Assembly (NCBI RefSeq): GCF_017742995.1
Contig: NZ_CP072425.1
Coordinates: forward strand, 1 to 64,000
Length of the DNA: 64,000 nt
Source: Pseudoalteromonas viridis
GTDB lineage: Bacteria; Pseudomonadota; Gammaproteobacteria; Enterobacterales; Alteromonadaceae
Direction: 5' to 3'
Shown here: positions 1-64,000 of the stretch, piece after piece
Numbering within the stretch: the stretch's first letter is position 1
How the letters are laid out: each line of letters starts with the position of its first letter
The notes under the pieces: generated by a model
Told to the model about the DNA's origin: nothing
The model's database searches: none
What the model saw: only the letters and a program-made list of their open reading frames with translations
Program-made: the position numbers and the translations under genes

Positions 1-1804
1 GCACCAGGCCAACCTGCTGCATCAAAGTGCTCAGCATATCCAGCTGCTGCGGGTCCTGGGTTACCGCCAAAATACATTCACTGGCTTCAAGCATGCCTGC
101 ATGGCTTGGAAAGCACTGGGTCATTGCTTCCAGCACCAGCTGGTATGCCCGCTCTACGGACCAGCCAGGCGAGCTTGCAAGCAAATAGAAAAACTTATTC
201 AGCACACCGGCTCTGTGATGGTTAACCCCACTTTGTGCCCGATCCCGATAATCGTCAATGCTGTCGCCATCCCAGCTCGGGTGGTTGAGATAACGCATAC
301 CGCGATCGGCAAAAAATACATCCCAGGCTTGATGCCAAAACTTCCCCTGACTATCTGACAGCTGGCTATATACCACTGAGTTCGCCCAGTTGTGGCTGCC
401 CGTCCCTTGATCTAGGTGGCGCAAATAGTAGTCTTTTACCGCCATTGCCGTAATATCCGCAAAGCTTTCGTGCAGTGCGCCCTGCTCCACACTGCTGCTC
501 ACAATACCGGTGTTCCACTCTAAAAGGGCATGGCCAATTTCGTGCGCCACCACATCCAAAGAAGAGCCGTGGGGAAAGTACCAGCCCAGCGGCCCCTGGC
601 CACCTTTACCCAGGTTGGTAAACGTACCGTCCCAGGTACTTTGATACCATTCCTCGTTATAATCCACTCTTTGCCTGATTGGCTTGAGACAATATTGCGG
701 GTCCGACGTCGGACAAGGCTGTTGCTGGTTTGGATAGAGCGACTGGAAGTAGTCGGTCAGCATTTGTGCCGTTAATCCGCCATAAAAATGCGCATCATTG
801 ACCGGCTGAAAACTGCCTTTAAGCATGTAGTAATAATAGGGCTCCGAGGTTACCCCATAGCTTTCTTGTGGTCCATCTGGACAGTCATAGCTGTAAGCTT
901 GCTGCTGATCTACCGCGGTATTGCTGGCAGGCTTGAGCGTTTCAACAGCGCTGTTGCGCAGATGACACCTGCCATCTTGCCATTCAATGACCATAGGATA
1001 GCCATCAAATTGGCTGAACAAGCTAGCCTGCGAATTAGTGTAGTAGACATTGCTGATCACCGGGGGCTCTGGAAAGAAGAGCTTGGTTCTGGGGTGATCC
1101 AATGGCAGCTTGATATTCTGACACTGAGTGGTTGCCATATTCGGTGCCTGCAGACAGTTCAGACCTAGCTTATAATTACCTGTCATGGCTGCAACTGCGT
1201 GTTCCTCAGGTGCAGAAAAATGCGCGATTCCGTCAGCCACACGCACGGTATTCAGGGTTCTGGAGTCCAATAATAATTGTGGACGTGTGCCATCACCCTG
1301 TAATAAGTCCACAGCATAGACTGTCTGATAATGCTCGCCCACGCGTTCTATGCCACGCTCGAAGGAGTAAACCTTTACTGTCGAGTAACCCAGGTTTTCG
1401 CGAATATGGTTCAGCACCTGCTGCTGTGAGTAGACAAAGGCCTGACTGATATCACCCAACTGCGAGACATCATGAAACTCATTGCCAATGGCGCGCGTCA
1501 CCTGCTTGTCGTCCGTAACAACAAAGACCACTTCACTGCCCAGTACGGGCACGCCCTGATAACTCAGCTGATATTTCTCTATCGTCGCATCCCCTTTGCG
1601 CACTGATTTCAGCAGCTGATAACTGAGCCCGGCCCCAGGTCCGGCATGGTGCGGTGACTGCTCAGACAAAGACCGGGGGGCTGACAAAGTCTGTACTCGC
1701 TCATAGGCCCCTTGCCAGTGATGTGAGTTTTGCGTCAGCGGTAATGTCGTGCTCGTTGTAAGCGCAGCACCAAACAACATAGGTGCTAAAAACGGCATAA
1801 TCAT
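1..1804 (-). CDS. M4 family (thermolysin-like) secreted zinc metalloprotease, 3' end cut by window
   Basis: The minus-strand frame is open from an ATG at 1804 to the window edge, so about 601 residues are seen and the C-terminus is missing. The N-terminus is a short hydrophobic signal-like stretch, followed by a propeptide resembling FTP/PepSY domains (YQLSYQGVPVLGSEVVFVV). The zinc site is HEIGH at residues 421-425 with the third ligand in HESFAD (E446), and the catalytic histidine region reads NHHRAGVLNKFFYLL. These are the hallmarks of family M4 endopeptidases, which are exported and self-activated. The gene starts 33 bases after the RTX gene and is the last visible member of a six-gene run. 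The frame at the start and at HEIGH is the same, so no frameshift is evident. Family confidence is high; substrate is unknown. Confidence 0.93.
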   Translation of the reverse strand, partial: MIMPFLAPMLFGAALTTSTTLPLTQNSHHWQGAYERVQTLSAPRSLSEQSPHHAGPGAGLSYQLLKSVRKGDATIEKYQLSYQGVPVLGSEVVFVVTDDKQVTRAIGNEFHDVSQLGDISQAFVYSQQQVLNHIRENLGYSTVKVYSFERGIERVGEHYQTVYAVDLLQGDGTRPQLLLDSRTLNTVRVADGIAHFSAPEEHAVAAMTGNYKLGLNCLQAPNMATTQCQNIKLPLDHPRTKLFFPEPPVISNVYYTNSQASLFSQFDGYPMVIEWQDGRCHLRNSAVETLKPASNTAVDQQQAYSYDCPDGPQESYGVTSEPYYYYMLKGSFQPVNDAHFYGGLTAQMLTDYFQSLYPNQQQPCPTSDPQYCLKPIRQRVDYNEEWYQSTWDGTFTNLGKGGQGPLGWYFPHGSSLDVVAHEIGHALLEWNTGIVSSSVEQGALHESFADITAMAVKDYYLRHLDQGTGSHNWANSVVYSQLSDSQGKFWHQAWDVFFADRGMRYLNHPSWDGDSIDDYRDRAQSGVNHHRAGVLNKFFYLLASSPGWSVERAYQLVLEAMTQCFPSHAGMLEASECILAVTQDPQQLDMLSTLMQQVGLV

Positions 1805-1837
1805 TGTTTATCCTTAAAAGTATTGTTTTTAGTTTGG

Positions 1838-3769
1838 TTAGTTAACCGGGTGCTCTTGCAACACCCGGGCAATGCCTGTTGCAATATCTAACAACATAGT
1901 GGCGCGGTAGCCGCGCTCGATTCTTTCGTACTGGAGCCATTCGACATTGATCAGGTCATAGCTCACCAGGCCCGTAGTCAGTACGGCTTTACTGGGTTGA
2001 TAATTGATGTGAAAAGTCAGACCGGAACGGTCATCTCCGATCAGCCTTAGTACCAGGCGGTCATAACCGTCCTGAAGGTCGACAGAGTAGTGTCCACGGG
2101 CTGTCAGGTAATTGACTTCTTCACGCAGGCGTAAGAAGTTGTTCTGACTATTACCCTGGATACGTTCAACGGAGGTGAGTTTGTCAATAGAGAAGTAAAA
2201 GATCCTGGAAGGGGTAAGTTTGAGCGTATCATCACCGCTTCCTCCGTCTATTTCGGTCGCCGATCCGGTCAAGTGAAAAACGTCGTTGCCCTGTCCGCCA
2301 AGCAGCACGCCTTTACCAGCGCTGAGATGAAATACATCATCACCGGCATCGCCAGACAGCGTATCCATGCCCTGGGTACTGTGCAGCGTGTCATTGCCAT
2401 CTCCGCCAAACAATTGCTCATTACCATCGCTGTCAAAAAGACTATCATGACCACCAAGGCCCAGCACTTTTAGCATCCCGGACGCGGGTAAGAGGTGATT
2501 GGCGTGGTCATCGCCGGACAAAACTTCTACGTCCTGTACGAAAGCATTGAGAGAGATTAGATCGGTTCCGCCACTGAGCAAAATGGTATCTTCCCCGTAG
2601 CCACCGATAAACTGATGCCGATTAAACCCTGCGTCGTCTACCACAAACACGTCATTGCCTTCCCCGCCATCGAACTGATCGACACCACCGGAGTTATAAA
2701 AGTGATCATTTCCCCAGCCTCCGACCAGGACGTCATCTCCTTCCTCGCCATCCAAGTGGTCATCGCCATCACCGCCGCTGAGCACATCGTTGCCACTTCC
2801 GCCGTATAACCTGTCTGAGCCGTGGTTACCTGACAGTGTGTCCCCGCCGTCACCACCAAAAAGTTGATCATCGCCGTCATCACCGTACAAGATATCATCC
2901 TGTTCGCCGCCATAGAGGCGGTCATTGCTGTCACCGCCCTCCAAATAATCAGCCCCCGCCTGACCGTACAGCAGATCGGCACCGGCTCCACCAAAGAGCT
3001 CATCGTCCTGATTCCCGCCCCTTAAAGTATCCTCACCGCTTCCGCCCCAGAGTTTATCGAGCCCGTCATCACCGAGCAGAGTATCATTGCCAGCATTACC
3101 ATACAGAAGGTCATCGCCAACTCCGCCTTCCAGGTGATCGTTGCCGATATAGGCTGAGTTTTCATCACCCTTAAGTATGTCGTTACCACTTTCACCATAC
3201 AGGTGGTCATCGCCATCACCACCGCTGAGCTCATCATCTTCGGAGCCCCCCCACAAATGGTCCCGGGCTTCGCCGCCATAGAGTTTATCGGCTCCCTGAC
3301 CACCATACAGCTGGTCGTCCCCGCTTTGACCATACAGGCGATCTTTTCCTTCTTCACCGTACAGCCGGTCCTCGCCCTGACCGCCGTATAGCAGATCGTC
3401 ATCCTGGCCGCCTTTTAGCCAGTCATCTCCGCTTTCGCCATTCAGGGCATCATCGCCACTGCCGCCGATCAGCTCGTCATGCCCCTCACCGCCGAGCAGC
3501 AGATCTTCCCCCTGACCGCCATCGAGTATGTCATTGCCCGCAAAGCCCAGAATTTCATCTGCGCCATTTGTCCCGTTCAGGGTATCGTCACCACTGGTGC
3601 CCTCAATCATGCCCTGAACACTCAGCGCACTGACATAGTTACTGACCCGTCTGATCTCCCGCTTGTAGACATAGGGCGTCTGACGTAATTCAAACGGCAG
3701 CTGTTCCAGTGACTGCCCGAGCCCCGGATCTATGCTTATTATAGCCAAGCTTAAGGTAAGTATTGACAT
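1838..3769 (-). CDS. RTX (hemolysin-type calcium-binding repeat) protein, 643 aa
   Basis: Residues about 55-360 are an almost unbroken array of nonapeptides of the type GGxGxDxLx, which fold into a calcium-loaded parallel beta-roll; more scattered copies continue to about residue 520. The last 120 residues are not repetitive and may be a cap or binding region. No enzyme domain is visible. The N-terminus has a short hydrophobic stretch without the usual basic residues, so the export route is uncertain: it could be a weak Sec signal, or the protein could use type I secretion, but no ABC/MFP/TolC genes lie in the window. The gene lies 12 bases after a DUF1566 gene and 33 bases before the M4 protease, so it is probably co-transcribed with both. 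Likely a calcium-dependent surface or extracellular scaffold; this is inference. Confidence 0.88.
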   Translation of the reverse strand: MSILTLSLAIISIDPGLGQSLEQLPFELRQTPYVYKREIRRVSNYVSALSVQGMIEGTSGDDTLNGTNGADEILGFAGNDILDGGQGEDLLLGGEGHDELIGGSGDDALNGESGDDWLKGGQDDDLLYGGQGEDRLYGEEGKDRLYGQSGDDQLYGGQGADKLYGGEARDHLWGGSEDDELSGGDGDDHLYGESGNDILKGDENSAYIGNDHLEGGVGDDLLYGNAGNDTLLGDDGLDKLWGGSGEDTLRGGNQDDELFGGAGADLLYGQAGADYLEGGDSNDRLYGGEQDDILYGDDGDDQLFGGDGGDTLSGNHGSDRLYGGSGNDVLSGGDGDDHLDGEEGDDVLVGGWGNDHFYNSGGVDQFDGGEGNDVFVVDDAGFNRHQFIGGYGEDTILLSGGTDLISLNAFVQDVEVLSGDDHANHLLPASGMLKVLGLGGHDSLFDSDGNEQLFGGDGNDTLHSTQGMDTLSGDAGDDVFHLSAGKGVLLGGQGNDVFHLTGSATEIDGGSGDDTLKLTPSRIFYFSIDKLTSVERIQGNSQNNFLRLREEVNYLTARGHYSVDLQDGYDRLVLRLIGDDRSGLTFHINYQPSKAVLTTGLVSYDLINVEWLQYERIERGYRATMLLDIATGIARVLQEHPVN

Positions 3770-3781
3770 CGTAAGTCCCGC

Positions 3782-4297
3782 CTATTTTTGATTGTCCATA
3801 TCACGGACCAGCAAAGTTCCTGCGCCAGCATAGTCCGCACTCCAGGCCTCGATCTCAGACGTCGCGGGGCTCAATACCAGCAGCCCGGCATAAGATCCTG
3901 ACTCAGCCGTTGTTGCACTCCAGACACGTCTGAGTGCTTTTGGCAGCGAAAACACCACCTCTGCCCTGGCCCTGACGCAAGGTTCGCCAAGTAATGCAGC
4001 CAGCTCCTTAATATTGGGTAAACGCCAGTCTGAATATCCACCAAAGTTGACTTGTTGTGCTGCCTTAAGGGCCTCGACACCGCTCATACTCAGCCGCCTT
4101 TGCTGCTGCTCTGCACAATCCAGAGTCGTTGGGTCCAGGGCACAGCTGACCCACATCAGGCGATGTTGATAGTCGTGCACCACATTCCCATCCGCCGCGG
4201 CAAAACGTACAACACTACTTGGCGCACACTGCGCCTGGACTTGCATCATGGTCCCGCTCAGGGCGGCACTTATTGCGAATAACGTTAACTTGTTCAT
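3782..4297 (-). CDS. Exported Lcl/DUF1566-domain protein, 171 aa
   Basis: The start is placed at the ATG at 4297, because it begins a clear signal peptide (MNKLTLFAISAALSG, cleavage near QVQA) and follows a G-rich ribosome site; an upstream in-frame extension would overlap the preceding gene. The mature part carries the Lcl-type DUF1566 signature YSDWRLPNIKELAALL around residues 88-103, with cysteines that could pair. Such domains occur in exported and surface proteins and are thought to mediate binding. The start lies only 2 bases after the stop of the preceding gene, which also ends in a DUF1566 domain, so the two are translationally linked and probably work together. Exact role unknown. 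Confidence 0.82.
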   Translation of the reverse strand: MNKLTLFAISAALSGTMMQVQAQCAPSSVVRFAAADGNVVHDYQHRLMWVSCALDPTTLDCAEQQQRRLSMSGVEALKAAQQVNFGGYSDWRLPNIKELAALLGEPCVRARAEVVFSLPKALRRVWSATTAESGSYAGLLVLSPATSEIEAWSADYAGAGTLLVRDMDNQK

Positions 4298-4299
4298 GC

Positions 4300-6384
4300 C
4301 TATTGCCCCCCGATGAGGAAAAAGTGCAAGCTGCGTGACGGATTTTGCCACTGACTACTCATCTCGCTGCCAAACCAACTAATAACATAGACCTGCGGTT
4401 CACCATCAGCTCCGGTTCGGGTGGTGGCAGTGCGCAAATGCAGGTACTGATTGAAGTCTCCCGCTTCGTCATTGCTTAACCAGGATAAAACCGGATCACG
4501 GTCATTCAGACTCATCACGGACAGTGCCTGAGTGGCCGTCGGCAATCGCCAGTCGGCAACACCGCACAGTTGTTGCTGATTGAGCTGCGTGACCAAACCG
4601 CGAATGGAACAAGGCGTGCTGTCGCACTGCGCACTCAGTGGCAATTGCTGTTCAAGCGGATATTGCGACGCAGTTTTGAGTAGCCAATACCAGCCTGTGA
4701 GGTTGTCTTTAAGGCAACTCGCCGCAGGAGAGTACGCCGCCACTTCTGTGCCTTGTGCCGAGATAAAAGAAAAGTCAAACCCGTCCGGACCTGCACCGTG
4801 TTTGATCAGCGAAACATCTGAGTCGCGTCCCGTTTGGGCATCTAAGCCAGGTAAGGCAAGCGAGTCTGGTCGGTTTCGCAGCCATTGCCCCTGTTCATCG
4901 ATCAATCGACGGTCGCCGCTATCATTCAGCTGAGTGATCTCCTCAGTGGTCAGGAGCGTCGTCGCAGCTACCGAAGTTTGCTCACTCAGGGTAATGTTCA
5001 GTTCAAACTGGTAAGTTTGTGGTGTCGGGCTGGCGGTAAATCCGCTGTCCAATGCCACCTGGGTATCAAGGACCACGCGCTCTCCGGCACTTTGCTGCCA
5101 AGAGATATCTTTAATTTCGCTGGCTGCAATGTCTACCTCTGCGCGTAACGGGATCTGACTGAGCGCATAATGTGACGCAGCATGGGTAAAGCGGATCTGC
5201 GGCAGTTTTTTCAATGCCAGCTCCACCACCGAGCGACTTTCATGGCCGTGCTGATCCGTCGCGACTATGATAATTTGTTCCGTACTATTTTCATTACTGG
5301 TTGCCTGTAACTGATACAGCCCTGGCGATTGGGGAGTGATAACCAACGCATCCGAATTAGCATGCTCCAGTCGCAGTGAGTATGTTTCCTGCTCCGCTTC
5401 GGTCACCATTACTGCAAGCTGCGCGACTTCATTAAACCACAGGCTGGATACCGGCAGTTGAAAATCTATTTGTGGCGGTAAATTAGGCGTGATGGTCAGC
5501 TCAAATTCTTTTTTCAGTGTCACGTCAAGGTCCGGGGACACAATATCAACGGCCAGTGCCAGGGTTGCTTTTTGCACTGAGGTTAGCTGAGACGCCAGCA
5601 TCACGACTTCTGAAGCATCGGCGTTTTGTAATGTCAGGTCACCGCCATAGGGTGGAGTCAGTAACGACCAGTGATAGCTGATCTGCGCATCGTCCGGAAC
5701 ATTGTCCAGCAACGCAGAAATTTTTCCCGGCACCAAGGATGTGTAGCGCTGCGCTTTTACTAACGACAGTGTGGGCCGGGGTTGCGCTTGTTGCAAACTG
5801 GCCTGAAATTCAAAACGGTGTTGCCAGCCTGCCGAAGTAACAAACGCATAGATGTGGATTGGACCCACTCCCTGATAGCCCTCTTTGACCAATACTGACA
5901 CCTGCTGTTCGTCAGGTGTCACTGTAATCCCACGCTGATCGCCCTGTGAGTCTGCCACCTGCCAGCTTATTAGGGCATCCGCAGGCAACGCTGACAAAGA
6001 AAAAAGTCCTGCTTTGCCTTTGCTTAGCATGGCAGGTCCCTGAATATCTGTGCCAGATAAAACCGGTTTGTCATCGCGCACCTGGATCTGTATAGAGGCC
6101 GAGTCATAGTTCCAGCCACGCATCCCATAGGTGTGCAGTACAATTTGTCTGTCTGTACTTGTCTCATCGAGGTGCAACTGAGCGAGTTGTTGTTTTTCTC
6201 CGCCCGTCATTATATCGCCGTAAAATCGAGAGTGTTGCCAGTGAAACTGATCGTAACTGCTGTGATCTGCAATACTGAACATGGCCGTATCACCTGGCTG
6301 TAAATACCTTGGCCCCTGGATCTCCATCGCGTGAGCACACCCGCAACCGAGCACAAGCAGCATAATAAATAGTCTATGCAGCAT
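4300..6384 (-). CDS. Exported multidomain protein: Ig/PKD-like repeats plus C-terminal Lcl/DUF1566 domain, 694 aa
   Basis: A signal peptide (MLHRLFIMLLVLGCGCAHA) is followed by beta-rich modules of about 90-100 residues that begin with phrases such as EIQGPRYLQPGDTAMFSI and DIQGPAMLSKGKAGLFSLS; these look like Ig- or PKD-type folds. The last 150 residues form an Lcl/DUF1566 domain with GVADWRLPTATQALSVM. The architecture suggests an extracellular or cell-surface binding protein. It lies 64 bases after the coiled-coil gene and 2 bases before the second DUF1566 gene in the left-end operon. I do not recognise a named family for the full protein; the repeat domains are assigned by pattern only. 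Confidence 0.78.
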   Translation of the reverse strand: MLHRLFIMLLVLGCGCAHAMEIQGPRYLQPGDTAMFSIADHSSYDQFHWQHSRFYGDIMTGGEKQQLAQLHLDETSTDRQIVLHTYGMRGWNYDSASIQIQVRDDKPVLSGTDIQGPAMLSKGKAGLFSLSALPADALISWQVADSQGDQRGITVTPDEQQVSVLVKEGYQGVGPIHIYAFVTSAGWQHRFEFQASLQQAQPRPTLSLVKAQRYTSLVPGKISALLDNVPDDAQISYHWSLLTPPYGGDLTLQNADASEVVMLASQLTSVQKATLALAVDIVSPDLDVTLKKEFELTITPNLPPQIDFQLPVSSLWFNEVAQLAVMVTEAEQETYSLRLEHANSDALVITPQSPGLYQLQATSNENSTEQIIIVATDQHGHESRSVVELALKKLPQIRFTHAASHYALSQIPLRAEVDIAASEIKDISWQQSAGERVVLDTQVALDSGFTASPTPQTYQFELNITLSEQTSVAATTLLTTEEITQLNDSGDRRLIDEQGQWLRNRPDSLALPGLDAQTGRDSDVSLIKHGAGPDGFDFSFISAQGTEVAAYSPAASCLKDNLTGWYWLLKTASQYPLEQQLPLSAQCDSTPCSIRGLVTQLNQQQLCGVADWRLPTATQALSVMSLNDRDPVLSWLSNDEAGDFNQYLHLRTATTRTGADGEPQVYVISWFGSEMSSQWQNPSRSLHFFLIGGQ

Positions 6385-6448
6385 ATCCCATTGTCCTTAT
6401 TAAACCTGGAAAAAAGGGGGACCGGGTTGGCCCCCAAAGATAGCAAGA

Positions 6449-8179
6449 TTACTGTGCGACAAAGGTCAGGTATTTGTCCTTCGGCATGTAAGTGATCTCA
6501 TTCACTTTCTCTGTGTAGTAGCGACTCTTGTCGCTGTAGAAGCGGCTATAGTTGCGGCGGTTGTCAAGCGTTCCAACAACCCAACCAATGGCGCAACCAT
6601 AAGGTCCGAATGAACAACCGATTTGCTGCGCACCTTCAGACCAGTTTTTATAGTCTTCATCATTCAGTGGCGCTGCTGAAATACGCGGATAGATACTATC
6701 CAGTACACCAAATGCGATACGGCGGGCAACGGCCTGACGCACGGTTTCTTTCATTTCATCATTCCAATATGGGCTGTAAGGCTCGTTGATGAACTTAATA
6801 TCGAAATCTTCGGTATTTTTCGTCCACTCGTAGAAGCTAGATTTGCGTTTTTTCCAGAACAGGAAGCCACTTGATTTATTGGAAGAAACCTGACTCACAA
6901 TGCTTTGTGCCTTGAACTTAGCTTCATAACCAAAAGGCACTTCGATCAGCCATTGTAAACGCAGACCCGTTTGAATAAAGGTATCCATTTTTGACGCCAG
7001 CTCAGCTTCATCTACGCCATCTTTTTTCAGCTGACAAGCGCCAAAGGTGTTCATTGCAAGGCTAGCACTGGATGAGCCAAAGCTGCCATATACCAGAGTA
7101 TCAACATCATTTGGATTGATGTTGTTCATGTAGGCACCTTCTTCGGTTGACTTGTCTGCACCGTCAAATGATTCATACAGATTTGAAAAGCCCTTCGGCT
7201 GGAAACTGATCAGCCTTTTAGCCACATTTGCAGTGTGAATCGGATTCAAATTGTTCAACACGGCGTCTCCAGCATCGACTCCCTTAGTATATTCAGGGTT
7301 CATGCTGGTAAAGAACTCTGCCGCAACCAATGGCATTTGGCGCCATGAGGCGATCTGGCCAATATGAGTATTAGCACGACGCACACGATCGACATGCGCA
7401 TCATAATCCAGGGTATAGATGATCTTGGTATTAGTCGCGTAAATAGTTGCCAGTTCTATGTAGTTTGACTTGGCGCGTTGTTCAATGTCATCAGCATATT
7501 TTTCATATCGACCACTGCGGTCATCCATCTCCTCAATTTGCTCTTTCAGACCGTCCACTTCCGAAGACAAACGAGCAATATAAAACAGTTCGGTGCGGTT
7601 ATCTGCACGATAATTGTTATAGGCATCCCGTGCATCAAAATATGCCATTTCAATGCCTTCTCTTTCTTCAATACACTCATCACGGGTACGATCCGGCTTA
7701 CGCATACAAGCACTGTAAGTAGAATAGCGGTTACTGTATTCCATTAGGTTCAGCTCGTAGCTAGCCTTAAGCTGCTCATAACGCCAATAATCAATCTGCT
7801 TTTTAAGCGTATTGAGTTCTATCTGAGATTCGCGTTTCGCAGCTTTCACAGGCTCCTGCTCTTCCAAAATTGCATCTGCTTTGTCACGCCACACTTTTGA
7901 ACGTTGCTTAGAAGTGTCGTACGACGCCTTTGCCGCGTCCACATTGTCGCAAAACTCGATACCCTGAGTTTCAACGTGCCCACCTAAGGAAGCTCTGCCT
8001 GTATCGGGTGGTGCCACATAAGCCGTTTTACAATTTTGGCTAAACATGACGTCTGCACCATTGGTGTTAACCTGACCCCCTGAAAACTGACAATCTTCAC
8101 GCAACGTTGGTAGTGCCATCGAAGTAGCCGGAATAGCTACAACGGCTAATGCTATAAGCGTTTTTTTCACTGTATTCAT
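6449..8179 (-). CDS. Exported coiled-coil protein of unknown function, 576 aa
   Basis: The start is placed at the ATG at 8179, which has AAGGATG just upstream and begins a signal peptide (MNTVKKTLIALAVVAIPA, cleavage after SMA); a longer reading frame exists but its extra residues look non-coding. Residues about 85-250 are highly charged and helical (coiled-coil candidate), with paired cysteines near YSACMRKPDRTRDECIEE. The C-terminal half is mixed and contains a basic patch (FLFWKKRKSSFYEW) and a hydrophobic Gly/Cys segment (IGCSFGPYGCAIGWVVGT). No known catalytic motif was seen. It lies 58 bases after the membrane-anchored gene and 64 bases before the Ig/DUF1566 gene, so probably belongs to the same secreted assembly. 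I do not recognise the family. Confidence 0.75.
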   Translation of the reverse strand: MNTVKKTLIALAVVAIPATSMALPTLREDCQFSGGQVNTNGADVMFSQNCKTAYVAPPDTGRASLGGHVETQGIEFCDNVDAAKASYDTSKQRSKVWRDKADAILEEQEPVKAAKRESQIELNTLKKQIDYWRYEQLKASYELNLMEYSNRYSTYSACMRKPDRTRDECIEEREGIEMAYFDARDAYNNYRADNRTELFYIARLSSEVDGLKEQIEEMDDRSGRYEKYADDIEQRAKSNYIELATIYATNTKIIYTLDYDAHVDRVRRANTHIGQIASWRQMPLVAAEFFTSMNPEYTKGVDAGDAVLNNLNPIHTANVAKRLISFQPKGFSNLYESFDGADKSTEEGAYMNNINPNDVDTLVYGSFGSSSASLAMNTFGACQLKKDGVDEAELASKMDTFIQTGLRLQWLIEVPFGYEAKFKAQSIVSQVSSNKSSGFLFWKKRKSSFYEWTKNTEDFDIKFINEPYSPYWNDEMKETVRQAVARRIAFGVLDSIYPRISAAPLNDEDYKNWSEGAQQIGCSFGPYGCAIGWVVGTLDNRRNYSRFYSDKSRYYTEKVNEITYMPKDKYLTFVAQ

Positions 8180-8237
8180 CCTTATAAAATTTGTCATATG
8201 AGCCCGTGGTTTATGCTCCCTGGACTCGAATATTTCG

Positions 8238-8879
8238 TTATTGAACATCTTGTTCTTCGTTTACTGCATCTTTCATGGTTTCAATTTCCTGTTGCCATTC
8301 CCTCCTTGCTTGCTTGCGTTTTTCTAAAACTTCTGCAACTGTGTTGCGCACATAGCGCATATCTTCGGCAAACGCGTTATCGCCATACTTTGCCGCAAAC
8401 TCCTGTTCTATCCGCTGCACGTCGAGTTCAGCTATACGTTCGATCACTTTGTTCAAATGGGTATAAGTGCGCTTCAATGCAGCAAGATCCTGCTTGGACA
8501 GATCACTACTGTTAATCCTGTCTACTGCCTGAGTAGACTCCAGGTGATCACGGATAAACTCATACTCTGTCTGCAACTCACGCAAGTCATGCAAACTTTG
8601 TAACGGTCTGAGTTCAATTTCGAACGGGGAAGTTGCACTGGTGATGGCGCCGGCAGCGACCACCTCCAATGGCTCGTCCGCCGTTACCTTAACAACACTC
8701 GCTTGTTTATCTTCACGTTTCAGCTGGCTCTGCTCAGCAGCCTCAGTGTCAGCTGTTTCAGCGCCCTCTGCTGGATGCTCTACCAGCTCAACCGACGCGG
8801 GTTCTGGCTGGCCAAACTGCCAGACAAGCCCTCCAATAACCAAACCAACCACGACCAGGGCGGGGAACTTAATATTCAT
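8238..8879 (-). CDS. Membrane-anchored helical protein of unknown function, 213 aa
   Basis: The start is placed at the ATG at 8879, preceded by AAGGAG at a good distance. Residues 4-22 (FPALVVVGLVIGGLVW) are a single N-terminal membrane segment, followed by an acidic Ala/Glu-rich linker and then a helical, charged domain (residues about 85-205). The layout, N-in anchor with a periplasmic helical rod, resembles periplasmic chaperones such as lipase foldases, but no specific signature was found, so that is only an analogy. It is the first gene of the six-gene minus-strand run; an AT-rich 278-base divergent region separates it from the PKD gene. Confidence 0.7.
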   Translation of the reverse strand: MNIKFPALVVVGLVIGGLVWQFGQPEPASVELVEHPAEGAETADTEAAEQSQLKREDKQASVVKVTADEPLEVVAAGAITSATSPFEIELRPLQSLHDLRELQTEYEFIRDHLESTQAVDRINSSDLSKQDLAALKRTYTHLNKVIERIAELDVQRIEQEFAAKYGDNAFAEDMRYVRNTVAEVLEKRKQARREWQQEIETMKDAVNEEQDVQ

Positions 8880-9157
8880 TTCACTCTCCTTGCGCATCAA
8901 CTAGCGAACTAGTGAACTATTAATTAAAAAATTATTACTTTTAGGTACGTCGCTCATTTAATTATAAACACTTTTGGGTACAGGAATTCAACATGTTTTT
9001 ATTCATTGATTTTCATTTAATTAATATAATTAATACCTAAAAAACAAAAATGCATTAAACTGATTAAATAACGATCTAAATGATTTATGGCTTTGTTAGT
9101 CTCGACGTGACTGAAAAACATCGCTATGATGGACCCAAATCGGATCAGGAAATTGAT
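8880..9157. promoter_or_regulatory. AT-rich divergent intergenic region between the surface operon and the PKD gene
   Basis: This stretch between two divergent starts is markedly AT-rich around 8925-9075 (for example a TTAATTAATATAATTAAT segment near 9016-9034). It must carry the promoters of both the leftward six-gene run and the rightward PKD gene. I could not pick unambiguous -35/-10 boxes. It holds no convincing gene of its own. Confidence 0.45.
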
Positions 9158-9850
9158 ATGAATATGAAAAGGACCTTGACAGCAGTAATGTTTGGCGTGC
9201 TTGCAAATGCTACACACGCAACCGAACTGACCTATCACTGGCAGTTTGGCGACGGGCAAACAAGTAACCAAGTTCAGCCTGAGTACCAGTACAGTACGCC
9301 CGGCTTTTATACCGTTACCCTAGAAGTTTTCGACGGCCAAACACTGAGTTACAGCAAACAACATGAGGTTGATGCCGTTACGCCGTTGATCAAGCAATTT
9401 GATATACAGGTTGCACAAACCGTGACTCAGAACCAGCCTACAGCGCTCATTGCCAGTCTCAGTACCACAGCTCCGTTAGAATTAGACTACCAGTGGCACC
9501 TGCCAGATGGCAGTAAACAAGCAGGTGACCAAATCAGCCTGAGTTTTACACAAACTGGTGCGCAGGAAGTGACGCTTGTCGGATTATTTTCGGGTCGCCA
9601 GGTAGCGCAAAAGAACGTCGTACTCAATGTACAGGCAGCATCCGAGCAGACTGACAATCGGACAACACCAGACAGTGATGGCAATGGAACAACGTCAGGT
9701 AGTGATGACAAGACAGCATCAGGCAGTGATGGCAATGGAACAACGTCAGGCAGTGATAACAGCTCGGGAGGCGCCGCCTACTGGCTACTTGGGATCTGTT
9801 GCTTTACGCTACTGCGGAAAAAGTTACGCATCTCTGCAATGGTAAGATAA
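9158..9850 (+). CDS. Exported PKD-domain protein with GlyGly-CTERM-like sorting tail, 230 aa
   Basis: The start is set at the ATG at 9158, which has AGGA seven bases upstream and begins a signal peptide (MNMKRTLTAVMFGVLANA). Residues about 24-62 form a PKD domain (YHWQFGDGQ...GFYTVTLEV). A second beta-rich domain follows, then a low-complexity linker with near-perfect copies of SDGNGTTSGSD. The tail SSGGAAYWLLGICCFTLLRKK has the Gly-Gly, hydrophobic segment and basic cluster of GlyGly-CTERM signals, which in related bacteria are cleaved by rhombosortase and accompany type II secretion. This suggests a surface-attached or released protein. It is divergent from the surface operon and may belong to it functionally. 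No rhombosortase gene is in the window. Confidence 0.8.
   Translation: MNMKRTLTAVMFGVLANATHATELTYHWQFGDGQTSNQVQPEYQYSTPGFYTVTLEVFDGQTLSYSKQHEVDAVTPLIKQFDIQVAQTVTQNQPTALIASLSTTAPLELDYQWHLPDGSKQAGDQISLSFTQTGAQEVTLVGLFSGRQVAQKNVVLNVQAASEQTDNRTTPDSDGNGTTSGSDDKTASGSDGNGTTSGSDNSSGGAAYWLLGICCFTLLRKKLRISAMVR
9661..9758 (+). repeat. Short in-gene tandem repeat encoding an Asp/Gly/Thr/Ser linker
   Basis: The motif AGTGATGGCAATGGAACAAC and its continuation CGTCAGGYAGTGATRAC occur twice at a 54-base spacing (near 9672 and 9726), giving the protein linker SDGNGTTSGSD twice. It is in frame with the PKD gene, so copy changes would only alter linker length. Confidence 0.75.
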
Positions 9851-10842
9851 TTGACTATGTTGGTTTAAAAATAACGCATTCGCTCAGGGCCCTGCGCCCT
9901 GACAACTCCCCTGCTCTCACCCTGCATAAGCAGCTAGAGCGCTACTCAGCACCAAGCGAAGTTAACACTAACATCTGTTCCTTTTTCATAATGCAAGGGC
10001 CGTCGGCTGCAATAATGCCAATTACACTAAATACACGTTCCATTTTAATGAATAATACCAAATAGATTTATTTTTATGCTCCGGTATAAAAATACAATTA
10101 CCATCAATGTGGTAATGATTTTGCGGCACTGCGACTTTATTGATATCTATTTTGCTTAGTAAAGTATTCTATTTTGAGGCGAGAAAATATGGCCGATAAT
10201 AAGGTTAAATTTCTCATAGATTTACAGCCGGTCAATCCGCCCCGGAGGAAAACAAGCTTACCAGGGCGCTTTTAAAAAGCTTCACTCTGGCAACACTCCT
10301 AGACACCCTGGGCCATCTGTTCACTCACGTAATGATGTGCAGTTTAAAAATGACACACGATTTGGTCAGCAAGCTTCAACTACAAAAGCTTAGGCTGAAC
10401 AAGGTGCACGCTTAAGCATCGTCAAGCAGCAATCACCTCTTTGTTTGGTTCATTGTGTCAAACGAATGGTGAAACAGAAGCGCTCATCTCTTCATATGCG
10501 AATAAACAAGTCGTATCATCATTTAAATCAAATATCACAAAGCACCCATGCCACAAGAATGCCTTTCGCCGTCATGGGCCGTGCAGCACGCAATATTAGT
10601 GTGCGGTCTTCAATACTGTCACTCTTTCGCACCACATACCCAAAATCAACCCTGTAATAAGAAGATTAATTACTTCTAACAACGCTTGTACTAAGAATTA
10701 AATATACCACACATCCAACCAGATGAGATTTTTTTATTCATTTCGTTTGACTTTTGTTCAATTAAAACTAACTTTCAATACAACCCGACACACTGGGTTA
10801 ACCAAATAAAAACAATTACCTTTATGACAACAGGAAGAACGA
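9851..10842. other. Long intergenic stretch without a convincing gene; carries a decayed repeat copy
   Basis: About 1 kb lies between the PKD gene and the subtilase gene. Apart from a degenerate copy of the ATACCAATTT element (10144-10222) I see only short open frames without ribosome sites or codon structure, such as 10445-10657. The segment could contain eroded gene remnants or long untranslated leader sequence for the protease gene. Confidence 0.5.
10144..10222 (+). repeat. Degenerate partial copy of the ATACCAATTT interspersed element
   Basis: The segment GCTTAGTAAAGTATTCTATT through GAGGCGAGAAAATAT and ATAATAAGG matches the left half of the element seen complete at 38628-38789 and 56110-56282, with scattered mismatches. 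The right half and its terminal repeat are not recognisable, so it looks like an old truncated copy. Confidence 0.65.
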
Positions 10843-11985
10843 ATGAAACATTCTTTAATTTGCCTATCGATTGTAAGTGCCCTTTCCAGTACCGCCGCGT
10901 CTGCGTCAGAACCCGACTACCAGGGTGCAGCCGCTGAACTGGCAATTAACAACACCTGCATCGTCAGATTCGACGACAAAACAGAAAAACTAGATGTGGA
11001 GGGTAAGGCCAGAGGATTGCTGGCTCGCGCAAACGCTCAGGCAAAACACATTTATAAACATGCAATGAAAGGCATGGCAGTTAATATGAGCTGCGCGCAG
11101 GCGCGTGCCACTTTTGCAGCTGAGTCGGCCTCAATGCGCTTTACGCCAGACGGCGCCGTGTATGCCAGCCCGGCCAAAAAACTCGGCAAACCAGGTGGCG
11201 GTGGTTCGCAAGGCCAGACTATTCCATGGAGTGTCAGCCGCGTTGGTGGCCCAGTTGATGGCAGCGGTTATACCGCCTGGGTTATAGATACGGGTATCGA
11301 CGTTGACCACAGCGACCTCAATGTCGACAGCAACCGAGGCTTCAGCGCATTTAGTAAAGGTAAAAATGCCGGCGTGGACGACGGCAACGGTCATGGTACC
11401 CATGTCGCCGGCACCATTGCAGCATTAGATAACGGCATCGATGTGGTTGGTGTTGCCGCGGGCGCCACCGTGGTGCCGGTCAAAGTACTCGACTCTCGCG
11501 GCTCTGGCAGCTGGTCAGGTGTATTAGCGGGTATTGACCACGTTGCTGCCAATGCATCACCGGGGGACTGTGTCAACATGAGCCTGGGCGGTGGTTTCAA
11601 CCAGGAACTGAATGACGCCGTTGAAAGCGCAGCGCAACAATCAGGTGCATTCTTTGTAATTGCAGCCGGCAATGAAAGCCAGCATGCCAACAATGTTTCA
11701 CCTGCCAGTGCGTCACACCCGCGCGTGTATACTATCTCAGCGACAGATGCCAACGATCGCTTCGCCAGCTTCTCCAACTATGGCAATCCGCCGGTCGACT
11801 ATGCAGCACCGGGTGTCAGCATTTCATCAACACGCAGCGGCGGTGGCACAACCACCATGTCAGGGACGTCCATGGCATCACCCGCAGCCTGTGCCGTGAT
11901 CATGATGAGCAATGGCAACCCCAGAACGGATGGCCGCGCCAGTGGTGATCCGGATGGCAATGCCGACAGCATCATTCATTTATAA
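10843..11985 (+). CDS. Subtilisin-family (S8) secreted serine protease, 380 aa
   Basis: A signal peptide (MKHSLICLSIVSALSSTAASA) is followed by a propeptide-like region (residues about 30-105) and the S8 catalytic domain. The triad is visible: Asp in AWVIDTGIDVDHSDL, His in GNGHGTHVAG and Ser in SGTSMASP; the oxyanion Asn lies in VIAAGN. The ATG at 10843 has AGGAAG upstream. Unusually, the widely conserved SMASPHVAG reads SMASPAACAV here, losing the His-Val-Ala-Gly helix start while keeping the nucleophile. There is no C-terminal domain beyond the catalytic fold. It is a free-standing gene, probably producing an extracellular protease. Confidence 0.93.
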   Translation: MKHSLICLSIVSALSSTAASASEPDYQGAAAELAINNTCIVRFDDKTEKLDVEGKARGLLARANAQAKHIYKHAMKGMAVNMSCAQARATFAAESASMRFTPDGAVYASPAKKLGKPGGGGSQGQTIPWSVSRVGGPVDGSGYTAWVIDTGIDVDHSDLNVDSNRGFSAFSKGKNAGVDDGNGHGTHVAGTIAALDNGIDVVGVAAGATVVPVKVLDSRGSGSWSGVLAGIDHVAANASPGDCVNMSLGGGFNQELNDAVESAAQQSGAFFVIAAGNESQHANNVSPASASHPRVYTISATDANDRFASFSNYGNPPVDYAAPGVSISSTRSGGGTTTMSGTSMASPAACAVIMMSNGNPRTDGRASGDPDGNADSIIHL

Positions 11986-11994
11986 GTCAATGAC

Positions 11995-12022
11995 GGCAGT
12001 TCAGCCTCAGTGCTGAGCTGCC
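11995..12022 (+). terminator. Hairpin downstream of the S8 protease gene
   Basis: GGCAGTTCAGC and GCTGAGCTGCC pair across a six-base loop with one mismatch, ten bases past the protease stop. No T run follows, so it may act weakly or stabilise the mRNA end. Confidence 0.45.
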
Positions 12023-12046
12023 TCGATAACGAACTAAATTACGCAA

Positions 12047-12397
12047 TCAGAGCGCGATTCCCTGCGCTTGCATTGACCGCACACCCGCAATCGCCTGCAT
12101 GATATCCATAAAGTACACGTCCTCAAGCAAAGAGATCACATCATTCCACCTTGGATTAAATTCATTATTCTCCCAGCGTCTTAAGGTGCGCTCTTCTATA
12201 CCATAACTGGCAGCAGATTCAGCCTGAGTATAGCCTCTTAACTTTCGTGCATACTTTAATAACTGCGCGCCCCTCGGCGCGCGGAGTAAGTCAAATTCTT
12301 GTACCTTGTCCTGATGCGGTGATGGAACGCCTCCTCCCAGAGTAAAGGGGTTGATCATAGTTTCTGTTGGGATCTTGCAGGTTGCTGTGCTGGTCAT
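12047..12397 (-). CDS. Xre-family helix-turn-helix regulator, 116 aa
   Basis: The C-terminal two thirds contain a Cro/CI-type helix-turn-helix: LLKYARKLRGYTQAESAASY followed by GIEERTLRRWENNEFNPRW. An alternative GTG at 12403 sits directly on the AAGGAAG ribosome site, while the ATG at 12397 lies at normal distance, so the latter is chosen. The N-terminal 30 residues are Gly/Pro-rich and unstructured. It is divergent from an S24-type repressor, and the shared region is full of TGCGTAA motifs. The pair could be a remnant of a phage-type switch or a host regulatory module; no phage structural genes are nearby. Confidence 0.82.
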   Translation of the reverse strand: MTSTATCKIPTETMINPFTLGGGVPSPHQDKVQEFDLLRAPRGAQLLKYARKLRGYTQAESAASYGIEERTLRRWENNEFNPRWNDVISLLEDVYFMDIMQAIAGVRSMQAQGIAL

Positions 12398-12414
12398 ATC
12401 CACTTCCTTACTTT

Positions 12415-12591
12415 TTTACGCAATCTTGTCTTGTTTCCCAATCACCTTGGGGCAATTGAGTCATTATCTACTATCAGCAATGGCTGTTAACGCGGACTGA
12501 ATCCTTAAAACACCGCCAATGCGTAATTTATGGAAGATGATAGTTTAGTTTTTTACGCGGATCAATGCGTAACTTTCAAAATTTTGCGTAA
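12415..12591. promoter_or_regulatory. Cluster of TGCGTAA / TTACGCA motifs, candidate operators
   Basis: The divergent region contains TTTACGCAA (12415-12423), AATGCGTAATT (12518-12528), TTACGC (12553-12558), TGCGTAA (12566-12572) and TGCGTAA (12585-12591). The third and fourth form an inverted repeat, TTACGC-N8-GCGTAA. The last copy lies just upstream of the -35 box of the S24 gene and the first is near the start of the Xre gene, as expected for operators of one or both regulators. Confidence 0.6.
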
Positions 12592-12600
12592 AAATTTGAA

Positions 12601-12629
12601 TTGCCTTTTCTCATTCAAGTTTCTATAAT
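12601..12629 (+). promoter_or_regulatory. Sigma-70 type promoter for the S24 repressor gene
   Basis: TTGCCT (12601-12606) is separated by 17 bases from a perfect TATAAT (12624-12629). The predicted transcript would start near 12636, which excludes the upstream TTG as a start and supports the ATG at 12675. Confidence 0.7.
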
Positions 12630-12674
12630 GCCGTATTGCTTAAAAATGTGACACCAGAGGCGTGGTATCAAACA

Positions 12675-13379
12675 ATGGAAAAACAACACAATATGGAAGC
12701 TGATATTTCAGCATTCGCAGAACGCGTTGAATATGCAATTAAACCGCATAGCATTCGCGCCTTTGCGTCAAAAATTGATATTTCTGAAGGAACATTAAGG
12801 CGTATACTCAAAGGCGAAGATCCTAAGCTGAGTATTGTGGAGCGCATTGCACAGGTCGCCAATGTTGACTTGATGTGGCTGATCCAGGGAGAAACGGCAT
12901 CAGAGTGTCCACAATCACCGATCATTACCCAGCCACTGGTTAAACTGGATGAGTTTAACGAAGCCTTTGTGCTGGTGCCGGGCTATCATGTGTCGGTCAG
13001 CACTGGTCACGGTGCATTTAACGACAATGCCCAGGTCGCACGTCACCTGGCATTCAGAAAAAAATGGATCGACTACAAAAATCTCGATAAAAGTGAGCTG
13101 GCGGTTGTGTTCGCCAAAGGCGACTCCATGGAACCCACCATTCACAACAACAACACCATTTTGGTCGATTTGAGTGATAAAAAGCTCAGTGAAGGTCTCA
13201 TCTATGTTGTTCGCCTGGGTGAAGAACTTTATGCCAAACGCTTGCAACAATATTTGGATGGCTCGGTTAGGCTTATCAGTGATAACAAAGAATATGTTGA
13301 ACAAGTGGTTCGAGCTGATGAGCTGGAACAGCTGGAGATCATTGGTAAAGTGGTGTGGATAGGCAAAGATCTGGCGTGA
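12675..13379 (+). CDS. S24-family (CI/LexA-like) transcriptional repressor, 234 aa
   Basis: The N-terminal part is a helix-turn-helix (SIRAFASKIDISEGTLRRIL) and the C-terminal part an S24 peptidase/dimerisation domain with the nucleophile in FAKGDSMEPTI and the general-base Lys in ELYAKRLQQY. Proteins of this type bind operators as dimers and, in phages, are inactivated by RecA-stimulated self-cleavage; an Ala-Gly or similar cleavage site was not identified with certainty. The start at 12675 is chosen because the promoter places the transcript start near 12636; the spacing to AGAGG is long, so the ATG at 12693 remains possible. It converges with the small RTX gene, and likely controls itself and the divergent Xre gene through the TGCGTAA motifs. 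Confidence 0.88.
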   Translation: MEKQHNMEADISAFAERVEYAIKPHSIRAFASKIDISEGTLRRILKGEDPKLSIVERIAQVANVDLMWLIQGETASECPQSPIITQPLVKLDEFNEAFVLVPGYHVSVSTGHGAFNDNAQVARHLAFRKKWIDYKNLDKSELAVVFAKGDSMEPTIHNNNTILVDLSDKKLSEGLIYVVRLGEELYAKRLQQYLDGSVRLISDNKEYVEQVVRADELEQLEIIGKVVWIGKDLA

Positions 13380-13391
13380 TTAAGCGCCAGA

Positions 13392-14051
13392 TTAGTACTT
13401 ACCACCCTGTTCATTTGAACTGGTTACAATCTCCCCCTGATAGAGCTGATTGCGACCACTGCCGCCGTTAAGGGTGTCGTAACCCGTGCCACCGGCGAGG
13501 ATATCATTGCCCTCTTTGCCTTCGAGTACATCTTTGTCATCGCCGCCTATCAGTGTGTCGTTGCCACTGCCACCGACCAGCTTATCACGCCCGGCAAACC
13601 CCCTGAGCTTATCGTTGCCGGCACCACCAAATAACCGGTCCGAACCGCGCCCACCCATTACTTCATCGTCACCGCTACCAGCCCAGATGTGCTGCTCAGT
13701 GGCCATAGCACGACCGTCGTAGCTGTCGTCGCCTTCGCTCAGATAAACGTGAATTTGCTCAACCTGATTGGCATAAATAAATACACAGCTGGCACTGTCC
13801 GAGGTCGCTCTCATCACTTTAATGCGCCGACCGTCCAGGGTTAGCCGGTACGTTTCTGCCTCCGGCGTACCAACAATATTAAGCACCACGATGTGCCTGA
13901 CCGATTTCACTGCGCGCAAAGACATGCGCTTTAATTCGACAATGGCGCCTCCTCCCAGTCCGACGCACACGCCATCGGATGCAATCGCACCACGAGCACT
14001 AAGTATGCCCATAAGACCCAATAAAAACGCCACTAAGACCCGCTTAACCAT
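13392..14051 (-). CDS. Small exported RTX-repeat protein, 219 aa
   Basis: A good signal peptide (MVKRVLVAFLLGLMGILSARGAIA) precedes a non-repetitive domain (residues about 25-115) and about eight RTX nonapeptides (GSGDDEVMGGRGSDRLFGG and following) near the C-terminus. Combining a Sec-type signal with RTX repeats points to export via the periplasm, rather than classic type I secretion. A second RTX gene lies 10 kb away in the left-end operon. The gene converges with the S24 repressor, the two stops being 12 bases apart. Function unknown, probably calcium-stabilised outside the cytoplasm. Confidence 0.85.
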   Translation of the reverse strand: MVKRVLVAFLLGLMGILSARGAIASDGVCVGLGGGAIVELKRMSLRAVKSVRHIVVLNIVGTPEAETYRLTLDGRRIKVMRATSDSASCVFIYANQVEQIHVYLSEGDDSYDGRAMATEQHIWAGSGDDEVMGGRGSDRLFGGAGNDKLRGFAGRDKLVGGSGNDTLIGGDDKDVLEGKEGNDILAGGTGYDTLNGGSGRNQLYQGEIVTSSNEQGGKY

Positions 14052-14325
14052 ATCCCTACACCCTTTTGAAAGCGTTGTTTAATCTGCCTGAGTGAAACCA
14101 GATACCGAACTAATACCTGTATCACTTATAACCAGATTACCTACTGTCACTCTAGCGACACAGTGTGGACACAATGTGCAGATGTAACACGGGGAGTTCA
14201 TTTTAGTTTAGCTGCTCGGCAGAAGAATGGTGAGGCGAAACAATATGGAAAGTATGGCGGCTATATTAGAGGGGCGAGTGTTCAGTGAGAGCCCATGACT
14301 GAGCTCTACGGTTAAGAAAGCCGGT

Positions 14326-14487
14326 TTAGCACTCACATGCCCAGTAGCGATTACCTGTCTGTGATTGCGGTGGCGGATTACAGCGGTATGAATGCGCACC
14401 TCCCGCTACATTAGGAGTTTGTTGCTGTGCCAGTTGTTGCGTATCTGTAAGGCGCTTTAATGCTGATTTTTTGATTTGTAATTTCAT
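14326..14487 (-). CDS. Small peptide precursor with double-glycine leader and Cys-containing core (RiPP/bacteriocin-like), 53 aa
   Basis: The frame begins at an ATG at 14487 with AAGGA seven bases upstream and ends with TAA at 14326. The first 30 residues are a basic then Gln-rich leader (MKLQIKKSALKRLTDT...) ending in NVAGG, the classical Gly-Gly processing site of exported peptides. The 23-residue core, AHSYRCNPPPQ to NRYWACEC, has cysteines at 36, 51 and 53 plus three consecutive prolines. This layout is typical of precursors cleaved by C39-peptidase ABC exporters. No modifying enzyme, exporter or immunity gene is adjacent; the VOC gene lies 97 bases upstream on the same strand. Could be an orphan precursor served by machinery elsewhere. 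Confidence 0.72.
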   Translation of the reverse strand: MKLQIKKSALKRLTDTQQLAQQQTPNVAGGAHSYRCNPPPQSQTGNRYWACEC

Positions 14488-14584
14488 TTTCTTGTCCTTG
14501 AGTTGAATTTTTTATGGCCAAAAAAAGACCACAAGAATCAACCTGACATTTTAACCACAATAAATCAACAATTATTTTACCAAA

Positions 14585-15052
14585 CTATGAGTCGTCCGTC
14601 ATCCATTCAGCCATGCGCGCTATTATTTCTTGCTCAGTTAAGTCTTCCTGGTGCGTGCCTAAGGTCCAGACATGACCAAACGGGTCCTGCAATGTACCCG
14701 CTCTGTCGCCATAAAATTGATCCACCACAGGCCGTAACTCGGTCGCCCCGGCTGCAATCGCCTGAGCAAAGGTATTGTCGACATCGGGCACGTACAGCAT
14801 CAAACTAACGGGTGTACCACCGAGTTGTTGCGGACTCTTAAAATGCATATCCGGACACATATCTGACAACATCAGATGAGAATCACCTATTTTGAGCTCG
14901 GCATGCGCCACGCCGCCATCCGGCATTGGCAGCTGCATGATCAGCTCCGCAGCAAAAGCCTTGCGGTAAAAGTCTATCGCCTGAGCCGCGTTTTCGGTGA
15001 TCAGATAGGGCGTCAGAGCGTGGTAGCCGTCCGGTATCGCTGAAACTGTCAT
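14585..15052 (-). CDS. VOC-superfamily (glyoxalase/PhnB-like) protein, 155 aa
   Basis: The start at 15052 is supported by GAGGA seven bases upstream; the frame extends further but without a site. The sequence fits PhnB-like members of the vicinal oxygen chelate fold: HALTPYLITENAAQAIDFYRKAF at the start, DSHLMLSDM in the middle, and LQDPFGHVWTLGTHQEDL near the end. Such proteins are small dimeric metal-binding or binding-only proteins, often annotated as glyoxalase/bleomycin-resistance-like; the true substrate cannot be told from sequence. The double-glycine peptide gene follows 97 bases downstream on the same strand. Confidence 0.88.
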   Translation of the reverse strand: MTVSAIPDGYHALTPYLITENAAQAIDFYRKAFAAELIMQLPMPDGGVAHAELKIGDSHLMLSDMCPDMHFKSPQQLGGTPVSLMLYVPDVDNTFAQAIAAGATELRPVVDQFYGDRAGTLQDPFGHVWTLGTHQEDLTEQEIIARMAEWMTDDS

Positions 15053-15288
15053 GATGATTTCCTCGCAAGTTAGACACAGTGCCATGACTTATCTTTTGGC
15101 CACACGCATAGTCACGTGCATGCCAAATCGCTCGTCAGACATTCTGATCATTTAAAGCTAGTCCAGTTCACCGAAAAGTCGAGTGAAACCCCAGCTCAAC
15201 ACAAATCACCACAGCGTGTGTTCATGCCTTTTTCGGCGCCACAAAAAGCGCTAAACTAGGCGCTTTTAAGCCCGACAGTGAGAGCACG

Positions 15289-16044
15289 ATGCAACGTAAA
15301 AAGCTGGTAAACCACCTCAATGAGTTTCTGAAACCTTTCCAGATAAAAGACTACTGCCCAAATGGTTTGCAGGTCGAAGGAAAAACCGAGATCCGTAAGG
15401 TCATCACCGGCGTCACAGCCAGCCAGGCTCTTATCGATGCTGCCATTGAAAAACAGGCTGATGCTATACTGGTCCATCATGGCTACTTCTGGAAAGGCGA
15501 AGATCAAACCGTGACCGGCATGAAAAAGCGCCGTCTGCAGGCCCTATTGGCTCATGATATTAATTTGCTGGCCTACCATCTGCCGCTGGATGTTCACCCG
15601 GAGGTTGGTAACAACGCACAACTGGGTAAGCTGCTTGGCCTGACTATTGAGCGTCCGTTGGAACCCTGGAACAGCAACAGCGTAGCGGTAAAAGGCAAAC
15701 TGAGCGAACCTATGTCTGCGACCGAATTTGCAACTTTGATTGAGCAGAAGCTGGGTCGTAAGCCACTACTTAACCAGGCGGGCGACCACCTGATCAAGAC
15801 CATCGCCTGGTGCACCGGCGGCGGCCAAAGCTTTATAGATCTGGCAGCCAGCCAGGGGATCGATGCCTATCTCACCGGCGAGGCGTCTGAACAAACCATT
15901 CATTCATCGAATGAGCAACAGATCCACTTCTTTGCCGCCGGACATCATGCCACCGAGCGATACGGCGCAAAAGCACTGGGCGAATATCTGGCAACCCAGT
16001 TTGACCTGGATGTTGAATTTGTTGATATCGACAACCCAGTGTGA
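15289..16044 (+). CDS. ybgI: Nif3/YbgI-family metal-binding hydrolase-like protein, 251 aa
   Basis: The whole length matches the Nif3-like dinuclear metal protein family (GTP cyclohydrolase I type 2 homologue). Metal-binding signatures are VHHGYFWKGED (about residues 63-73), AYHLPLDVHPEVGNN (about 103-117) and the C-terminal FFAAGHHATERYG. Length equals that of the E. coli protein. Biochemical role is poorly defined in the family. It stands 3 bases ahead of cmoM, so the two form an operon. Confidence 0.93.
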   Translation: MQRKKLVNHLNEFLKPFQIKDYCPNGLQVEGKTEIRKVITGVTASQALIDAAIEKQADAILVHHGYFWKGEDQTVTGMKKRRLQALLAHDINLLAYHLPLDVHPEVGNNAQLGKLLGLTIERPLEPWNSNSVAVKGKLSEPMSATEFATLIEQKLGRKPLLNQAGDHLIKTIAWCTGGGQSFIDLAASQGIDAYLTGEASEQTIHSSNEQQIHFFAAGHHATERYGAKALGEYLATQFDLDVEFVDIDNPV

Positions 16045-16047
16045 TCT

Positions 16048-16869
16048 ATGGCTAAGCGCACGCAACGTACCCTCAATCGCAATGAGGACCGCAATTTTAG
16101 CGAGTTAACCGGCAAGTTTAAGAACAACATTTATGGCACCAGCAAAGGCAAACTGAGGGAAGCTGTATTACAGCGCGATCTCGCACAGCATCTGCCCTGG
16201 CTGGGCGCTGAGTCAGACAAAATGGTACTGGATGTTGGCGGGGGACAAGGTCAGCTGGCGCTGTTTCTTGCGCAACTGGGGCATCACGTCACACTGGTGG
16301 ATATTTCCGACGAAATGCTGGCACAAGCACAACAACAGGCTGATAAGTTGGGTGTCACAGAGCGAGTGACTCTGATCAACGCGCCGCTACAGGCGCTCCC
16401 TGAGCTTTCACTCGGTCAGTTTGACCTGGTGATGTGCCATGCGGTGCTGGAATGGCTTACTGAGCAGCAACAGGCACTGACGCTGCTCAGTCAACGACTC
16501 GCTCCGCAAGGTTACCTGTCTTTGATGTACTACAACCGGGCGGCTCAGCGCATGGCCAATATGGTCTATGGTAATTTTGACTATGTCCGCAATGGCCTTC
16601 AGGTGAAACAAAAAGTGGGCTTGAGCCCGAATCGTCCACTAGAGCCGCAGGACGTCAATCGCTGGCTGGAGGCCTTGCCGCTGAACAAGCTTTCCCAGTC
16701 GGGCGTGCGCTGTTTTCACGATTACTTGCGAGATCCGAACAAAGGCAACAGTCAGTTTGATGACTTGCTTGAACTGGAGCTTAAATATAATCAACAGGAA
16801 CCTTATGCCTCCCTCGGCAGGTATACTCACCTGATGTTGCAGCACCAATCGGCTACGGACGACCAATAA
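16048..16869 (+). CDS. cmoM: tRNA 5-carboxymethoxyuridine methyltransferase CmoM
   Basis: This SAM-dependent methyltransferase carries the family start DRNFSELTGKFKNNIYGT and motif I VLDVGGGQGQLALFLAQLG. CmoM methylates the carboxyl group of cmo5U at the wobble position of tRNAs to give mcmo5U. The C-terminal part is conserved (RYTHLMLQHQ). It begins 3 bases after ybgI. A strong inverted repeat lies just downstream. Confidence 0.92.
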   Translation: MAKRTQRTLNRNEDRNFSELTGKFKNNIYGTSKGKLREAVLQRDLAQHLPWLGAESDKMVLDVGGGQGQLALFLAQLGHHVTLVDISDEMLAQAQQQADKLGVTERVTLINAPLQALPELSLGQFDLVMCHAVLEWLTEQQQALTLLSQRLAPQGYLSLMYYNRAAQRMANMVYGNFDYVRNGLQVKQKVGLSPNRPLEPQDVNRWLEALPLNKLSQSGVRCFHDYLRDPNKGNSQFDDLLELELKYNQQEPYASLGRYTHLMLQHQSATDDQ

Positions 16870-16875
16870 AAAAGA

Positions 16876-16902
16876 CCCTGGCACCTATTACCAGTGCCAG
16901 GG
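16876..16902. terminator. Strong inverted repeat between cmoM and the convergent regulator gene
   Basis: CCCTGGCAC pairs perfectly with GTGCCAGGG across a nine-base loop. The A run before it gives a T tail when read leftward, so it can terminate transcripts on the minus strand and may serve both convergent genes. Confidence 0.7.
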
Positions 16903-17063
16903 CCGAGACATGTGTCCAGGTCTTTGATCCTGTCGTCATACACTCACATTGCTCAGCAAGCGCATGTCAATGCCAAAGGTCGGGAGAGCAACGATTTAAC
17001 CGTGGCACAACAGCGCCAGAATGTCATCAACTATCCTTTGAATCATTTTGAAAAGCATAACTA

Positions 17064-17975
17064 TCAATTACTTAAGGGTTTTTTCTTTGTAGAGAAATGA
17101 GATAAAATTTGCCCATATAGCTGCGGACGCTCGGTCGCTACACCCTGCCCGCCACTGTCTGCAATCAGCTCTAGCATGTCCTGATTGTCGATCAGAGTGT
17201 AAAAATAAAAAGGCGTCTGATCGCCCTGAGATCTCAGTTGCTGTAACAACTTCAACCCCGCCAGCGGCTCCTGACCTCGGCCCATATCTGAAATAATCAA
17301 TGTGTATTCATACATTTGCATTAGCAAGAGCGCTTCTTCACTGGATTTGACGGTATATACTCCAATATGGTGACGCTCAAAATAGCGCTTTTCCTGCAAG
17401 TTATTGGTTGGATTATCGTCTACCCAGAGTATGCGTCCGATGGCACCGGATGGCTCGCCGTAGCGCAATTCTGGCACCTGCTCGGTACTGTGCGTCATTA
17501 ACCCGATAAAGCACAAACAGGCAATCAGCAGCACCGGCAGCCAATAGCGAGTAGGTAAGGCACTATCATTGCGCGCACCGCCCAGTGTGACAGATTGGGT
17601 GATGGCAGAAGAAGATGTTGCTGCGCCATAGGCTGACTCGATCAGGTTGCCTGTAAATTCGTGCTCACTCACCTCAATCGCCGGGGCAAACCGATAGCCC
17701 TGGCCGCGCACAGTCACGATACAGTTTTGTACAAGCCCCGCGCGGTTTAGCTGACTGCGCAGATCGGAGACCAGCTTTGGCAATGACCAGTCTGACACTA
17801 CGGTATTGGGCCACAACAGCTTAACCAGCTCGGCATGCGAGCAGATCTGAGGGCGGCGCTGCAAAAGATAATGAAGAAGCATAAAGGCGCGGTCGTCCAG
17901 CTGAGTCGACCGCTCATTGATGATGACGCACTGCGTCGCAATATTCAAACGCGCATTGGCGAATTGAAATTCCAT
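17064..17975 (-). CDS. Membrane regulator: winged helix + transmembrane segment + receiver-like domain, 303 aa
   Basis: Residues 1-97 form an OmpR/PhoB-type winged helix (LDDRAFMLLHYLLQRRPQ, LRSQLNRAGLVQNCIVTVRG, GYRFAP). Residues about 144-162 are one membrane segment. Residues 181-300 resemble a response-regulator receiver domain: acidic pair D186-D187 in RILWVDDNP, a candidate phospho-Asp D230 in LIISDMGRG and T260. The usual Lys before Pro is replaced (TERP). ToxR/CadC-type proteins have the N-terminal winged helix in the cytoplasm, which would put this receiver-like part in the periplasm, an odd location for phosphorylation. So it may be a degenerate or signal-binding version. It converges with cmoM; target genes unknown. 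Confidence 0.82.
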   Translation of the reverse strand: MEFQFANARLNIATQCVIINERSTQLDDRAFMLLHYLLQRRPQICSHAELVKLLWPNTVVSDWSLPKLVSDLRSQLNRAGLVQNCIVTVRGQGYRFAPAIEVSEHEFTGNLIESAYGAATSSSAITQSVTLGGARNDSALPTRYWLPVLLIACLCFIGLMTHSTEQVPELRYGEPSGAIGRILWVDDNPTNNLQEKRYFERHHIGVYTVKSSEEALLLMQMYEYTLIISDMGRGQEPLAGLKLLQQLRSQGDQTPFYFYTLIDNQDMLELIADSGGQGVATERPQLYGQILSHFSTKKKPLSN

Positions 17976-18134
17976 AATCCTGACAATATTCTTGTTATTA
18001 TCGCACCAGCGTAGCGGATTTCTTATTCACATGCCAGTTACAAGCACTTGAATAGTTATCAACTTTGGTCTTACTGGTGCTGTCTATTGTTTAAACTAGA
18101 TCAATTTATAAGTTTTAAAATCAACCCATTAAGC

Positions 18135-18824
18135 TTATTTTTCGAGCCATGCAAAGGCACGCTGTAAAAACGCAACGGCGTCTTGTTCTATGATCAGGCC
18201 ATGGGCCATGACCAGCCGTTTGGGTGCCCAGCCAAGCATGGTTGCCAGGTGTGCGCGAGCAGTGTCGTGATGAAAGATAAAACTCAGTCGCCAGTCCAGT
18301 GGGGTTTGCCCTTCAGGTGCCACCACGCCCGCGCCCTTGGCTACAAAGCGCTGGAAGGTATTCAGGCTGTCCGGATCAAAGTTTTCAATCAGATCGGTCA
18401 CCAGTAGTGTACTACTTTGCGGATGGTAAAAGATCGCCTCTTCCATCGCAGGCGAGCCCGTAAAAAGCATTGTTTTCAGTGTATTATCCCATGGGTAGTG
18501 ACGGTCGTTGTCGAGAACCCCATCAAACCTGAGCGTGTCGCACTTGTCTTTGACCTCCTGGGTGCCAAAGGTTTGTGCTTCCGGATAGGCCTCCTGCCAT
18601 GGTGCCATAAACAGGTGGTGCAGATGGTTCGGAGCCACCAGATAGGTCACAGGCCCAAGGGCATCGACCTGCTCACGCAGCTCTGGCGTCAGGCGAATGG
18701 GGCTGTGTACCCATAAACCGCCACACGCCAAGCGCACTATGGTCATACGGGTGGTGAAAGGCATAGTGTAAAAAGACACGGCCTCACCATCGAAAATCCA
18801 AATATTATCGTCCAGCTGTCTCAT
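18135..18824 (-). CDS. DUF4336-family protein, 229 aa
   Basis: The sequence matches the DUF4336 family, which has a metallo-beta-lactamase-like look: RQLDDNIWIFDG at the start, VAPNHLHHLFMAPWQ (about residues 62-77), LLVTDLIENF and a final MAHG segment. The start is placed at the second ATG (18824), because AGGGAG abuts the first one and has correct spacing to the second. Some residues of the classic HxHxDH motif are absent, so hydrolase activity is not certain. It follows the TetR gene on the same strand with a 142-base gap. Function unknown. Confidence 0.85.
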   Translation of the reverse strand: MRQLDDNIWIFDGEAVSFYTMPFTTRMTIVRLACGGLWVHSPIRLTPELREQVDALGPVTYLVAPNHLHHLFMAPWQEAYPEAQTFGTQEVKDKCDTLRFDGVLDNDRHYPWDNTLKTMLFTGSPAMEEAIFYHPQSSTLLVTDLIENFDPDSLNTFQRFVAKGAGVVAPEGQTPLDWRLSFIFHHDTARAHLATMLGWAPKRLVMAHGLIIEQDAVAFLQRAFAWLEK

Positions 18825-18966
18825 ATTCATCTCCCTGGGGACCTAACTTCCCCTTAGTTCACTTATCAAAAATAAGAAAAAGTAATGAGGTTAGAGGCTA
18901 GCATACTTGTCGATAATTTATCCAACCGGACCCTGAGTGAGAAAAAATAGATACGTACACTTAACT

Positions 18967-19548
18967 TTACTGGCAAACGTCTTTGAGTATTTGCGTACCC
19001 AAATCGCGCATTACCTGAGGCTCCGGGTGCGTATGGGCAAAGGTGCGTAATCCATAGATACTCACGATAAGGCTCCGTGCTCTATCTAAAGGACTGCGCG
19101 TACCTGTCAGCTCGCCTTGCTCAGCAATGCGCTCAAACACTGAGCAAAGGGCATTGCGCCACATAGCACACTGCTCACTGAGAATAGCCTGTGCCTCTTC
19201 ATCCTGCTCGGCCAGCTCATTCAGCGCTTTTTGCGTCAGGCAAAGTTTTTGTGGGTCGCAGCTCACACATTCATCCACAACATGAGCTAAATAGGCTGCC
19301 AGCCCGGCTCTGGCGGATGTGTGTTGCGAAAACAGCCCTTGCAATTCATCACCGCGATCGCGGTTGTACTGCTCCAGCGCCGCCAACAGTAGGCCCCGCT
19401 TGTTCTGGAACGCGCAGTAAATCGATCCCGGGTGTAAACCGGTTACAGCTTTCAGGTCCTGCATGCTGGTTTTGGCATAGCCTTTTTCCATAAAAGCCGT
19501 CATCGCGGCTCTGAGCACCTGCTCTTTATCAAATTCTGCACTGCGCAT
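18967..19548 (-). CDS. TetR/AcrR-family repressor, 193 aa
   Basis: Residues 8-55 are the TetR-type DNA-binding domain (QVLRAAMTAFMEKGYAKTSM, GLHPGSIYCAFQNKRGLLLAAL). The remaining helices form the ligand domain, with several cysteines (ECVSCDPQKLC) that might sense electrophiles. It is divergent from an Old Yellow Enzyme gene, the same arrangement as nemR-nemA, and three identical-type palindromes lie between them. GGAG stands just before the ATG. It probably represses itself and the reductase until an electrophilic ligand is present; this is inference from layout. Confidence 0.92.
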   Translation of the reverse strand: MRSAEFDKEQVLRAAMTAFMEKGYAKTSMQDLKAVTGLHPGSIYCAFQNKRGLLLAALEQYNRDRGDELQGLFSQHTSARAGLAAYLAHVVDECVSCDPQKLCLTQKALNELAEQDEEAQAILSEQCAMWRNALCSVFERIAEQGELTGTRSPLDRARSLIVSIYGLRTFAHTHPEPQVMRDLGTQILKDVCQ

Positions 19549-19590
19549 CTCGTTATTCTCCTCATATCACATGGCGCATTTTACTCATTT

Positions 19591-19656
19591 TTGAACAAAT
19601 GTTCAAAATATACTTGAACGCTCGTTCAAATGATCATATCTTGAATAAGCATTCAA
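19591..19656. promoter_or_regulatory. Three TTGAAY-N4-RTTCAA palindromes, TetR operators
   Basis: TTGAACAAATGTTCAA (19591-19606), TTGAACGCTCGTTCAA (19614-19629) and TTGAATAAGCATTCAA (19641-19656) are 16-base palindromes with centres 23 and 27 bases apart, in the 127-base gap between the divergent TetR and OYE genes. They are the obvious operators for the TetR protein. Confidence 0.88.
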
Positions 19657-19675
19657 AAATTAACCGGGTCCAACT

Positions 19676-20719
19676 ATGACGAGCAAACTATTTGAAACTT
19701 ATACCTTAAATGATCAGATCTCACTGAAAAACCGCATTCTGATGGCACCACTCACCCGCTGTATGGCAGACGACCAACTGGTACCAACCGATGCCATGGC
19801 CGAGTATTATGCGCGTCGTGCCGATGCGGGATTGATTATTTCTGAAGCAACGATTATTCGCCCTGACGGACAGGGTTACCCAAACACCCCGGGCCTGTTT
19901 ACCCCTGAGCAGATTACCGGATGGCGCAAGGTTACCGACGCGGTGCACGCCAACGGCGGTAAGATTTTTGCCCAGCTGTGGCATACCGGCCGGGTTGCGC
20001 ACCCGCACTTCTTCGACGGTGATAAAGTGCTGGCGCCCAGCGCAGAAAAAGTAGAAGGCACTGTGCCTCGCATGCGCGATTTGAGCTATATCACGCCCAC
20101 CCCAGCCACGCATGAAGACATCACCCAGCTCGTTGCAGACTATGCACAGGCGGCAAGTAATGCCATAGATGCCGGTTTTGATGGCATCGAGATCCATGCC
20201 GCCAATGGTTACCTGATCGACCAGTTTTTACATTACGACAGCAACAAACGCAACGACGAGTATGGCGAGACGCCGCAAAACATGAGCCGCTTTGCACTTG
20301 AAGTTATTGATGCTGTTAGTGAGCGCATTGGCGCCGAGCGCACCGCTGTGCGGCTGACACCAGGTGCCTATTTTAATATGCAGGCAGACCCTCGTGACAA
20401 AGCAGTTTTTGATTATTTACTGGCACAGCTTGAACTGCGCACACTGGCCTTTGTACACATAGGTATCTTTGACGACGCGATGGAATTTGACTTCCTGGGC
20501 GGCCGTGTATCCGATTATGTCAGGGCAAATTACAGTAACACGCTGGTTGGCGTGGGCGGCTTTACTCCCCAAACTGGCGAGCAGGCGTTGCGTGACGCGC
20601 GTTTTGATCTGCTGGCAATTGGTCGACCTTTTATTGCCAATCCGGATTATGTCGAAAAAGTCAGACAAGGCAAACCGCTGACCGCTTATTCCGAAGAGAT
20701 GCTGGCAAGCCTGGTGTAA
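19676..20719 (+). CDS. Old Yellow Enzyme family NAD(P)H:flavin oxidoreductase (NemA-like), 347 aa
   Basis: This FMN-dependent ene-reductase has the family marks KNRILMAPLTRC near residue 18, GKIFAQLWHTGRVAHP near 100, IHAANGYLIDQFL around 175 and the FMN-phosphate region LLAIGRPFIANPDYV near the end. The length is typical. Such enzymes reduce activated alkenes, nitro compounds and related electrophiles. Divergent TetR gene and triple palindrome indicate induction by a ligand of that repressor. The exact substrate range cannot be read from the sequence. Confidence 0.93.
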   Translation: MTSKLFETYTLNDQISLKNRILMAPLTRCMADDQLVPTDAMAEYYARRADAGLIISEATIIRPDGQGYPNTPGLFTPEQITGWRKVTDAVHANGGKIFAQLWHTGRVAHPHFFDGDKVLAPSAEKVEGTVPRMRDLSYITPTPATHEDITQLVADYAQAASNAIDAGFDGIEIHAANGYLIDQFLHYDSNKRNDEYGETPQNMSRFALEVIDAVSERIGAERTAVRLTPGAYFNMQADPRDKAVFDYLLAQLELRTLAFVHIGIFDDAMEFDFLGGRVSDYVRANYSNTLVGVGGFTPQTGEQALRDARFDLLAIGRPFIANPDYVEKVRQGKPLTAYSEEMLASLV

Positions 20720-20773
20720 TACCCTATCCACTCGATGCGGGTGAAGAGGCCCGCACGGTTTGTCGGTTGAGCC

Positions 20774-21169
20774 CTACTGCCCGGCAGGCTCAGTCGGTGT
20801 TATCACCGGAAGTTGCTCGGCCTGCCAGTGAAGGTAATCACCGCTGAGGTGCAGCAGGCTGAACCCCTGCTGCGCCAGCGCCTGTTCGAAAATGGCCGCC
20901 CGTCGGCCTGAGCGGCAATAGACCACCAGCGTCTGAGGTTTCAGCGTATCCAGCAAAGGCTGATGCTGGGCGATTTGATCAAAAGGAATATTAATGGCTC
21001 CCTTAAGGTGACCGGCCCGGAATTCTTTTTCGCTTCTGACATCCACGATGACATGGGGCTGCGCCGACACCTGATTGCGCAATAACGCCTGCTGACTGAT
21101 AACTTCAGTGGCAGCCTGAGCAACTAAGCTCAGCAAACCAAACAACACACAAATACTTTGCTTAATCAT
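20774..21169 (-). CDS. Periplasmic rhodanese-domain protein, 131 aa
   Basis: A signal peptide (MIKQSICVLFGLLSLVAQA) is followed by a single rhodanese domain: VIVDVRSEKEFRAGHLKGA and the active-site loop VVYCRSGRRA with the catalytic Cys. This resembles PspE-type periplasmic thiosulfate sulfurtransferases. It converges with the OYE gene, the stops being 54 bases apart. Physiological sulfur acceptor unknown. Confidence 0.9.
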   Translation of the reverse strand: MIKQSICVLFGLLSLVAQAATEVISQQALLRNQVSAQPHVIVDVRSEKEFRAGHLKGAINIPFDQIAQHQPLLDTLKPQTLVVYCRSGRRAAIFEQALAQQGFSLLHLSGDYLHWQAEQLPVITPTEPAGQ

Positions 21170-21768
21170 AAAACACCTGCTGCTTCATAGACTTTGGGGC
21201 TAAAACAAGAATAGCAAAAGCACTGTCTGTTCACCCAACGAATAATTTACCCATCAAGCAACCAACAAATAGAATAACCACTCCTGACTCGTCAAGTTTA
21301 CCCATCACAGAAACATTGTACCAGATGTACATTTTTCACTTTGAAAAACACCCATTTATTTTACAATTACTTACTTGTTTGATCTGGCTCATTGGTCTGA
21401 CAGCTACGGCTATAGTCTAATACTCAGCGTCCTGATTAGCGACTATTACTAGTAGTTGGGTACGAAATCACGTGCCAGAGTAAGTAAAAAAGGAACACCA
21501 ACTCAAAACTTGAGCTTTTACTCTATTTTGCTATATTTTTTATCAGGCTTTGCATAGAACAACTTTGCCCCCTCTAAAGGGACACACTAATAACGACGAA
21601 TAAACAGTGCAAATTTGTCTTGGGAATTAAATATATTGGTTATGAATTCGTCACAATGACGGATGACAATAACATCAGTTCGTAAACCTTCTGGTTGCAG
21701 TAAATCGTAACCGGAAACGTGGCTTAGAAGTGCGATAGTTGAGCCGCCTTAAGTTCGGAAGAGCAATA
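21170..21768. other. Intergenic region upstream of the PHA genes; no gene seen
   Basis: About 600 bases separate the rhodanese and phaB starts, which are divergent. The sequence is AT-rich in its middle and contains no open frame with a ribosome site. It must hold the promoters of both genes and perhaps a long phaB leader, but no boxes stand out clearly. Confidence 0.45.
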
Positions 21769-22518
21769 ATGGAAAGCAAAAAAATCGCAGTCGTCACTGG
21801 TGCACTGGGTGGCATCGGTTCAGCTATCGTCAAAGAGCTGGTAAATGCAAACTGTTTTGTTGTGGCTGTTGCCAGCCCACGTCGTACCTCTGCGGATATC
21901 GACGCCTGGCTTAATGAGCAGTCAATCAACCCGGCAGCCGTTCATGGCATCTTTTTAGATGTCACCGATCATGAAGCCTGCCAGCAGCAGCTCAATGATG
22001 TCATCGATGAGTTTGGTCGCATCGATATTCTGGTCAATAATGCAGGCATCACACGGGATACCTCATTTAAAAAGATGACCCTGACGCAATGGCAGGAAGT
22101 TATCGACACTAATTTTAATTCCATGTTCAACATGACTCATCCGGTTTTTGCGCACATGTGCGCGAACAAATCCGGCCGCATTATCAATATTTCCAGCGTT
22201 AATGGCCAGAAGGGTCAGTTTGGTCAGGCCAATTATTCAGCCGCTAAGGCCGGCATGATCGGCTTCAGCAAAGCGCTGGCCTACGAAGGCGCCCGCGCAG
22301 GCGTGACCGTAAACGTGGTTGCCCCAGGTTACACGGCAACGCCTATGGTCGAAAAAATGCGTGACGATGTGCTTGAAAGCATCAAGGCACAAGTGCCGAT
22401 GCAGCGCTTAGCCACGCCAACTGAAGTGGCTCAGTCGGTCGCCTACCTGGCATCTGATCAGGCAGCCTATATCACAGGTGAAACGCTGGCGATTAACGGC
22501 GGACTTTATATGAACTAA
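21769..22518 (+). CDS. phaB: Acetoacetyl-CoA reductase (PhaB-type short-chain dehydrogenase), 249 aa
   Basis: The start at 21769 has GGAAGAG upstream. The protein is a classical SDR: cofactor loop TGALGGIGSA, NNAG at about 87, catalytic Ser in NISSVNG, and Tyr/Lys in NYSAAKAG, ending with the typical ITGETLAINGGLYMN. Its closest type is PhaB, which reduces acetoacetyl-CoA to (R)-3-hydroxybutyryl-CoA with NADPH. The following phasin and PHA synthase genes make this assignment strong. No phaA thiolase is in the window; it must be supplied elsewhere. Confidence 0.92.
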   Translation: MESKKIAVVTGALGGIGSAIVKELVNANCFVVAVASPRRTSADIDAWLNEQSINPAAVHGIFLDVTDHEACQQQLNDVIDEFGRIDILVNNAGITRDTSFKKMTLTQWQEVIDTNFNSMFNMTHPVFAHMCANKSGRIINISSVNGQKGQFGQANYSAAKAGMIGFSKALAYEGARAGVTVNVVAPGYTATPMVEKMRDDVLESIKAQVPMQRLATPTEVAQSVAYLASDQAAYITGETLAINGGLYMN

Positions 22519-22607
22519 GCGGCGTATATCAGGATTGAGCCTACGCTCTGAAGTACCTGGGCAGTAACGCTACCTATACGGACTTTTTGATAAACAGGAA
22601 GCACACC

Positions 22608-22955
22608 ATGTACAACGATCTAATGAAAACTCTTACTGAGCAAAGCGAACAGTTTTTCTCTCCGGCTATCAAGTTTAACCAACTGGTTGCTAAAAACATC
22701 GAGCAACTGGCACAAATTCAGCTTGATGCAACAGAAAACTTCACTAAAACTTCTGTTGAGCAACTAAAAACGGCAGCTGAAGTAAAAGACGTTAAATCTT
22801 TCATCGACTTCAATGCCAGCCAGCTTACTGCAATGAACAAGCTAAGCCAGCAAATGATCGACGATGGTCAAAAGCTGACTCAACTTGGTAACGAGTTCAA
22901 AGAGCACCTTGACGCTATCTCTAAAGACAGTGTTAAAGCCACTGCTAAAGCTTAA
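22608..22955 (+). CDS. Phasin family protein, 115 aa
   Basis: The ATG at 22608 has AGGAAG upstream. The sequence is a helical, amphipathic, Lys/Gln-rich protein with the phasin-type opening EQFFSPAIKFNQLVAKNIEQ and repeated small hydrophobic heptads. Phasins coat PHA granules and control their size. It lies between phaB and phaC, and a stem-loop with a T run just after its stop would let it be made in excess over the synthase, as expected for a coat protein. Confidence 0.9.
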   Translation: MYNDLMKTLTEQSEQFFSPAIKFNQLVAKNIEQLAQIQLDATENFTKTSVEQLKTAAEVKDVKSFIDFNASQLTAMNKLSQQMIDDGQKLTQLGNEFKEHLDAISKDSVKATAKA

Positions 22956-22966
22956 TCGCTGTCGTC

Positions 22967-22996
22967 TGCCCCTGCCCTGTGCGGGGGCATTTTTTT
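22967..22996 (+). terminator. Intergenic terminator/attenuator between phasin and phaC
   Basis: TGCCCC and GGGGCA pair around a ten-base loop, followed by seven T residues. It lies between the phasin stop and the phaC start, so probably gives partial termination and lowers synthase expression relative to phasin. Confidence 0.78.
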
Positions 22997-23080
22997 AGCC
23001 TGTTTTTTGTAGTGGCTGATCCGCTATACCAAACACGACACAAGACACGTGCAATCAATTTGCCTATTAGGACACGAGTA

Positions 23081-24850
23081 ATGGATACCGATAACACAGA
23101 TCTTAATAAAACGCTGACTGCCTGGTGGCAGTACAATCAAGATCTCTACACTCTATTCAGTAATAACCTGCTCAAAGAAAACCCCGTTCAACAAGCCCTG
23201 AATGAGCAAAGTGCCCGGGATTTTGGTGTCTGGTTGAACGAAATAGCGAAGCAGCCAGAAACCTTTGTTCAGCACCAGTTTGACTGGTGGCAGGAGCAAC
23301 TCAAAATCATGCAACAAACCTGGGGCCAGGGATTTGACACTGAACAACCTGATGTCATTGAAACAGAGCGCGGGGACCGTCGCTTTAAGGCCGACGAATG
23401 GCGTGACAACCCTTGGTTTAACTATATCAAGCAAAGCTATTTGCTGTTTGGTCAGTCCCTGCTGTCTTCTATCCGCGAAACACCCGGGCTGGATGACAAG
23501 CTCAAAGAGCGCCTGGAGTTTTTTGCCCGTCAGGTGGTGAACTCAATCTCACCCAGCAACTTTATTTCAACCAATCCTGAACTGCTGAAACTGACCCTGG
23601 ACTCCAAAGGTGAAAACCTTATTAAAGGCCTGGAGATGTTTAAGAAAGACCTGGCCAAAAGTGGTGATATGCTGCGTATCAGCATGACCGACGAGCACGC
23701 ATTTGAGTTAGGGAAAGACATTGCCACCACACCAGGGCGCGTGGTATTCCAGAATCATCTGTTTGAACTTATCCAGTATGAGGCAACCACAAAAGATGTG
23801 TATAAAACACCGCTGCTGGTCGTGCCGCCTTATGTCAACAAGTACTACATTCTGGATTTAAAACAGCAGAACTCGCTGGTCAAATGGTCTGTCGATCAGG
23901 GTCATACCGTGTTTATGATCTCGTGGAAAAACCCGGATGCCAGCATGGCCGACATAGGCTTTGAAGATTACGTGGTCGATGGCGTCATTGCTGCCCTGGA
24001 TGCGATTGAAAAGCAAACCGGTGAAGCCTATGTAAATGCGGTCGGCTATTGTATTGCAGGCACGCTGGTTACCACCGCCATGGCGTACTTTGTTTCAAAA
24101 CGCATGAAGCACCGTATCAAGAGTGCGACCTTGTTAACCACCCTGCTGGATTTCTCACAGCCCGGCGAGATTGGCGTTTTTGTCAATGAGCCCACCATTT
24201 CTGCGCTGGAGAAATACAATCTGCAAAACGGCATCATGCATGGTCACCTGCTGGGTGTGTCATTCAGCATGCTGCGCGAAAACAGTCTGTACTGGAATTA
24301 CTACGTTAATAATTACCTCAAAGGTGAGGCGCCGATGGACCTGGATCTGCTGTACTGGAACGGCGACAGCACCAACCTCACTGCAAAATGCCATAACTTT
24401 ATGCTGCGTGACTTGTATCTGGAAAACCGCCTGGTACAGCCTCGCGAGATTGAAGTAAGAGGGACCAAAATCGACCTCAGCAAAGTGAAGCAACCCGTGT
24501 ACATGTTATCGACCCGGGATGATCACATTGCCCTCTGGCAGGCTACCTTCCAGGGTATTCAGCACACCAGCGCCAAAACCACTTTTGTACTGGGCGAGTC
24601 TGGCCACATTGCTGGCGTGATCAACCCACCCGCGGCCGAAAAGTATGGTTTCTGGTATGGCCCTGACGCGACCGGCGACGCCAATGCCTGGCTCGACAAA
24701 GCCAAGCATGAGAGTGGCTCGTGGTGGCCACACTGGGGCAAGTGGCTAAGCCAGTATGTGGATGAAAAAATCCCCAAACGTGCCACCAGCAGCAAAGCAA
24801 ACCCGGGCATTTACGCCGCTCCGGGTGAATACGTGAAAGTTAAAATATAA
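23081..24850 (+). CDS. phaC: Class I polyhydroxyalkanoate synthase PhaC, 589 aa
   Basis: The ATG at 23081 follows TAGGACACGAG; an upstream frame passes through the terminator hairpin and is not used. The N-terminal 200 residues match the PHA synthase domain, and the alpha/beta-hydrolase core has the lipase-like box GYCIAGT with the catalytic Cys at about 324, the Asp in STRDDHIALW and the His in GESGHIAGV. The enzyme polymerises (R)-3-hydroxyacyl-CoA into storage polyester on granules. Length and composition fit class I synthases (about 590 residues). Last gene of the phaB-phasin-phaC unit, followed by a good terminator. Confidence 0.95.
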   Translation: MDTDNTDLNKTLTAWWQYNQDLYTLFSNNLLKENPVQQALNEQSARDFGVWLNEIAKQPETFVQHQFDWWQEQLKIMQQTWGQGFDTEQPDVIETERGDRRFKADEWRDNPWFNYIKQSYLLFGQSLLSSIRETPGLDDKLKERLEFFARQVVNSISPSNFISTNPELLKLTLDSKGENLIKGLEMFKKDLAKSGDMLRISMTDEHAFELGKDIATTPGRVVFQNHLFELIQYEATTKDVYKTPLLVVPPYVNKYYILDLKQQNSLVKWSVDQGHTVFMISWKNPDASMADIGFEDYVVDGVIAALDAIEKQTGEAYVNAVGYCIAGTLVTTAMAYFVSKRMKHRIKSATLLTTLLDFSQPGEIGVFVNEPTISALEKYNLQNGIMHGHLLGVSFSMLRENSLYWNYYVNNYLKGEAPMDLDLLYWNGDSTNLTAKCHNFMLRDLYLENRLVQPREIEVRGTKIDLSKVKQPVYMLSTRDDHIALWQATFQGIQHTSAKTTFVLGESGHIAGVINPPAAEKYGFWYGPDATGDANAWLDKAKHESGSWWPHWGKWLSQYVDEKIPKRATSSKANPGIYAAPGEYVKVKI

Positions 24851-24860
24851 CCGACATCAG

Positions 24861-24885
24861 GGCTGCCAATTGGCAGCCTTTATTT
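24861..24885 (+). terminator. Rho-independent terminator after phaC
   Basis: GGCTGCCA and TGGCAGCC form an eight-pair stem with a two-base centre, then TTTATTTTT. It overlaps the stop region of the convergent peptidase gene. Confidence 0.88.
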
Positions 24886-25746
24886 TTGTCTGAGCAACTC
24901 TCTGTGTCCGCCCGTCATCATATGCAAGCCACTCAAACGCACCGCCTGCTTACTTAAGCGTGGAAAATCCTGCCGCAATTTATAACTGTGATAAAGATTA
25001 CTAAAAATACTGCTGCGAGACAGTTTGTCGAGCTGACTGAGAAATTCCTTAGCACTGTGTGCTTGTCCCTCAGACGCCTTTGCTCGGCAGCATGCCTGAT
25101 AGCGCTTTAGCAAGCTGATAAGCGTGAGCGCTGGGTCTTTTTGCCGCAGTGCCAGCTCAGCTTCAATGAAAAACGCAGTGCCACTCCAGTAAACACGTGC
25201 ATGAGCGCGCAGCCGCCACATGTCTTCACTCACCCGGGCAAGCGGCCCCGGCGTTTCCCAGGTGCCCAGCCGCCCCCGCTCCAGACCGGCCATGATCCGC
25301 TGTACATACTCATCTGCATTGATCACCCCGCCATGGAGCATGATGACGTTTTGCAAATAGGTAGCCAGCCCCTCTGCGAGCCAGAAATCCGGATAATCGA
25401 GCAAAGGATGATATAAATGGGCCAGTTCATGATACAAAGTCCAGTCGCTGATCAGCTGCTGCTGTGTTGCAAACTGGCTGACGTGCAGCTCAATGCCATC
25501 CACCTCAGCGCGGTTAACCGCCCCCCAGGGCACAGGTTCACTACTCAAGTACACACTCTTTAATTTCACCGGCAGGTGGGATTGCGCCAAGGGCCCCAGG
25601 GTCTGCTCTGTCACTTTGATGCCCTGGCTCAGCCAATCCTTTACAATGGCTTGGCGCTTGTCATCCAGCGTTTGTATACCCTGATAGACCAATTCGGTGG
25701 CAAAGGCGTTTGAGCACAGTAATAGTGCAGCTATCAATCCCCGCAT
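24880..25746 (-). CDS. Exported gluzincin-like metallopeptidase of unknown specificity, 288 aa
   Basis: The ATG at 25746 has GGGAGA upstream and begins a signal peptide (MRGLIAALLLCSNAFA); a longer frame upstream lacks support. The zinc motif HELAH lies in LYHELAHLYHPL, and the third ligand is the Glu in FWLAEGLATYLQN, 16 residues after the second His, as in gluzincins of the M1/M61 type. The protein is much shorter than aminopeptidases and has no other recognised domain. It probably acts in the periplasm or outside. It converges with phaC, the stops being 29 bases apart, and the phaC terminator overlaps its end. Confidence 0.85.
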   Translation of the reverse strand: MRGLIAALLLCSNAFATELVYQGIQTLDDKRQAIVKDWLSQGIKVTEQTLGPLAQSHLPVKLKSVYLSSEPVPWGAVNRAEVDGIELHVSQFATQQQLISDWTLYHELAHLYHPLLDYPDFWLAEGLATYLQNVIMLHGGVINADEYVQRIMAGLERGRLGTWETPGPLARVSEDMWRLRAHARVYWSGTAFFIEAELALRQKDPALTLISLLKRYQACCRAKASEGQAHSAKEFLSQLDKLSRSSIFSNLYHSYKLRQDFPRLSKQAVRLSGLHMMTGGHRELLRQK

Positions 25747-25970
25747 AATGTCTCCCGCTGGCGTCTTACTTTCACCATACCACATACAGCGTGTTTGTCG
25801 TGGGCTGAACCTGGGTATTTTGCCTACAGCTTCGGGCCCCACTCTCTTCAGTGAAAAGCTCACTCGTTAAGAGCAAAATTTCTTGTTAGACACAGCTGGC
25901 GATTGCTCGTTTAATGCGCCCCATAACCTATACTCATTTAAATTAATTTTTTACTCGTTAAGGAACGTTA

Positions 25971-27884
<1,914 letters not shown>

Positions 27885-28805
27885 GTGAAGCAGTTGTTCG
27901 ACCATTGCGACCACTCGTTATACTCAAACGGCATGACGTTTTTGCGTCAGCCCATGGTGCGCGACATCGCCCATATTGAGTCCGACGTGGTGGTATTGGG
28001 GTTGCCATTTGACTTGGCCACCTCGGGACGTCCCGGTGCTCGCCTAGGCCCGGATGCGATCCGTCGCGCCTCGGTCCACTTAGCCTGGGAAGGTAAACGT
28101 TACCCCTGGCAATTTGCTCTATGGGACAAAATTAGCTTGCACGATGCTGGCGACTTTACTTATCCGGTGGGGGATCCGGAATACTTTACCGCGCAGCTGG
28201 AGTTGGCGGCAGAGCAGATCCTCCATCAGGGTAAAGCCTTACTTGGACTGGGCGGCGACCACTTCGTCACCCTGCCCTTGTTACGGGCACACCAGAAGAT
28301 ACATGGCAAAATGGCCTTAGTGCATTTTGATGCCCATACCGATACCTACAGTCAGGGCTCACGTTACGACCATGGCACTATGTTCTTTCATGCCCCCAGA
28401 GAAGGGCTGATCTGTCCGGAGCACTCCATTCAGCTGGGGATCCGCACCGAGTTCGAGCAAAGTAATCATGGCTTTGCCGTGGTCGATGCGATGCAGGCCA
28501 ATGATATGGATGCCCAGGCCATTGCCGAGCAGATCAAGGCCAGAGTCGGTGACCTGCCGGTCTATCTGACCTTTGATATCGACTGCCTGGATCCGGCCTT
28601 TGCACCTGGCACCGGCACGCCGGTGTGTGGTGGCCTGAGCAGCGACAAAGTGCTAAAGATCCTGCGCGCACTGCAAGGGATTAATATCGTTGGCATGGAC
28701 GTGGTGGAAGTCTCGCCCTCATACGATCAGAGCGAGCTGACGTCCATCGCCGCGGCCACCATCGCTTACGAATTGCTCCATTTGTGGGCCATTCGTCACA
28801 AATGA
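27885..28805 (+). CDS. speB: Agmatinase SpeB, 306 aa
   Basis: This ureohydrolase has the two-manganese motifs GGDHFVTLP, HFDAHTDTY and FDIDCLDPAFAPGTGTP. It splits agmatine to putrescine and urea. The start codon is GTG, directly after the speA stop, and a GGAGGAG inside the end of speA serves as its ribosome site, so translation is coupled. A hairpin terminator follows. Confidence 0.96.
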   Translation: MKQLFDHCDHSLYSNGMTFLRQPMVRDIAHIESDVVVLGLPFDLATSGRPGARLGPDAIRRASVHLAWEGKRYPWQFALWDKISLHDAGDFTYPVGDPEYFTAQLELAAEQILHQGKALLGLGGDHFVTLPLLRAHQKIHGKMALVHFDAHTDTYSQGSRYDHGTMFFHAPREGLICPEHSIQLGIRTEFEQSNHGFAVVDAMQANDMDAQAIAEQIKARVGDLPVYLTFDIDCLDPAFAPGTGTPVCGGLSSDKVLKILRALQGINIVGMDVVEVSPSYDQSELTSIAAATIAYELLHLWAIRHK

Positions 28806-28808
28806 TTT

Positions 28809-28828
28809 AAAGCGCCTGCGGGCGCTTT
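28809..28828 (+). terminator. Hairpin terminator after speB
   Basis: AAAGCGCC and GGCGCTTT pair around TGCG, followed by GTATTTG. It lies 3 bases past the speB stop. Confidence 0.75.
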
Positions 28829-29129
28829 GTATTTGCTAGGCAGAATCAGGCTATGGGGTGAAAATACTCATCCCTAAAGCCCTGTGCTTTATTGCTCTTA
28901 ACACAAAGCTTCCGTGCAAAAAACCACCCAAACCATGCCTTTTTCGTATCCTCTTTTTTTCCTATCACTGCTAACTTATTCCGGTGCTTTTGGTGAGTTC
29001 TTTCAGGGAACAGCCCTTAGCAAGGAAGCAGAATGATGTGTCGTGTCCTGCAACAGGCAGAATAAACAAACGCACATCACTGCGAAAAAATGGATGAAGT
29101 CTCTTTGGTCAATTGGAATGGTCAAGCTT
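28829..29129. other. Intergenic region before the glycosidase-like gene; no gene seen
   Basis: About 300 bases follow the speB terminator. The reading frame of the next gene is open from 29043, but the upstream ATG codons lack ribosome sites. No clear promoter or RNA motif was recognised. Confidence 0.4.
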
Positions 29130-31526
29130 ATGAAAATACCTCTATATGCAACTCTCACTGCCGGGGCAATGGCGCTCGGTTTATCACTTCCTCTGCTGGC
29201 AGCAAGCAGCGACAACGCCAATTCAGGCGTGGGGATTAATCTCACTGGTATTAATTACTGGTCAAGTCAATGGACCACGCTGGATGTGATGAAGCATGCC
29301 TCTAACGGCAGCGGCCAGCTGTGGGCCACCAGCAATGCCCATACCTGGGAATTTAACACCGGCGATCAGGCACTACTGGATCTGGACGAGCAAGGCTGGC
29401 CCCGCACTTTACCTGCGGATTCGCCCGACTCGCCTTTTCACTATGTCACCACCATTATTTATCACGATAACCCGCATCATCCGGTCGGCGAGTTTGTGAT
29501 CTTGTACGAGGGTGAAGGTGAACTCTATTACTCAGGCCCGGAACTTATCAGCTCCGCGCCCGGACGCGACGTGGTACGCATGACTGCAAACAGTTTCTTC
29601 CATTTGCAGATCCACGCCACCGACCCAAACAAGACCGGCAACCATATTCGCAACATTCGCATTATTGCCCCAGGCGGTAGTTGCAGTGACGCCGCAACGG
29701 ATTACGCCGCCAGCGCGGCGGACTGTGCCAGCCCTGAGCAGTTTGTGTCGTTCGAGCACAGCTATCAGGAACGGATATTCCATCCACTCTTTTTGGATGA
29801 TATGCGCAAGTTTCGTACTTTGCGTTTTATGCAGCTGCTGAGCACCATAGACAACCCGGTTCAGCACTGGACGCAAAGGAACCAGTACGATTACGCCAGC
29901 TGGGCCCTCAATGGTGGCAGCCCCTATGAAGTGGCCATTGCCATGAGTAACAAGTTGGGGGCCGAGCCCTGGTACACACTCCCGGTTCGGGTAGATGACG
30001 ACTATATTCGCCAGTTTGCCCGATTGCTGAAAACGCAAAGCGAGGGGGATTCTGCGATTTATGTGGAGTTTGGTAACGAGCTGTGGAACAACGCCTGGCC
30101 GTACATTTTCGATGGTCTGTATCTCGAGGAGCAAGGTAAAGCCCTGTGGCCCAACACCAGTTACCACGATATTGAATATCGCATGAACTATTACGGGCTG
30201 CGCAGCTCACAGATGTGCGACATCATTAAAACAGAGTTTGCCGAGGAAGCAGAGCGTATACAATGCGTGATGGGCGGCCAGACCGGCGTGCCCTGGATAA
30301 GCGAGCAGGCACTAAACTGCCCTATTCACGCAGCGGGCGTGGGCCAGCGCTGTGCCGACAACATGGATGTGCTGGCGGTAGGCAGCTACTTTGCCGGTTA
30401 TTTTGCCGACCAAAAATATCTACCCATTTTACAGGACTGGGCCAGTGAAGGGGCCGAAGGTCTTAACAAGCTGTTTGAGGAAATGGACTCGGGCGTACTC
30501 TATGGCCTGACCTATAACCCCGATGAGCCACCCTGGTGGCAGGCACCTGAGCATGGCGCACTGACACAGGCCAGAGACAACATTCAGGGCAACCTGGCAC
30601 TGGCCCAGCAAAATGGCCTGATGCTGGCAGCCTATGAGGGCGGACAGCACCTTACCTATGCCGGAGATATTCGCGATGGCCGCGATACCATTAGCGAAAC
30701 CCTGTTCCTGAGCGCCAACCGCGATCCACGCATGGCGTCAGCGTTTACCAATCACCTCAATGACTGGCAGGCGTCTGGCGCAGGACTATACGTGGTGTTT
30801 GAAAGCATCGGCCAGTGGGACAGCTGGGGCGCATTTCCGCTTAAGGAGTATCAGACCCAGACCCGTGCGCAGGCACATAAATACGATGCCGTGCTGAACT
30901 TTATTGAGCAGACGCCGTGCTGGTGGACTGAGTGCGAGCAAAACGTACAAAGTAGTGATAATACCGATAGCTTGCCAGCAGGTGAAGACTCACCTCAGGC
31001 CGCGATGTTGAACCTGAGCTCGTCTGCCTTGTTTGACAGCAATGGCGTTGGCCTGAGCTGGCAATTCAATAATGTTGCCGAGATACCAGTGAAGTTTCAG
31101 GTTTATCGCGATGCGCAACTGATCTGGCATACCACCGCCAACAGCTACGAAGATCACTGGCTACCGCTTAATCAGACCTATCAGTATCAGGTGCGTGCTG
31201 TACACAGCGACACGGGCACAGTGATAGCAGAGGCAAGCCTGAATACCAAAGCCGGTGACAGCGAGTCCCCGACTGCTCCTGCTCAGTTCAGTGTGCAGTC
31301 AGATGGCGCTTATGGCGCAACATTGCAATGGCAGCCCAGCGCAGATAATCAGGGCATTCGCTTTTACAAGATTATCCGCAACGGTGAGCCCTATACCCTA
31401 AGCAATGCGGCCCACTTTGACGACCCCTGGCCACCCAAAGGGGAAGTCAGCTATCAGGTTATCGCCATTGACCTGGCTGGCAATCAGTCCAATGCTTCGC
31501 CTGTCGGCACCTTGCTGATCCATTAG
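29130..31526 (+). CDS. Secreted glycoside hydrolase-like protein with C-terminal FN3-like modules, 798 aa
   Basis: The start at 29130 is chosen because it begins a signal peptide (MKIPLYATLTAGAMALGLSL); ATGs at 29118 and 29043 are alternatives. The central region looks like a clan A (TIM-barrel) glycosidase: a possible acid/base Glu lies in YVEFGNELWNNAW (about residue 316) and a possible nucleophile in LAAYEGGQHLTYAG (about 503). Cysteine pairs occur in loops. Residues about 630-798 are two fibronectin-III-like modules (SALFDSNGVGLSWQFNN, ATLQWQPSADNQGI). The family number cannot be given with confidence; a cell-wall or algal polysaccharide is a likely substrate, by inference. It stands alone. 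Confidence 0.75.
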   Translation: MKIPLYATLTAGAMALGLSLPLLAASSDNANSGVGINLTGINYWSSQWTTLDVMKHASNGSGQLWATSNAHTWEFNTGDQALLDLDEQGWPRTLPADSPDSPFHYVTTIIYHDNPHHPVGEFVILYEGEGELYYSGPELISSAPGRDVVRMTANSFFHLQIHATDPNKTGNHIRNIRIIAPGGSCSDAATDYAASAADCASPEQFVSFEHSYQERIFHPLFLDDMRKFRTLRFMQLLSTIDNPVQHWTQRNQYDYASWALNGGSPYEVAIAMSNKLGAEPWYTLPVRVDDDYIRQFARLLKTQSEGDSAIYVEFGNELWNNAWPYIFDGLYLEEQGKALWPNTSYHDIEYRMNYYGLRSSQMCDIIKTEFAEEAERIQCVMGGQTGVPWISEQALNCPIHAAGVGQRCADNMDVLAVGSYFAGYFADQKYLPILQDWASEGAEGLNKLFEEMDSGVLYGLTYNPDEPPWWQAPEHGALTQARDNIQGNLALAQQNGLMLAAYEGGQHLTYAGDIRDGRDTISETLFLSANRDPRMASAFTNHLNDWQASGAGLYVVFESIGQWDSWGAFPLKEYQTQTRAQAHKYDAVLNFIEQTPCWWTECEQNVQSSDNTDSLPAGEDSPQAAMLNLSSSALFDSNGVGLSWQFNNVAEIPVKFQVYRDAQLIWHTTANSYEDHWLPLNQTYQYQVRAVHSDTGTVIAEASLNTKAGDSESPTAPAQFSVQSDGAYGATLQWQPSADNQGIRFYKIIRNGEPYTLSNAAHFDDPWPPKGEVSYQVIAIDLAGNQSNASPVGTLLIH

Positions 31527-31903
31527 TCTATTTTGGTTGCCAGCCTCAGCTGGCAACCAATGCCAACTGGCAAAGCCTCATTTATCACGCTTTAGGTGCC
31601 GTAAACCAGCCTCATGTGCCGACACAAGCCACCTAAAACATGCCTTATTGATTGATTTGTCATCAGTCTGACATTTTTTAAATTTTTTGCTAAAGAAGTC
31701 GCACAGCCGGACGATACACTAATCATGGCAGGCAGCGACTATCTCTTCCATCGCCATGACTTTAAAAGCTTTATCAACTTATACCCCAAGATAGTGCTAA
31801 TCGATACGGCTCGTTCCTGGTTTTTTGGCTTTGAACGAGCAATCCCCTTTTCATCCCAAAATAGCCATCAATACAAACACTAACTTGTGGTTCCGGGCAA
31901 TAA
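31527..31903. other. Intergenic region with hairpins; no supported gene
   Basis: GGTTGCCAGC and GCTGGCAACC pair at 31534-31557 just after the preceding stop, without a T tail. Near 31809-31842, GCTCGTTC and GAACGAGC could pair and may end the leftward neighbour transcript. A 51-codon frame at 31725-31880 lacks a ribosome site. Confidence 0.45.
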
Positions 31904-32677
31904 TCACGCTTTGTCGTATAAATGGGCGTCTTCCTGCAGCTGTGCCAAAAGGTTATTAACGAACTGATTGTCGAGCCTGCCCAGTGAATCATGTAACTGC
32001 GCCAGTCTCTGCTCCCTTTCACTAGCAACTGGACTGGTGATCTGCTTATCTGACACATTTAGTATCGGTTGCGAAGCGCCAGCTTCAGTGGTTTTGTTTT
32101 GTTGCGCTTTCATCGGGTCGTATACAGCATACTGTGTGCCGTTGCGCTGTTTGGCTTGCACTTTGCGCTGATGTGCAAGTTCAAATGCCAGTGAGTTTAA
32201 CTCTTTCAATGACTGGGGCGTTACATCCATGCTCATATAGGCATCGCCCAGCGCTCGCTTATCCTGCTCGTCGAGAAACGACGTGATGTCACCAAATGCT
32301 GCACTGACGTCGCCCTCTCGGAGGGGCTCAATTTTCAGAGACGCAGCAACATCTAAAGTCATTTCTTCCAGGGTCTTATCATTGACCACTAATTCCGGAT
32401 ACTGCTGCGTCATAGCACTGTTGAGTGACTGACGCACGATATCAAGCCTTTGCTCATAAGCCATATATTTAGGTGGCACTGCTTCTTGAAGGTTTTGTAC
32501 AGTTTGAAACATTAAATCCTGAATATCATGGGCATCGGTACTGAGTGTTGAAGTGGAGGCCAGGTTAACAGTAGATCCTGAAGGTTGTGCATCTGGCACT
32601 TTTGCCTGCGCCGATTTGCCCGTTGCCTGGTGTGTCGTTGCGGGTTTGTCTGGTTTAGACGAGTTGATATTCAGCAT
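31904..32677 (-). CDS. Hypothetical protein, 257 aa
   Basis: There is a strong ribosome site (GGAGG) before the ATG at 32677. The protein has no signal peptide or membrane segment; the first 45 residues are low-complexity Ser/Thr/Ala/Gln and the rest is mainly helical and charged, with Gln-rich stretches near the end. I do not recognise a family. It follows the small exported protein gene on the same strand 20 bases downstream, so the two are likely co-transcribed. Role unknown. Confidence 0.72.
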   Translation of the reverse strand: MLNINSSKPDKPATTHQATGKSAQAKVPDAQPSGSTVNLASTSTLSTDAHDIQDLMFQTVQNLQEAVPPKYMAYEQRLDIVRQSLNSAMTQQYPELVVNDKTLEEMTLDVAASLKIEPLREGDVSAAFGDITSFLDEQDKRALGDAYMSMDVTPQSLKELNSLAFELAHQRKVQAKQRNGTQYAVYDPMKAQQNKTTEAGASQPILNVSDKQITSPVASEREQRLAQLHDSLGRLDNQFVNNLLAQLQEDAHLYDKA

Positions 32678-32697
32678 CCTTGGCCTCCGTAGTGTGA

Positions 32698-33138
32698 TTA
32701 ATATGTGTAGTCTATGGTGATTGTATTCTTTACATCATAATCCCAGTAAGCATGGTAGCTACCGCCTTCCAGAGTATAGGTCAGTACAAACTCGCCTCTG
32801 GCTTCTAAACCATCGAAGTAATCAACTGACCCGCTGTTACTGCTAGAAATATCCATACATTTAAAGTCATAGTTCGAGTACTGACGTCGGTAACATAACT
32901 CAACTTTCTGATTATCATAACCATTTGTATAGTCGTGATAATTCCACGAAACTTTGGTGATTTTTGTTCCGTTCCTGGGTATTTTTAGATCTCTGTAGCC
33001 CATGCTAGCATACCCGGTACTAAAGTAGATGGTGTAACCACCCCGTTCAATAACAGACTGACCGGTAGCTGCGAAAGTGGAGACTGAAACTGCAGCCGCA
33101 GCCGCAGCCAGGCAAAGTGATAAAATAGCTTTTTTCAT
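32698..33138 (-). CDS. Small exported beta-rich protein, 146 aa
   Basis: An excellent ribosome site (AAGGAGG) precedes the ATG at 33138. The protein has a clear signal peptide (MKKAILSLCLAAAAAAVSVS, cleavage after TFA) and a mature part very rich in Tyr, Ser, Gly and Asn with two cysteines (LCYRRQYSNYDFKC), probably a disulfide-linked beta domain. I do not recognise the family. It heads a two-gene unit with the 257-residue protein. Confidence 0.8.
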   Translation of the reverse strand: MKKAILSLCLAAAAAAVSVSTFAATGQSVIERGGYTIYFSTGYASMGYRDLKIPRNGTKITKVSWNYHDYTNGYDNQKVELCYRRQYSNYDFKCMDISSSNSGSVDYFDGLEARGEFVLTYTLEGGSYHAYWDYDVKNTITIDYTY

Positions 33139-33437
33139 AATTAGATCCTCCTTGGATACTTAATAGGTGCTTTAAAGCAAATAAGCTGGGGTGATTATGA
33201 GTATTTTAATATTTAAGTTCAAGCCTTTATTATGAGTTATAGCTAGAATATCAACAAAAAGCACGGCAATTATGTAACTTAATTACCAAAGGACAATACC
33301 TGAGACAACCCTATTGAGCAAACACAGAGTAGATACAATTTTAGTTGCTTCTGTTGAACCAGACCAATTAACCACGGCGTAGGCTTAGTACTCAATATTG
33401 AGTAAGTTACCGTGAAAGTAGCATGACAGCTAGCTGT

Positions 33438-33713
33438 CTATATCCTTAAGCGCTTAAAATTCCAAAGCAGAATTTTAAAGGAGAACGCGTAAAGTGAGAT
33501 GAATAAGACAAAGGCACATCCAAACACCACAAGCATAAGCTCTCCCGGATATTCTCTGCCGGGTGTATTTGGATCAACCCCAAATGCTATCGAAATTTTA
33601 TGGGCCAAAGTTGTAAATACATAACTTATGACACCAACATTTAAAATATGAAATAAGGCCCGAAGCCTTCTGCCCCCTTCGGTTCTGGCATCTGAAATTT
33701 TTAATGAGTTCAT
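33438..33713 (-). CDS. Small membrane protein, two predicted transmembrane segments, 91 aa
   Basis: Two hydrophobic segments (about residues 22-38 and 59-82: LMLVVFGCAFVLFISLYAFS) are joined by a Pro/Gly loop; both ends are basic. There is no clear ribosome site. No family recognised. It could be a genuine small gene or a remnant; hydrophobic codon structure favours a gene. Confidence 0.55.
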   Translation of the reverse strand: MNSLKISDARTEGGRRLRALFHILNVGVISYVFTTLAHKISIAFGVDPNTPGREYPGELMLVVFGCAFVLFISLYAFSFKILLWNFKRLRI

Positions 33714-33806
33714 TTTAACTAGTTTTGCAGATTGAGCTGCTTGCTCTTTGCAGAGCGCTTTAAAATGCGCAGGACCCGGCTTCGTGGATATAAAACTGAT
33801 AAATAC

Positions 33807-33839
33807 AAAAAGGCATATGCAAAATGCATATGCCTTTTT
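33807..33839. terminator. Bidirectional terminator downstream of cysS
   Basis: AAAAAGGCATATGCA and TGCATATGCCTTTTT form a perfect 15-pair stem with an AAA loop; A and T runs allow function on both strands. It lies 27 bases past the cysS stop. Confidence 0.92.
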
Positions 33840-33866
33840 GACTACGCAGTTAAGCGCGAACAGAGG

Positions 33867-35246
33867 TTAAGCTTTACGCCAGGTGGTTTTACCGGCGCTG
33901 TCTTCCAGTACCACGCCCATAGCCGTTAAGGCGTCACGAGCAGCATCGGCGGCGGCCCAGTCTTTATTCTCACGGGCAGTTTTACGCTGCTCGATCAGGG
34001 CCTCGATTTTTGCCACTTCGTCTTCGTCCTGGTCACCATGCAAAAAGGCTTCCGGATCTTGCTGAGCAATACCCAGTACTTCTGCAAGCTTCACCAAAAT
34101 GAAAGCATGTTCGCCCGCCGCTTTGGCATCGGAGTCTTTCAGCAGGTTCACTTCTTTGGCCAGTTCAAAAATCACAGGCAACGCTTCTGGAGTATTGAAG
34201 TCATCGTTCATCGCCGCTTCAAAACGTGCCACAAATGGGTTACCCGCTAGTTCTGTCTCAACCAGTTCAACACCACGCAGAGCCGTATAAATACGCTCTA
34301 ATGACGAACGCGCCTGCTCCAGGTTCTCCTGTGAGTAGTTCAGCTGACTGCGATAGTGGCCGTTGATCAGGAAATAACGCACGGTTTCACGGTCGTACGC
34401 TTTAAGTACTTCGCGTACCGTAAAGAAGTTGCCCAAAGATTTTGACATCTTTTCTTTATTTACCTGCACCATACCAGTGTGGATCCAGGTATTGACGTAA
34501 CGACCATTGTTGGCACAGCATGACTGGGCAATTTCGTTTTCATGGTGCGGGAATTGTAAGTCTGAGCCACCACCGTGAATATCGAAAAACTCGCCCAGGT
34601 GCTTAGAGCTCATCGCACTACACTCAATGTGCCAGCCCGGACGACCTTCACCCCAGGGTGATGTCCAGCTCGGCTCGCCGGCTTTGGCTTTTTTCCAAAG
34701 CACAAAATCAAGCGGATCGTCTTTGCCCTCTGCTACTTCAACGCGTGCACCCGCCTGCAACATATCCAGGTCCTGCTGAGACAATTGGCCGTATGCTTCA
34801 AAGGTTGAGACGTCGAACAAAACATCGCCATTTTTTGCCACATAGGCATGGCCTTTTGCAATCAGGCGTTCGATCATGGCAATGATCTCATCCATATGTC
34901 CCGTTACGGTCGGCTCGATGTCCGCAGGCAGGATGTTCAATGCCTCAAAGTCCTCGTGCATGGCCTTGGTCATGCGCACTGTCAAAGCATCGATTTCTTC
35001 ATTATTCTCTGCGGCGCGCTTAATGATTTTATCGTCCACGTCCGTGATATTGCGCACATAAGTCACCTGATAGCCCAGGTGACGCAGGTAACGATTCATC
35101 ACATCAAAAGAGACATAAGTACGGGCGTGGCCTACATGGCAGAAGTCATAAATAGTGATACCACACACGTACATGTCTACTTTGCCTTCCACAAGCGGTT
35201 TAAACTCAGTCTTTTGACGTGTTAGTGTGTTGTAGATCTGCAACAT
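33867..35246 (-). CDS. cysS: Cysteinyl-tRNA synthetase CysS, 459 aa
   Basis: This class I synthetase shows the zinc-binding Cys and HIGH-like motif ([18 protein letters not shown]) at about residues 27-43, and [10 protein letters not shown] at about 269. It charges tRNA-Cys and is essential. Length is typical. It is divergent from ppiB and ends at a perfect terminator. Confidence 0.98.
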
Positions 35247-35451
35247 GTAGATTATTCCTAAAATTTATCCAAGTACCCGGCAATCATATCACTTGCATTA
35301 CTTAGTCTCTATAAAAAATCATGGCCAAAAGGCTGGTAAAAATAACAGTTAGTTGACAATTTCGCCGCTCACTCTCTCAGAGACTTTGTAGTTATCAATT
35401 TGTGCTATAAAATAGGTTCCTAAATTGAAATAGGTAAATCAAGGACCTGTT

Positions 35452-35946
35452 ATGGTTGTTTTACAAACAAACTTTGGCGATATCAAAATCAACCTGTTCG
35501 CTGACAAAGCGCCGGCAACGGTTGAGAACTTCTTAAAGTACGTTGAATCTGGTTTTTACAACGGCACTATCTTCCACCGTGTGATTGACGGCTTTATGGT
35601 TCAGGGCGGCGGTTTTGAGCCAGGTATGAACCAAAAAGAAGTAGGTGCACCGGTTAAAAACGAAGCCAACAATGGCGTTGCCAATAAAACCGGCACGCTG
35701 GCAATGGCACGTACGCCTGATCCACACTCAGCCACAGCGCAATTCTTTATCAATGTAAACGATAACGACTTTTTGAACTTCAGCAGCGAAACGGCGCAAG
35801 GCTGGGGTTACTGTGTATTCGGTGAAGTAGCCGAAGGCATGGACATCGTGAACAAGATCAAAGGCGTTGCAACTGGCTCTGCGGGCTTCCACCAGGATGT
35901 ACCACTGGAAGACGTTGTGATCGAAAAAGCGTTTGTTGCCGAATAA
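35452..35946 (+). CDS. ppiB: Cytoplasmic peptidyl-prolyl cis-trans isomerase PpiB (cyclophilin), 164 aa
   Basis: The sequence is a cyclophilin with the catalytic and binding residues in [20 protein letters not shown] and [17 protein letters not shown]. There is no signal peptide, so this is the cytoplasmic form. AAGGA precedes the ATG. Divergent from cysS, as in E. coli, and followed by lpxH. Confidence 0.96.
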
Positions 35947-35968
35947 GCGACCGCTTTTATTGATTAAA

Positions 35969-36005
35969 GAAACGCGAAGTGACTTAAATGGCACTTTCGC
36001 GTTTC
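35969..36005 (+). terminator. Stem-loop between ppiB and lpxH
   Basis: GAAACGCGAAGTG pairs with CACTTTCGCGTTTC with one bulged base. It contains the upstream ATG (35988) of the lpxH frame, which argues that translation of lpxH starts later, at 36042. The T tail is weak. Confidence 0.65.
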
Positions 36006-36041
36006 TCTGTTCCTCTACCGCTCCAACCTGAAGTTGTCTCC

Positions 36042-36764
36042 ATGCGCAAAAGCTACTTTATTTCTGATCTGCATTTAACCGAGCACCGCCCTGATATCAC
36101 CGCTGCTTTTTATCGCTTTCTCGAGCAGCATATGCAAGATGATGTGGATGCCTTATACATCCTGGGAGACTTTTTTGAAGTCTGGATTGGTGACGATGAA
36201 GGTAATCCGCTGGCACTGGACATAGCAACCAAACTGCGCGCCATTTCCGAGCGTGGTATTAAACTGTTTTTTATTCATGGCAACCGTGATTTTCTGGTTG
36301 GTCAGCGCTACGCCGACCTGTGTGGCATGACCTTACTGCCTGAGCAAGCAGTGATTGATCTGTACGGCACCCCTACCGTGATTTTACACGGCGATGAAAT
36401 GTGTACGCAGGACGAGGTGTATCAGAAATTTCGCAAGAAAAGCCGTGGCTGGTGGTGGCCAAGGCTGATGCTGGCGATGCCGCTGTGGTATCGCCGCAGA
36501 GTCGCGCGCAATGCCAGAGAAAAGAGCAAACAAAGCCAGATGGGCAAAGCGCCTGAAATTTTAGATGTAACCGAAGAAGCGGTACTGGCAATGTTTGCAC
36601 GCCATCAGGTCAGCAACATGATCCACGGCCATACACACCGCCCGAATGTCCATCAACACCAGAATAAAACCCGCACAGTGTTGGGCGACTGGTATAGCCA
36701 AAGTTCTTACCTGGTAGTCACTGAGCAAGGCCAGACCCTCACTCAGCATCCTTTTTCAGACTAA
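36042..36764 (+). CDS. lpxH: UDP-2,3-diacylglucosamine diphosphatase LpxH, 240 aa
   Basis: This metallophosphoesterase has the ordered motifs SDLHL, GDFFEVWIGDD, GNRDFLVG and HGHTHRP, which bind the two metals. LpxH hydrolyses UDP-2,3-diacylglucosamine to lipid X in lipid A synthesis. Starting at 36042 gives the family length of 240; an upstream ATG lies inside a hairpin. The gene order ppiB-lpxH is common in this group. Confidence 0.95.
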   Translation: MRKSYFISDLHLTEHRPDITAAFYRFLEQHMQDDVDALYILGDFFEVWIGDDEGNPLALDIATKLRAISERGIKLFFIHGNRDFLVGQRYADLCGMTLLPEQAVIDLYGTPTVILHGDEMCTQDEVYQKFRKKSRGWWWPRLMLAMPLWYRRRVARNAREKSKQSQMGKAPEILDVTEEAVLAMFARHQVSNMIHGHTHRPNVHQHQNKTRTVLGDWYSQSSYLVVTEQGQTLTQHPFSD

Positions 36765-36774
36765 ACTTGCCTAA

Positions 36775-37566
36775 TTATGCAACTAACGCAGGCGCACCAC
36801 TGTGGAATTTAAAGTCGCTGTCTGGCGTTAAGATCAGGTCATTTTCGATGACTTTAAACTCAGCGACGCGTGCTGCGATATCAAATCGCTGTGGATCGGT
36901 GGCGTCGGCCACCTGCTGAGCCAGTTCCAGGTAGTCCTGATAATGACGCGCTTCTGAGCGCAACAGCGAGACATAAAAGCGCCCGATGTCCGGCTCAAGA
37001 TGTGGTGCCAGTTTCGCAAAGCGCTCACAAGAGCGGGCCTCGATAAACGCACCTATGATCAGCTTATCGATCAGCGCAGCCGGCTCAAAAGTGCGCACAT
37101 GCTTGATCATCCCAGAGGCATAGCGAGAGGCATTCAGGCTCTGAACACGCAGTCCCTTTTTATTAATGATATCCAGCACTTGCTCAAAATGATGCAACTC
37201 TTCTTTGATTAACCGTACCATTTTGTCCAGTATGTCCTGGTTATAGGCATACTCAGGCTTGGCGGTTAAGCTGCCAATGAGCTCGTTCTTGCTGGCACTA
37301 AACTGACCATCGCCAACTTTACGATAGACAAAGTCTTCATAGGGCTTGATCCAGCCAAGCAGGGTCTGCGCCGAGGCATTGTCCAGGGCATATTTACGGA
37401 TCAAAAATGCCGCGCTCTGGGCCGCTTTAAGCTCACAATGCATATGGTCAACCAACAGGGCTTGCAGATGCTCAGGCTTTTTCGCTTCATCGATCCAGCT
37501 GTCGGGTGTTTCACAACCCAGAAACTGATAAATGGGTGCCAACAGGTCGGCATACTTCTCTAACAT
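36775..37566 (-). CDS. miaE: tRNA-(ms2io6A37) hydroxylase MiaE, 263 aa
   Basis: The helical protein has the diiron ligands of MiaE: Glu in HCELKAAQ, EELHHFE (about 130), EARSCERF and SEARHYQDYL. The enzyme hydroxylates the isopentenyl side chain of ms2i6A at tRNA position 37 using oxygen. Length fits the family. It converges with lpxH, the stops being 10 bases apart. Confidence 0.9.
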   Translation of the reverse strand: MLEKYADLLAPIYQFLGCETPDSWIDEAKKPEHLQALLVDHMHCELKAAQSAAFLIRKYALDNASAQTLLGWIKPYEDFVYRKVGDGQFSASKNELIGSLTAKPEYAYNQDILDKMVRLIKEELHHFEQVLDIINKKGLRVQSLNASRYASGMIKHVRTFEPAALIDKLIIGAFIEARSCERFAKLAPHLEPDIGRFYVSLLRSEARHYQDYLELAQQVADATDPQRFDIAARVAEFKVIENDLILTPDSDFKFHSGAPALVA

Positions 37567-37908
37567 GTTTCAGATAATCATTCGCAAAAAATTGCCTCTA
37601 TTGTACCACAAGCGTGCCAGGTGGCACTATCAACGCCTGTGACTTACCACAAGTTTGTGCCAGATCAAAGACGCCGGGATTTCAGAATTGTTTCTTGACA
37701 AAAATTAACCAATCTTTCATAACTTAAATGATGTTGTATAAATTTCATACTTACAGGCGCCACCATTGGCCCCGTATTTATGGTGATTACGCAGCTTTGT
37801 GTCATCGCACTTTGATGTTACTGGGCTGTTATATAAGACAAGGACTGCACCCGTAATCGCCGGGTAACCAGAACGCGTCAGACAACAATCTTTTTTGAGG
37901 GGCTCGTT
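37567..37908. other. Intergenic region with candidate promoter for the Yip1-like gene
   Basis: TTGACA (37695-37700) is followed 17 bases later by CATAAC (37718-37723), a plausible sigma-70 promoter firing rightward, 180 bases before the next start. The rest shows no gene. The long leader may be regulatory. Confidence 0.45.
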
Positions 37909-38508
37909 ATGATTTTAAATCATCTGTGGGGCTTATATGCCCACCCAATCGAAGAGTGGCAAACCATAGACAATCGCCACGAAAGCGCTACTTACAGTTT
38001 ATCTCACATTGCCTTAATCGCCCTGATCCCCAGTTTAATGGGCTACTACTCGTCTGTGTATCTGGGCTGGAAAATCGGCACGGGAGATGCGGTATTTCTC
38101 ACTCACAACAGCGCCATGCTGATCGGCATTGCGATGTACTTTGCGCTGATCATTGGCGTGTTTGCTTTGTCTTATCTGGCGCACTGGATGGCAGTAACAT
38201 TTGGCGCTAAGCCCACTTACACGCAAACCCTGGAGCTGTCGGCGTATACCGCAACGCCGGTGTTTATGTCGGCCTTTGCCGCCTTCTATCCGGAACTGTG
38301 GTTTGTAGTCTCGGTGGGGCTGGCAGCGCTTGCCTATTCAGTCTACCTGCTTTATACCGGCGTGCCCATTCTGATGCATATTCCGGAAGAACGTGGCTTT
38401 ATTTACGCCAGCTCAGTGGTCACTTGTGGCCTGGTGTTACTGGTGATAATTCTGGCCGCAACGGCAATCTTGTGGACGAACGGCATAATCAGTCCTACAT
38501 TTACCTAG
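37909..38508 (+). CDS. Yip1-family integral membrane protein, 199 aa
   Basis: GAGGGG precedes the ATG. About five membrane segments are visible, with the typical Yip1-domain opening (HLWGLYAHPIEEWQTI) and LSYLAHWMAVTFGAKPTYTQ. Homologues occur in many proteobacteria as poorly studied inner-membrane proteins. It ends before a perfect terminator. Function unknown. Confidence 0.85.
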   Translation: MILNHLWGLYAHPIEEWQTIDNRHESATYSLSHIALIALIPSLMGYYSSVYLGWKIGTGDAVFLTHNSAMLIGIAMYFALIIGVFALSYLAHWMAVTFGAKPTYTQTLELSAYTATPVFMSAFAAFYPELWFVVSVGLAALAYSVYLLYTGVPILMHIPEERGFIYASSVVTCGLVLLVIILAATAILWTNGIISPTFT

Positions 38509-38581
38509 GGAGCGCGCTTATGCCCCTCCATGGTGCGTAGGTCAGCTCGCTTCCTTTGCTTTTATCCTATAGAAATCTAAC

Positions 38582-38612
38582 AAAAAAGGGCCGCAATCGC
38601 GGCCCTTTTTTT
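38582..38612. terminator. Strong terminator after the Yip1-like gene
   Basis: GGGCCGC and GCGGCCC form a seven-pair GC stem around AATC, flanked by A6 and T7, so it may work on both strands. Confidence 0.93.
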
Positions 38613-38627
38613 AAACACGTTAGGCTT

Positions 38628-38789
38628 ATACCAATTTGCTTAATTAAGTGTTCTATTTTGAGGCGAGAAAATATCGTCGATAACAAGGCAAAAATTTTGC
38701 TATTTAGTTGTTCTAAATGAGAAATTTTTAACACCGTTAGCGGCATATTTGCTCCTTCAAATTGAACAGGTATTAAGTGAAATTGGTAT
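38628..38789. repeat. ATACCAATTT interspersed element (MITE-like), intact copy
   Basis: The element begins ATACCAATTTGCTTAATTAA and ends TTAAGTGAAATTGGTAT; these ends are imperfect inverted repeats of about 30 bases. Length 162. The same sequence, in opposite orientation, occurs at 56110-56282, and a decayed piece at 10144-10222. Its right edge touches the purF stop codon. Confidence 0.85.
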
Positions 38790-40315
38790 TACTCACCTTC
38801 ACCGGTTTCCTGGTTGTGCAGCTCAAGGCTTGCCGACATGGCTTTTTCACGCGTTGATTTTGCCGAGTCATTACGCAGTGCATCGATGCGATTCAGGTAA
38901 TCCTGGTTCACGTCACCTGTGATGTACTGACCGTCAAATACAGACGTTTCAAAGCGAGTGATCTCTGGGTTTTCCAGTGCAACCGCGTCTTTCAGATCAG
39001 AGATAGACTGGTAGATCAGGCCGTCTGAGCCGATGCTGGCGTTGATGTCTTCCACATCACGCCCGTGGGCGATGAGTTCCGCAGCCGATGGCATATCGAT
39101 ACCATACACGTTCGGGAAACGCACTTCCGGGGCCGCCGACGCAAAGTACACATTTTTAGCGCCTGCATCACGTGCCATTTCAACGATCTGTGCCGACGTA
39201 GTACCACGTACGATGGAATCGTCCACCAGCAGGACGTTTTTACCAGCAAACTCACGGTCAATGGCGTTTAGCTTACGACGCACCGATTTCTTGCGCTGTT
39301 CCTGACCTGGCATAATGAAAGTACGACCAATATAGCGATTTTTCACAAACCCCTGACGATAAGGCAAGTTCAGGACAGATGCGATTTCCAGCGCGATATC
39401 ACACGAAGTCTCCGGAATAGGAATGACCACATCGATGTCTTTATCAGCCCATTCACGCTTGATCTTCTCACCCAGCTTAGTCCCCATGTTCACACGAGTC
39501 GCGTAAACCGACATATTGTCGATGTTCGAATCTGGACGTGCAAAATACACAAACTCAAAAATACACGGCGCGTGCATGGTTTTATCAGCGCAGATCTGCG
39601 AGTAGAACTGACCGTCTTCGGTCACATAGATGGCTTCGCCTGGGGCTACATCGCGAACGAACTCGAACCCGTCGATAGACAGCGCCACACTTTCGGATGC
39701 GAACATGTACTCAACGCCACGCTCTGTTTCGCGCTTACCAAATACCAGCGGACGAATACCGTGCGGGTCACGGAACGCCAGAATACCATGGCCAATGATC
39801 ATGGCGATGGTTGCATAACCACCAGACACCTGCTGGTTAACCTCGCTGATGGCCTTGAACATATCCGCCGCGTCCAGCTTCATCTTATCGTTACGTCCCA
39901 GCTCATAGGCCAGGATGTTCAGCAGCACTTCTGAGTCTGACGTTGTGTTTACGTGACGACGTGCTTTAGTAAACAAACGCTCTTTTAGCGCTTCTGCATT
40001 GGTTAAATTACCGTTGTGCGCCATGGCAATACCAAACGGTGAATTCACATAGAAAGGCTGTGCTTCCGCCGAGCTGGAGGAACCCGCGGTAGGATAACGC
40101 ACATGGCCTATCCCAATGTTACCCTGCAGGCGCTTCATATGACGGGTATGAAACACATCTTTCACCAGGCCATTGGCCTTGCGTAAGCTGAACGTATTGT
40201 TGTCAATGGTAATGATGCCGGCTGCATCTTGGCCACGGTGTTGCAAAACAGTTAAGCCGTCATAAATCGCCTGATTAACAGGAGATGTTCCGACTATCCC
40301 AACGATACCACACAT
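38789..40315 (-). CDS. purF: Amidophosphoribosyltransferase PurF, 508 aa
   Basis: The N-terminal nucleophile Cys follows Met (MCGIVGIVG), as in class II glutamine amidotransferases, and the phosphoribosyl-binding loop is [13 protein letters not shown] (about residues 362-374). The enzyme makes phosphoribosylamine from PRPP and glutamine, the first step of purine synthesis. Good GAGGAAA site at the start. The last base of its stop codon coincides with the first base of the neighbouring repeat element. It lies downstream of cvpA, the usual order. Confidence 0.98.
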
Positions 40316-40333
40316 TAAAAATTTCCTCGCCGA

Positions 40334-40828
40334 TTAACGGTTTGCTGAATTCAAAAAGCTCGAGTTATGCTCTAGATAGGAAAAAAACCACTCTATTACA
40401 AAGCCAAATTCAGGGATTACTTGGGATGCCTGCCACCACGATGTATCGGGGGCTTTGGTGAAGGCATCCAGGAAAAACAACGTGGCGCTAACGACCAGCA
40501 CGCCTCGCATCGCACCGAACACAATGCCAACCAGGCGATCGGTGCCAGACAAGCCCGTACGCTGTACGAGTTCACCTAAGATATAATTGACAAACCCACC
40601 TAACACAAGTGTCGCAACGAAAAGCATGGCGATTGCGGCGGCATTTCTTAAAAGGGGTTCTGAAATGAAGGTCAGGAAGGTTGCAAGATATTGGTAGAAT
40701 AAACTGGATATGAAAAAGGCGCCGATCCAAACGACGAGTGACATGGTTTCTTTTACAAAACCTCTCATCAGGCCAAACACTGTCGAAATACCGACAATTG
40801 CAAAGATGGCGTAATCAACCCAGATCAT
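40334..40828 (-). CDS. cvpA: CvpA family membrane protein, 164 aa
   Basis: Four membrane segments are visible, starting [20 protein letters not shown]. The ATG at 40828 matches the family N-terminus; an upstream TTG is less likely. CvpA is linked to colicin V production and, in several bacteria, to envelope tolerance. It stands 18 bases before purF, as in E. coli. Confidence 0.95.
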
Positions 40829-40889
40829 ATAAACCAATAAGTCGTTAATTTGGGGCGCATTCTATAAGACACGCCCAGCAATTACCAGA

Positions 40890-41588
40890 TCATTTTGCCA
40901 CGGTAAACTGAGTCAAACGGCCATTTAACTTAGTTAATTTCTTTAATTCTGGGAGCTTAGCTTCGAGTTTGGCTTTATTTAAATCTGGTCCGACAAACAC
41001 TTTGGTCAAAGTACCATTGGGTGTTTTAACCGGACGGGTAAAGGTCTTGAATCCATTTTGGGTCAGCTTTTTGGTCAGGGCGTCTACATTGGATTGATGC
41101 GAGAAGCTGCCAAGCTGGATCACATAAGCCATCTGGCTAAAGTTAGAAGACTCAGGACGTGTTAACGGCTCGCGCGTGGCTTCAGTGGTGGTTTGTGCAA
41201 CCACGTTTGACTCACCGGGTACATTAACAGGCTCAGTAACCGCCGTCTCGTTATTGTCAGCCGTTTGCTGCGCAACCTCAGGGGTTTGCGGCTGCTCAGA
41301 CGTCGCTGTACCTTGCTGGGTTTCAGGTGACGCTATATCGGCACTGAGCTGAGCATCATCCGCTTCAATGTCCTCAATCACTTCTTCCATGGGCTCAGTG
41401 GCCAGCGATGCGCGTTCATCTATCCGTGCTTTTAGCTCTATGGTCGAGAACTCAGGACGCTCCGGAATAGGCTTGAACCCTTCTTTATAGTGGACTTTTT
41501 CGCCATCCAGAATATTGGGTATAAACACCACCGCCGCTATCACAACGATGCTGGTGCCGACCAATCGGTTAATAAATCCTGAGTTCAC
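40890..41588 (-). CDS. dedD: DedD-like SPOR-domain protein, 232 aa
   Basis: The start codon is GTG. Residues about 10-27 are a membrane anchor; a long acidic linker (GluThr/Gln/Val-rich) leads to a C-terminal SPOR domain (YVIQLGSFSHQSNVDALTKKL), which binds denuded septal peptidoglycan. DedD acts at the division site. It sits 12 bases after folC and 61 before cvpA, the conserved order. Confidence 0.92.
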   Translation of the reverse strand: MNSGFINRLVGTSIVVIAAVVFIPNILDGEKVHYKEGFKPIPERPEFSTIELKARIDERASLATEPMEEVIEDIEADDAQLSADIASPETQQGTATSEQPQTPEVAQQTADNNETAVTEPVNVPGESNVVAQTTTEATREPLTRPESSNFSQMAYVIQLGSFSHQSNVDALTKKLTQNGFKTFTRPVKTPNGTLTKVFVGPDLNKAKLEAKLPELKKLTKLNGRLTQFTVAK

Positions 41589-41600
41589 AACTATTGCTCT

Positions 41601-42863
41601 CTACTTTTGCCAGTACTGCATGGCCGCGGCCACGGTCACAAACGAGCCAAATACAATCAACGCCGTGTCTTTGGGTTGCTGAGGAAGCAGACTTTGCAGG
41701 GCCGAGTCAACACTCGGATATACCTGACTGTGCTCACTGTGCGGTGCTGGCAACAATGTCAGCAGCTGCTCTGCTCGTTCGCCACGGGGACCTTCCAAAG
41801 ACGCACAGCTCCATTTTTCTACCACATCTGACAGGGCATCAATCACGCTCGCTTTATCCTTATCAGCAAGCATAGCGACTAAGGCATGAATTTTAAAGCC
41901 CTGATTTTTCAAACGCATTAATTGCGTTCTCAGGTATCGCGCCGATTCCGGATTATGTGCCACATCGGTGTAAACCAGTGGCTGCTGGCTAAGTTGCATA
42001 AAGCGCCCTTCCACTTGTATCTCAGCCAGCGTTTGCTTTACCTGCTCTGCATCGGGCAGCAAATCCAGCCGGGCAAGCACTGTAAGCGCCGTCGCCACGT
42101 TTTGTGCAGGAATGGCCGGTTGTGACAAGGTCAGGTCGTGTTCACCATATTGCCAGCGTAAGCCATCGGCCAAAGGCGTAAAGTGAAAGTCGCGTTTTGA
42201 CAGGATAAGCTCAGCGTCAATCTCTTCACCATAATCGGTCACTGTGTGGGGAATATCTAAATCTCCCACAATCGCCGGCGTATTGGTGCGGAAAATTCCC
42301 GCCTTGTCGTAGCCCACCAGCTCACGGGTATCGCCCAGATACTCTTTGTGGTCAAGATCTACGGTAGTGATCACGCTTGCATAAGGCGTCACGATATTAG
42401 TCGCATCATAGCGGCCACCCAGGCCGACCTCCAGCAGCACATAATCCACCGCATGCTGTTTAAACAACCACAGTGCTCCCAGCGTTCCGTACTCAAAGAA
42501 GGTCAGTTCAACGTCGCCCCGGCCCTGATCCAATGCGTAGAAAGCATCAACATGGGACTGATCGGGCAAAGTTTGACCATTGACTCGGACACGCTCGTTA
42601 TAATGAATGAGATGCGGAGAGGCATAAGTGCCCACACTGTAGCCCTGTGCCAGCAGCATGGCCTCCAGACAACGTGCGGTTGTGCCTTTACCATTGGTGC
42701 CACCAATGAGAATGATTTTGCTGTTGCTGTTGAGCAGATCGATATTGTTCGCGGCCTGCGCGACGCGCTCCAGACCCATGGCAATGTTGGCAGGATGTAA
42801 CTGTTCTAAATAACAAAGCCAATCATTCAGAGGCGATGATTGGCTTGGTGTAGTCTTTGACAT
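41601..42863 (-). CDS. folC: Bifunctional dihydrofolate/folylpolyglutamate synthase FolC, 420 aa
   Basis: The P-loop GGTNGKGTT (about residues 53-61) and the Mur-ligase-like motif HYNERVRVNG, LLEVGLGGRYDATNI are present. The enzyme adds dihydropteroate to glutamate and extends folate polyglutamate tails. Gene order accD-folC-dedD is the usual one. Confidence 0.97.
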   Translation of the reverse strand: MSKTTPSQSSPLNDWLCYLEQLHPANIAMGLERVAQAANNIDLLNSNSKIILIGGTNGKGTTARCLEAMLLAQGYSVGTYASPHLIHYNERVRVNGQTLPDQSHVDAFYALDQGRGDVELTFFEYGTLGALWLFKQHAVDYVLLEVGLGGRYDATNIVTPYASVITTVDLDHKEYLGDTRELVGYDKAGIFRTNTPAIVGDLDIPHTVTDYGEEIDAELILSKRDFHFTPLADGLRWQYGEHDLTLSQPAIPAQNVATALTVLARLDLLPDAEQVKQTLAEIQVEGRFMQLSQQPLVYTDVAHNPESARYLRTQLMRLKNQGFKIHALVAMLADKDKASVIDALSDVVEKWSCASLEGPRGERAEQLLTLLPAPHSEHSQVYPSVDSALQSLLPQQPKDTALIVFGSFVTVAAAMQYWQK

Positions 42864-42884
42864 AGTGCGCTCAAATTAAAAAAT

Positions 42885-43760
42885 TTACGCTACTCTATGC
42901 TCTTGTTCGGTAGAAGGCAAGTTCATGAACTTGGCAAGGATACGTGCCAGTGAGTCACGCATTTCTCGGCGGTCGATGATCATATCGATGGCACCATGCT
43001 CAAGCAGGAATTCACTGCGCTGGAAGCCTTCAGGCAGGGTTTCACGTACTGTTTGCTCAATAACACGAGGACCGGCAAAACCAATCAAAGCTTTCGGCTC
43101 AGCGACATTGATATCACCCAGCATAGCCAGTGATGCAGATACACCACCCATAGTCGGATCTGTCATGACCGAGATAAACGGTAAACCACGCTCACTCATC
43201 TTAGCCAGCGCCGCACTGGTTTTTGCCATTTGCATCAGTGACATCAGGGCTTCCTGCATGCGGGCACCGCCAGACGCTGAAAAACAAACCAGTGGCATGT
43301 TGTGCTCAAGACACTCATTCACCGCGTCGACGAAGCGTGCACCAACCACAGACGCCATTGACCCACCCATAAAGGAAAACTCAAACGCCACTGCTGCAAC
43401 TGGGATGCCTTTGAGGTTGCCTTTCATAGCAACCAGTGCATCTTTCTCACCACTGACTTTTTGTGCTGCAGTGATTCGATCTGAGTATTTTTTCGAATCT
43501 TTGAACTTAAGTACGTCTTTTGGTTCGTGCTGAGTACCCAGCTCAACGCGGCCGCCATCGTCGAGGAAGCTCTCCAGACGCTTGCGCGCACTGATCCGCA
43601 TGTGATGATCACACTTAGGACACACATGCAGTGACTTTTCCAGCTCCGCCTTGTACAGGATGGAATCACAATCTGTACATTTTGCCCAAACGCCTTCTGG
43701 GATCTCTTTTTTACCCGTCGATTTAGCCGTTTTAGGTAAGATTTTTTCTAACCAACTCAT
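42885..43760 (-). CDS. accD: Acetyl-CoA carboxylase carboxyltransferase beta subunit AccD, 291 aa
   Basis: The N-terminal zinc ribbon has four cysteines ([10 protein letters not shown] and VCPKCDHH), and the crotonase-like core includes [13 protein letters not shown]. With AccA it transfers carboxyl from biotin to acetyl-CoA. The ATG at 43760 (MSWLEKILP) matches the family start; the frame begins slightly earlier with TTG. Confidence 0.98.
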
Positions 43761-43926
43761 TTGCAACTCTCTTAGTGCTCATTCTGTGTCGCTTTCTGCA
43801 AATAGCAGATATATTTTCCCAATTAAAACATGATTAAGACATCAGTGATATAAAAAACTGGTCTTAGTTGTATCAAATAATTAAGACGCTCGCGCCCAGT
43901 TTTGCTTTAGTCAGTAGTGGGTTGAA

Positions 43927-44724
43927 TTAGCGGATCGTCACTTCGGGTAAAAACAAAGGTCCCGCTGGCGTTGACGGGATCTGCCAGCGCTCTGGGTAGT
44001 CTACATCCACCAGATATAGCCCATTAGGTTTGGCGGTTGCGCTTGCCTGAGTGCGGTCTTTAATACTCAGCAATTCAGCCATCCACTCCGGCGGATATTT
44101 ACCCACCCCGATGTCCATTAAACAGCCGGTAATGTTGCGCACCATGTGGTGTAAAAATGCGTTGGCCTTCACATCAATGACAATGTAGTCACCAAAGCGG
44201 TCGACCTGTAAATGATGGATATTACGACACGGCGAATTAGACTGGCAGTGTACTGCGCGAAAAGAAGAGAAATCATGTTCACCTATCATCACCGGACACG
44301 CAGCCTGCATCAGCTCGGCATCCAGTGGATGATAGTAATGGGTCACCCCGCTGCGCAAGATGCCCGGACGATTGACACTGTTGTAGATCACATAGCGATA
44401 GCGCCTGGCCGTTGCACTGAAGCGCGCGCTGAATTCATCATGAACCGGCGTTGCGTAGCGCACAGCAATATCATCAGGCAGCTGAGAGTTGACGCCCAGT
44501 GTAAAGGCTTTCATGTCCCGATCGGAATGGGTATCGAAGTGGATCACCTGACCTGTGGCATGCACACCGGCATCTGTGCGCCCGGCACAAACCACATCAA
44601 CCTTGTGATTACAAATGCTGGACAAGGCTGTTTCCAGCTCTTCCTGAACACTGTTTACATTACACTGACGCTGCCAGCCACTGTAATTACCGCCATTGTA
44701 TTCAATCCCCAAAGCTACACGCAT
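43927..44724 (-). CDS. truA: tRNA pseudouridine(38-40) synthase TruA, 265 aa
   Basis: The catalytic Asp lies in [14 protein letters not shown] (about residue 53), and the opening [19 protein letters not shown] is typical. It modifies U38-40 in tRNA anticodon arms. It lies between fimV and accD, as in many gammaproteobacteria. Confidence 0.97.
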
Positions 44725-44767
44725 AGACTACTCAAACTCTCATTTCGAACTTAGCCGCGCATTTTAT

Positions 44768-44818
44768 GCGATCGCCGCCGATAATACCAATCTCATCGTA
44801 TTCTTAATGAGCGGCGGC
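44768..44818 (-). terminator. Long-loop hairpin between fimV and truA
   Basis: GCCGCC and GGCGGC at the two edges of this stretch can pair around a loop of about 32 bases, 20 bases past the fimV stop. The stem is strong but the loop long and no T run follows; termination is possible but unproven. Confidence 0.4.
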
Positions 44819-47800
44819 TTATTTGATCTGCTGTTTTAGCGCCTGGGCTTCTGCCTGAACCGATTCAGGCCCGTTACTCAGGATCTCCTCAACAGCGTTT
44901 TGTGCCGAGTCAAAGTCGCCAATTTCAATATAGGCGCGAACAAGGTCGAGCTTAGCGGCATATCCGTCTTCTTCCAGGTCAACATCTGTGGCGTTTTCAC
45001 CGGCCAGCAACTCTTCAAAATCACCTAATCCTACATCCATATCTGGTGACTGGTAGGGCTCTTCCAGTGCTGGTTCATCATCGCTTTGAGACAATAAATC
45101 GTCAATTTCCAGATAATCTTCGTTCGTTGCTGCCGAGTCTGCATTGTCGTCACCGAGTTCATCCGTTGCAGGCTCGTCAATGTCCTCAATTTCCAGATCC
45201 TGCGCCAGCTCCTCGCTTAGCAGTGCATCAAAATCCAGCTCTGGCTCGTCCGACAGCTCAACATCGGAGGTATCCGGTTCTACCGACTCATCCAGTAACG
45301 CGCTGAAATCGGTGTCGTTCAGCTCTGCCAGAAACTCATCTTCAATGGCAGCTTCGTCGATATTGATTTCGGGGTCCGGAGTATCTTCCTCGTCGTCATC
45401 CAGATCGGTTAGCTCATCCAAAAAGGCATCCGGCTCTTGTGACAACTCAGGCTCAACAGGCGTTGCTTCCACAGACGAATCATTTTGTGCAAACTCTGCC
45501 AAGTCCTCATCTGAGAGCATTAGATCGGATAAATCATCATCCAGGTCTTCCAGCTCAAGCTCACCCTCCGGCTCAGATTCCATTGCGCTCAACGCGTCTT
45601 CTTCGTTGAATTCAGGGAAGTCTTCTTCCGCTAGCGCATCATCTGTCAGAGGGTCGTCTGTCAGGTCATCTTCTAACAGCGTTTCTTCATCTGCTGAAAC
45701 AGCTTGCTCTGATGCCTCTTCAGTTTCCGGCTCCGCCGCTTGTGGCTCGTCATCCATGGCCGCCAGCGCGTCGTCTTCTTCAAATGCCGGGAAGTCTTCT
45801 TCCGCGATTGCATCATCTGTCAGAGGGTCGTCTGTCAGGTCATCTTCTGAAGGCGTTTCTTCATCTGCTGAGGCTACTTCCTCTGGTGCTTCTTCAGCCT
45901 CCGGCTCCGCCGCTTGTAGCTCGTCATCCAGAGCCGCCAGCGCCTCGTCTTCTTCAAACGCCGGGAAGTCTTCTTCCGCCAGTGCGTCGTCTGTTAGAGG
46001 GTCTTCTGTTAGATCATCATCTAGCAGCGTTTCTTCATCTGCTGTGGCTTCTTCCTGTGGTGCCTCTTCAGTCTCCGGCTCCGCCGCTTGTGGTTCGTCA
46101 TCCATGGCCGCCAGCGCGTCGTCTTCTTCAAATGCCGGGAAGTCTTCTTCCGCCAGTGCATCATCTGTCAGTGTATCGTCTGTCAGGTCATCATCTAGCA
46201 ACGTTTCTTCATCTGCTGAGGCTACTTGCTCTGGTGCTTCTTCAGCCTCAGGCTCAGTCGCTTGTAGCTCGTCATCCAGAGCCGCCAGCGCGTCCTCTTC
46301 TTCAAATGCCGGGAAGTCTTCTTCCGCCAGCGCATCATCTGTCAGTGCGTCGTCTGTCAGGTCATCTTCTAACGGCATTTCTTCAGATGCTGAGGCTACT
46401 TGCTCTGGAACCTCTTCAGCCTCCGGCTCCATCGCTTGTGGCTCGTCATCCATGGCCGCCAGCGCGTCGTCTTCTTCAAACGCCGGGAAGTCTTCTTCCG
46501 CCAGAGCATCATCTGTTAGTGCGTCGTCTGTCAGTGCGTCGTCTGTCAGGTCATCTTCTAACGGTGTTTCTTCTGATGCGGATGTTTCGTCCTGTGCTGC
46601 ATCTTCTGCCTGTTCAAATGCCGTGGGCTCACTATCCTGCTCACTGCTTTCTTCCAGCTCAATCTCAAAATCGGGACCATCCAGGTCGTCAAAGTCACCA
46701 CCAAAATCTAATAACTCGTCACCATCCTCATCCAGCTCGTCATCAAGCAGGCTGGACGGTTCTTCCTGTTCTAAACTTTCCGCAAGTGCCCTCTCCGTTT
46801 CACTCATGGCAGACTCGGGCTCGGCGTCTAGATTGATTACATCCGCCTCAGATTCGTCCATTTGTAATTCAGGATAACTACTCAGCTCTTCGCTGGGTGT
46901 CACCGGGTCAAGCTCGGTCAACACTTCGTCTTCAGACAAATCTATGTCTTCGTCCGCGAGCGGATCATCACCCAGGTCAATCTCAACTTCATTGTCCAGC
47001 TCACTGTCCATATCAGCGTCGAAGTCATCGGCTTCGGCTTCCAGCGCCTCAAGCAGCTCATCGACATTTTGCAACTGCGGTGGCGTATGAGTTTCGGCCT
47101 CTTCTGCTGGGTGTACCAACTCTTCGGCGAATTCGTCGAGTAACTCGTCTTCAGTTTCTGCTAACGCGGGTTCATCCTGCTCAATATCAGAATCAGCCTC
47201 GTCCAGGTCCAGATCAGTAGACGGTTCAGCTTTGTCATGCAAGGACTGAAGATCGGCTTCCTCTTCCAGCATACCATCAAGGTGTCCGGGATCCGTCGTT
47301 GAAACAGCCTCGTAGTCAGCCCCCTGTTCGTCCTCTAACTGGCTGTCGATATCATCCGACTCTTCTGCCAGCAGCTCGTCTTCTGGCTCAGCCTCAGGCT
47401 CATCTTCTAACAGGCTGTCGATATCGTCCGGCGCTTTTGCCAGCAATTCGTCTTCTGGCTCAGCCTCCGGCGCTTCTTCTAACAGACTGTCGATATCGTC
47501 CGGCTCTTCTGCCAGTAGCTCTTCTTCTGACTCAGCCTCAGGCTCATCTTCTAACAAGCTGTCGATATCGTCCGGTTCTTCCGTCAGCAATTCGCCTTCT
47601 GGTGCTGCATCCGGTTCATCTTCTAACAGGCTGTCGATATCATCCGGCTCTTCTGCCAGCAATGCGTCTTCTGGCTCTGCATCCGGTTCGTCTTCTAACA
47701 GGCTGTCGATATCATCCGGCGCTTCTGCCTGTAGCTCGTCTTCTGACTCAGCCTCCGGCTCGTCTTCTAACAGACTGTCGATGTCATCCGGCTCTTCCGC

Positions 47801-50557
47801 CGGTAGCTCTTCTTCTGGTTCGGCCTCAGGCTCGTCTTCTGACAGGCTGTCGAGATCGTCCGGTTCTTCCGCCAGTAGCTCTGCTTCTGGCTCTGCATCC
47901 GGTTCGTCTTCTAACAGACTGTCGATATCGTCCGGCTCTTCCGCCAGTAGCTCTTCTTCTTGTTCAGCCTCAGGCTCATCTTCTAACAGGCTGTCGATAT
48001 CGTCCGGCGCTTCTGCCAGCAATGCGTCTTCTGGCTCTGCATCCGGTTCGTCTTCTAACAGGCTGTCGATATCATCCGGCGCTTCTGCCTGTAGCTCGTC
48101 TTCTGACTCAGCCTCCGGCTCGTCTTCTAACAGACTGTCGATGTCATCCGGCTCTTCCGCCGGTAGCTCTTCTTCTGGTTCGGCCTCAGGCTCGTCTTCT
48201 GACAGGCTGTCGAGATCGTCCGGTTCTTCCGCCAGTAGCTCTGCTTCTGGCTCTGCATCCGGTTCGTCTTCTAACAGACTGTCGATATCGTCCGGCTCTT
48301 CTGCCAGTAGCTCTTCTTCTGACTCAGCCTCAGGCTCTTCATCTAACAGGCTGTCGATATCGTCCGGTTCTTCCGTCAGCAATTCGCCTTCTGGTGCTGC
48401 ATCCGGTTCATCTTCTAACAGGCTGTCGATATCATCAGGCTCTTCCGCCAGCAGTTCTTCTTCTGACTGAGCCTCCGGCTCTTCATCTAACAGGCTGTCG
48501 ATATCATCCGGCGCTTCTGCCTGTAGCTCGTCTTCTGACGGGCTGTCGAGATCGTCCGGCTCTTCCGCCAGTAGCTCTTTTTCTGGCTCAGCCTCCAACT
48601 CATCTTCTAACAGACTGTCGATATCGTCGGGTTGTTCGTCAGGCAATGCATCACTATCCTGTGCTTCGGCCAACAACGCGTCGATATCATCCTCTGGATC
48701 TGCGTCAGGTTCTGTAGCCAGTGTATCGTCAGAGGCTTCACCGTCCTGCGCCTCTGCCAATAACGCGTCAATATCGTCATCAGCGTCGAGTTCTGCTGTC
48801 AGTGTATCGTCAGAAGCATCATCGCCCTGCGCCTCAGCCAATAAGGCGTCAATATCATCGTCGGTGTCGAGTTCAGCATCTGCTGCCTGCGATGCGTCTG
48901 CGCCGCTATCCTGCGCTTCGTCCAGCAGGCTGTCGATATCATCGACATCAAAATCGTCTTCAGCAATATCAGGCTCATCATCCAGCGCGCCATCGAGCAA
49001 ATCGTCGATATCATCGGCACTGAGCAAGCCATCGTCTGTCGCTGCTCCGTCAGCCGCTGGGGACTTTGGGGGCGACTCTCCAACTTCATCAATCAGGCTA
49101 TCTATGTCATCCAGATCAAAGTCTTCATCCGCTGCGCCGACCTCTTCCTGGCTTTCCTCTGCCAGCTCTTCACTTAACGCAGCCAGCGCGTCATCACTAA
49201 CATCCAGGGTATCATCATCGGTGCCTTCACTGACCTCGTTGAACAAGTCGTCAATATCATCGGCACTGAGTATATCGTTATCGTCTTTTGCCGCCTCTGC
49301 ATCGACATCCAGTGTGATCTCATCACCCAGGCTGTCATCCCCTTCGTCGAAATTCTGCTGTAAAAAGTCATCCAGGTCATCTGCACCAGCCTCTTCGCTG
49401 TTGTCCTCAGACTCGTCATCAAACACAATGTCGTCGTTCAGTAAGCTGTCCAGTTCATCCTGTTCGAGTGTGTCACTGCCCTCTTCAAACGCATCATCTT
49501 CCAGGCTGTCAAAGACGATTTCGTCATCTGGCAGAATATCGTCATCCAGCTGAACACCTTCATTGAGCGCATCGTCCACACTATCATGCGGAAGATCGAG
49601 GTCGAGGGGATCCGCTGCAGCTGTCGCAGCGGTTGCTGCAGCGGCGCCGGCTGCTGCAGGAGCCGGAGACTGCGGCAGGAATTCATCGTCTTCCTGAGCC
49701 GGTTTTGCCTTGCCTTTGCGCATACGCATCACCACCGCACCTACAATCAGTAAAGCGGGAATGGTGGCAAGTAAGGCCACAACGAGAGGGTTGGCAAATA
49801 GCTTAGCAACACTGAACTCGGCATCCGCCTGTGCCTGCATTTGCTGCTGCGCGATCAACTCGTTTTGCATGTCGATCACGGCTTTCAACTGCTGCTGAAT
49901 TTCACTGTCTCTGCCGAGCTGATCCTGAACATTTTTGAGCTCTTCAGAAATGTTATTCAGCTTTTTCTCAAGTTCGTTATTTTCCTGGAGGATCTCTTCT
50001 ACACTGCGAACAGACGTTTTAAATTGGCTTTGTAAATCAAGCAGGCGGGAGTCTTGCTCCATTTTGAGTGATTTGAGCTCATTAGTGAGCGCTTCGCGCG
50101 CCTCTTCAACATCGACCTTACGCGCTTGTGTCACACGTTTGTCGGCAGCGTCGATGGTCGCCTGATCAAGCTTGCCGCTTTTTTTCAGCTCCCACAGCTC
50201 ATCATCCTGATCCGACTTTTGTCGCGCAAGTTCCGGGTTAACACGACGAATTTCGGCCAGAGTCGGGATCTTCAGATACGCGCCGTCGCGCATGTGGTTG
50301 AGGTTGTTGTCGAGAAAAGCCTGCGGATTTTTCTCGTACAGCGCCTGCATCACCTGATAAATAGAAACCGAGTCACTGGGGCGGATTTTGTGCGCGATAC
50401 GCCATAGGGTATCTGTTGGCTTAATCGGGCCAACTGAACGCCCCTGAAGACCGAGGTCCACCCCTTTTGGACCTTTAAGAACGGTCCCATCCTGAGTGTG
50501 AACGGGCGCTGCAATAAGGGCCATTGCTAAGATACAAATAAAGGCTAAACCGCGCAT
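44819..50557 (-). CDS. fimV: FimV-like peptidoglycan-binding polar hub protein, 1912 aa, with acidic tandem repeats
   Basis: The N-terminus has a signal peptide (MRGLAFICILAMALIAAPVH), a LysM-like domain (KPTDTLWRIAHKI... about residues 46-100), a coiled coil (about 150-245) and one membrane segment (257-278). The cytoplasmic side is an enormous acidic tail with two repeat arrays. The extreme C-terminus (about 1865-1912) is a helical TPR-like FimV motif (AKLDLVRAYIEIGDFDSAQNAVEEIL). In Pseudomonas FimV organises the pole for type IV pili and cAMP signalling. At 1912 residues this is about twice the Pseudomonas protein. Gene order asd-fimV-truA is conserved. Confidence 0.95.
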   Translation of the reverse strand: MRGLAFICILAMALIAAPVHTQDGTVLKGPKGVDLGLQGRSVGPIKPTDTLWRIAHKIRPSDSVSIYQVMQALYEKNPQAFLDNNLNHMRDGAYLKIPTLAEIRRVNPELARQKSDQDDELWELKKSGKLDQATIDAADKRVTQARKVDVEEAREALTNELKSLKMEQDSRLLDLQSQFKTSVRSVEEILQENNELEKKLNNISEELKNVQDQLGRDSEIQQQLKAVIDMQNELIAQQQMQAQADAEFSVAKLFANPLVVALLATIPALLIVGAVVMRMRKGKAKPAQEDDEFLPQSPAPAAAGAAAATAATAAADPLDLDLPHDSVDDALNEGVQLDDDILPDDEIVFDSLEDDAFEEGSDTLEQDELDSLLNDDIVFDDESEDNSEEAGADDLDDFLQQNFDEGDDSLGDEITLDVDAEAAKDDNDILSADDIDDLFNEVSEGTDDDTLDVSDDALAALSEELAEESQEEVGAADEDFDLDDIDSLIDEVGESPPKSPAADGAATDDGLLSADDIDDLLDGALDDEPDIAEDDFDVDDIDSLLDEAQDSGADASQAADAELDTDDDIDALLAEAQGDDASDDTLTAELDADDDIDALLAEAQDGEASDDTLATEPDADPEDDIDALLAEAQDSDALPDEQPDDIDSLLEDELEAEPEKELLAEEPDDLDSPSEDELQAEAPDDIDSLLDEEPEAQSEEELLAEEPDDIDSLLEDEPDAAPEGELLTEEPDDIDSLLDEEPEAESEEELLAEEPDDIDSLLEDEPDAEPEAELLAEEPDDLDSLSEDEPEAEPEEELPAEEPDDIDSLLEDEPEAESEDELQAEAPDDIDSLLEDEPDAEPEDALLAEAPDDIDSLLEDEPEAEQEEELLAEEPDDIDSLLEDEPDAEPEAELLAEEPDDLDSLSEDEPEAEPEEELPAEEPDDIDSLLEDEPEAESEDELQAEAPDDIDSLLEDEPDAEPEDALLAEEPDDIDSLLEDEPDAAPEGELLTEEPDDIDSLLEDEPEAESEEELLAEEPDDIDSLLEEAPEAEPEDELLAKAPDDIDSLLEDEPEAEPEDELLAEESDDIDSQLEDEQGADYEAVSTTDPGHLDGMLEEEADLQSLHDKAEPSTDLDLDEADSDIEQDEPALAETEDELLDEFAEELVHPAEEAETHTPPQLQNVDELLEALEAEADDFDADMDSELDNEVEIDLGDDPLADEDIDLSEDEVLTELDPVTPSEELSSYPELQMDESEADVINLDAEPESAMSETERALAESLEQEEPSSLLDDELDEDGDELLDFGGDFDDLDGPDFEIELEESSEQDSEPTAFEQAEDAAQDETSASEETPLEDDLTDDALTDDALTDDALAEEDFPAFEEDDALAAMDDEPQAMEPEAEEVPEQVASASEEMPLEDDLTDDALTDDALAEEDFPAFEEEDALAALDDELQATEPEAEEAPEQVASADEETLLDDDLTDDTLTDDALAEEDFPAFEEDDALAAMDDEPQAAEPETEEAPQEEATADEETLLDDDLTEDPLTDDALAEEDFPAFEEDEALAALDDELQAAEPEAEEAPEEVASADEETPSEDDLTDDPLTDDAIAEEDFPAFEEDDALAAMDDEPQAAEPETEEASEQAVSADEETLLEDDLTDDPLTDDALAEEDFPEFNEEDALSAMESEPEGELELEDLDDDLSDLMLSDEDLAEFAQNDSSVEATPVEPELSQEPDAFLDELTDLDDDEEDTPDPEINIDEAAIEDEFLAELNDTDFSALLDESVEPDTSDVELSDEPELDFDALLSEELAQDLEIEDIDEPATDELGDDNADSAATNEDYLEIDDLLSQSDDEPALEEPYQSPDMDVGLGDFEELLAGENATDVDLEEDGYAAKLDLVRAYIEIGDFDSAQNAVEEILSNGPESVQAEAQALKQQIK
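45601..46580 (-). repeat. Six 174-bp tandem repeats in fimV (58 residues each)
   Basis: The landmark GGGAAGTCTTCTTCC recurs with 174-base spacing (near 45615, 45789, 45963, 46137, 46311 and 46485). Each unit encodes about 58 acidic residues of the type LTDDALAEEDFPAFEEDDAL. The units are closely similar but not identical. Confidence 0.9.
47330..48660 (-). repeat. About nineteen 72-bp tandem repeats in fimV (24 residues each)
   Basis: The unit encodes 24 residues such as EPDDIDSLLEDEPEAEPEEE plus four more. Bases 47650-47941 and 48010-48301 are identical over 292 bases at an offset of 360 (five units), a mark of recent internal duplication. Confidence 0.93.
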
Positions 50558-50887
50558 GCTGTTCCTTTGTATACTCTTCTTGCGTTGCCCTGGCGGCGAC
50601 GCGACTACTGAATTGTGCTTAATAGGGCTTGTGCAAGCTCTGTTCCAATTGCCAACTATAAACCAGATAACGGCGAATATCCATCGCCAAAGTATTGAAA
50701 ATTAACATTCTTATCATGCTTTTTAATGAGTTAGCCGAGCTTTGTTTAAGCCCCTGATTATTCTCAAGGATAGACGAATTACACCGACATGGCGCAAGAG
50801 AAATGAAAAGTGGCAAAATGCTGCCGTTGCGCAGAGGTGGGCAAAGGAAGGTCAGGGTCTGTCATAAGCGACAAACCCTGCAACAGA
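50558..50887. other. Intergenic region between asd and fimV; terminator-like hairpin
   Basis: CAGGGT...ACCCTG (about 50854-50881) forms a stem just past the asd stop, without a clear T run. The remainder is AT-rich and probably contains the fimV promoter; no gene seen. Confidence 0.5.
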
Positions 50888-51904
50888 TCACAAATAGTGT
50901 GCAATTAACTCTTCAGCAATTTGTACGCTGTTGGTCGCGGCACCTTTGCGGGTATTATCAGACACAACCCACATGTTCAGACCGTGAGGATGTGAGATAT
51001 CCGCTCTCAGGCGGCCCACATATACAGTATCGTTGCCACTGGCATCGCTGACCGGTGTCGGGTAATCCTGCTCATCTTCGATCAGTTCCACGCCTGGCGC
51101 CTCATTCAGCAACTGCTTGATATGCTCAAGATCGTAAGGCATGCGGGTTTCCAGGTGGATGGCTTCTGCATGGCCATAAAAGACCGGCACGCGCACCGCG
51201 GTTGGGTTAACCATAACACTGCTGTCGCCAAGGATCTTTTGTGTTTCCCAGACCATTTTCATTTCTTCTTTGGTGTAACCATTGTCCTGAAATGCATCAA
51301 TCTGTGGGATCACATTAAATGCGATTTGCTTGGTGAAGACCTCGTTTTCCATCGGTCTTGCATTCATCAGGTTAGCCGTTTGCTTGGCCAGTTCGTCCAC
51401 CGCTTCTTTGCCAGCACCAGAGACCGCCTGATAGGTAGAGACATTGATACGATCAATCCCATAAGCGTCATAAATCGGCTTTAACGCCACCATCATCTGA
51501 ATCGTCGAGCAGTTTGGATTGGCGATGATGTTACGATTGCGAAAATCTGCCAGGCTTGCGCTGTTGACTTCTGGGACCACCAAAGGCACGTCATAGTCGT
51601 ATCTGAAGTGCGAGGTGTTATCGATCACCACACAGCCCGCCTCTGCCGCTATCGGCGCATACTGCTCTGAGACGCTACCGCCCGCTGAAAACAGGCCAAT
51701 ATGGGCCTGACTAAAGTCAAACTCTGCGACATCAAGCACGGTGAGCGTTTCGCCGTTAAACTCAATTTCTTCACCTGCGCTGCGGCTGCTCGCCAGCGGG
51801 TACAGGTTGCCAACCGGGAATTTGCGCTCTGCCAGTGTTTCAATAATTTGCTTACCAACCAGCCCGGTTGCCCCGAGCACCGCCACATCATATTTCTGCG
51901 ACAT
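50888..51904 (-). CDS. asd: Aspartate-semialdehyde dehydrogenase Asd, 338 aa
   Basis: The start at 51904 (MSQKYDVAVLGATGLVG) has GAGGAA just upstream. The cofactor loop is GATGLVG and the catalytic Cys lies in NPNCSTIQM. The enzyme feeds lysine, threonine, methionine and diaminopimelate synthesis. It begins right after the pdxB stop (the ribosome site overlaps that gene's end). Confidence 0.97.
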   Translation of the reverse strand: MSQKYDVAVLGATGLVGKQIIETLAERKFPVGNLYPLASSRSAGEEIEFNGETLTVLDVAEFDFSQAHIGLFSAGGSVSEQYAPIAAEAGCVVIDNTSHFRYDYDVPLVVPEVNSASLADFRNRNIIANPNCSTIQMMVALKPIYDAYGIDRINVSTYQAVSGAGKEAVDELAKQTANLMNARPMENEVFTKQIAFNVIPQIDAFQDNGYTKEEMKMVWETQKILGDSSVMVNPTAVRVPVFYGHAEAIHLETRMPYDLEHIKQLLNEAPGVELIEDEQDYPTPVSDASGNDTVYVGRLRADISHPHGLNMWVVSDNTRKGAATNSVQIAEELIAHYL

Positions 51905-51905
51905 A

Positions 51906-53039
51906 TTATTCCTCATTCGAATTAACTACTTTAAAACCAAGCTGCTGTAACTGTTGCCCACACTGTGGCGCATTTTGTACCGTGAGGGTATTAAACTCGC
52001 GGCGCGGGGGATAGTTTTTACGCAACATATCAAACCCCTGACTGGCGATATTACTGCGCATCAGGCCATCATCACGACGAATATCATAGACCAGATGCAC
52101 CAGTCTGCCGAGTTCCTGCTCACTAAGGGTATGCTCCGCATAGCAAGAGGTCAGTGCAGGAATTGGTAAAAACGACTCCAGCGACTTACTCGCTTCTACG
52201 CCTAGCTGGTTGCACAAAGCCTGGTACAACATCTGGGTACCGCGCGCTTTGCCTTCCAGCGTATGGCCGGCAATATGCACAGAGGCAAACAAGGTGTATG
52301 CCAGCAGCGGCATCAGAATATCGGGTTCGTTTTCCCACACATCCAGCACCAGATCGATTGACTGACCGCCCTCAAGCGCATTTAACAGCGCCTGATTATC
52401 AATCACATCGCCCCGGCTTGCGTTAATCACCAGCATATCAGGCTTAAGTGCCGAGATCCGCTGAGCATTAAGCAGATGGCGCGTCTGATGCGTCCCGGTT
52501 CGAACCAAAGGTACATGAAACGTGACAATATCGGCTTGCGCCAGCAGCTCATCAAGTGGCATATGCTGATCCAGCGTACCGGCCTCGTGGCGCAGCGGGT
52601 CGCACAGCAATAACTCAATCCCGCTGGCCGCCAGTTTGTCGTGTAAACACTGGCCGATGTTGCCAACCCCAACAATACCCAGCTTTTTGCCTTGCAGATT
52701 AATCGCTCTGTGCTGCGCATACGCATACAGAGCACTGATCACATACTCAGCAACGGCAATCGCGTTACACCCGGGGGCACTGGCAAATCCAATACCACGC
52801 TGTGCCAGCAAGGGCCGGTCTATGTGATCAACCCCTATGGTCGCGGTGCCAACAAACTTGAGCTGTGATGCCTCGGCCAGCAGTGTACTGTCAACCTGAG
52901 TCACAGAGCGGGTGAGCAACACATCGGCATCAATCAGTTGCTGTGGGCTCAGGCTGCGGCCATCAAAACGCTGCACAACCCCAAGATCAGAGAAAAACTC
53001 TTCAACCAGGGGCATATTCTGATCTGCAAGGATCTTCAT
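51906..53039 (-). CDS. pdxB: Erythronate-4-phosphate dehydrogenase PdxB, 377 aa
   Basis: This D-2-hydroxyacid dehydrogenase has the opening MKILADQNMPLVEEFFSDLG, the NAD loop GIVGVGNIGQCL and the catalytic His near VHIAGHTLEGK, plus the PdxB-specific C-terminal dimer domain. It acts in pyridoxal 5-phosphate synthesis. GGGAAG precedes the ATG. Linked to asd. Confidence 0.96.
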   Translation of the reverse strand: MKILADQNMPLVEEFFSDLGVVQRFDGRSLSPQQLIDADVLLTRSVTQVDSTLLAEASQLKFVGTATIGVDHIDRPLLAQRGIGFASAPGCNAIAVAEYVISALYAYAQHRAINLQGKKLGIVGVGNIGQCLHDKLAASGIELLLCDPLRHEAGTLDQHMPLDELLAQADIVTFHVPLVRTGTHQTRHLLNAQRISALKPDMLVINASRGDVIDNQALLNALEGGQSIDLVLDVWENEPDILMPLLAYTLFASVHIAGHTLEGKARGTQMLYQALCNQLGVEASKSLESFLPIPALTSCYAEHTLSEQELGRLVHLVYDIRRDDGLMRSNIASQGFDMLRKNYPPRREFNTLTVQNAPQCGQQLQQLGFKVVNSNEE

Positions 53040-53101
53040 TCATTCTTCCCAAACGATACACGGACCCTTTATTGTACCGCAGCCACCGCCCGGACAACAG
53101 A

Positions 53102-53392
53102 CTAACGTTTGTGAACCCCAATACTGATGGCCGCAAACATCATGCAAAGCAAAAATATCACCAGCACTTTAATACTGGGTTGCTCGGTCAGATTGATCCA
53201 CGGACTGACCAAAAACGCCTGTACATTACACCAGGCTAAAAACATGGCAATGATACTGGCGCCCTGATAGCCGTAAATGGCGCACAACACACAACTGGCA
53301 AGGTTAAGAAAAACAGCGGGCTGATAAAGATGAGCTGAAAGCAGCATAGCAAAAAACGTCGCAGACGCGACACACAATGTTCCATATTGCAT
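53102..53392 (-). CDS. Small membrane protein of unknown function, 96 aa
   Basis: An excellent ribosome site (AGGAGGG) precedes the ATG at 53392. Three to four hydrophobic segments occupy most of the length (SATFFAMLLSAHLY, IKVLVIFLLCMMFAAISIG). No family recognised. It is on the same strand as pdxB, 62 bases upstream of it, and might be expressed with it. Confidence 0.75.
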   Translation of the reverse strand: MQYGTLCVASATFFAMLLSAHLYQPAVFLNLASCVLCAIYGYQGASIIAMFLAWCNVQAFLVSPWINLTEQPSIKVLVIFLLCMMFAAISIGVHKR

Positions 53393-53601
53393 GACAATTC
53401 CCTCCTAGAATGATCACCTAAACTATAGGCAAGAACTTAAAAATTACAAACCAATTACATAAAAACAACACCAGCACGGCTAACTCGCGTGGTAAATAAT
53501 TAGCAACTAAAATGAAGATAAGATGCTTTTTAAGCTTGAAATCACTGGTCCAACAAGCTAGCCTAGCCAATGTGGTCAGACCTCTTACAAGGAATAACAA
53601 C

Positions 53602-56058
53602 ATGACACTTTTATTTACACTCGCTTTAATCGCACTGGTTAGCGCTGCCTGCTACCACCGTGCGAGCTGGAACACCTGTCTGGGTGTTGCTGCGGCGACG
53701 TTGCTAATAGGCACCTTTGCCGGGGCCTTTGGCGCGTTTGCCTGGTTAATCTTCTTAGCCATTGCCATCCCTCTATCGATGACTAACGTGCGTCAGCAGT
53801 ACATCGTTGCGCCACTGTTCAAGGCGTTCAAAAAAGTCACGCCGAGCATGTCAGAAACCGAAAAGTCCGCTATCGACGCTGGTACTACCTGGTGGGAAGC
53901 CGATCTGTTTTGTGGTAATCCAAACTGGAATAAACTTCACCAGTATCAGGCGCCACGCCTGACTGCGGAAGAACAAGCCTTTATGGACGGCCCGGTTGAA
54001 GAAGTATGTGCAATGCTGAACGACTGGGAAGCTACCCACGAGCTGACCGACCTGCCACAGGAAGTATGGCAATACCTGAAAGACAACAAGTTCTTCGCCA
54101 TGATCATCAAAAAGCAGTACGGTGGTCTGGAGTTTTCGGCCTATGCGCAGTCTTGCGTTCTGCAAAAGCTGACCAGTAAGTCAACTCTGCTGTCTTCTAT
54201 CGTTGGTGTACCTAACTCATTAGGTCCGGGCGAATTACTCCAGCACTATGGTACGCAAGAGCAAAAAGATCATTACCTGCCTCGTCTGGCAAAAGGCGAT
54301 GAGATCCCTTGCTTTGCCCTGACTTCTCCCGAAGCCGGCTCTGATGCGTCATCTATCCCGGATTTTGGTATCGTCTGTAAAGGTGAATGGGAAGGCAAAG
54401 AAACCTTAGGTATTCGCCTGACCTGGAACAAGCGTTATATCACGCTTGCACCTGTGGCCACCGTACTGGGCCTGGCATTCAAAATGCGCGACCCGGATGG
54501 CCTGCTTGGCGACAAAAAAGAAATTGGTATTACCTGTGCACTGATCCCAACCAGCACCCCGGGTGTTGAAATTGGCCGCCGTCACTTCCCGCTGAACGTC
54601 CCATTCCAGAATGGCCCAACTCAGGGTGAAGATGTCTTTGTACCGCTTGATTTCATTATTGGTGGTCCGAAAATGGCAGGTCAGGGCTGGCGTATGCTGG
54701 TGGAGTGTCTGTCAGTGGGTCGCGTGATCACACTGCCGTCGAACTCAACCGGTGGTATTAAGTCTCTGGCGCTGGCCAGTGGTGCATACAGCCGTATCCG
54801 CCGTCAGTTCAAACTGCCCATTGGTAAAATGGAAGGGATTGAAGAAGCACTGGCTAAACTGGGTGGTTACGCCTACAGTAGTGATGCAGCAGTAAGCATG
54901 TCAACGGGTGCCGTCGACTTAGGTGAAAAGCCATCTGTTATTTCTGCTATTTTGAAATACCACCTGACAGAGCAAATGCGTGATTCAACCAAGCATGCTA
55001 TGGATATTCATGGCGGTAAAGGGATCTGTCTGGGTCCAAACAACTACCTGGGCCGCGGCTATCAGGGTGCGCCTATTGCTATCACAGTAGAAGGTGCAAA
55101 CATTCTGACCCGTAACATGATCATCTACGGTCAGGGCGCAATTCGCTGTCATCCTTTTGTACTGGCTGAGCTCAACGCCTGTACCATTAAAGATAAAGAA
55201 GAAGCGCTGAACAGCTTTGATCAGGCATTAATGGGCCATATTGGCTTTACCATTTCTAACCTGGTTCGCACTAAGTGGCTGGCCCTGACTGGCGGTCGCT
55301 TCAGCAAAGTACCATTTAACGATGAAACAGCGGATTACTACCGTGCTGCTGCACGCTTTAGTGCGTCGCTGGCACTGATGTCTGACATCTGTATGGCCGT
55401 TTTTGGTGGTTCACTGAAACGTAAAGAGCGTATTTCTGCACGACTGGGCGACTTGCTAAGTTACCTGTACCTGGTTTCTGCAACCCTGAAGCGTTACAAC
55501 GATGAAGGTCGTCGTAAAGAAGACTTACCTTACGTTCAGTGGGCTTGTCAGGAACATTTGTACCTGTGTCAGCGCGCTCTGGCGGATCTCATTAACAACA
55601 TGCCGTCAATGGCGTTGCGTGGTCTGCTTAAGCTGATCCTGTTCCCATTCGGTCGTCCGGTTCGTAAGCCGACGGATCAGATGGAGCACAAACTGGCGCA
55701 GCTTCTGCAAACGCCAAGCTCAGCCCGTGACCGTCTTGCATCACACATTTACCTGCGTGATGAACCGCTGAACCTGATTGGTAAACAAGAGCAAACACTG
55801 AAGGACATTCTCGAAGTGGAGCCGCTGTTCGACAAAGTATGTCGTGCCAAAGGTGAAAAGCTGCCGTTCATGCGCCTGGATAAAGTGGCCGAAATGGGTC
55901 GTGAATGTGGTGCGCTGAACAACGACGAAGCCGACAAACTGGCCGCCGTCGAAGCGAAGCGACTGGCCGTTATCAATGTGGATGACTTTGATCCGGCTGA
56001 TCTGCTGGCTGGTAAAGCCAGAGTGGTTGCAAAAGACGCGGGCGCTAACGCCGCGTAA
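53602..56058 (+). CDS. fadE: Acyl-CoA dehydrogenase FadE, 818 aa
   Basis: The start at 53602 ([20 protein letters not shown]) follows AAGGAATAAC and gives the FadE-type N-terminal hydrophobic segments; the upstream extension is rejected. The long acyl-CoA dehydrogenase core shows [16 protein letters not shown] and [17 protein letters not shown]. It carries out the first step of fatty acid beta-oxidation. Length matches E. coli FadE. Monocistronic with a good terminator. Confidence 0.96.
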
Positions 56059-56072
56059 CTTGTCTCGAACCT

Positions 56073-56096
56073 AAGGCCAGCCAAGCTGGCCTTTTT
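56073..56096 (+). terminator. Rho-independent terminator after fadE
   Basis: AAGGCCAGC and GCTGGCCTT form a nine-pair stem with a CAA loop and then T residues. Confidence 0.93.
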
Positions 56097-56109
56097 ATGC
56101 CTGCTATTT

Positions 56110-56282
56110 ATACCAATTTCACTTAATACCTGTTCAATTTGACGGAGCAATTATGACGCTAACTGTGTTAAAAACTTCTCATTTAGAACCTTTACCTAAG
56201 GTATGAGTTCGCAAATTTTTGCCTAGTTATCGAACATATTTTCTCGCCTCAAAATAGAACACTTAATTAAGCAAATTGGTAT
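56110..56282. repeat. ATACCAATTT interspersed element, second intact copy (inverted)
   Basis: The 173-base stretch begins ATACCAATTTCACTTAATAC and ends TTAATTAAGCAAATTGGTAT, the reverse complement of the copy at 38628-38789 with internal differences. It lies between the fadE terminator and the stop of the ABC permease gene. Confidence 0.85.
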
Positions 56283-56288
56283 TACCAC

Positions 56289-57365
56289 TCAGAGAAATAA
56301 CACTTTAATCATCATCACAGTGACACTGAAACTGCCCCAGGCCACAGCCAAACGTTGTGGATGGCGCTGAACCACCCACATCAACAGCGGGCTGCCCAAT
56401 ATCACAGCCAGGCTGAATGGCTCGCCATTAAGCAGTAGTACACCGCCCAGCCAGCTCACCAAGCTTACTCCGTAAATCAGTAATGACTGGCTAAGTACAA
56501 GCTGAGAATACACATCCAGGCCGCGCCAATAGGCTCTGCGCCCGGCCACCTGTTTGTTGGTATCCAGATACAGGCTGCTCCACCACAACTGATTCACGAG
56601 CAGTATGACTAACGTATAGTAATGCAAAAGATCAGGCCGCTCTTTGCCAATGATCAAACCGGCCCACATAGTCAGTAATGACGCTCCCGAGCGCCACAGC
56701 AACATCCAGGGGGATGCTTGGATGACATAGTACCAAAAGCTTGCGAGGTTCAGCCGGGGCTGCGGCAGTGTTACCCGAAGCCTGGGCCTGATCCAATCCA
56801 GCGCCAGCCAGAGTAAAATAACGGCCAGATAAATCTCGATAGTGGCAACCAACCAGATGGCCACAAAAGCAACCAATATTGCACTTAGCAAGGTCTGCGG
56901 ACGATAGAGTAAAGCCAGGGCAAATAGCCACTGAACCAGCATAAAGCCTGGCAGCTGCGGCGCCTGCCAGAGCTTATCAATGCCAATACTCATTGCCAGG
57001 ATGAGCGCCGCAATAAACAAACTATGACATGCCAGCAAGAGGAGCCAGTCAGCGGCATATTGATGTAACCGGCTACGCAACAAGGTGGGATGAAACGCGC
57101 GGTGCGCGGTGTCCATGATTGCAGGTTTAACGGCCTGTAGTAGTAAGCTCTGCAACAGCACAAAGCCAAATGCTACCTTTATGGCCAGGTCATGCGAGTC
57201 GAAAGACACCAGTTTACCCAGACCATAAAACACGCCAATAATGAGTTGAGGGATAAAAATAAAAAACAGCGTCACAAACATCAATGAGAATTGCTGCAGC
57301 TGTTTCATCAGCACAGCCAGCGCCGTGCGCCATGCCCGGTATCGATACTGATAAAAATGTAACAT
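56289..57365 (-). CDS. ABC transporter membrane protein (permease-like), 358 aa
   Basis: About eight to nine hydrophobic segments span the length (for example LMFVTLFFIFIPQLIIGVFY). The ATG at 57365 has GAGGTGGCG upstream and starts 8 bases after the stop of the ATPase gene; a start at 57428 would overlap it. Adjacent ATPase makes it the membrane partner of an exporter. No specific family was recognised; substrate unknown. Confidence 0.78.
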   Translation of the reverse strand: MLHFYQYRYRAWRTALAVLMKQLQQFSLMFVTLFFIFIPQLIIGVFYGLGKLVSFDSHDLAIKVAFGFVLLQSLLLQAVKPAIMDTAHRAFHPTLLRSRLHQYAADWLLLLACHSLFIAALILAMSIGIDKLWQAPQLPGFMLVQWLFALALLYRPQTLLSAILVAFVAIWLVATIEIYLAVILLWLALDWIRPRLRVTLPQPRLNLASFWYYVIQASPWMLLWRSGASLLTMWAGLIIGKERPDLLHYYTLVILLVNQLWWSSLYLDTNKQVAGRRAYWRGLDVYSQLVLSQSLLIYGVSLVSWLGGVLLLNGEPFSLAVILGSPLLMWVVQRHPQRLAVAWGSFSVTVMMIKVLFL

Positions 57366-57372
57366 CGCCACC

Positions 57373-57954
57373 TCACCCAAATAGCGGCTGAGTGACAAAG
57401 CCAAGGTCAATAAACGCCTGAGGTTCATGGCAGCTTATGATCACCTGAGCAGGATGGTGCTTCAGCCACCCCAACAGTACATCGAGACTGGCATGATCCA
57501 ATGCGGCACTGGGTTCGTCCAGCACCAGATAAGGTGTGTCACGCATTATAGCGTTGATCAGCTGATACTTTTTCTGATTACCTGATGACAAGGCGCCATA
57601 GCGGGTATCCAGAAACGGCTCAAACCCCAGTTGAGTTATCATCAGTTCAGGCCAGGGACACGCCCAGCTTCTGACGGTTAACTGCAACAACTGCCGGGCT
57701 GTCAAAAATTCCGGATAGGGGATTGAATCGCTGGCCAGTGCAACCACTTGCTGCGCTACAGGCTGTGGTTGCCCGTCAAATAACACCGTGCCATGAAAGG
57801 CATCATCCAGACCAGCAATGATCCTAAATAAGGTGCTTTTCCCCTGCCCGTTTGGCGCTTCGATGCATAACTTTTGTTCAGCCAGTGTCGCGCTATAGTC
57901 AGAGAAAACCGGGTCGTGCAGGTACACTTTGCTCAGGTGTTTTATTTCTATCAT
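57373..57954 (-). CDS. ABC transporter ATP-binding protein, 193 aa
   Basis: Walker A is APNGQGKST (about residues 33-41), the signature is degenerate (LSSGNQKK) and Walker B is YLVLDEPSAALD, with a switch His in IISCHEP. The protein is short, near the minimum for an ABC domain, like the small cytochrome c-type or export ATPases. It lies directly before the permease gene. Export of an unknown substrate is likely. Confidence 0.9.
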   Translation of the reverse strand: MIEIKHLSKVYLHDPVFSDYSATLAEQKLCIEAPNGQGKSTLFRIIAGLDDAFHGTVLFDGQPQPVAQQVVALASDSIPYPEFLTARQLLQLTVRSWACPWPELMITQLGFEPFLDTRYGALSSGNQKKYQLINAIMRDTPYLVLDEPSAALDHASLDVLLGWLKHHPAQVIISCHEPQAFIDLGFVTQPLFG

Positions 57955-58021
57955 ACAGGTCCTTGATTGTTGCCTGTTCCGATATTAACAAAACACCTGA
58001 GCCGGGCATATGCGGCTGTCG

Positions 58022-58927
58022 TTACAAAGTATGTCGGTTAAAAGCGCGCCCTGCGTATTGAGAAATAAAAGTTTCGATAGCGCCACGCTTTTGCATGGTC
58101 ACAAACACCTGCTTACCATCTTTCCCACCAAAAGCAATATTGGTCGGATACTTGCCCTTCAGCGCAACCTTGCGCAATAGCTGGCCTTGCGGTGAAAGGA
58201 TAGCCACTTCACCTGCGCCATAACGGGCTACATACAGGTTGCCGTTTTCATCACAGCGCATGCCGTCCAGACCATGCTCGGTGAATTCGTAAAACAACTC
58301 TGGCGTGCCGGTCATGCCCTGCTCATCGAGTGGGAATGCCCAGATCCGCCGCTGCACGCTCTCATTAACGTACAAGGTTCGGTTATCCGGGCTGACTTCT
58401 ATGCCGTTGGTGGTGCCCATATTAGCTCGCAGCAACTGAGTCTGACCATCGGCAGAGATGCGCCAGACTTGACCCTGGCTGTTTTGCCAATCCGGATCGC
58501 TGGCAAAGAGTATACCACTGTCACTGATCGCCAAATCGTTTGGCTGGTGCATGTGCGGGTTATGAGTCAGCACAGTAACCGATTTATCGGGCAATACTTT
58601 CAGTACGTTGTGGCCAGTATAATCGGCAATATACATATTGCCCTGCGGGTCGAAACGGATCCCATTTCCTGTGCTCCCCTTGGGCAGGGTCAGATATAGG
58701 TTTGCCTTATCGCGCCCGCTCACCTGACCAATTGTGCCCTGCTGAGCAAAATTGACCGCATACAACACGCCATTACGGTCCACAGCCGGACCTTCCACCC
58801 CGTCAGTAAACACCCCATCCGTAACCCAATCCTGCGCCTGATACAAGTTGGTTGTGCTCTGATGAGCGATGCACGAGGCAAGCAAGCTCAGCGCCGCGCC
58901 CACAATCATTACATGTCTTATTGGCAT
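58022..58927 (-). CDS. SMP-30/gluconolactonase-like lipoprotein, 301 aa
   Basis: The N-terminus carries a lipobox (LLASC, Cys at 18), so the mature protein is probably a lipoprotein. The rest is a six-bladed beta-propeller of the SMP-30/lactonase type: DGVEGPAVDRNGVLYAVN, NGIRFDPQGNMYIADY, HQPNDLAISDSG, TNGIEVSPDN, DGMRCDENGNLYVARY. Such proteins hydrolyse lactones or bind metabolites with one metal ion. Substrate unknown. It starts on the minus strand 95 bases downstream of the DUF5916 gene end, on the same strand. Confidence 0.85.
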   Translation of the reverse strand: MPIRHVMIVGAALSLLASCIAHQSTTNLYQAQDWVTDGVFTDGVEGPAVDRNGVLYAVNFAQQGTIGQVSGRDKANLYLTLPKGSTGNGIRFDPQGNMYIADYTGHNVLKVLPDKSVTVLTHNPHMHQPNDLAISDSGILFASDPDWQNSQGQVWRISADGQTQLLRANMGTTNGIEVSPDNRTLYVNESVQRRIWAFPLDEQGMTGTPELFYEFTEHGLDGMRCDENGNLYVARYGAGEVAILSPQGQLLRKVALKGKYPTNIAFGGKDGKQVFVTMQKRGAIETFISQYAGRAFNRHTL

Positions 58928-59022
58928 AGCCTTGTCCCTGAATATAAAAACTCAGTATGCGACGCTGAACACGCGCTGTGAATTGAGAAATATTCACACA
59001 ACGAGGGGCGACACTGTGATTG

Positions 59023-61290
59023 TCAAAACTTATACCTGACTTTCACTAACACCGAGTCTTGCATCGGTGCCTGCCACAACTGCTTTGCACTCTCAAGCCA
59101 GGCCTGTGCACCAATCTGACCACGGGGCAAGCTGTCTCCCACAGCACCACCGCGGCGGTAGACCAAGAACAGATCGGACAAGGCCCCCATCCGGTAACGC
59201 AGCTTAAACTGGCTGGACAGGCGGCGGTCTTCAAAGCTGGTGTCTACATTGTGTAACAGCTGGCGCTGGTGGTCCTGTAATGCAAAAACCTGATCGCTGC
59301 GCGCCTCAAGGACAGCCCATTCCAGTGTCGAAGAAAATTCCAGCTTGTCGGTGATAAGGCCGCTCACCTGAATTTTATTGACGAAAAAATCCCGTTCATA
59401 CTGAGTAACCTGATCGGTATCACTTGCCACTAACCAGCCATCCCCGGTGCGGTAAAAGTTATTAAATTTCAGCGTCCAGTTTGGGTGTGGCAGCCAGGTC
59501 AGATCGACCGCATATTGCTGCGCACTGCCTGCAAACCCTTCCCGGTCATACTCAAAGCTGGCAGCCCAGGAGAATTTTCCGATATAAGGACTGATATACA
59601 TTACCCGGGTTTCCCAGTTTCCGGGCACCTCAAAAGCCTGACTATTACGCCCGATATTGTCCTGCCAGCCTCCGCTGACTCTGTCCAGGTGCAGGTCAAC
59701 CTGGCCGCCGCTGGCCAGCAACCACTGGCTCAGATAAGCCTGCCGGGCCGGTAGTTTCAATCCGTCATTATCGGCCTCGTAGCGTAATGTTAGTGAGTGC
59801 TTAATACGCGATAACCAGTGGCTTTGTGTATTGATAGCATGGCTAAATTTCGCCTCACTGTACTGCCAGTTATTGCGCTGAGCATAGCCAAGGTCGCTAT
59901 TATCAAAATGGTCATTGAGCTTGAGATAACGCCCTTCTACGGTGGTGTTTGGTGAGAACTGATATCCCAGCTGCATTGACACCCCATTGCCCGTCTGTTC
60001 ACTGAACTGCTCTACCTGACTGGCCAATAGCGCTCCCTGAAACGACCAGGTGGCACTTTGATATTGGCTGTCCCAGGCCACAGTTTTCGCATTGCGCGCC
60101 AGCCAGGGGCGGTCGGTATAAGTGGCCAGCACACCCGACTGCCAATGTTTTTGTCGATACTTTGCCCGGGCAGCGTAAAAACGCTTACCGGCGTCACTGT
60201 CGAGGTCATTTTCTTTTACTGCAAACGCGCCGACCTGCATGGTCTCGCCCTGATGAACAAAACGGGTAGCCAGGTCGATGGGCGTAATAAACTCACTGCC
60301 ATCGTCGCTGCCTGCGCCTATCCGCCGGGTGTGGATAAGCTTAGTGTCCTGCAATGCCTGCACGCTGAACACGCCTATGTCCTGAGTAAAGAAAGGCCGC
60401 TTGTCACTGCGCAGCGTTTCAACGGCGCTGTAGTTAATATCGACCTCGTCACTGTCTACCTGGCCAAAGTTTGGGTTCACCGCCACCGACCACTTTTGGT
60501 GGTGACTGGGTTTATAAAACAGATCAAAGCCCGCATCGCTCTCACTGTTATCTGTCACCTGCTCAGCAAAATGCTGCTGATGGCTCATATAAGGTACAAA
60601 ACTTAGCTGGCTGTGCTGTGGGATGGCCGACTTCAGCTTGGGCATGCCAAGATAGAAATCGCTATTGCTGGTTGTTTGTTTTTGATTTGCATAGATATAA
60701 TTTTTGCTCAGGTCATAAAGCTGAATAGAAATCCCGATTTCGCCCACCGCGCTGTCAGCGCGGTGCGCCGGATTGTAAAAAGACACGGTATGCCAGGGAA
60801 TAAACACCTCGGCAGACCAGAAATCCGCCGCCTCGAACGTCGCTGACTGCCAGTCACCGTCCCAGTCGCTGTCTTTAGTCAGCTGTGGGGTCAGTACCGC
60901 ATCCTGCGTACCACCGCCCAGCGTTACCGCAAACTCATAGGCACCACTGCCATCACCGGCAAAGTCGACCACAATGCGATTGAACTCGGCCTGCATAAAG
61001 GCGTCCTGAATATTAAACTGCTTCTGCCTGATCGCCTCATCCTGATAGTTTATAATACCAATGTAAACACCTGATTTATCGCTAAATACCCTGGCGTTCA
61101 CCTTATCGGTATGGACTGTCAGGGTGGCAGGAACCACCTGGTAAAAACGCTTAAACTGCCTGGCACTCTGCCAGGCGGCTTCATCCAGGCGACCGTCGAG
61201 GTGTATCTGCGTGTCCCGGGCCTGATTTGCCCACAGTGCCGAACTGCTCGACACTGCACCGACGCACAAGACCCAATAATATTGCTTCAT
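59023..61290 (-). CDS. DUF5916-family outer-membrane protein with N-terminal carbohydrate-binding-like domain, 755 aa
   Basis: The ATG at 61290 follows GGGAG and begins a signal peptide (MKQYYWVLCVGAVSSSSALW). Residues about 20-205 resemble a CBM9-like/DOMON-type sugar-binding domain (IHLDGRLDEAAWQSA, AEVFIPWHTVSFY). The rest is beta-rich with many alternating aromatic strands and ends in a terminal Phe (VKVRYKF), as in outer-membrane barrels of the DUF5916 family. Divergent from a winged-helix/beta-propeller regulator, a pairing that suggests control by it. Ligand unknown. Confidence 0.87.
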   Translation of the reverse strand: MKQYYWVLCVGAVSSSSALWANQARDTQIHLDGRLDEAAWQSARQFKRFYQVVPATLTVHTDKVNARVFSDKSGVYIGIINYQDEAIRQKQFNIQDAFMQAEFNRIVVDFAGDGSGAYEFAVTLGGGTQDAVLTPQLTKDSDWDGDWQSATFEAADFWSAEVFIPWHTVSFYNPAHRADSAVGEIGISIQLYDLSKNYIYANQKQTTSNSDFYLGMPKLKSAIPQHSQLSFVPYMSHQQHFAEQVTDNSESDAGFDLFYKPSHHQKWSVAVNPNFGQVDSDEVDINYSAVETLRSDKRPFFTQDIGVFSVQALQDTKLIHTRRIGAGSDDGSEFITPIDLATRFVHQGETMQVGAFAVKENDLDSDAGKRFYAARAKYRQKHWQSGVLATYTDRPWLARNAKTVAWDSQYQSATWSFQGALLASQVEQFSEQTGNGVSMQLGYQFSPNTTVEGRYLKLNDHFDNSDLGYAQRNNWQYSEAKFSHAINTQSHWLSRIKHSLTLRYEADNDGLKLPARQAYLSQWLLASGGQVDLHLDRVSGGWQDNIGRNSQAFEVPGNWETRVMYISPYIGKFSWAASFEYDREGFAGSAQQYAVDLTWLPHPNWTLKFNNFYRTGDGWLVASDTDQVTQYERDFFVNKIQVSGLITDKLEFSSTLEWAVLEARSDQVFALQDHQRQLLHNVDTSFEDRRLSSQFKLRYRMGALSDLFLVYRRGGAVGDSLPRGQIGAQAWLESAKQLWQAPMQDSVLVKVRYKF

Positions 61291-61555
61291 ATGACTGCTC
61301 CCGATATGAGTAACTGCACGCATTGCAGCAGAAAAGCGTCACAAAAAAGCTGAAAGTTTCCTGAATAAGGATGATCAAACGCTGATGATTATTGACTTTG
61401 TTCTGAACTAGGTTAGTTTCAGCTCATAAACTTGGGAGATCGTTTGATTGCCCTTCATTAGATTGCGAAAGCCGCAATGGACTAACAGAAACTGGCATGA
61501 ACTCCATTACCGCGCCAGTCACACAGATAAAAACAACCAAGGTAGCCTGACTAAG

Positions 61556-63571
61556 ATGGACTCAAACAGGGAGACAAACACACGCACTCTGCACTATTAC
61601 TTTTTATCCTGGCAGTTTGACGCCAGTCAGGATGAGTTGCGCGCACCAGACAGCCAGGTGGTCATTAAGCTTGAGCCTCAGGTTGCCAGACTACTGGAAC
61701 TTTTTGTCGCCTCGCCCGACACGGTGCTGTCGCGGGATGCACTGAGCGAGGCGTTATGGCCAGATACCATTGTCGAATCTAATAGCCTGTATCAATTACT
61801 GACCAAACTACGTCGTATTCTGAATGACAGTGCCAGAGAGCCTCGTTTTATAAAAACGGTGCCCAAACGGGGTTATGTGTTTATTGCGCCCGTTGCGCTG
61901 AGTCAGCCACAGGCACGCGCGCATACCGAGGTCCACAGTGCTTCAGCGACTGAGCCCGCCGCCACTGGTAAAAAACACGCCCGACTGCTGGTATTACCGA
62001 TAGTTGCCGCCTGCTTCAGTGCCATAGCCTACTTTTCGTCGGCACCAGAGCCCATTGTTGCACCACATTATGAAGTTGAAGATATCACCTATGAATTGGG
62101 GCTGGAGTTTGATGTCGCAGCCCATACCAGCAGGCCTCTGCTGGCTTATGTTGACGATTTTAATACTCTGGTTATCAGCGATAAGCAGGGGAACCAAAAT
62201 GCACGTCTGAGTTTTGATAACCGGGTTGCCAAACCCACCTGGCACCCGGTTAATGACTGGCTGGCATTCTGGCAATACCAGGGGGATGGCTGTCGATTGC
62301 AGATAGTCAATGCACAGGGTCAGCAGCTCCACCAATCACAGGACCTGCCCTGTTACCATATTCAGGCACCCACCTGGCGCTCAGACACGCAGCTGATTGC
62401 CACGGTGCGCGATAAAACGGGGACGCATGCATATCAGTATACTATTGATAATAAAGGATATATTCCTATTCCGTTAAAGTTGAACAAGGGAGATAAACTG
62501 ATCACTGCACTGCGCGGCTGGAATGAGCAAACTTACTACCTGGTCAAAGACGCCAACCTGCACTCGCGGCTGATCACCTTAGATGCTAAAGTACAGATGC
62601 GCTGGCCTTACCCCGTCTGGCTGATTGCTTACGATCCAAAACACCACAGCATGATCACCAACGACAGCAGCAAGCACCACAACCTGATTGCCACCACCCG
62701 AGATGGCCAACAATACCCGGTTATTGCAACGCCACAGGGGCTCTTCAGCAGCCTGAGTGTTGACAATCAGGGGGATATTTTCAGTGCCGCAGAAAGCTGG
62801 CAGGTTAATATTCGTGATAAAGACAACCTGCCGATTTTTTCCAGCTCAAGCCATGACTATCTGCCCGTTACGAACAGCCTGGGCGAGACCGCGTTTATGT
62901 CGCGCCGCACTGGTGCCTGCGAGATTTATTTGCACAGCAACGACCGGGTGATCCAGCTGACTCATCACACCGGCGATGAATACGTCAACTTTGTCACCTG
63001 GAGCCCGGACAATGCCTATATTCTGGCTAACCGGGAGTCCCGTTTGCTGTTGCTTGACCGCTCAGGTGTGGTGCAAACCTTTACCCCGCAGTTATCGCAT
63101 TCGCTCAGCCATTTTGGTTGGCTGGACAGCGACACCCTGTGGGCCTCCGATGGCCACGAAGTGCTGATCTACAGTAAGTCCGGGCAATTACAGCGCCGCT
63201 ATCACGTGAGCTCAGATCTGCTGCTGTATGACCACCGGGCGCAAAACTGGCTTGTGTTTAAACAGTCGGCTATTTATCGCACTAAAAATCTGGCAGAGCC
63301 GCTTTCAGATAAATCGCGACTTGCATCACTTGCCCCCAAGGCTTATCACCAGGTAACGAACCCCAGACTGAGAGATGGTTTCCTGTACTGGCAAAGCGCC
63401 TGGTCAAAGACGGATCATATCTGGCGCATGTCACTTGATGGCAATACCCAGCCAGAGCTCCTGAAAACGCAAAATCTGTTGTGGCATTACGATATCGCCG
63501 CCGATGGTAATTTGCTGATCGCCAAAATGGAATCGGTGGAGGGAGATATAAAGCGGCTGAGTGCCAAATAG
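61556..63571 (+). CDS. Membrane regulator with winged helix and TolB/WD40-like beta-propeller, 671 aa
   Basis: The start at 61556 follows AAGGTAG; the frame is open further upstream but without a site. Residues about 5-105 are an OmpR-type winged helix (VVIKLEPQVARLLELFVASP, RRILNDSAREPRFIKTVPKRG). A membrane segment (about 141-161) leads to a large beta-propeller-like region (repeat pattern such as WSPDNAYILANRES). This is the CadC/ToxR layout with an external sensing domain. It is divergent from the DUF5916 gene, a likely target. Signal unknown. Confidence 0.9.
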   Translation: MDSNRETNTRTLHYYFLSWQFDASQDELRAPDSQVVIKLEPQVARLLELFVASPDTVLSRDALSEALWPDTIVESNSLYQLLTKLRRILNDSAREPRFIKTVPKRGYVFIAPVALSQPQARAHTEVHSASATEPAATGKKHARLLVLPIVAACFSAIAYFSSAPEPIVAPHYEVEDITYELGLEFDVAAHTSRPLLAYVDDFNTLVISDKQGNQNARLSFDNRVAKPTWHPVNDWLAFWQYQGDGCRLQIVNAQGQQLHQSQDLPCYHIQAPTWRSDTQLIATVRDKTGTHAYQYTIDNKGYIPIPLKLNKGDKLITALRGWNEQTYYLVKDANLHSRLITLDAKVQMRWPYPVWLIAYDPKHHSMITNDSSKHHNLIATTRDGQQYPVIATPQGLFSSLSVDNQGDIFSAAESWQVNIRDKDNLPIFSSSSHDYLPVTNSLGETAFMSRRTGACEIYLHSNDRVIQLTHHTGDEYVNFVTWSPDNAYILANRESRLLLLDRSGVVQTFTPQLSHSLSHFGWLDSDTLWASDGHEVLIYSKSGQLQRRYHVSSDLLLYDHRAQNWLVFKQSAIYRTKNLAEPLSDKSRLASLAPKAYHQVTNPRLRDGFLYWQSAWSKTDHIWRMSLDGNTQPELLKTQNLLWHYDIAADGNLLIAKMESVEGDIKRLSAK

Positions 63572-64000
63572 AAACATTGAGCCGAGTTTGCCGAAGTTAG
63601 GCTCTAACACAGGTTTGCCATGCTCACTCTGAGGTTAGCAAGACTCTGTCAGGCATCCGGCTGTGAACTTCAGCCAGAATTGAACCACAGTGCAAGAGTA
63701 CGCGGTCGGCTGGCTTTGGAAAATAGCGCGCAACGCAGTGTACTGGGGATAATTGATAGCAGCAGGCTCACTCAAATGATGACCCTGCTGCGTTTGCTAT
63801 GTGCCGTTCAAGCCATTATGGGAATCAAATCTATTGATAAGAGTTTCCATTAGAGCAATAGCTTACACACATGGCGTTACTCAACTGTACTTAGCAAAGA
63901 GTAGTTCTGCAGCAGCCTGTACCTTGGTAGGTATAAAGCTGAGAGTTGCAACCCTGAGCTTTATTCGTGAAGCAATGCATAGTATTGCAGATATTGCCCG
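63572..64000. other. Right-end stretch without a confident gene
   Basis: A short hairpin-like GAGCC...GGCTC (63577-63603) lies just past the regulator gene. An open frame at 63620-63853 has no ribosome site or recognisable protein. Frames that run to the window edge on both strands near 63850-64000 cannot be judged. Confidence 0.4.

Follow-up and report, generated by a model that had tools for sequence, protein, structure and literature searches.

Within the window, by which we mean the whole stretch analysed (the first 64,000 nucleotides of contig NZ_CP072425.1 of Pseudoalteromonas viridis), a small gene at positions 14326-14487 is confirmed as a real gene, not a chance frame, and its product is very probably a class I lanthipeptide precursor that is matured in trans, within a dispersed-precursor, prochlorosin-like system. 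The preliminary description had proposed that the peptide, with its double-glycine leader, is the precursor of a bacteriocin or RiPP and has a C39 partner; this is supported here and sharpened to a class I lanthipeptide precursor, an antimicrobial (bacteriocin) role being only putative. Hidden from it were a family of 30 such peptides in the genome and a single, distant locus containing LanB, LanC, LanT and HlyD. The relevant features of the window are the following.

14326..14487, minus strand: precursor peptide gene, 53 codons and stop (full-length matches in 27 further genomes; dN/dS 0.02-0.13)
14398..14487, minus strand: leader, residues 1-30, with Gly-Gly at its end (leader profile E 1.1e-14)
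14329..14397, minus strand: core, residues 31-53, with 3 Cys and 3 Ser/Thr (Cys invariant in 28 sequences)
14495..14499, minus strand: Shine-Dalgarno AAGGA (from the sequence; invariant in 7 aligned loci)
14574..14602, minus strand: promoter-like hexamers, a consensus match only (9 of 12 positions, weak evidence)
63891..64000, minus strand: 3' portion of a second member of this leader family (its start lies beyond the window, at C1:64118)

The gene is read from 14487 to 14326 on the minus strand, the strand having been left unstated before, and the plus strand in the same register is closed by stops. Its translation consists of a leader, MKLQIKKSALKRLTDTQQLAQQQTPNVAGG, and a core, AHSYRCNPPPQSQTGNRYWACEC. 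The anatomy described from the letters alone is borne out in all its parts: AAGGA (14499-14495) is found 7 bases 5' of the ATG, the leader ends in Gly29-Gly30, and the 23-residue core carries Cys36, Cys51 and Cys53 together with three consecutive prolines (Pro38-39-40). Two promoter-like sites, one per strand, were detected in the precursor region (shuffle mean 0.7), and no terminator-like match was found for the gene. A known RNA element was rejected, as the region 13900-15100 had no Rfam match at the gathering threshold; Pfam likewise gave no family for the peptide. The flanking genes are, as we take them to be by reading the sequence, a VOC-family-like gene (14585-15085) and an RTX-like gene (13392-14051, minus strand), the latter apparently coding for a short protein with RTX-like repeats. 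Also near the precursor is a putative subtilase-like protease gene (10843-11985, plus strand), again named by reading.

The precursor is conserved in the genus. A protein search at E <= 0.1 matched 49 of 108 Pseudoalteromonas genomes, and in 28 of them (own genome included) the best match spans residues 1-53, the 27 others being 48-98% identical. In the alignment of these 28 sequences, Cys36, Pro39, Thr44, Cys51 and Cys53 of the core are invariant and Gly45, Asn46 and Trp49 are at least 90% conserved. Pooled dN/dS values, calculated for 18 of the 28 sequences in three clades named by us, were 0.04 (leader) and 0.13 (core) in the rubra clade, 0.08 and 0.10 in the flavipulchra clade and 0.02 and 0.08 in the luteoviolacea clade, bearing in mind that pairs within a clade are not independent and that synonymous sites are near saturation in the rubra clade. 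A lack of conservation in relatives, which the preliminary description had named as evidence against its proposal, is thus not what we see: leader and core are both conserved, under dN/dS of 0.02-0.13. Scanning named genomes brought up 17 relatives, none of them outside Pseudoalteromonas. The surroundings of the gene were compared at 27 loci (1.5-4 kb per side). The eight P. rubra-group loci (L022-L029) all share the VOC gene, the RTX-like gene and the next downstream gene, the eight P. flavipulchra-group loci have the VOC gene alone among the queried flank genes, and at the remaining 11 none of the other eight queried flank genes was found. Since the flanking genes differ between groups, the same core is found at different genomic places.

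In its own genome the precursor is one of many. A profile built from 20 own-genome leaders, the 14326-14487 leader itself being one of its rows, matched 30 places of the 5.55-Mb genome at E <= 2.2e-4, with the next at 0.36; our precursor had the best value (1.1e-14) among the 33 places listed. The 30 matches correspond to 26 loci on both replicons, with four pairs of precursors 348-874 bases apart and the other loci at least 14.8 kb from each other. The consensus of the 20 leaders is MKLxLKKKxLKxLxxxxxLxxxQTPQVAGG, with Lys11, Leu13, Thr24 and Gly29 invariant, and leaders end in GG or GA, as in C39 substrates. A different Cys/Ser/Thr core follows at each of the 30 places. Cys is present in all 30 cores, always accompanied by at least as many Ser/Thr, and accounts for 11.5% of core residues vs. 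0.2% of leader residues. The first residue was set by script or by hand in three of the peptides (L105, L115 and L116), one of which, L115, lacks a standard start codon there. The second precursor at the end of the window (63891-64000, minus strand) has a core with 7 Cys.

Curated families describe these peptides poorly. The model lant_leader_L1a gave 9.5 bits (E 1.1; cut-off 22) for the 14326-14487 peptide and was touched by two of the 30 (best E 0.089), lant_leader_L1b by three (best E 0.0011), and the rSAM-RiPP model TIGR04149 and RiPP_CPAC by one each (1.1e-4 and 0.0034); the idea of one curated family covering all 30 was rejected, the matches being scattered and weak. A promoter motif common to the paralogues was also rejected, as the k-mers upstream of the 30 yielded mainly the ribosome site. 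Against 5.8 billion proteins, a profile of the 30 peptides recovered 63 relatives, many without a name, the names shown being "hypothetical" or "uncharacterized" protein and, in one UniRef entry, "Bacteriocin".

C39-peptidase and LanC have one match each in the genome, and the two are adjacent, 1.2 Mb from the precursor on the same replicon, in a locus (L053) with the gene order HlyD-like (414 aa), C39-ABC exporter (714 aa), LanC (406 aa) and LanB (1049 aa). This fits the earlier remark that no processing genes adjoin the precursor. A stand-alone bacteriocin cassette at the precursor was rejected because the lone C39 match is so far away; the adjacent C39 exporter that goes with an unmodified double-glycine bacteriocin is not found there. 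Neither did we recognise an immunity gene when reading the ORFs of 8-22 kb, although such proteins are often unrecognisable. LanB combines the glutamylation and elimination domains of class I in one protein (PF04738, E 2e-135, residues 44-693; PF14028, E 8.3e-63, residues 767-1041) and matches the solved structures 9G04, 5EHK (lantibiotic dehydratase) and NisB 4WD9, its RPTPFGLFSG stretch aligning with both displayed relatives. LanC is a stand-alone cyclase (PF05147, E 1.6e-37) whose WCYG and CHG align with 8BYK and contain the Cys, Cys-His residues that we take to be the zinc ligands. For the exporter, an alignment with the bacteriocin exporter 8VP3 takes in the C39 region as well. Together with a leader and a core bearing Ser/Thr and Cys, these are components expected of a class I system. 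The LanC-domain match sits in a frame of 413 aa, too short for LanM, and no class II LanM (ProcM) enzyme was recognised in the genome. The own-genome leader match nearest to the enzymes is at C1:1219353, across a gene that, by reading, is presumably glmU. A lanthipeptide region of P. viridis BBR56 chromosome 1 has been published (1,199,639-1,224,010), with LanB, LanC and C39 genes listed and a 48% similarity score to the thalassomonasins A/B cluster of Thalassomonas actiniarum; the accessible part of that paper makes no mention of scattered precursors (PMC11015633). Our LanB (in L053:6640-14614) fits this region, starting at C1:1,209,639, exactly 10,000 bases into it, and the strain from which the window comes is therefore very probably BBR56.

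The order of residues in the cores follows the logic of lanthionine formation. If a dehydrated Ser or Thr is to be attacked by a downstream Cys, each Cys needs its own N-terminal Ser/Thr. In the 30 own cores, 100 of 100 Cys can be paired with a distinct upstream Ser/Thr at least two residues away, against 66 when the same cores are read backwards, 72.7 +/- 4.6 in full shuffles and 89.4 +/- 2.6 when Cys are held and the rest is shuffled (100 was reached in none of 5000 shuffles of either kind). A second set was assembled from 40 places picked from the genus list outside the closest clade, with no random draw (44 rows before cut-off and artefact rows were dropped), and reduced to 22 cores by removing those with similarity >= 0.7 to each other or to own cores, some of the 22 being still related. 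Here 75 of 76 Cys were paired, vs. 53.8 +/- 4.0 in full shuffles and 67.0 +/- 2.4 with Cys held (0 of 5000 in each). Among the 28 orthologues of the 14326-14487 peptide all 84 Cys have a distinct upstream Ser/Thr, and their three Cys are accompanied by exactly three Ser/Thr in 25 sequences and by four in the other three. Judged from sequence, such an arrangement would be expected for lanthionines, and it offers no ground for expecting disulfides.

Across Pseudoalteromonas the leader and LanC go together. LanC was over the cut-off in 50 of the 108 genomes and all 50 had the leader (E <= 0.01), which was found in 52 genomes in total; 56 had neither. The leader without LanC appeared in G001 (E 2.3e-8) and G096 (E 0.0026), with one match each, and G017 had a LanC match below the cut-off and no leader. 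Two genomes lacking LanC (G078 and G080), outside the 52 with profile matches, had one weak match each to the single-peptide query at E <= 0.1. The co-occurrence has a Fisher p of 7e-29, uncorrected for shared ancestry, and among related genomes it is in part a matter of inheritance. C39 was present in 31 genomes that were LanC-negative, of which only one had a leader match, as did one of the 15 with a strong C39 (E <= 1e-29, a limit of our choosing): leader presence tracks LanC, not C39. The 50 LanC genomes had from at least 1 to at least 67 leaders (median at least 21.5), with 10 or more in 41 of them. These counts are lower bounds, because the genus search applied a stricter first look than the own-genome search and scored at most 75 candidates per genome; applied to our genome, the genus-type search had 55 candidates and 28 matches, vs. 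96 and 30 in the own-genome search.

The two are also linked physically. We examined 20 loci of relatives: 19 taken around LanC and one, from the LanC-negative G001, around its C39 gene. Relatives of LanB, LanC, LanT and HlyD were present in 19 out of 19 LanC loci, while the G001 locus had only LanT and HlyD relatives and one weak frame resembling the leader (E 0.015). Four of the 19 (L134, L140, L146, L153) have a precursor between LanC and LanT, and in L135, L136 and L137 one adjoins LanC. In L141, L142, L144, L145 and L147-L151 a leader frame, sometimes weak, is found elsewhere in the stretch; three stretches (L139, L143, L152) had none. The check proposed beforehand, a search for the leader in related genomes next to C39 transporters, thus turned out as hoped, the leader being conserved in relatives and in some lying beside such transporters. 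Not all the cores have Cys, which is absent behind the leader in L137 and L144. In L141:589-807 and L145:168-374, ca. 5 kb from LanB/LanC, the leader is followed by Cys-free, Thr-rich NTDTVTQ repeats, whose products are possibly dehydrated but ring-free. The leader is therefore no guarantee of rings, and it could be mainly a signal for export or LanB, rings being optional.

Outside the genus, where at most 20 candidates were scored per genome, leaders at E <= 0.001 were found in 34 of 395 genomes and 11 of 52 genera of the wider family (own genus included). Around leader matches in other genera we examined six loci: in three genera (L196, L197, L199) precursors sit beside LanB, LanC, LanT and HlyD, and in one further genus (L194, L195, L198) precursors are present but none of these four was found in the stretch.

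We propose the following route, in which expression and any biological activity of the precursor are likewise presumed. The common leader would be recognised in trans by the one LanB found beside LanC, which would dehydrate Ser33, Ser42 and Thr44 in a tRNA-Glu-dependent manner. LanC would then add Cys36, Cys51 and Cys53 to the dehydro residues, closing as many as three (methyl)lanthionine rings. Cleavage after Gly-Gly would fall to the C39 domain of the LanT-type exporter, and secretion of the peptide to the ABC/HlyD pair. About 30 dispersed precursors, differing in their cores, would all pass through this one set of enzymes.

The alternative that deserves most attention, even if we consider it unlikely, is that the peptide is an unmodified double-glycine product, cut and exported by LanT, with its Cys in disulfides or binding a metal, and that LanB and LanC act only on precursors of their own locus. 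The GG or GA ending of the leaders would suit it, as would the Cys-less cores of some relatives, and in the three closest relatives examined (L139, L143, L144) the exporter is the best conserved enzyme (97.9-98.6% vs. 86.9-88.9% for LanC). However, the leader follows LanC and not C39, with a single leader-bearing genome among the 31 that have C39 and lack LanC. Besides, Ser/Thr precede Cys far more often than in shuffles, and the number of Cys is odd in 16 of the 30 own cores, that of 14326-14487 included.

Less probable still is that the gene is a paralogue in decay or orphaned, once a lanthipeptide precursor but since deprived of expression or maturation. The weakness of the promoter-like match, the missing terminator-like match and the L115 leader with its non-standard start speak for such decay, but the frame is intact, its three Cys are kept in 28 sequences and dN/dS is well below 1. 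As for a chance open reading frame, it is short, and searching 5.8 billion proteins with the one sequence turned up just 3 relatives, but conservation and selection contradict this explanation and we give it hardly any credence.

A lanthipeptide precursor matured in trans brings to mind the prochlorosins and synechococsins (ProcA, SyncA; ProcM, SyncM) of marine picocyanobacteria (PMC10783134, PMC3951391, PMC7268733), with which the P. viridis family shares a conserved GG leader, hypervariable Cys-bearing cores and tens of scattered precursors (30 leader matches to one LanC, as counts of genes), and also, as we propose, one promiscuous modifying machinery. However, prochlorosins depend on a class II LanM and Nif11-type leaders, whereas P. 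viridis has separate LanB and LanC and an unrelated short basic leader; Nif11 is not one of the 7 Pfam families listed when the 30 peptides were searched. The FNLD motif and Pro at -2 of nisin-type leaders (PMC3951391) are both absent from the 14326-14487 leader. Class I clusters with a bifunctional C39 LanT, such as those of salivaricin, Corallococcus coralloides and others (PMC3951391), also have LanB, LanC and a double-glycine precursor, but there the precursor is inside the cluster and, in the parts of the source available, no dispersed family is described, vs. the dispersed one of P. viridis. In the same genus, pseudorosins A-C (PsfB) of Pseudoalteromonas flavipulchra S16 are class I lanthipeptides (PMC12819058, PMC10885120), likened here from a brief description, and PciA/PciC of Pseudoalteromonas citrea DSM 8771 is a class I LanA expressed and modified in E. 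coli (PMC9993889), which, compared by its description, is presented as one gene cluster. A review mentions a class I lanthipeptide of Pedobacter lusitanus and cites estimates that place ProcM-type cluster homologues in many groups, the gammaproteobacteria among them (PMC12328550). In the literature searched, subscription papers being largely outside it, we found no account of class I precursors dispersed in this way in Pseudoalteromonas. Class I lanthipeptides were already known in the genus; the prochlorosin-like dispersed layout with class I enzymes may be new.

We also lean, with less assurance than for the precursor itself, towards a broader interpretation: a natural combinatorial class I system in which single-gene precursors spread over the genome form a library, matured by one substrate-tolerant LanB/LanC pair and one C39 exporter. 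This library would diversify in the core and sit at different places in each species and, extending beyond the genus (10 other genera), it would give marine gammaproteobacteria a class I equivalent of the prochlorosins. Cluster mining scans a few genes around LanC and therefore finds no precursor beyond one next to the enzymes; as Walker et al. (2020) point out, a search limited to seven genes from LanC overlooks distant precursors such as prochlorosins (PMC7268733). If we are right, many Pseudoalteromonas have the majority of their lanthipeptides out of sight among proteins that are unnamed or called "hypothetical", and the genus would offer a class I enzyme pair able to accept dozens of natural substrates, in which the basis of tolerance in separate LanB and LanC could be addressed directly. 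The purpose of such peptide libraries would also be open to direct study.

Some further observations concern individual relatives. In 10 of the 50 LanC genomes (G007, G018, G024, G051, G052, G054, G062, G093, G094 and G095) the LanC domain is matched once more, in a frame of 890-931 aa that may be LanM- or LanKC-like; our genome has no further match of this kind. Genome G107 has two LanC-like genes in tandem with one LanB beside them (L149:6023-8659). In P. piscicida (L133) a match to residues 1-30 lies on a contig labelled as plasmid, and a plasmid-borne relative of the leader would offer a route for spread. Finally, L195:8944-9755 contains two tandem precursors in which the leaders and the first part of the cores are identical and then diverge, which suggests a recent duplication followed by recombination or a frameshift.
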